IMG/VR virus record: IMGVR_UViG_3300044858_001981
Location: 1-21,441 of that record
Length of the DNA stretch: 21,441 bases
Strand: one strand, 5' to 3'
From: a virus
Numbering within the stretch: position 1 is the first letter of the stretch; each line of letters opens with the position of its first letter. The notes below the pieces were generated by a model. The model saw nothing but the letters and a program-made list of their open reading frames with translations, was not told the DNA's origin and made no database searches. Positions 1-21,441 of the stretch are shown here, one piece after another. The position numbers were made by a program, and so were the translations under genes.

Positions 1-1
1 G

Positions 2-514
2 GTCGGCCACAAGTTCAACCTTGGAAGGGTATACTCACCGGAAATCCGCAAAAAAATGAGCGAAGGGCAAAAAAGAGCCTATCAAGAAGGGCGAAAACCA
101 TCCTTTGAGGGACGAAATCACAGCCCAATGACCAAGCAATTGTTGTCGAATAAACTGAAGGGCAGACAGTTTTCAGAAGAGACTAGAGAGAAAATGCGGA
201 AAGCCCGTTTAGGGAAAACGCTTCCAGAAGATGTAAAAGAGAAGATTAGGGAAAAGTGTTCAGGCAAAAACAATAAAATGTACGGTCTCAGGGGGGATGC
301 TCACCCTGCCTATGGACTAACCGGAGCAAAGAATGCCATGTCAAGGCCAATCAGGTGCGTAGAAACTGGCGAAATCTTCCAATCAGTCAGTTTGGCCGCC
401 AAACACCTGCGAGAAAACGGCCACCCCAAGGCCGCGCATCAACCTATTTCCTCCGTCGCTGGCAAACCCAATCGAACAGCTTACGGCTATAAGTGGGAGT
501 TTGTCAGTGATTGA
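2..514 (+). CDS. Homing endonuclease, C-terminal part (NUMOD3 repeats plus NUMOD1-like HTH), cut by window edge
   Basis: The frame is open from the first bases of the window through the stop at 512-514, so the gene starts upstream and its catalytic domain (GIY-YIG or HNH) is not visible. What remains is DNA-binding architecture. There are at least three NUMOD3-like helical repeats: GRVYSPEIRKKMSEGQK, encoded at about 26-76 and so upstream of the first visible ATG at 56; GRQFSEETREKMRKARLGK at about 161-217; and a third beginning LPEDVKEKIREK. A NUMOD1-like helix-turn-helix follows (PIRCVETGEIFQSVSLAAKHL) and ends in the characteristic AYGYKWEF tail. Such proteins bind long DNA sites and spread by cleaving copies that lack the gene. 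It overlaps the small terminase start by a few bases. Codons are more A/T-rich than in the genes downstream, which fits a mobile insert. The family is clear; which catalytic domain it carries is unknown. Confidence 0.85.
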   Translation, partial: VGHKFNLGRVYSPEIRKKMSEGQKRAYQEGRKPSFEGRNHSPMTKQLLSNKLKGRQFSEETREKMRKARLGKTLPEDVKEKIREKCSGKNNKMYGLRGDAHPAYGLTGAKNAMSRPIRCVETGEIFQSVSLAAKHLRENGHPKAAHQPISSVAGKPNRTAYGYKWEFVSD

Positions 515-941
515 AATTGAGGACATGCCCGATCTTGCGCTTTCGTATGACGAATGGCGCACCAGAAAGGTAGCAGCCGAGGCGCAGGTCGCCGAACTGG
601 AGCTTGCCCGTATTCAAGGCACTCTTTGCCTTACGGAAGACGTTACCAAGGCGTGGGAAACAGTGCTTCATGCCTGCAAGGCGAAGTTCCTCGCTATGCC
701 AACCAAAACCGCCCCGCTGCTGGCGAATGAAATTGACGTAGCGGCGATCCAGATCATTCTGGAGGAACAGGTCAAGGAAGCTCTCAGTGAACTCTCAAAT
801 TATCAGCCCGCAATTGATCCAGTCAACACGGGCGCATCTTCTGGCGAACCTGTCGATAGCGATGAAGCAGTTGACCCCGCCCCCGCGCCTAAGCGTAGCC
901 GAATGGGCCGACCAAAAAAGACGGCTAGACTCGCAAAGTAG
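507..941 (+). CDS. Terminase small subunit (Nu1 type), lacking the usual N-terminal winged helix
   Basis: This is the DNA-recognition subunit of the packaging motor, expected to bind cos or pac and hand DNA to the large subunit. The segment WRTRKVAAEAQVAELELAR followed by KAKFLAMPTKTAPLLA resembles the C-terminal part of Nu1-like small terminases (coiled linker plus assembly domain). The N-terminal winged helix seen in lambda Nu1 is absent. A Pro/Ala linker leads to a basic tail with RMGRPKK, an AT-hook-like motif. I chose GTG 507 because GGGAG at 495-499 sits 7 nt upstream. TTG 501 is only 1 nt from it, and ATG 525 also has a poorly spaced site. The frame is open back to a stop at 360-362 but has no conventional start before 501. 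The position directly before the large terminase supports the call. The N-terminus may be truncated by the adjacent homing endonuclease, or the family may simply be short. Confidence 0.75.
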   Translation: MIEIEDMPDLALSYDEWRTRKVAAEAQVAELELARIQGTLCLTEDVTKAWETVLHACKAKFLAMPTKTAPLLANEIDVAAIQIILEEQVKEALSELSNYQPAIDPVNTGASSGEPVDSDEAVDPAPAPKRSRMGRPKKTARLAK

Positions 942-2667
942 CGCCGAGCCGGGGCGCTGGATCACTGCCCGTGCTGAATATCAGCGTGGTGTCATGGATG
1001 CCTGCTCCGATCCTTCGGTGCGTGAGGTGGTGTTCATGTGCGCGGCGCAATTGGGCAAAAGCGAGTGCCTGAACAATACAATCGGGTATTATATGGACTA
1101 TGATCCTTGCCCGATCCTGCTGATGCAGCCGACGCTCGATCTTGCGATGGCATACTCGAAAGACCGCATTACCGCTGGTCTGCTCAAATCCACTCCTGCG
1201 CTGCGGGAGAAGGTCAAAGATAGTAAGGTGAAAGACAGTGGTAATACGCATTTGCACAAGGTATTTCCTGGTGGCGCTTTGTCTCTTGTTGGGGCTAACA
1301 GTCCATCTTCCCTTGCTTCTCGTCCGATCCGCGTCGTCCTGTGTGACGAGGTGGACAGATACCCTCTTAGTGCGGGTGAGGAAGGTGATCCTGTATCTCT
1401 CGCAAAGCGCCGCGCAGCAACTTTCTGGAACAGGAAAATTATCCTAGTTTCCACCCCAACCAATCGGGGTGCCAGCCGGATTGAGTCGGCGTATGAGGAG
1501 TCGGACAAGCGGAAATATCTAGTTCCGTGCCATGACTGCGGACATGAGCAGGAATTGGCTTGGGCCAACGTGATCTGGCACGACAATAACCCCAAGACCG
1601 CTAGTTATGTTTGCCCTGAGTGTGGCTCAACATGGGGCGATGGGGAAAGGCGCAGGGCTATCTCTAGGGGAAGGTGGCAGGCCACCCGCCCCTTCAACGG
1701 CGTGGCGGGATTCCACCTGAGTGCGCTCTACTCGCCCTGGGTCGTTCTGGCCGATGCCGTGGAGGAGTTCCTCGCGGCGAAGAAAGATCCGATGCGGCTG
1801 AAGACCTTCGTCAACACGTTTCTGGGCGAAACGTGGGAAGATCAGGGCGAGGGTGTCGATGATGTGGAACTTGCTCAACGCCGCGAGGATTATGAAGGTG
1901 TGCCTGATGAGGTCGCGCTGCTGACGGCTGGCGTGGACGTTCAGGATGACCGGCTGGAGGTCGAGATTGTCGGATGGGGCGCTGGCGAGGAAAGCTGGTG
2001 CGTCGATTATCGGGTTCTGCATGGCGATCCATCGTCACCACAATTGTGGAAGCAGTTGGACGAGGTGCTACTTCAGACCTTCGACCATCCGATTGGTGGC
2101 CCGATGATCATCCGCTCAACTTGCGTGGACTCTGGCGGTCACCACACGCGGGCGGTCTACAATTATGCGAAGACGCGGGCTGGACACCGAGTGTTCGCGA
2201 TCAAGGGTATCGGCGGTGAGGGCAAGCCGATTGTCGGTCGTCCCAGCAAGAACAATATCGGCAAGATCCCGCTCTATCCCGTGGGGGTCGATACGGCGAA
2301 AGAACTGTTCTATGCGCGTTTGCGCCAGCCCGAGCCTGGGCCGGGGTATTGCCACTTCCATACGCGGCTTGACGAGGAACATTTCCGCCAGTTGACCGCT
2401 GAGAAGCAAGTGATCCGCTACCATAAGGGCTATCCCAAGCGGGGCTGGATCAAGACACGGACGAGAAACGAGGCCCTTGACGTTAGGGTTTATGCGATGG
2501 CGGCGTTGGCGATCCTGAACGTCAACATGGACAGCATTGCGAAAAAGTATTTTTCTGCTATAGAACGGGATGAAGATTTATCCGTCTCCAAGGAGGAGGC
2601 ACATCCGCTGGTCAATGCTCGAGCAAAGTCGCGGCGCAAGGGTGGGTTCGTGAATAATTGGCGGTGA
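787..2667 (+). CDS. terL: Terminase large subunit, lambda gpA family
   Basis: This is the ATP-driven DNA-packaging motor and headful or cos nuclease. The 626-residue length matches the gpA family. Visible motifs, numbered from GTG 787: a Walker A-like CAAQLGKSE at 85-93; Walker B VVLCDEVDRYP at 183-193; VSTPT at 221-225 (coupling motif); a zinc-binding pair CHDC 248-251 and CPEC 276-279; FVNTFLGETWED at 341-352; and a nuclease domain with acidic residues in AGVDVQDDRLE (D384), CVDSGGH (D448) and NEALDVRVYA (D565). I kept GTG 787 because AAGGAAG at 774-780 lies 6 nt upstream, and because lambda gpA also carries a short N-terminal helix before its AVEWAD motif (here SVAEWAD). This makes a long overlap, about 155 bases, with the small subunit. 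ATG 862 is the alternative but has no visible ribosome site. Confidence 0.95.
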   Translation: MNSQIISPQLIQSTRAHLLANLSIAMKQLTPPPRLSVAEWADQKRRLDSQSSAEPGRWITARAEYQRGVMDACSDPSVREVVFMCAAQLGKSECLNNTIGYYMDYDPCPILLMQPTLDLAMAYSKDRITAGLLKSTPALREKVKDSKVKDSGNTHLHKVFPGGALSLVGANSPSSLASRPIRVVLCDEVDRYPLSAGEEGDPVSLAKRRAATFWNRKIILVSTPTNRGASRIESAYEESDKRKYLVPCHDCGHEQELAWANVIWHDNNPKTASYVCPECGSTWGDGERRRAISRGRWQATRPFNGVAGFHLSALYSPWVVLADAVEEFLAAKKDPMRLKTFVNTFLGETWEDQGEGVDDVELAQRREDYEGVPDEVALLTAGVDVQDDRLEVEIVGWGAGEESWCVDYRVLHGDPSSPQLWKQLDEVLLQTFDHPIGGPMIIRSTCVDSGGHHTRAVYNYAKTRAGHRVFAIKGIGGEGKPIVGRPSKNNIGKIPLYPVGVDTAKELFYARLRQPEPGPGYCHFHTRLDEEHFRQLTAEKQVIRYHKGYPKRGWIKTRTRNEALDVRVYAMAALAILNVNMDSIAKKYFSAIERDEDLSVSKEEAHPLVNARAKSRRKGGFVNNWR

Positions 2668-2670
2668 TGG

Positions 2671-3261
2671 ATGGCTAACCTTTTTGATCCTGCGAATGCG
2701 CCCGAGGGCGAACCCGAGACCATTGTGGTCGGCGACTTCATCCAGTGGAAGCGCAGCGATCTGGTCGAAGACTATCCGGTAGCAACTCACTCTGCCACCC
2801 TTGTCGCCCGCATTACGGGTGGTGGCGCTAACGAAATCCAGATCAACGCGACTGAGAGCGATCCCAGTTATTATCTTTTCACGGCGACAAGTGCGACTTC
2901 ATCCAGCTTCAGCCCTGGGCATTACCACTGGCAACTTGAGGTAACCCAGACTTCTAGCGGCAACCGGATTGTCGTCGCAACAGGCATGTTCGAGATTTTG
3001 CCTGATCTCGATGTTAACAACAGCGACCGGCGCACCCATGCAGAGATCATGCTGGCGAAGATCCAGACGATCCTTGAGGGCCGCGCTGACAGCGATGTGT
3101 CGTCCTACTCAATTCAGGGCCGCTCGCTGGCAAAGATGTCGATCTCCGATCTGCTGTCGTGGCGAGATTACTATCGCCGCGAAGTTTTGAAGGAAAAGCG
3201 CGATTCTGACATCCAGAACGGGCGCAAAACCACTTCAACTGTGAAAGTCCGGTTTCTATGA
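2671..3261 (+). CDS. gpW-like head-tail connector with N-terminal beta-sandwich domain
   Basis: The C-terminal third (about residues 121-172) looks like the small lambda gpW connector, with the pattern ILEGRADSDVSSYSIQGRSL then SISDLLSWRDYYRREV, a helix-hairpin-helix layout that fits between portal and tail. Lambda gpW has only 68 residues. This protein has 196, because about 100 residues of predicted beta strands come first (FIQWKRSDLVEDYPV ... GHYHWQLEV), suggesting an Ig-like or immunoglobulin-type fold. This two-part architecture is common in prophages of proteobacteria. The gene starts 4 bases after the terminase stop and overlaps the portal start by 4 bases (ATGA), so it is translationally coupled. 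Position between terminase and portal is the same as lambda W. The exact role (connector versus stabiliser) is inferred. Confidence 0.7.
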   Translation: MANLFDPANAPEGEPETIVVGDFIQWKRSDLVEDYPVATHSATLVARITGGGANEIQINATESDPSYYLFTATSATSSSFSPGHYHWQLEVTQTSSGNRIVVATGMFEILPDLDVNNSDRRTHAEIMLAKIQTILEGRADSDVSSYSIQGRSLAKMSISDLLSWRDYYRREVLKEKRDSDIQNGRKTTSTVKVRFL

Positions 3262-4742
3262 GCATCTGGCGAGAAATCCTCGGCCTGCCGGTGAAGGTTC
3301 CGGGCAAGGGCTTCCAGCGGCGTAGCTATCAGGCGGCGAACACTGGCCGTCTGTTCGCGGACTTCACCTCGTCGAACCGCAGCGCCGACAGCGAGCTTCG
3401 CACCGACCTTGTGCTGATGCGCAATCGGTCGCGTGAGCTTGCGCGCAATGATGTCTATGTGAAGCGTTACCTGAACCTGATGAAGACCAATGTCGTCGGG
3501 GACAAGGGCATGACGCTTCAGGTCAAGGCTCGCAACGACAACGGGTCGATGGATGTTATCGGCAACAGCATCATCGAGAACGCTTGGGCGCAGTTCAGCC
3601 TGCGCGGCAACTGCACGGCGGACGGTAAGCGTTCGTGGGTGGATCTCCAGAAGTATGTGATCGAGGCCACCGCCCGTGACGGCGAGGCATTCATCCAGAT
3701 CGTGCGCAACCGGCGCTTTCCCCACGGGATCGCGTTCCATCCGGTCGAAGCTGACCTGATCGACGAGAAGAAGAACGAGATCGCCAAGAACGGCAATCGC
3801 ATCCGCATGGGTGTTGAAGTCGATGAGTTCGACCGGCCTGTGGCTTATTGGGTGAAGACCAATCACCCCGGTGATTACGATATGTCGAGCATCCGCAGCG
3901 CGGTGACGAAGCGGATTCCGGCTGAGAACATGATCCATGTGTTCGAGTCGATCCGCGCTGGTCAGACCCGTGGTGAGCCGTGGATGGCACCGGCTATTGC
4001 GCAGTTGAAGATGCTTAACGCGCACCGTGAGGCTGAACTGGTCGCCAGCCGCATGGCCGCGTCGAAGATGGGTTTCTTCACCAGTGAAACCGGCGACGAG
4101 GTGCCTGCGGACGATTACGACGGCAGGGTTCCGATCATCGATGCGGAGCCGGGTGCGTTCCACCAGCTTCCGGCTGGGGTGGACTTCAAGCCGTTCGACA
4201 TGAACCATCCGGCGACTGCCTTTGCCGATTTCGAGAAGGGCATTCTGCGTGGCTTGGCTTCGGGTCTGGGCGTGTCTTATGCCTCGCTGTCGAACGATCT
4301 GGAAGGCACTTCCTATAGCTCGATCCGACAAGGCGCACTGGAAGAACGTGATGCCTACAAGGTCGTGCAGACGTTCCTGATGGAGCATTTCGTACTGCCT
4401 GCCTATGCAGCGTGGCTGCAACACGCGATGGAGTTCGGGGTTGTCCCGATCCCTGCGACCCGCTTCGACAAGTTCTTCACCGCGAGCGTTTTCCGCCCCC
4501 GTGGCTGGCAGTGGGTCGATCCGCAGCGTGAGATCAATGCCGCTGTCACTGCGATGCACAACGGCATCATGTCGATGCAGGATGTGTCCAACCAGTATGG
4601 CCGCGACATTGAGGAAACCTTCTCGCAGATTCAGCGCGATCAGGAACTGGCCGATAGCCTTGGCCTGAAGCTGGCATTCCAGCCGTTCGGCGGAAACGAA
4701 GCCGAGAAGGGCGCGATCATCGAGGATACCTCAGATGAGTGA
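3258..4742 (+). CDS. Portal protein, lambda gpB family
   Basis: The portal is the dodecameric ring at one capsid vertex through which DNA enters and leaves and to which terminase docks. The 494-residue length fits the family. Typical segments are LMRNRSRELARNDVYVKRYL at about 53-72 followed by NVVGDKG, EVDEFDRPVAYWVK at about 187-200, VFESIRAGQTRGEPWMAPA at about 228-246, and SNDLEGTSYSSIRQGALEER at about 345-364. The last contains the conserved Tyr-Ser-Ser-x-Arg patch of gpB proteins. It starts in an ATGA overlap with the gpW-like gene and has only a weak ribosome site, so coupling is likely. It ends 8 bases inside the capsid fusion gene. A long minus-strand ORF across 3171-4559 is a shadow produced by G/C-rich wobble positions. 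Confidence 0.95.
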   Translation: MSIWREILGLPVKVPGKGFQRRSYQAANTGRLFADFTSSNRSADSELRTDLVLMRNRSRELARNDVYVKRYLNLMKTNVVGDKGMTLQVKARNDNGSMDVIGNSIIENAWAQFSLRGNCTADGKRSWVDLQKYVIEATARDGEAFIQIVRNRRFPHGIAFHPVEADLIDEKKNEIAKNGNRIRMGVEVDEFDRPVAYWVKTNHPGDYDMSSIRSAVTKRIPAENMIHVFESIRAGQTRGEPWMAPAIAQLKMLNAHREAELVASRMAASKMGFFTSETGDEVPADDYDGRVPIIDAEPGAFHQLPAGVDFKPFDMNHPATAFADFEKGILRGLASGLGVSYASLSNDLEGTSYSSIRQGALEERDAYKVVQTFLMEHFVLPAYAAWLQHAMEFGVVPIPATRFDKFFTASVFRPRGWQWVDPQREINAAVTAMHNGIMSMQDVSNQYGRDIEETFSQIQRDQELADSLGLKLAFQPFGGNEAEKGAIIEDTSDE

Positions 4743-7374
4743 TTACAAGCCCACCGAAGCCATGATCGAAGAGGCCCAGCGAGGTCTCGATTGGCGGCGT
4801 GAGTTCGGTCGCGGCGGCACCGAGGTCGGCATTGCCCGTGCGCGGGACATCGTGAACGGCAGGAACCTGTCGGAAGACACGGTCAAGCGCATGTTCAGTT
4901 TCTTCAGCCGACATGAGATCGACTCTCAGGCGGAGGGCTTCCGCCCAGGCGAAAATGGCTATCCATCGAACGGACGGATTGCCTGGGCCTTGTGGGGTGG
5001 TGACGCGGGCTTCGCGTGGAGCCGTGATAAGGTGGAGATGATGGAAAATGATCGAGCTGCACCGGACGCGCTGAGCGTCGGCGATTTCGTTTCATGGAAC
5101 TCGTCCGGTGGCCGTGCGCGGGGCCGGATCGAGCGGATCGTGCGCGAGGGGGCGCTGGAAGTTCCTGAAACCGACTTCACGCTGAACGCGACCGAGGAAG
5201 ATCCTGCCGCCCTGATCCGGCTGTTCCGCAATGGCGAGGCGACCGACATTATGGTCGGCCATCGCTTCTCGACTCTGACCAAGATCGCGGAGATCCGTTC
5301 CTATGATGACTATAGACCGTATCCTAATGAGCATGCTGCACGACTTGCTGATCCTGACCAGTTTGACGGCTTTAGGCGCGATAATGATGCTGGCGGGGAT
5401 GGTATTGATTTCATTTATGGTCTTATGGACGATGGGCCTTCTCGCCTACAGTCTATTCGATTTGCTGCTGACGCTTATACTGCCGCCGAAGCGCGGGCGT
5501 GGTTGAGTGAGCGTGATTTTGATGTTATTGAGTTTGAAGAAGCAACTGAAGGACGGGAAGTGACCCAAGAAGTTGAGCCTGTCGTGGGCGAAGAAGTGGC
5601 GGATCGCTTGGACACAAGCGAGCTTGCGCATCGCGCCTATGACATGGAAGCCAAGGTCATCGACGAAGAAAAGCGCACCGCGCACATCGCGGTGTCGTCC
5701 GAGCTTCCTGTCGAACGCTCCTTCGGCAAGGAAGTGCTGATGCACGAAGCTGGCGCGATTGACCTGGCCTTCCTCGCCTCGGGTCGTGCGCCGTTGCTGC
5801 TCGATCATGATATGGAACGCCAGATCGGCGTTATTGAATCCGTGAGCCTCACTGAAGATCGCAAGCTCCGAGCCAAAGTCCGGTTCGGTCGCTCTGCGTT
5901 GGCGCAGGAGGTCTTTCAGGATGTTGTCGATGGGATCCGCTCGAACATCTCGGTCGGCTACCGCGTCAACAAAATGGAGCGCGACGACAAACAGCGCGAT
6001 GTGTATCGCGTCAAGTCGTGGTCTCCCTTGGAAGTATCCGTCGTTTCGATCCCTGCCGACCCGTCAGTCGGTGTGGGCCGTAGCGCGGCTGCTCTCGAAC
6101 CCAAACCTACCGTTGAACCATCCATCAGAAAGGAAGCCATCATGGCTGACGAAGTGAATCTGGATGCGGTTCGGGCCGAAGCTGCTGAAGCTGCTGCCCG
6201 CAATGCCGCCTCCATCATCGACCTCGGTGTGCGTCACAACAAGCGTGACCTCGCCGATGCTGCAATCAAGTCGGGCAAGAGCCTCGAACAGTTCCGTGGC
6301 GAACTGCTCGAAGTGATCGGCAACGACAAGCCGCTCGACAACATGGACATTGGCCTGAGCCGCAAGGAGCGTAAGGAGTTCCGTCTCGTTCGCGCCATCG
6401 CTGCCCTCGCCAACCCGAACGACCGTCGCCTCCGCGAAGCGGCTGCGTTCGAGTTCGCTGCGTCGGAAGCTGCTGCCCAGCGTTATGGCCGTTCGGCTCA
6501 GGGCATCATGATCCCGACCGACGTTCTCGGCACCTGGAAGCGTGACCTGAACACTTCGGACGACAACGAACTGGTCGCTACTGACCTGCTCGCTGGTGAG
6601 TTCGTGGACGCTCTGCGCAACGCTTCGTCGGTCATGCAGGCTGGCGCACGTATGCTCACCGGCCTGAGCGGCAACGTGGCGATCCCGACCAAGGCGACTG
6701 CCTCGGCTGGTGGCTGGATCAGCACCGAAGGTGGTGCGTCGAGCGAAAGCGAGCCGACCTTCGGCACGATCTCGCTGACCCCGAAGACCGTTGGTGCGTT
6801 CACTGACATGACCCGTCAGATGATCCTCCAATCGTCGCTGGACATCGAAGCCCTCGTCCGTGATGACCTGACCCAGGCGCTGGCTATCGCCATCGACAAG
6901 GGTGGTCTGGAAGGTACGGCTTCGAGCGGTCAGCCGCGTGGCATCCTGAACACCTCGGGCGTGAACACCGTCACGGCGTTTGCGGCTGCGGTTCCGACCT
7001 TCGCTGAAATGGTCTCGCTCGAAACGGCTGTGGCTGTGGACAACGCGCTGATGGGCAACCTTGCCTACATCACCGACGCTGCCACCGCTGGCGGTCTGAA
7101 GACCCGCTCGAAGGACACTGGCTCTGGCATGTTCGTTCTTGAGAACGGCGAAGCCAACGGCTATCCGGTCATCGTCTCGAATCAGGCGACTGCCGGTAAC
7201 GTGTACTTCGGTAACTTCAGCGATCTGCTGATCGGGATGTTTGGCGGCCTCGACATCACTGTCGATCCGTATTCGTCCTCGAATACCGGCACCGTTCGCA
7301 TCGTGGCGCTCCAGAGCGTCGATGTTGGTGTCCGTCACGCCGTGTCGTTCGCTTACGGTAACGACGGCGTTTAA
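4735..7374 (+). CDS. Multidomain fusion: N-terminal module, Tudor-like domain, prohead protease, scaffold-like region and HK97-fold major capsid protein
   Basis: This 879-residue protein combines what are usually two or three head genes. (1) Residues 1-105 are a conserved phage module (ARARDIVNGRNLSEDTVKRM ... GRIAWALWGGDAG) of unknown role. (2) About 112-184 is a small DUF2945/Tudor-like barrel (VSWNSSGGRARGRIERIV ... VGHRFSTLTKI). (3) About 190-270 is a linker domain (PYPNEHAARL ...). (4) About 303-450 is a U35/S78-type prohead protease; candidate catalytic residues are H358 in LLLDHD and S406 in RSNISVGY, followed by SPLEVSVVSIPADPSVG. (5) About 471-540 is a helical, delta-domain-like region. 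(6) About 540-879 is the HK97-type capsid fold (MIPTDVLGTW, GGWISTEGG, FTDMTRQM, GTASSGQPRGIL). ATG 4735 has GAGGA at 4722-4726, 8 nt upstream. Protease-capsid fusions are known, but the Tudor-like and leading modules make this one unusual. An internal capsid start is described separately. Confidence 0.9.
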   Translation: MSDYKPTEAMIEEAQRGLDWRREFGRGGTEVGIARARDIVNGRNLSEDTVKRMFSFFSRHEIDSQAEGFRPGENGYPSNGRIAWALWGGDAGFAWSRDKVEMMENDRAAPDALSVGDFVSWNSSGGRARGRIERIVREGALEVPETDFTLNATEEDPAALIRLFRNGEATDIMVGHRFSTLTKIAEIRSYDDYRPYPNEHAARLADPDQFDGFRRDNDAGGDGIDFIYGLMDDGPSRLQSIRFAADAYTAAEARAWLSERDFDVIEFEEATEGREVTQEVEPVVGEEVADRLDTSELAHRAYDMEAKVIDEEKRTAHIAVSSELPVERSFGKEVLMHEAGAIDLAFLASGRAPLLLDHDMERQIGVIESVSLTEDRKLRAKVRFGRSALAQEVFQDVVDGIRSNISVGYRVNKMERDDKQRDVYRVKSWSPLEVSVVSIPADPSVGVGRSAAALEPKPTVEPSIRKEAIMADEVNLDAVRAEAAEAAARNAASIIDLGVRHNKRDLADAAIKSGKSLEQFRGELLEVIGNDKPLDNMDIGLSRKERKEFRLVRAIAALANPNDRRLREAAAFEFAASEAAAQRYGRSAQGIMIPTDVLGTWKRDLNTSDDNELVATDLLAGEFVDALRNASSVMQAGARMLTGLSGNVAIPTKATASAGGWISTEGGASSESEPTFGTISLTPKTVGAFTDMTRQMILQSSLDIEALVRDDLTQALAIAIDKGGLEGTASSGQPRGILNTSGVNTVTAFAAAVPTFAEMVSLETAVAVDNALMGNLAYITDAATAGGLKTRSKDTGSGMFVLENGEANGYPVIVSNQATAGNVYFGNFSDLLIGMFGGLDITVDPYSSSNTGTVRIVALQSVDVGVRHAVSFAYGNDGV
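5303..5506 (+). other. Out-of-frame membrane ORF nested in the capsid fusion gene (speculative)
   Basis: In the +1 frame relative to the fusion gene there is a 67-codon ORF. It encodes an almost uninterrupted hydrophobic chain with two or three potential membrane segments (LILTSLTALGAIMMLAGMVL, then LISFMVLWTMGLLAYSLF) and a basic tail PPKRGRG, reminiscent of a small holin. GGAG at 5289-5292 lies 10 nt before ATG 5303. The caution is strong. This stretch of the main frame uses many T-ending codons, and a +1 shift puts those T bases in second codon position, which automatically encodes hydrophobic residues. The hydrophobicity may therefore be a by-product of codon usage rather than a gene. Confidence 0.15.
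6142..7374 (+). CDS. Possible independently translated scaffold-plus-major-capsid protein (internal start)
   Basis: Inside the fusion gene, in the same frame, ATG 6142 (Met470) follows AAAGGAAG at 6129-6136 with 5 nt spacing, one of the best ribosome sites in the window. It falls exactly between the protease domain and the scaffold/capsid domain. Translation from here would give 410 residues beginning MADEVNLDAVRAEAAEAA, a normal length for an HK97-type capsid precursor with an N-terminal delta domain. This parallels lambda, where scaffold Nu3 is made from an internal start in gene C. It would supply the hundreds of capsid subunits needed while keeping full-length protease fusions scarce. The ribosome site and frame are seen directly; actual use of the start is inference. 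Confidence 0.55.
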   Translation: MADEVNLDAVRAEAAEAAARNAASIIDLGVRHNKRDLADAAIKSGKSLEQFRGELLEVIGNDKPLDNMDIGLSRKERKEFRLVRAIAALANPNDRRLREAAAFEFAASEAAAQRYGRSAQGIMIPTDVLGTWKRDLNTSDDNELVATDLLAGEFVDALRNASSVMQAGARMLTGLSGNVAIPTKATASAGGWISTEGGASSESEPTFGTISLTPKTVGAFTDMTRQMILQSSLDIEALVRDDLTQALAIAIDKGGLEGTASSGQPRGILNTSGVNTVTAFAAAVPTFAEMVSLETAVAVDNALMGNLAYITDAATAGGLKTRSKDTGSGMFVLENGEANGYPVIVSNQATAGNVYFGNFSDLLIGMFGGLDITVDPYSSSNTGTVRIVALQSVDVGVRHAVSFAYGNDGV

Positions 7375-7381
7375 TGGGGGC

Positions 7382-7409
7382 GGGAGGGGCCAGTTGGGTG
7401 GCCCCTCCC
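7382..7409 (+). terminator. Perfect 10-bp hairpin after the capsid gene (terminator or attenuator)
   Basis: GGGAGGGGCC (7382-7391) and GGCCCCTCCC (7400-7409) are perfect inverted repeats around an 8-base loop. The structure starts 8 bases after the capsid stop and is followed by ATTCCTTT, a weak T tract. It may be a partial rho-independent terminator that reduces transcription of downstream genes, or an mRNA-stabilising hairpin that protects the abundant capsid transcript. The downstream gene starts 20 bases after it with its own AGGAG site. The stem is seen directly; the function is inferred. Confidence 0.65.
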
Positions 7410-7429
7410 ATTCCTTTCAGGAGTAAGCC

Positions 7430-7639
7430 ATGAAGTATAAATGTATTCGCGGCGTAGTGACCAGCAAAGGGCCGATTTACGCAGGCGATCTGGTAGATAT
7501 TGAGGGCCATGAGGCCAAGGTTTTTCTGGCGCAGGGCAAGATCGTCCCGCACCATGAGGAAGAGATCCGCACGACTGCTGTTGAGGATGTGGTGACGCAG
7601 ACTCCGCGTCGGGGACGGAAAACCATTCATGGCCGTTGA
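7430..7639 (+). CDS. Small head protein of unknown function
   Basis: This 69-residue protein (starts MKYKCIRGVVTSKGPIYAGD, ends PRRGRKTIHGR) has a short beta-rich N-terminal part resembling small hypothetical proteins found next to capsid genes, with a conserved feel around AKVFLAQGKIVP. The C-terminal third is charged and probably disordered. ATG 7430 has AGGAG at 7419-7423 with 6 nt spacing. It lies just after the capsid hairpin and overlaps the next gene by 11 bases. By position it could take the role of lambda FI or a head-completion factor, but no sequence feature proves that. Confidence 0.7.
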   Translation: MKYKCIRGVVTSKGPIYAGDLVDIEGHEAKVFLAQGKIVPHHEEEIRTTAVEDVVTQTPRRGRKTIHGR

Positions 7640-7940
7640 GACAGCCACTGAACTTGCTATTTTCTTCGATGTCGATGATTTCGGCACCGCAGCCACCTAC
7701 ACGCCTGTAGGTGGTCAAGCCGTTACTGTGAACGGCATCTTCGACAATCCGCAGGCCAGCCGCAACGCGACCGATCTGCTGGACATCACCATCCCGGCTC
7801 CGCAGTTCGTTTGTCGCACCAGCGATGTGGCGAGCGCAGCCGAGGGCGACAGCCTGGTGGTCAACTCTGTTTCTTACATCGTGCGGGTCGTCCTGACCGA
7901 TGGCACGGGGGTCTCGACACTTCTGCTTGAGAGGGCGTAA
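7629..7940 (+). CDS. Head-tail joining protein, gpFII-like
   Basis: A 103-residue beta-rich protein beginning MAVETATELAIFFDVDDFG. The early acidic FFDVDDFG segment followed by AVTVNGIFDNP, and the late GDSLVVNSVSYIVRVVLTDG, resemble the lambda gpFII-type joiner, which attaches beneath the connector and gives the docking surface for the tail. Its place, after the capsid and before the tail terminator genes, matches lambda FII. It overlaps the preceding gene by 11 bases and joins the next gene by TAATG at 7938-7942. Family call is from pattern and synteny. Confidence 0.65.
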   Translation: MAVETATELAIFFDVDDFGTAATYTPVGGQAVTVNGIFDNPQASRNATDLLDITIPAPQFVCRTSDVASAAEGDSLVVNSVSYIVRVVLTDGTGVSTLLLERA

Positions 7941-8449
7941 TGGCCCATCTCAGAAAGCAGATCAGGGATTATGCAGCGATCCTCCTGTCGGGATATATCT
8001 ACAACAGGTTTGGCATCGTACTGCTTGATCGCAGCAACAATAAAATCCAACCAGCCGATGAAATCGTACCAAATGGTTCGATTTACAAATCTAGGCACTA
8101 CGCACTGGACGATGCGAAGTTGCCCGCGATCTGCGTGTACACGGAAAGCGCAAGCAGCGCGCTTGTGACCATTGGCGAGCGGGTGCTAGAGCATACGTTG
8201 GAATTGCGCGTGGATGTTATCGACAAGGGCGCAAGCGGTTCGATCTTCGAGAATGCAGAGCAGTTTGCGGCTGAAATAGTGGATGCGATACTTTCGGACG
8301 AAAGTATGGGCGGGCTGGTTAAGGACACCACGCTGATCAGCATGGACACTGATGTCAGCACTCAGGGCGAGCGGGCCATAGGAATGAGTGAGCTGCGGTT
8401 CGAGGTGATCTACCGCACCGCAATCAATAACTGCGAGGTCTCGGTCTGA
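7940..8449 (+). CDS. Tail completion/terminator-like protein, paralogue 1
   Basis: This 169-residue protein and the next gene are clear paralogues. Shared landmarks are an N-terminal H-x-x-x-QIRDY, then IYK-x-R-x-YALD-x-x-KLPAI-x-VYT, a TIGE/TIGT segment and KGAS. The fold and position fit the small tail-end proteins that cap the tail tube (lambda gpU or gpZ functional class). Copy 1 carries roughly 20-25 extra residues after the first helix (around RFGIVLLDRSNNKIQPADEI). Start ATG 7940 is coupled to the previous stop by TAATG, with GAGAGGG a few bases upstream. Which of the U-like or Z-like roles it plays cannot be told from sequence alone. Confidence 0.6.
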   Translation: MAHLRKQIRDYAAILLSGYIYNRFGIVLLDRSNNKIQPADEIVPNGSIYKSRHYALDDAKLPAICVYTESASSALVTIGERVLEHTLELRVDVIDKGASGSIFENAEQFAAEIVDAILSDESMGGLVKDTTLISMDTDVSTQGERAIGMSELRFEVIYRTAINNCEVSV

Positions 8450-8892
8450 TGTCTCACATCCACCAGCAGATCAGGGACTATGTTGCAACCCAGTTGGGTG
8501 CGATTGGCATGTTCTCTGGGCGCGTTTACAAGATGCGCTCCTACGCCTTGGATGCGGAGAAGCTGCCTGCTATTGTGGTCTACACCAATACGCAGCAGTC
8601 CAATCCGATCACGATTGGGACGAAGACCGCTCGCGGCCAGCTTGAGTTGGCGGTGCAGATCCACATCAAGGGCGCTAGCAATACCATCTCTGATGATCTT
8701 GATGCCGCCTGTGTTTTGGTCGAGAATGTGATGGGCGGGATCTTCGACCTGAATGGCCTTGCCAAGTCATGTGTACTTTCTACCACCGAGATTAATGTGA
8801 ACGTAGAAGGCGGTCAGTCAGTCGCTAGTGCGGCATTGGTTTATGCCGTCGAATATGTTACTTTGAGTGCTGATGTGGAGACCCCAGCATGA
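8449..8892 (+). CDS. Tail completion/terminator-like protein, paralogue 2
   Basis: A 147-residue homologue of the gene before it, joined to it by TGATG at 8447-8451. It begins MSHIHQQIRDYVATQLG, contains GRVYKMRSYALDAEKLPAI, VVYTNTQQ and HIKGASN, and lacks the insert seen in copy 1. It therefore probably represents the more compact, ancestral form. Lambda needs both gpZ and gpU at this point in the tail pathway, so two diverged copies may have divided those tasks. It overlaps the next small gene by ATGA at 8889-8892. Confidence 0.6.
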   Translation: MSHIHQQIRDYVATQLGAIGMFSGRVYKMRSYALDAEKLPAIVVYTNTQQSNPITIGTKTARGQLELAVQIHIKGASNTISDDLDAACVLVENVMGGIFDLNGLAKSCVLSTTEINVNVEGGQSVASAALVYAVEYVTLSADVETPA

Positions 8893-9041
8893 AGATGATC
8901 CGACTTTATAGCGGCGAGAGCAGCATACTTGCGCCAGAGACCGATTTGGAGTATCTGGAGAGTGCAGGCTGGTGCCGCGAGAAACCCAAAGCCAAGTCCG
9001 CGAAGGCTGGCAAAACTGAAGCGTCCTTGGAGACTGATTGA
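8889..9041 (+). CDS. Very small tail-region protein of unknown function (50 aa)
   Basis: This gene fills the gap between the tail terminator pair and the tube protein. ATG 8889 overlaps the preceding stop (ATGA) and the stop at 9039-9041 overlaps the tube protein start (TGATG), so it is coupled on both sides. A TGGAGA site lies about 8 nt upstream of the ATG. The product starts MKMIRLYSGESSILAPETDL, continues with EYLESAGWCREKP, and has a Lys-rich C-terminal half. Its start resembles the small protein at 7430-7639 in style (short beta start, position check, basic tail), but I cannot assign a family. Confidence 0.75.
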   Translation: MKMIRLYSGESSILAPETDLEYLESAGWCREKPKAKSAKAGKTEASLETD

Positions 9042-9433
9042 TGGCTACTCATACTGGCAGCGAAGGCACCGTCCGCGTCGGCGCTAACGCTATTGCGGAA
9101 ATCCGTTCTTACTCGCTTGAGGAGACCGCTGACACGGTCGAAGACACCTCGATGGGCGACACCTACCGCACCCACAAGACCACGCTGAAGAGCTTCAGCG
9201 GCTCGGTGGATGTGTTCTGGGATGAGGGCGACACTAACGGCCAGATTGCGCTCGCGGTTGGCTCGGAAGTGACCATCAACTTCTATCCCGAAGGTGCTAC
9301 CACTGGCGACAAGTACTACACCGGCACCGCTATCGTGACCTCGAAGACCGTCACGGGTTCGTTCGATGGCATGGTGGAATCGACCATCAACGTTCAAGGT
9401 ACTGGCGCGCTGACTTTCTCGACCGCAACTTAA
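9041..9433 (+). CDS. Major tail tube protein
   Basis: This 130-residue protein forms the stacked rings of the tail tube. It shows the features of short tube proteins: an N-terminal strand GTVRVGANAIAEIRSYSLEE, the ETADTVEDTSMGDTYRT loop, LKSFSGSVDVFWD, then YYTGTAIVTSKTVTGSFDG and a final strand pair ending GTGALTFSTA. It lies directly before the G/GT chaperone genes, as lambda V does. ATG 9041 is preferred to TTG 9038 because it makes a TGATG junction and has GGAG about 9 nt upstream. It is followed by a strong AGGAGA ribosome site for the chaperone. Confidence 0.85.
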   Translation: MATHTGSEGTVRVGANAIAEIRSYSLEETADTVEDTSMGDTYRTHKTTLKSFSGSVDVFWDEGDTNGQIALAVGSEVTINFYPEGATTGDKYYTGTAIVTSKTVTGSFDGMVESTINVQGTGALTFSTAT

Positions 9434-9451
9434 TCTTAGGAGATAGTGAAT

Positions 9452-9793
9452 ATGAATATTGCTGATCGCATCAGAGAGCGTGTCCAGCGTCGGAAGAGTA
9501 TCATGGTGGATGAGTGGGGCGCGGAAGGCGAGCCTCTCGCTGTTTACTACGGCCCACTCGTCGCCCGTGAATTGAACCAGATTCAGCGCAAGCATCCTGG
9601 CTTCCTGTCCAATGCTGGCCTTGAAGGCATGGTCGATCTGATCATCATGAAGGCAGAGGACGGCGAGGGGAAGAAGTACTTCACGCTGGAAGACAAGCCT
9701 GTTCTCATGCGCGAGGAAGTCCATGTGATCTCGCGTGTGGCTGGTGAGATGCTTTCGTCGTCTGACGGCCCTGAGCAGGCGGGAAACGCCTAA
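9452..9793 (+). CDS. Tail assembly chaperone, G-like product
   Basis: This 113-residue protein starts MNIADRIRERVQRRKSIMVD. Its length, charged helical character and location between tube protein and tape measure fit the lambda gpG class, which coats the tape measure during tail assembly. ATG 9452 is preferred over GTG 9446 because AGGAGA at 9438-9443 is 8 nt from the ATG but only 2 nt from the GTG. Near its end, codons GCG GGA AAC contain a correctly phased slippery heptamer, so a fraction of ribosomes make the longer GT product. Confidence 0.8.
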   Translation: MNIADRIRERVQRRKSIMVDEWGAEGEPLAVYYGPLVARELNQIQRKHPGFLSNAGLEGMVDLIIMKAEDGEGKKYFTLEDKPVLMREEVHVISRVAGEMLSSSDGPEQAGNA

Positions 9794-9951
9794 AGGACGA
9801 TCACTTCCTCTACAATCTGATTGCCCTTGCTGATCGCTTGGGCAAGACGATTGCCGAGATTGAGGAAATTACGCTCGATGAGTTCAACCTTTGGGTGGCC
9901 TACTTTCAACTAGAGGAAGAGCGGTCAAAGCCCAAAGGTTCGAAGCCTTGA
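9452..9951 (+). CDS. Tail assembly chaperone, GT fusion made by -1 frameshift
   Basis: After a -1 slip at GGGAAAC the ribosome continues from CGC at 9787 and reads through the G stop to the TGA at 9949-9951. It adds 54 residues including KDDHFLYNLIALADRLGK, TIAEIEEITLDEF and NLWVAYFQLEEE. That extension resembles T domains of other G/GT pairs, which recruit tail tube subunits through the tape-measure-bound G part. The full product would be 166 residues. The T frame has no ribosome site of its own and its obvious domain lacks an ATG, so frameshifting is the natural way to express it. This ORF is easily missed because it has no start codon. Confidence 0.85.
9781..9787 (+). promoter_or_regulatory. 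-1 programmed ribosomal frameshift site GGGAAAC
   Basis: The heptamer is in the X XXY YYZ phase relative to the G frame (codons GCG GGA AAC), allowing both tRNAs to re-pair on GGG and AAA. It differs from the lambda G-GT site (GGGAAAG) only in the last base. It lies 3 bases before the G stop codon. No strong downstream stem-loop is obvious by eye. Confidence 0.85.
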
Positions 9952-9976
9952 GGGAAATAGGGAAAACCGTTATAGT
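9948..9976 (+). promoter_or_regulatory. Sigma70-like promoter candidate before the tape measure gene
   Basis: TTGAGG (9948-9953) and TATAGT (9971-9976) are separated by exactly 17 bases, matching the consensus at 4 of 6 and 5 of 6 positions. It lies in one of the few gaps of the late block, about 40 bases before the tape measure start. It could top up transcription of the tail genes beyond the capsid hairpin. The first element overlaps the GT stop codon, so a chance match is possible. Confidence 0.35.
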
Positions 9977-10017
9977 GCCGCTGCGCACCAGCGCCATCTA
10001 GAAAAGGCATTGATCCC

Positions 10018-12024
10018 GTGGCCCAGCAGACCCTTGACTTCATCATTGCCAATCAGGTCACTGGGCAGAATGAAATTGCCAAGCTGATAAACAGCGTTGG
10101 CGCTCTCCAGAAAGCCACTGCCGATCTGAATGCTCGCACTGCCGAGCTTGAGCGGATGATGGGCGCTGGTGTCAAGGCGATTAAGGGCAAGACCAACGCA
10201 CTAGACGAGCAATCCAAGGCTCTGCGCAATAGCCGTCAGGGGATGCAGCAGGTCGGGATGCAGGTGAACGATTTTGTCACCAGCGTCAGCACTGGCGCGA
10301 GCTTCACGCAGGCCTTTAACCAGCAGATCGGCCAAGTCGGCTACGCCATGTCCATGATGGGGGGGCGAGCCGGTGCTGTGGGGCGCTTCCTCGCTGGCCC
10401 GTGGAGCATCCTGATTGTCGGCGCATCAATGGTATTGGGCCAACTATTCAGTGCCATGTCTAAATCAGATGAACCGAGTGATAAGTTTGCAGGTGGTCTT
10501 GAGTCCGCCCGCGATGCCTTGTTTGAATACAAGAGGGAGATTGCGGGGACTCGCGATCAACTCATTTCTCTTTACGAAACTAAGCTCGCTGGGCTTCAGG
10601 CCGACTTCCAAGAGGCCAGCATCGAAGCCGGTAGATTCGGCAGAGAGGCTCAAGATGCCAACAAAATAATGAACGATGCCATCAGCCAGCCGCTTTGGAA
10701 AGTAGGTAGAGCCTGGTTGCAAGGATCACAGGCAGCGGAGGGCTACGCCAAAAAAACGGAAGAGGCGCGTGAAATAAACGCCAAGATGATCCGGCTTGAA
10801 ACTACTCTTATACAGATGAAGAAGGGTTTCGCCCGTGAGGACGAGCGCGCATCTGCTCGCGGCGAAGCGGCGGCGACCAGGCTTGCTAAGCAGCAAGAGC
10901 GCGAGGCGGAGCGGCTTGAGTCCTTGACTGGCAAGGTCAAGGATTATGCGCTTCAATATTTGTCGGCCAGCAAAGAAATCGGCCAGACTGAGAAGAAGCT
11001 CTCAGACTTCAATAAACTGCTCATTGATATTTCCGAAATTGAGGGCGGCTCCGCTTTCCTCAAGGAATACGCGGCTGATATTGCCGCCATTAAAGCTGCC
11101 ATCGAGCAAGAAGGCGCTCAGAAGGCGCTTGAGAAGCTCAACGGAGAAATTGACAAGTTGCTGGCGAAGGAACTCTCTCCTTTTGAGCAGAGGATTCGCG
11201 GCGTTATGGAAGCCCTAGGCGATGCCGAGCTAACGCAACTGCCGCTAAAGGATTATAACCGTATGCAGGAGGCTTTGGCCTCTGCCGCTGGGTCTTTCTT
11301 TGATGCAGCAGAAGAGGATCAGCGCAAGCTTCTGGCGCAGGCGATGGAAGTCGATGATTCCTTCAAGCAGGTCGAAATGTCACTGCTTGGGATCATTGCG
11401 CGCTCGAAGGAACTCGGACTTCCAATCGAGGGCTACATCCAACAGCTAGAGCGCATCAAGGCGATCAACCAAGAGATCGAGATCGTCGAGAAGAACAAGG
11501 AAATCCAGCGTTCTTACGAGGCGATTGGTCAAGCTGTGTCTGACGGCTTCAAGGGTATGATCACTGGCGCTCAGAGTTTCAGCGATGCGATGAAGAGCAT
11601 CATCCAGTCCGTGATCGACGAACTCTTCCGCCTGTTCGTGGTGCAGCAGATTGTTGGTTTTGTCAGCAAGACGATAGGAAGCGCATTTGGTGGTATCGGC
11701 ACTACTCCAGCGCCGACTAACCTTTTGCCTCCCGGTTACGCTACTGGCGGCTACCCTGCACCCGGCAAGCCAGCGATTGTTGGCGAGCGCGGCCCTGAAT
11801 TGTTTATCCCGACCGGCTCTGGGAAGATCATCCCCAACCACCAACTGAGCGGTGGCGGTGGCGGCATGGTCATCAATGTGGACGCTCGCGGTGCGACCAG
11901 CCCAGAGATGGTGCGTCAGCAGGTGCAGCAGGGTATCCTTGAGGCCGCACCCAGCATCGTTGCTGCGGCTGAACAGCGCACGATCACGACCCTTCGTCGT
12001 CCCCGTCTTGCAGGTGCATTGTAA
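10018..12024 (+). CDS. Tail tape measure protein
   Basis: This 668-residue protein sets tail length and is probably ejected with the DNA. The N-terminal part is helical (IAKLINSVGALQKATADLNA), followed by a hydrophobic stretch at about 119-147 (GRFLAGPWSILIVGASMVLG) that could enter the host membrane. The middle is long charged helices with coiled-coil character. The C-terminal part (about 515-560, FSDAMKSIIQSVIDELFRLF) resembles the lambda-family tape measure C-terminal domain and is followed by the typical GERGPELFIPTGSGKIIPN segment and a Gly-rich stretch. The length predicts a fairly short tail. GTG 10018 follows AAAAGG (10002-10007) at 10 nt. It overlaps the next gene by one base (TAATG). 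Confidence 0.9.
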   Translation: MAQQTLDFIIANQVTGQNEIAKLINSVGALQKATADLNARTAELERMMGAGVKAIKGKTNALDEQSKALRNSRQGMQQVGMQVNDFVTSVSTGASFTQAFNQQIGQVGYAMSMMGGRAGAVGRFLAGPWSILIVGASMVLGQLFSAMSKSDEPSDKFAGGLESARDALFEYKREIAGTRDQLISLYETKLAGLQADFQEASIEAGRFGREAQDANKIMNDAISQPLWKVGRAWLQGSQAAEGYAKKTEEAREINAKMIRLETTLIQMKKGFAREDERASARGEAAATRLAKQQEREAERLESLTGKVKDYALQYLSASKEIGQTEKKLSDFNKLLIDISEIEGGSAFLKEYAADIAAIKAAIEQEGAQKALEKLNGEIDKLLAKELSPFEQRIRGVMEALGDAELTQLPLKDYNRMQEALASAAGSFFDAAEEDQRKLLAQAMEVDDSFKQVEMSLLGIIARSKELGLPIEGYIQQLERIKAINQEIEIVEKNKEIQRSYEAIGQAVSDGFKGMITGAQSFSDAMKSIIQSVIDELFRLFVVQQIVGFVSKTIGSAFGGIGTTPAPTNLLPPGYATGGYPAPGKPAIVGERGPELFIPTGSGKIIPNHQLSGGGGGMVINVDARGATSPEMVRQQVQQGILEAAPSIVAAAEQRTITTLRRPRLAGAL

Positions 12025-12614
12025 TGGCTACGATTACGTTCCCCTCGAATCCTAAACCGGCTGGGATGCAATGGCGGCTGGTGATGCCAGCCCAGAACAA
12101 TGTGTCCGGCTGGACGGGGCAGCGTCAGGTCATCGCATCCAATCGCGGCTGGTGGGAATGCAGTGTTGCACTCCCGCCGATTGTCGGTCGGGCCGCTGCG
12201 AGGCCATGGAAGTCGTTCATCGCCCAGGCTCGCGGGATGGCTAACGACTTTCAGGTGCCGGTCGATCCTACCCCGCAGTCGGCGCTTGCGAACACGGTGC
12301 TGGTGCAGGGCGCTGGGCAGACGGGCCGCAGCATCGTGACGGACGGGTGGCCGAACTCGACCACGGTTCTATCGGCTGGTGATTTTGTCACGATCAACAA
12401 CCAGCTTCTGCAATTGACGGCCAACGTGACCAGCAATGGGTCTGGGGTGGCAACGCTGACTTTCGAACCGCCGATCCGGTCGGCCCCTGCGGACAATGCG
12501 CCGGTCGAATACAAGAACCCCTACGCTCTGATGTACTTCGTCGAGGAGCCGATGCAGAGTGTCGGTCTGGCTGATGTCTACACGATAGGGTTTGAACTGC
12601 GCGAGGCGTTCTAA
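12024..12614 (+). CDS. Minor tail protein (distal tail region)
   Basis: A 196-residue, mostly beta protein. It starts MATITFPSNPKPAGMQWRLV and includes SGWTGQRQVIASNRGWWECS, ARPWKSFIAQARGMANDFQV and a late NAPVEYKNPYALMYFVEEP that leads to IGFELREAF. It lies directly after the tape measure at the position of lambda M, where distal tail proteins form the ring linking tube and tip. The combination of an N-terminal strand set, a Trp-rich loop and a closing IGFELREAF strand fits this class. It begins within the tape measure stop and ends in TAATG coupling with the next gene. Confidence 0.65.
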   Translation: MATITFPSNPKPAGMQWRLVMPAQNNVSGWTGQRQVIASNRGWWECSVALPPIVGRAAARPWKSFIAQARGMANDFQVPVDPTPQSALANTVLVQGAGQTGRSIVTDGWPNSTTVLSAGDFVTINNQLLQLTANVTSNGSGVATLTFEPPIRSAPADNAPVEYKNPYALMYFVEEPMQSVGLADVYTIGFELREAF

Positions 12615-13327
12615 TGGTGGACGCTACCACACAGGCCGCACTCGAGGCACCGATCCTCCAATGGCGGATGCTGCTCTATGCAGACTTCCAAGGCGATGTG
12701 CTGCGGGCGACTTCCGGTATTTACGACAAGGTGATCTCCGGTTCTGGCGATGCGGAGCTTGATGGCACCTATCAGAGCCTCGACCACAACTTGATCGAGA
12801 TTAGTCCGGTCAAGCACAACGAGAGCGGGTCTGACACGGTGACGGTGTCGCTGAACGGCATCTTGGCAGCGACTGAGTTCGTGCAGGATCGTTTTGATGT
12901 CGTGGCTCAAGAGCGTGACGGTGACCCGATCCGCGTCCGTGGTTCTTCGCTGTTGAACATCCTGGGCGATGTGACGCGGTGGCAGGGGCGCACGGCTCGC
13001 CTGTGGTTCTACATCGTGGACGATAACGAGAACCAGATCGGGTCAATCATCCCGTACTACACGGGCTACATGGATGACATCACCATTGCCGGTGCGCCGT
13101 CGAGCCAGCGGATCAGCCTGTCGATTGAGAATTACATCGTGACGCTCACGGGCGCGTCGAACAAGGGCTATCTTTCACAGAACCAATACGACAATGGCGA
13201 CAACAGCGCAGCGGCCACCATTTCGGCAGCAAACGGCCTTGTCGGCGGTGTCATTAGCGGGGGCGCTGGTGGCGTTGGCGGAGGGGGTGGCGGGACTCCG
13301 CCTGGTAGAGAGTTGGAGGCTTACTGA
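12614..13327 (+). CDS. Minor tail protein with Gly-rich tail (gpL-position)
   Basis: This 237-residue protein begins MVDATTQAALEAPILQWRML and contains a beta-rich hub-like region (FQGDVLRATSG, DTVTVSLNGIL, GRTARLWFYIVDDNENQIG, IPYYTGYMDDITI, ISLSIENYIVTLTGASNKGY). That resembles the tail-hub proteins encoded at the lambda L position. The final 30 residues are dominated by glycine (GGVISGGAGGVGGGGGGTPP) and likely form a flexible tether. It is coupled on both sides (TAATG at its start; TGATG at its end), with GAGG about 7 nt before the start. Confidence 0.6.
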   Translation: MVDATTQAALEAPILQWRMLLYADFQGDVLRATSGIYDKVISGSGDAELDGTYQSLDHNLIEISPVKHNESGSDTVTVSLNGILAATEFVQDRFDVVAQERDGDPIRVRGSSLLNILGDVTRWQGRTARLWFYIVDDNENQIGSIIPYYTGYMDDITIAGAPSSQRISLSIENYIVTLTGASNKGYLSQNQYDNGDNSAAATISAANGLVGGVISGGAGGVGGGGGGTPPGRELEAY

Positions 13328-13716
13328 TGCGCCTGCCTGATTGGGAGGCGCGTCTAAGCGCCTACATTGCAGAGAAGCGTGGCGAGCCATTTGCGTGGGG
13401 GCAGAATGACTGCTGCACGTTCTCGGCTGGTGCGGTTGAGGCCATCACCGGCACAGATCCGATGCCTGAGTTTCGGGGCAAGTATGACACTGCGCTTGGC
13501 TCGGCCCGCGCGCTGGGCGGGAAGAAGCTGGAGGAGGTGCTGGACAGCAAGTTTGAGGAGACCCCTATCGGTTTCGCCCAGCGCGGGGATCTGGCGTTCT
13601 TTGACGGCTGCGTCGGGGTTGTGGCTGGTGACTACGGCTGGTTTGTGGCAGAAGACGGCTTGGAGCGCGTGAAGCGGCCCTTGTGGGATAAGGCTTGGAG
13701 GGTCGGTCGTGGGTAA
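13327..13716 (+). CDS. DUF6950-like protein, NlpC/P60-type tail hydrolase relative
   Basis: A 129-residue protein in the position of lambda K, which is a tail-tip peptidase. It starts MRLPDWEARLSAYIAEKRGE and shows PFAWGQNDCCTFSAGAVEAI (candidate nucleophile C29 or C30), FRGKYDTALGSARALGG, FAQRGDLAFFDGCVGVV and a final KAWRV, the pattern I associate with DUF6950. I do not see the His usually found in the HVGI strand of active NlpC/P60 enzymes; here the strand reads VGVVAGDYG. It may therefore be a structural relative rather than an active peptidase. GGAGG lies 7 nt before ATG 13327. It overlaps the tail tip gene by 8 bases. Confidence 0.75.
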   Translation: MRLPDWEARLSAYIAEKRGEPFAWGQNDCCTFSAGAVEAITGTDPMPEFRGKYDTALGSARALGGKKLEEVLDSKFEETPIGFAQRGDLAFFDGCVGVVAGDYGWFVAEDGLERVKRPLWDKAWRVGRG

Positions 13717-16378
13717 GGTTGTTCGCGCCCTAACGATTGTCGCAGCGATTGCTGTAAACGTCATTCCGGGCGTTGGGCAGGTTCTGTCTGCGGCGATGAT
13801 TTCAGGTATCACGATGGCGGGTATTGCCACTGGCCTGTCAATGGTCAGCGGCGCGCTGTTCGGCCCGAAGACCCCTAAATCTCAGCTTTCGCGCCTAAAC
13901 ATCTCGCTCGATCCTAACACCCCGCGCAAGGCGGTGATGGGGACAACTGCGTTTCCGCTTGATCTGCGGTATCACGAAGCGAGTGGGACGAATCAGGATT
14001 TCATCGACTATATCGTCTGTGTCGCGGCTCATAAGGTCGCCAGCATCGATGAAATCTGGTTTGAAGAAAAGCTGGCATGGTCGAGCGCCACGGGTGTGTC
14101 AGCGACCTATGCAGGCTATCTGACGGTTGCCACCCGCACCGAAGGCACGGCTGCAAACGCGATCACGATTAACGCAGGCACGGTCTGGGATGCCTCCTGC
14201 CGCCTGACCGGCTGTGCTTATGTCTATCTGCGCATCAAGCGCACCGGCAACACTAAGAGAACCGAAAGCCCCTTGGTGCAGGGCCTGCCGTCGCGCATTA
14301 CGATCATTGGCGAGGGCGCACCGCTTTATGATCCTCGTCTCGACAGCACTGTGCCGGGAGGTAGTGGCTCGCACCGCGCTAATAACCAAGCCACTTGGGG
14401 GACATACGCAGGCGCGGATGATTACGACAACCCCGCGCTGCAACTGCTGTGGTTCCTGCTGGGCTGGAAGATCAACGGCAAACTGTCGATTGGCGCTGGT
14501 GTCCCGCCTGAGCGCATTGATCTTGAGTCGTTCATTACGGCGGCGAACATCTGCGACGAGGACATTACGCTCGCCACTGGCGGGACGCAGAAGCGTTACC
14601 GGACAAGCGGCACGGCCTCGGACGAGGATGACCGCATGGAGGCGATCAACACGTTCCTCGCCTGCATGAACGGGACGCTGCGGGATAACGGCGGGAAGCT
14701 GACCCTTGCGCTGTTGAAGAACGATCTGGCCGATCCGGTGCTTGATTTTACCGATGGCGACTTCCTCGGTGAGTTCGCTTGGGATCAGACCGGCGGGGGT
14801 CTATCGCAGGGCCATAACGTGATCCGTGGGCGCTATGTCGATCCGTCGAACAACAGCCTCTACCAGCTTGCGGAGTATCCCGAGGTCTCGCTGCCCTCGC
14901 CCGATGGCATCGAGCGCGTGATGACCTTCGATCTGCCGTTCGTGGAGGACGGTCGGCGGGCGCAGCGTCTCGCCAAGCAGGTCTTGCAGCGCCATCAGTT
15001 CCGTGGTCAGTTGACGGCTGAGTTCTCAGCCAAGGCACTTGGCTGTGATGTGGGCGACATCGTGCAGGTGAGCCTTGAGGCTCTGGGCTTCAATAATAAG
15101 CCCTTCCGCGTGATCTCGAAGGAGATCCGCCCTGACGGTCGTGTGCCGCTGTCTCTGCTGGAAGAAGATCAATTGATCTACCAGTGGGATCGGGACGACC
15201 GTGCGCCTGTCTCTGCCCGCACCCCTGTAATCTATGACCCGCTGCTGAACCTGATCACCCAGGGTGACGAGGCCGTGCAGGCGATTGCCGAGCAGGCGAT
15301 TGCTGATGCGGCTGGTGCGCAAGCGACCGCCGACGAGAAGATCGTTACCTTCTATCAGGACGCGCCTCCGAGCGGTGGGTCGCTTGGCGATCTGTGGTTC
15401 GACACAAACGACGACAATAGGCTGTATCGACACAACGGCACCACATTCGTTGAGGCCCGCGATGGAGGTATCGCTCAGGCCATCAATGACGCGGCAGGCG
15501 CTCAAGCTACGGCTGACGGGAAGGTTACGACCTTCTATTCGGCCACCGCCCCGACTGCCGAGGGCGTAGGCGATCTGTGGTATGACACCGACGACAAGAT
15601 TCTGTATCGCTGGAACGGCACCAACTGGTCGCAGAGCGTGTCGGACATTACGCAGGCCAATCAGATCACCTTCAGCGAGGTTGATCCGTTCACCATTCAG
15701 GCTGACAGCACTGGCACGACCACAACGACCTTGCCCGTCACACGCGGGATCAAGGTTTTTCGTGGCGGTGTCGAGCAAACAAGCGGCGTGACGCTTGGCA
15801 CCGTGACGGCCACCGCTGGACTTACCGCGAGCGCATCTGTGTCCAGCGGCGCTGTTACCGTCAGCCTGAGCGTCGCGAACGCGGTCGGTTACATCACTGT
15901 GCCGATCATCTTTGCTGGCGTGACCTATCCGCGCTTGATCGTGGTCAACCGTGTCCTTGCTGCGCCGGTTGTTGGTGGCGCGGCTGGTTCCACTTCGTTC
16001 ACTGATCAAACTTGGCTCAATATCGCTGGCACGACCTACGAGCAAGTGACCGATGGCGGGGCGCAGATTTTGTCCGACAGCAGCGGCAGGATCAGGCTTG
16101 CTGCGTCAGCTTCTTATGTGGGTTATGGCACGGCAGAAATCAAAACCCAATACTCGGCCAATAACAGCACTTGGACAGATGTGGCTAGTGCTACTGGCAC
16201 TCTTGCGGATGATTCCGATCCTTTTGAGCCGCAGCCCGGTTTCGTGAGCGTGACGGCGACAACGGTCACAGGTCTGACGGCATCAACCAATTACTATGTT
16301 CGCGTTATCGCTAGAGCGCAGAATAGCGGGGATGCGTTTGACTGGTCGTCGCCATCATTTGCTGCGACACAGCCGTGA
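13709..16378 (+). CDS. Tail tip/host specificity protein, J-like
   Basis: This 889-residue protein forms the central tip and helps choose the host. Residues about 6-52 are a Gly/Ala-rich hydrophobic stretch (NVIPGVGQVLSAAM, GIATGLSMVSGALFG), a usual start for tip attachment proteins. The central part is of the phage-tail-tip type (HNVIRGRYVDPSN, FVEDGRRAQRLAKQVLQRHQ, LGCDVGDIVQVSLEALG, LSLLEEDQLIYQWD). Two related ~48-residue repeats follow at about 532-580 and 593-640. The last ~100 residues look fibronectin type III-like (STWTDVAS ... STNYYVRVIARAQN). GTG 13709 is backed by GGAGGG at 13697-13702, 6 nt away. The C-terminal modules are likely where host range evolves. Confidence 0.85.
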   Translation: MGKVVRALTIVAAIAVNVIPGVGQVLSAAMISGITMAGIATGLSMVSGALFGPKTPKSQLSRLNISLDPNTPRKAVMGTTAFPLDLRYHEASGTNQDFIDYIVCVAAHKVASIDEIWFEEKLAWSSATGVSATYAGYLTVATRTEGTAANAITINAGTVWDASCRLTGCAYVYLRIKRTGNTKRTESPLVQGLPSRITIIGEGAPLYDPRLDSTVPGGSGSHRANNQATWGTYAGADDYDNPALQLLWFLLGWKINGKLSIGAGVPPERIDLESFITAANICDEDITLATGGTQKRYRTSGTASDEDDRMEAINTFLACMNGTLRDNGGKLTLALLKNDLADPVLDFTDGDFLGEFAWDQTGGGLSQGHNVIRGRYVDPSNNSLYQLAEYPEVSLPSPDGIERVMTFDLPFVEDGRRAQRLAKQVLQRHQFRGQLTAEFSAKALGCDVGDIVQVSLEALGFNNKPFRVISKEIRPDGRVPLSLLEEDQLIYQWDRDDRAPVSARTPVIYDPLLNLITQGDEAVQAIAEQAIADAAGAQATADEKIVTFYQDAPPSGGSLGDLWFDTNDDNRLYRHNGTTFVEARDGGIAQAINDAAGAQATADGKVTTFYSATAPTAEGVGDLWYDTDDKILYRWNGTNWSQSVSDITQANQITFSEVDPFTIQADSTGTTTTTLPVTRGIKVFRGGVEQTSGVTLGTVTATAGLTASASVSSGAVTVSLSVANAVGYITVPIIFAGVTYPRLIVVNRVLAAPVVGGAAGSTSFTDQTWLNIAGTTYEQVTDGGAQILSDSSGRIRLAASASYVGYGTAEIKTQYSANNSTWTDVASATGTLADDSDPFEPQPGFVSVTATTVTGLTASTNYYVRVIARAQNSGDAFDWSSPSFAATQP
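15302..15449 (+). repeat. Tail-tip internal repeat, unit 1
   Basis: This unit encodes ADAAGAQATADEKIVTFYQ, a short linker, then GDLWFDTNDDNRLYRHNGTT. It matches unit 2 (15485-15628) at most protein positions and in many DNA runs. The pattern suggests duplication of a small surface domain in the distal part of the J-like protein. Confidence 0.75.
15485..15628 (+). repeat. Tail-tip internal repeat, unit 2
   Basis: This unit encodes NDAAGAQATADGKVTTFYSA, then GDLWYDTDDKILYRWNGTNW. It is the partner of unit 1 (15302-15449). The two are separated by about 35 bases and share GGCGATCTGTGGT and AACGGCACCA runs. Confidence 0.75.
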
Positions 16379-16422
16379 TGTGGTATATGGAAATCAACTC
16401 CAAACTCGTGTAAAGGTGACTT

Positions 16423-17502
16423 ATGGCTTTTATCTACGACCTGACCGACACTTGGAACGCGGGTGGCACCACCTTTAACGCGATCAAGATGAATGTGACC
16501 GACACGGCCTCTGCGGCTGCGTCGAAGCTCGTTACCCTGCAAGTGGGCGGGTCTGAGCGGTTTGGGGTGGACAAGACGGGGATTGCCTCGTTTGCGGGCG
16601 TGGTTCGTGGCCCTCTAGGTTCTGTCAGCGCGCCCGCCTTTAGCTTCACCGGCGACACCAACACCGGCATTTACTCGCCCGCCGCCGATACTCTTGCCTT
16701 CGTCGAGGGCGGTGTCGAGGCAATGCGCATCGACAGCAGCGGTCAGGTCGGTATCGGTGCGACCGCGTCTGCTGGCACTACCCTGCGCATCGGTAAGAAC
16801 CTCACGGGTGCGGTTAATAGCATTGGCGTGTACAACAATCAGGCCGTCCAGTCGGATGTGACCGGCAACGCATCGTTGTTCGCCACATTCCCTTCGACCG
16901 CTGCTGCGGCCTTTACGCTGTCGAGCCTGTACCACTTCAACGCCGCTCAAGGCACCATTGGTGCGACCTCTGCGGTCACAACCCAAATTGGCTTTCTCGC
17001 CCAGTCCTCCCTGACCGGCGCTACGAACAACTACGGCTTCTATAGCGCAATCGCCTCGGGCACGGGTCGCTGGAACTTCTACGCCGCTGGTACTGCGGTC
17101 AACTACTTCGAAGGTAACGTCGGCATTGGGGTAACTGCACCCGTTGATAAACTTCAGGTCGAAGGTAACCTCTACTTCGGCACCTCGAGCCGCGTTGTGT
17201 ACACCGCGGGCGCAGGCAACCTGACCTTACAGACCAACACGGGCGTCTTGGCGTTCAACACCGGTGGTTCGGTCGAACGCATGCGTATCACCAGCAGCGG
17301 GAATGTGGGGATTGGGACGACTGCGCCTAACGCCGCAGCGCGTCTTGATGTATCGTCCACCACCAGCGGCTTCTTGCCGCCCCGTATGACGACTGCGCAG
17401 CGCGACGCAATCGCTTCGCCGCCTAACGGGCTGATGCTTTACAACACCACTACCGACAAACTTCAAGTCCGAGCCGCCGGGTCTTGGGTTGACCTTCACT
17501 AA
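16423..17502 (+). CDS. Tail fibre / receptor-binding protein
   Basis: A 359-residue protein rich in Gly, Ser, Thr and Ala with fibre-type segments. MRIDSSGQVGIGATA (about 101-115), YFEGNVGIGVTAPVDKLQV (about 228-246) and MRITSSGNVGIGTTAPNAAA (about 287-306) are repeats of the SSGNVGIGTTAP motif common in phage fibres and bacterial surface proteins. TGDTNTGIYSPAADTLAF is another common fibre element. The C-terminal GFLPPRMTTAQRDAIASPPN and LMLYNTTTDKLQVRAAGSW form a frequent closing domain. No Peptidase S74 self-cleaving chaperone follows. It begins 44 bases after the tip gene with AAAGG upstream. Confidence 0.85.
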   Translation: MAFIYDLTDTWNAGGTTFNAIKMNVTDTASAAASKLVTLQVGGSERFGVDKTGIASFAGVVRGPLGSVSAPAFSFTGDTNTGIYSPAADTLAFVEGGVEAMRIDSSGQVGIGATASAGTTLRIGKNLTGAVNSIGVYNNQAVQSDVTGNASLFATFPSTAAAAFTLSSLYHFNAAQGTIGATSAVTTQIGFLAQSSLTGATNNYGFYSAIASGTGRWNFYAAGTAVNYFEGNVGIGVTAPVDKLQVEGNLYFGTSSRVVYTAGAGNLTLQTNTGVLAFNTGGSVERMRITSSGNVGIGTTAPNAAARLDVSSTTSGFLPPRMTTAQRDAIASPPNGLMLYNTTTDKLQVRAAGSWVDLH

Positions 17503-17513
17503 AGGAAGCTGAA

Positions 17514-17843
17514 ATGACTATCACCTATAACTGGACTGTCGCCCAGCTTGACGCTCACCCGACCTATGAGAACCACACCGACGTAATCTTCACGGTTCAC
17601 TGGCGCATGGACGGCGCGGATGGCGAGCATGCCGCTGGCGTTTACGGCTCGGTCGGCCTGACGCTCGATCCCGAAGCCACCTTCACCCCCTACGCCGATC
17701 TGACTGAAGCGCAGGTCGTCGGCTGGGTGAAGGATGCTCTTGGCGAAGAGCAGGTTGCCAGCTACGAAGAGAACGTGGCCGCGCAGATCGACGCTCTTGT
17801 TAATCCGCCGGTTGTCTCGCCCGCCCTGCCCTGGAGCGCGTGA
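17514..17843 (+). CDS. DUF7936-like fibre-associated protein
   Basis: A 109-residue protein starting MTITYNWTVAQLDAHPTYEN, with VIFTVHWRMDGADGEHAAGV, a DLTEAQVVGWVKDALGEEQV segment and a terminal PALPWSA. This strand-then-helix pattern matches DUF7936-type proteins found beside tail fibre genes. They may decorate or assist the fibre, but the role is unproven. AAGGAAG about 6 nt before ATG 17514 is a strong ribosome site. Codon use matches the fibre gene upstream. Confidence 0.7.
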   Translation: MTITYNWTVAQLDAHPTYENHTDVIFTVHWRMDGADGEHAAGVYGSVGLTLDPEATFTPYADLTEAQVVGWVKDALGEEQVASYEENVAAQIDALVNPPVVSPALPWSA

Positions 17844-17878
17844 CCGTAAATCTCCAACGCTAATCGGTTGCCTTCGTC

Positions 17879-18136
17879 ATGGATTATCAAGTTCTCTTTA
17901 ACATCGTGTTCGGCATCGCTGGCGGGCTTGGCGGCTGGGTTCTGAACAACATGACGAAGGCAATTGAGCGTCTCGACAGGGACGTTCGTGATATGCCCAA
18001 GACCTATGTCGCCAAGGAAGATTGGCGAGCAGATATGCAGGCGCTCAAGGCCGACATGGACAAGGGCTTCGACAAGCTCGACAAGACGCTCGGCACGATC
18101 TTCAAGAAGCTGGACGGCAAAGAGGACAAAAGCTGA
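17879..18136 (+). CDS. Membrane-anchored coiled-coil protein at the start of the lysis cassette
   Basis: This 85-residue protein has one N-terminal membrane segment (about 5-23, VLFNIVFGIAGGLGGWVL) followed by a charged helix with coiled-coil periodicity (AIERLDRDVRDMPKTYVAK ... DKGFDKLDKTLGTIFKKLDG). Proteins of this build often precede the endolysin in phages of alphaproteobacteria. It could be a holin partner, antiholin or superinfection factor. The ribosome site is weak. Its stop overlaps the muramidase start (TGATG at 18134-18138). A holin role is possible but the 55-residue protein downstream is also a candidate. Confidence 0.7.
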   Translation: MDYQVLFNIVFGIAGGLGGWVLNNMTKAIERLDRDVRDMPKTYVAKEDWRADMQALKADMDKGFDKLDKTLGTIFKKLDGKEDKS

Positions 18137-18798
18137 TGCGGCACCTGTTCAGCCGTTTGCTTGAGGCAGGGCGGAACATGGACATCCGCAACAAGCCCGC
18201 GAAGCCCGATCCGATGATCGAGGTAGACAAGGCGCTGGCACAAGAGCCGCCGCGACCTGAATTGCCGCCTGTGACGCATCCTGATCGTTTCGCCGCTTGC
18301 CTCAAGATTGTTCTGAAGCACGAGGGCGGCTATGTGAACCATCGGAAAGACCCCGGCGGTCGCACGAACCTCGGCGTGACGCAGCGCGTTTGGGAGGCAT
18401 GGACTGGAAAGTCTGCGACCGAGCAGGAAATGCGCTCGCTGACCGTTGACATGGTGGCACCGCTTTATCGTCAAAAATACTGGGACAAGGTGCGCGGGCG
18501 GGATCTTGCGCCGGGTCTTGATCTGCATGTGTTCGACTTCGGCGTGAACGCGGGGCCTGCGCGGGCTGTCCGCTATCTGCAAATGATGGTTGGCGCTAAT
18601 CCTGACGGCAAGATTGGGCCTGCCACTATGCGGGCGCTGTCCAACTATATCGACCTTTACGGCACGGCCAAGGCTATCACCCGCTATGGCGAATTGCGCG
18701 AGCAATACTACCGCCAGCTTAAGACGTTCGGGACGTTCGGCAAGGGATGGCTGCGCCGCAATCGTGAAGTGACCGCAGCCGCGTTGGTGATGAAATGA
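18136..18798 (+). CDS. Endolysin, GH108-type N-acetylmuramidase with C-terminal binding domain
   Basis: The enzyme cleaves the glycan strands of peptidoglycan to release progeny. In the 220-residue product the motif KHEGGYVNHRKDPGGRTNLG (about 61-80) identifies the GH108 family, with E63 the expected catalytic acid. APLYRQKYWDKVRGRDL (about 108-124) and DFGVNAGPARAVRYLQ (about 134-149) are also typical. The C-terminal part (about 155-215, NPDGKIGPATMRAL) fits the PG_binding_3 domain. There is no signal peptide or SAR segment, so a holin must let it out. I chose ATG 18136, with AGAGGA at 18121-18126, 9 nt away. The frame is open further upstream only as a shadow of the previous gene. ATG 18178 is an alternative. 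Confidence 0.9.
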   Translation: MRHLFSRLLEAGRNMDIRNKPAKPDPMIEVDKALAQEPPRPELPPVTHPDRFAACLKIVLKHEGGYVNHRKDPGGRTNLGVTQRVWEAWTGKSATEQEMRSLTVDMVAPLYRQKYWDKVRGRDLAPGLDLHVFDFGVNAGPARAVRYLQMMVGANPDGKIGPATMRALSNYIDLYGTAKAITRYGELREQYYRQLKTFGTFGKGWLRRNREVTAAALVMK

Positions 18799-18962
18799 CG
18801 GCCATCCGCTACCTCAAGGCTCGCCTGAAAGAGCGCAGCTCGTGGGTCGCCATCGTCGGCGCGATTACGGTGGCCTCTGCCCTTAGCTGGCCCTGGGACG
18901 TTGCTGCTGCGGCTGCTGGCGTGATTGGGGTGCTGGTGCCAGAGGGCCACGACGATGTTTAG
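18795..18962 (+). CDS. Small membrane protein, holin candidate (55 aa)
   Basis: A 55-residue protein starting MTAIRYLKARLKERSSWVAI. A basic N-terminal amphipathic segment precedes two hydrophobic stretches: about 17-30 (WVAIVGAITVASAL) and about 35-49 (DVAAAAAGVIGVLV). The tail is acidic (PEGHDDV). This layout, directly after the muramidase and before Rz, is typical of small holin-like proteins that permeabilise the membrane for the endolysin. It starts in an ATGA overlap with the muramidase stop (18795-18798) and its end overlaps the Rz start by 8 bases. Function is inferred from size, topology and context. Confidence 0.75.
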   Translation: MTAIRYLKARLKERSSWVAIVGAITVASALSWPWDVAAAAAGVIGVLVPEGHDDV

Positions 18963-19467
18963 CGCGGGCTTGCTGTTTGCCCGCATTTCAGGGCTGCTGA
19001 AGCGCGTTCCGTGGTTTGTGTGGGCCGCACTGGCCCTGATCGTCGCCGTGCTATTCTACGGCCATCACAGGGAGGCTCAGGGCTATGCCAAGGCCGAAGC
19101 CTACTGGAAGGCCGAGATCGACGCGATGGAAGCCCAGCGTCAAGCGGCGCTTGACAGTGAGGAAGCCGCCCTGCGCCAGCTAGCAAAGGACACTGACCGC
19201 AATGTTGCCCAAGAACGTGAAGCTAATCGTCCTGCTGTCGAGTCTTTCATTGCTCGCGGCGGGCTGCGCCAAGCCTGCCCCCGTGATCGTGGCACCGCAG
19301 GTGGAAGCACCGGAAGTGGCCCGTCCGTGCGTGAAGCGCCCGTCGTGGATGCAGCCGAGCAAGTGCAAGTCGTCGGAGTGACCGCTGAGGACGTTCGCAT
19401 CTGCACCGATAACACCCTAAAAGCCGAGGCGATGCGTGATTTCATCCTCGGTTTGGAGGCGAAATAG
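18955..19467 (+). CDS. Rz: Rz-like inner-membrane spanin
   Basis: A 170-residue protein with a short cytoplasmic start, one membrane helix (about 19-36, PWFVWAALALIVAVLFYG) and a long periplasmic coiled coil (about 39-95) rich in Ala, Glu and Gln. That is the build of inner-membrane spanins, which join outer-membrane Rz1 to fuse the two membranes in the last lysis step. ATG 18955 is preferred over upstream GTG 18925 because AGAGGG (18941-18946) sits 8 nt away. The region after residue 85 also encodes a second gene in another frame (Rz1). The weakly structured middle, including TAGGSTGSGPS, is probably shaped by that overlap. Confidence 0.8.
   Translation: MFSAGLLFARISGLLKRVPWFVWAALALIVAVLFYGHHREAQGYAKAEAYWKAEIDAMEAQRQAALDSEEAALRQLAKDTDRNVAQEREANRPAVESFIARGGLRQACPRDRGTAGGSTGSGPSVREAPVVDAAEQVQVVGVTAEDVRICTDNTLKAEAMRDFILGLEAK
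19202..19381 (+). CDS. Rz1: Rz1-like outer-membrane lipoprotein spanin, nested in Rz in the +1 frame
   Basis: A 59-residue ORF fully inside Rz, in the +1 frame. It starts MLPKNVKLIVLLSSLSLLAA and carries a lipobox LAAGC with acylated Cys22. The predicted mature form is 38 residues and Pro-rich, beginning CAKPAPVIVAPQVEAPEVAR, then CVKRPSWMQPSK. The CVK-x-P ... W-x-Q-P pattern is strikingly like lambda Rz1 (CVKPPPPPAW, IMQPPP). AAAGGA at 19185-19190 is 11 nt before the ATG. Nested Rz/Rz1 pairs are well known, and a hydrophobic signal followed by a perfect lipobox in this position is very unlikely by chance. It anchors in the outer membrane and pairs with Rz. Confidence 0.88.
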   Translation: MLPKNVKLIVLLSSLSLLAAGCAKPAPVIVAPQVEAPEVARPCVKRPSWMQPSKCKSSE

Positions 19468-19533
19468 CAGCACCTTTCGCCAAGTATTTGTTTGTGCTAT
19501 GCAGCCCCAACTGAAACGGCGAGGGGCCGCGCA

Positions 19534-20256
19534 GTGCTAGATGCAAAAATACTATTTCTCGACATCGAGACTAGTCTCATGTTGGTCTACACCTTCGGGA
19601 TTAGAGACCAGCACATCACCATCAACCAGATCGCGGATGACCGAAGCGGACGGCTGATCCATTGCGTCGGCATGAAGTGGCTCCGCCAACCCGTGCAGGT
19701 TCTTTCCGAATGGGAGCACGGCTATGAGGGCATGATGCGGGGTGTCTATGATGCCCTGCTAGAAGCCGATGCAGTCGTGACCTATAACGGGGCCAGTTTT
19801 GACATCCCCAAGATCAACGGGCAGTTCCTGCTGCTGGGGATGGAGCCGCCCCCGCCCCCGACGCAGATTGACTTGTTCAAGACCGCCCGCAAGATGGGTT
19901 ACCCGTCTGGCAAGCTGGATTACCTGTCCCAGAAGCTGGGTATCGGCCAGAAGGTCAAGCACGACGGGTTCAAGCTATGGGTAGACGTATTCAACGGATG
20001 CCCGAAGGCTCAAGCCAAGATGGCGCAGTATTGCGCGGGTGATGTGAAGCTGACCGAGAAGGTCTATCTGAAACTGCGGCCCCACATTGCCAATCATCCC
20101 CATTTGGCTGAGACAAAGAAGGATCAATGCGGGGCCTGCGGCTCTAGTCGTTTGCAGTCTCGCGGGCTGTATCGCACAAGGGCGATCATCTATCAGCGGT
20201 ATCACTGCCAAGGCTGTGGCGCGTGGTCTAAAAGATATCTTGAGAAGGCGACTTAG
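19534..20256 (+). CDS. DEDDy-type 3'-5' exonuclease/RNase H-like protein with C-terminal zinc ribbon
   Basis: A 240-residue protein resembling the RNase_H_2 (YprB-like) DnaQ superfamily. Motif I is ILFLDIETS (D10, E12), motif II is TYNGASFDIPKING (D90), and motif III is YCAGDVKLTEK with Y166 and D170, so the DEDDy set of metal ligands is complete. The end holds a zinc ribbon with CGACGSS (C199, C202) and CQGCGAW (C225, C228), likely for nucleic acid binding. GTG 19534 has GAGGGG at 19521-19526, 7 nt upstream; TTG 19492 has no site. It could trim or degrade DNA, or process recombination ends. It follows the lysis genes but is not itself a lysis gene, and its stop overlaps that of the opposing DUF3310 gene. 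Confidence 0.8.
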   Translation: MLDAKILFLDIETSLMLVYTFGIRDQHITINQIADDRSGRLIHCVGMKWLRQPVQVLSEWEHGYEGMMRGVYDALLEADAVVTYNGASFDIPKINGQFLLLGMEPPPPPTQIDLFKTARKMGYPSGKLDYLSQKLGIGQKVKHDGFKLWVDVFNGCPKAQAKMAQYCAGDVKLTEKVYLKLRPHIANHPHLAETKKDQCGACGSSRLQSRGLYRTRAIIYQRYHCQGCGAWSKRYLEKAT

Positions 20257-20456
20257 CCACCACGCCGCTTGATCTCGCGGTCGATGTAGAAACGCGCCTT
20301 GCGCAAGTCCTCGACCGCATCGTGCTTCAGGTCGCAACGCCAAATATATTTGAGCGCATTTCCCAGGTTGAAGCCCATGTGTTCGGTAATCTCGATGCAC
20401 TCGATGCCGCTTGGGTGGCTGGTGTAGTGCCTCGGATGGCTCACCGGATCAGACAC
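20253..20456 (-). CDS. DUF3310 protein
   Basis: A 67-residue protein with the DUF3310 signature: HYTSHPSGIECIEITEHMGF followed by NLGNALKYIWR and DLRKARFYIDREI. DUF3310 proteins are small phage proteins, often near nucleotide metabolism genes; the biochemical role is not settled. Start is GTG 20456, which overlaps the upstream 45-residue gene by 8 bases and follows AAGGA about 9 nt away. It is the last gene of the minus-strand cluster, and its stop (20253-20255) overlaps the exonuclease stop on the other strand. Confidence 0.85.
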   Translation of the reverse strand: MSDPVSHPRHYTSHPSGIECIEITEHMGFNLGNALKYIWRCDLKHDAVEDLRKARFYIDREIKRRGG

Positions 20457-20586
20457 GCTCCTTGTTCCTTTCCTTGCGCTCGGCCCAAGTCAGGCCATCT
20501 GCACCACGCAGGGGCCAGACATGATCCGCGCTGGTGCGGCGCGTCGGATCGGGACGATGGGCGATAATAAACTTCGGTCTGTTCAT
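20449..20586 (-). CDS. Very small protein of unknown function (45 aa)
   Basis: This short ORF fills an otherwise empty 127-base gap between its neighbours. The product starts MNRPKFIIAHRPDPTRRTSA, continues DHVWPLRGADGLTWAERKER and ends NKERV, so it is basic and Trp-containing. Its ATG overlaps the upstream stop in ATGA (20583-20586), its end overlaps the DUF3310 start by 8 bases, and a strong GAGGAG site lies about 8 nt before the ATG. Coupling on both sides supports a real gene. No family recognised. Confidence 0.75.
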   Translation of the reverse strand: MNRPKFIIAHRPDPTRRTSADHVWPLRGADGLTWAERKERNKERV

Positions 20587-20804
20587 TTATATTCTCCTCT
20601 TTCAATCATCATGGCGACCTGACGCATCCCGTGCGCCTTGAGCCAAGTGGTGATGCGAGCAACCTCGTCCGCCACTGTGCGTTCCGTCTCGATCCGGCGG
20701 GCGGCGTTGGCTGCGTCAAGGACGTTCTCAAACCACAGCACTTCGCTCTTGAGGTCTTTCACCCAATACTTCTCGTCTTTCTCTGACCAGTTGACCTGTG
20801 CCAT
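20583..20804 (-). CDS. Hypothetical early-region protein (73 aa)
   Basis: A 73-residue protein starting MAQVNWSEKDEKYWVKDLKS, mostly helical and charged, with AANAARRIETERTVADEVAR and a final MIERGEYK. I recognise no family. The start overlaps the upstream stop in TGATG (20802-20806), and GGAGAACGACTG immediately before it supplies a ribosome site that also encodes the end of the upstream protein. It ends in ATGA overlap with the 45-residue gene. Confidence 0.7.
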   Translation of the reverse strand: MAQVNWSEKDEKYWVKDLKSEVLWFENVLDAANAARRIETERTVADEVARITTWLKAHGMRQVAMMIERGEYK

Positions 20805-20816
20805 CAGTCGTTCTCC
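20801..20816 (-). repeat. Junction repeat carrying ribosome site, copy 2
   Basis: On the minus strand this reads GGAGAACGACTGATGG, again Glu-Asn-Asp-stop overlapped by a start codon. It differs from copy 1 by one base (T to C in the wobble of the Asp codon), so the encoded residues are the same. Confidence 0.7.
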
Positions 20817-20977
20817 ATCAGCCGCTCATCCACAGCGCATTTGTTTAGTATCCGGCAGAGAGATTCGGCCTCGCCGCCGTTCACAAGGTGAAAGCCGTAA
20901 CCGAACCGGCGCTCGCCCTTCTGACGCACACACCACATGTCGTAGTAGCTTGCGTCTCTAAAGCACTCCCATTCCAT
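20804..20977 (-). CDS. Hypothetical early-region protein (57 aa)
   Basis: A 57-residue protein beginning MEWECFRDASYYDMWCVRQK, with GERRFGYGFHLVNGGEAESL and ending DERLMEND. It has four Cys and several aromatic residues in a compact layout, but no recognised motif. ATG 20977 is preferred to GTG 20992 because it makes a TGATG junction with the upstream gene and has GGGAGA about 7 nt away. Cotranscribed with its neighbours. Confidence 0.7.
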   Translation of the reverse strand: MEWECFRDASYYDMWCVRQKGERRFGYGFHLVNGGEAESLCRILNKCAVDERLMEND

Positions 20978-20989
20978 CAATCGTTCTCC
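20974..20989 (-). repeat. Junction repeat carrying ribosome site, copy 1
   Basis: On the minus strand this reads GGAGAACGATTGATGG. It contains the upstream gene's last codons (Glu-Asn-Asp-stop), a GGAGA ribosome site, and the next gene's ATG. It matches copy 2 at 20801-20816 in 15 of 16 bases. Confidence 0.7.
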
Positions 20990-21318
20990 CACACGATCTT
21001 CCCGCCGCGCTTCTCGATGGCTGTGAGGAACTCTTCGCTGGCGGTTTTAGACCAGCCAAAGCCCATCTCGTTCATGACCTCAACCAGCGGATCGGGCTTG
21101 GCGATGATAAGGCCAACAATCGGGTGGCATGGCCCATCTGGCGGAACGTAACCGACATAGTTAGCCACCAGATCACTCACCTCCTGCCGGAAGGCTTCGT
21201 GCTGCTCGATGGCGCGGCAGAGGGCTTGGTAAAGTGGGTTTTTTGTGCGTTTTAGATACGCGCCACCCAACCCGCACTCATTCAACAGCGCCAGCGCCTT
21301 CTTCTCGATGTCGGTCAT
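20977..21318 (-). CDS. Hypothetical early-region protein (113 aa)
   Basis: A 113-residue protein starting MTDIEKKALALLNECGLGGA, mostly helical, with YQALCRAIEQHEAFRQEVSD, a Pro-containing middle (YVPPDGPCHPIVGL) and an ending KRGGKIVWEND. No family recognised with confidence. ATG 21318 is preferred over the longer frame starting near 21360, since AGGAG sits about 8 nt before it and the longer version would overlap the upstream gene. It joins the next gene by TGATG. Confidence 0.7.
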   Translation of the reverse strand: MTDIEKKALALLNECGLGGAYLKRTKNPLYQALCRAIEQHEAFRQEVSDLVANYVGYVPPDGPCHPIVGLIIAKPDPLVEVMNEMGFGWSKTASEEFLTAIEKRGGKIVWEND

Positions 21319-21332
21319 TTCCTCATCTCCTC

Positions 21333-21441
21333 TTAGCGGGGCTTGCCAGCAGCTTCCCACGAAGCAACTGCGTCAAGCCAGTCCTCGGCCTCGTCGATTT
21401 GGTTGCGGCACTGTTCGCACTCTGCCTCAATTTCAGCGTCA
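21333..21441 (-). CDS. C-terminal fragment of a small protein, cut by the window edge
   Basis: The minus-strand frame is open from the right edge to TAA at 21333-21335. The visible 35 residues (DAEIEAECEQCRNQIDEAED, then WLDAVASWEAAGKPR) are acidic and helical with a CxxC pair. The start lies outside the window. It precedes the 113-residue gene in the same direction, separated by 14 bases containing its AGGAG site. Confidence 0.6.
   Translation of the reverse strand, partial: DAEIEAECEQCRNQIDEAEDWLDAVASWEAAGKPR

Follow-up and report, generated by a model that had tools for sequence, protein, structure and literature searches.

A predicted Rz1-type o-spanin gene embedded in the Rz gene of a tailed-phage lysis cassette

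The lysis cassette and its embedded reading frame

The window, i.e. the whole stretch of DNA analyzed, is the 21,441-base IMG/VR virus record IMGVR_UViG_3300044858_001981. It carries a tailed-phage structural module, and the lysis module is found downstream of the tail genes. The large terminase of the window is nearest to those of Roseobacter phages (~61% identity), an indication that the host is Gram-negative and of alphaproteobacterial type. All lysis genes described below are on the plus strand.

The endolysin gene at positions 18136–18798 encodes a 220 amino acid protein that displays a GH108 domain (PF05838, E-value = 4.7e-29) and a peptidoglycan-binding domain (PF09374, E-value = 2.1e-6) and matches the endolysin family phrog_315. 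Directly upstream, positions 17879–18136 encode an 85 aa protein with one N-terminal hydrophobic segment and similarity to phrog_462 (E-value = 8e-10). This family carries the sole annotation "lipoprotein", yet the 85 aa sequence has no cysteine. The protein is conserved in three other viral contigs (L001, L085 and L086) and is possibly a further membrane protein of the lysis module.

A putative holin of 55 aa is encoded at positions 18795–18962. It has two hydrophobic segments, shows a weak match to the holin family phrog_297 (E-value = 0.0056) and is 80%–87% identical to sequences in four viral contigs. Its start overlaps the endolysin stop codon (ATGA at position 18795) and its end overlaps the start ATG of the next gene, Rz, and the cassette thus looks translationally coupled.

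Rz, at positions 18955–19467, encodes a 170 aa protein with similarities to the Rz-like spanin family phrog_1403 (E-value = 3.8e-6) and to phrog_312 (E-value = 5.7e-4). A single N-terminal transmembrane helix spans approximately residues 18–36 (the best 19-residue stretch begins at residue 18, with a mean hydropathy of 2.13) and is followed by a charged periplasmic part with cysteines at positions 108 and 150. Rz therefore has the form of an i-spanin, i.e. a type II membrane protein that has one N-terminal transmembrane helix and whose periplasmic domain is largely helical, the helicity and coiled coils being predicted from composition. The start listed for this open reading frame, TTG at position 18925, is a mechanical extension, and the ATG at position 18955 is preferred.

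Directly after the cassette, positions 19492–20256 encode a DNA polymerase exonuclease-type protein (phrog_403, E-value = 2.1e-67) that starts at TTG 19492 or later. A 58-base stretch after Rz (positions 19487–19544, TTTGTTTGTGCTATGCAGCCCCAACTGAAACGGCGAGGGGCCGCGCAGTGCTAGATGC) is identical in L085, where the exonuclease gene that follows displays only 77% nucleotide identity. Within the viral collection, an exact 36-base core of the stretch is found in a single contig. The stretch may represent a promoter, a regulatory leader, a recombination joint, or the conserved beginning of an exonuclease open reading frame that starts from TTG 19492.

The Rz1 open reading frame, at positions 19202–19381, lies wholly within Rz, in the +1 frame and at an offset of 247 nt. 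It starts with ATG and encodes a 59 aa product, MLPKNVKLIVLLSSLSLLAAGCAKPAPVIVAPQVEAPEVARPCVKRPSWMQPSKCKSSE. Position, frame and length are exactly those given in the first-pass annotation, which had described the open reading frame as a hidden lipoprotein gene. The N-terminus is basic and is followed by a hydrophobic segment and by the sequence A-A-G-Cys22. A signal sequence is predicted at aa positions 1–21 and Cys22 is the predicted lipoylated residue, which leaves a mature chain of 38 aa containing seven prolines and two additional cysteines, Cys43 and Cys55. Given its shortness, the mature chain is expected to lack a defined structure. The sequence AAGGA, a possible ribosome-binding site, is at positions 19186–19190 and begins 16 nt 5′ of the Rz1 ATG.

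The lipobox reported in the first-pass annotation holds with a qualification. The signal sequence and Cys22 agree with the permissive PROSITE-type pattern, but with alanine at position −3 the sequence fails the strict consensus, [LVI][ASTVI][GAS]C (Kongari et al. 2018, PMC6139136). Deviations from this consensus in o-spanins are on record in the same survey, and one of them (AWAC) has been proven functional; the alanine is thus not disqualifying. Rz1 also completes the lysis cassette as had been proposed, together with the adjoining GH108 endolysin, the holin assigned by its weak match, and Rz.

Chance expectation and conservation in two relatives

The +1 open reading frame could be a chance product of a GC-rich gene, with a lipoprotein appearance that is likewise fortuitous. 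The expectation was determined by recoding Rz with synonymous codons drawn from the codon usage of the window. In 75% of the recodings the +1 frame stays open for 59 codons or more, as a fortuitous frame would require, and the open frame by itself is thus uninformative. The lipoprotein features are a different matter. A comparable lipoprotein open reading frame appears in only 0.3% of 20,000 recodings when any alternative frame and any start are allowed and in 0.065% when the +1 frame and ATG are required; this range (0.07%–0.3%) is somewhat favorable to the gene, as the PROSITE-type filter was chosen post hoc after the strict type missed Rz1 because of the alanine at −3. The conservation tests described below are independent of the choice of filter. 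The same filter, applied to all six frames of the whole 21.4-kb window, finds no lipoprotein-type open reading frame other than Rz1.

A second alternative is that Rz1 is expressed as a lipoprotein that has no part in a spanin, e.g. a surface or exclusion lipoprotein that is located within Rz. Consistent with this, Rz1 of the window has no significant match among the spanin families (the best is phrog_456, E-value = 0.063), and its binding to Rz is a prediction. However, the open reading frame is embedded in an Rz-like i-spanin gene inside a lysis cassette, the 59 aa length, the 38 aa proline-containing mature part and the extra cysteines resemble lambda Rz1, and no other o-spanin or u-spanin candidate in the window passes the filter. 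A lipoprotein with a role other than that of a spanin is considered very unlikely.

The two informative relatives are the contigs L001 and L085, both from uncultivated phages. L001 was obtained by a scan of viral contigs and shows 73% identity in Rz and 79% in Rz1; L085 was found by a holin scan of viral contigs and shows 66% and 59%, respectively. Both keep the embedded Rz1 in the +1 frame, with its start, the AAGGA sequence, the lipobox cysteine, a proline-containing mature part and two further cysteines. AAGGA is at the same position in L001, and in L085, as in lambda, it precedes the ATG by 13 nt. The lipobox of both relatives is the canonical LAGC. The invariant core of Rz1 comprises AGC, AKPAPVIV..P..EAPE..RPCV.RPSWM and the distal Cys55, and the cysteines at positions 108 and 150 of Rz and 43 and 55 of Rz1 (window numbering) are conserved in all three sequences. 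L085 differs from the window by a 3-nt length difference adjoining the lipobox cysteine codon, which leaves both frames intact. The Rz1 sequence of L085 matches the spanin family phrog_456 (E-value = 0.001).

Loss of the lipobox cysteine or of the +1 frame in relatives that keep Rz, named in the first-pass annotation as evidence that would count against the gene, was looked for in L001 and L085, and both cysteine and frame are intact. In both relatives Rz1 terminates slightly short of the end of the stretch compared, and the stop there is the natural end of the frame. In addition, when the Rz proteins are kept and their codons re-drawn, the observed +1-frame identity exceeds that of all 20,000 simulations in both relatives, which argues against a fortuitous frame.

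Two other differences are found in the L085 lysis region. Its endolysin gene (positions 2366–3004, versus 18136–18798 in the window) begins with a similar N-terminal leader (RHLFSR.LE.GRN.DIR..), after which it encodes a lysozyme-like domain other than that of the window; the catalytic domain appears to have been swapped, whereas the holin, Rz and Rz1 of L085 are homologues of those in the window. An additional 50 aa open reading frame with a single transmembrane segment, a possible second holin or antiholin, is present between holin and Rz at positions 3158–3310 of L085 and is absent from the window.

Tblastn searches of 50,697 phage records with Rz and Rz1 gave no match, with Rz1 even at E-values up to 10, and a search of genome contigs with Rz gave no relative. 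Sphingomonas phage Eidolon provides the only DNA match (66 bases in the endolysin) and has no gene like the window Rz directly after its lysozyme gene; a lipoprotein-like open reading frame is present further downstream of the lysozyme. The sequence family of this spanin is thus absent from the phage isolate collection searched, while its kind is already known.

Substitution pattern in the overlap

Outside the overlap, the third codon position of Rz is the most variable, with changes in 0.33 of codons in L001 and 0.47 in L085. Inside the overlap, the most variable position is Rz position 1, which is the wobble position of Rz1 (0.31 in L001 and 0.36 in L085), and position 3 drops to 0.17 and 0.27 and becomes the least variable. 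The shift in position between overlap and outside is significant in both relatives (chi-square p = 0.008 for L001 and 0.003 for L085). This wobble signature tracks the Rz1 frame, and together with the rare lipoprotein features and the excess of product identity it makes a fortuitous open frame highly improbable.

A comparison of synonymous variation in Rz across the overlap had been suggested in the first-pass annotation. In L001 and L085 the synonymous change is approximately twofold lower inside the overlap than outside, although Fisher tests on synonymous codons are individually weak (p = 0.03–0.08). A halving of synonymous variation is also what a conserved DNA or RNA element within Rz, one that encodes no protein, would produce. 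However, nucleotide change as a whole is no lower in the overlap than outside, and variation at positions 1 and 2 of Rz is higher there (0.31 and 0.20 in L001, versus 0.16 and 0.10 outside), which indicates a shifted coding frame. Moreover, the sole length difference in the shared overlap after the lipobox cysteine is one of 3 nt, and both frames are kept. A nucleotide-level element is therefore regarded as extremely unlikely, and a second coding frame explains the overlap.

The pN/pS ratio of Rz is 1.21 (L001) and 0.95 (L085) in the overlap, versus 0.27 and 0.26 outside. In the Rz1 frame the overlap ratios are about 0.5 (L001) and 0.7 (L085). The comparison demonstrates that, of the two frames in the overlap, that of Rz1 is under the stronger constraint. 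The neighboring genes, the protein features, the conservation in L001 and L085 and the substitution pattern, flipped to the Rz1 frame, all point the same way, and positions 19202–19381 almost certainly represent a genuine embedded o-spanin gene of the Rz1 type.

Comparison with lambda and other spanins

An o-spanin gene located inside an i-spanin gene, one base out of step, is an arrangement long known from phage lambda. In lambda (NC_001416) Rz1, at positions 46186–46368, is fully inside Rz, at positions 45966–46427, and is in the +1 frame, as is the case here. Rz1 starts approximately half-way along Rz in both, at an offset of 220 of 462 nt in lambda and 247 of 513 nt in the window. Lambda Rz1 is 60 aa long with a mature part of 41 aa, compared with 59 and 38 aa in the window. 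Rz of each phage has two periplasmic cysteines, at positions 99 and 152 in lambda and 108 and 150 in the window. The gene order differs, however, and is endolysin-holin-Rz in the window and holin-endolysin-Rz in lambda.

The first-pass annotation had likened the mature part of Rz1 to lambda Rz1 through the pattern CVK-x-P-x-W-x-Q-P. This motif is present, as CVKRPSWMQP, and resembles lambda Rz1 CVKPPPPPAWIMQP, with an extra cysteine before a VK-Pro-Trp motif in both; homology is nevertheless undetectable by profile comparison of the two Rz1 proteins (hhalign probability 0.8 on a 0–100 scale). A search against the lambda Rz1 family phrog_3198 likewise gave no significant match for the window Rz1 (E-value = 0.94), whereas lambda Rz1 itself gave 1.5e-29. 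The resemblance is one of anatomy and a short motif, without demonstrable sequence homology. The window Rz1 has no poly-proline stretch and contains seven scattered prolines compared with ten in lambda Rz1. With Cys55 it has one periplasmic cysteine more.

Lambda Rz and Rz1 form homotypic disulfides, at C99 and C152 of Rz and C29 of Rz1. Export, lipidation, complex formation, disulfides and membrane fusion are predicted for the window Rz and Rz1 by analogy with lambda. The N-terminal helix would anchor Rz in the inner membrane, and Rz1 would be attached to the outer membrane, from which its short proline-containing periplasmic part would bind the C-terminal region of Rz. The conserved cysteines of both proteins would serve homotypic disulfides. 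On opening of the inner membrane by the holin, the GH108 endolysin would be released and the cell wall degraded; the disulfide-stabilized Rz-Rz1 complex, spanning the periplasm, would then draw inner and outer membrane close to each other and disrupt the latter, probably through membrane fusion, as the lambda model has it.

Tentatively, the window, L001 and L085 could form a spanin sequence family that sequenced isolate phages lack, in which C43 and C55 are conserved besides the lipidated cysteine, perhaps in a disulfide scheme other than that of lambda, and which has no poly-proline fusion motif.

More distant spanins are found in two other IMG/VR contigs, L026 and L032. As in the window, these are embedded and in the +1 frame, the o-spanin has a similar CA(S/A)KP start and C..xPSW...C end, and a similar D-x-x-x-C region is located near the Rz C-terminus. 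They differ in that Rz1 is longer (69–72 aa) and has more prolines, and Rz has diverged. An alignment of Rz1 matches the L026 Rz1 with an hhalign profile probability of 94.8 (E-value = 4.8e-8). Both o-spanins are likely to be distant homologues, that of L026 by this match and that of L032 by resemblance.

Contigs L086 and L087 have a holin of the same family as that of the window (80% identity), and L086 also has a similar upstream gene of 86 aa. However, a different i-/o-spanin pair of overlapped architecture is found in the same place (positions 3307–3814, versus 18955–19467 in the window). The presence of a different pair beside a conserved holin indicates that spanin pairs are exchanged as modules.

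In a survey of 677 genomes, two-component spanins were embedded in 182 cases, overlapped in 228 and separated in 118, and 196 annotated systems lacked an identified o-spanin (Kongari et al. 2018, PMC6139136). That such genes escape gene callers, as the first-pass annotation noted, is therefore already well known, and the embedded Rz1 is less remarkable than was held there. Embedded o-spanins are a common textbook class, and the finding is real but ordinary. This divergent member of the class would go unnamed by family searches alone, and its practical value is in annotation. In lambda, the part of Rz that overlaps mature Rz1 is mutationally silent (PMC5295617). The pN/pS pattern of the window agrees with this and is the counterpart, in natural variation, of the silent region of lambda Rz.
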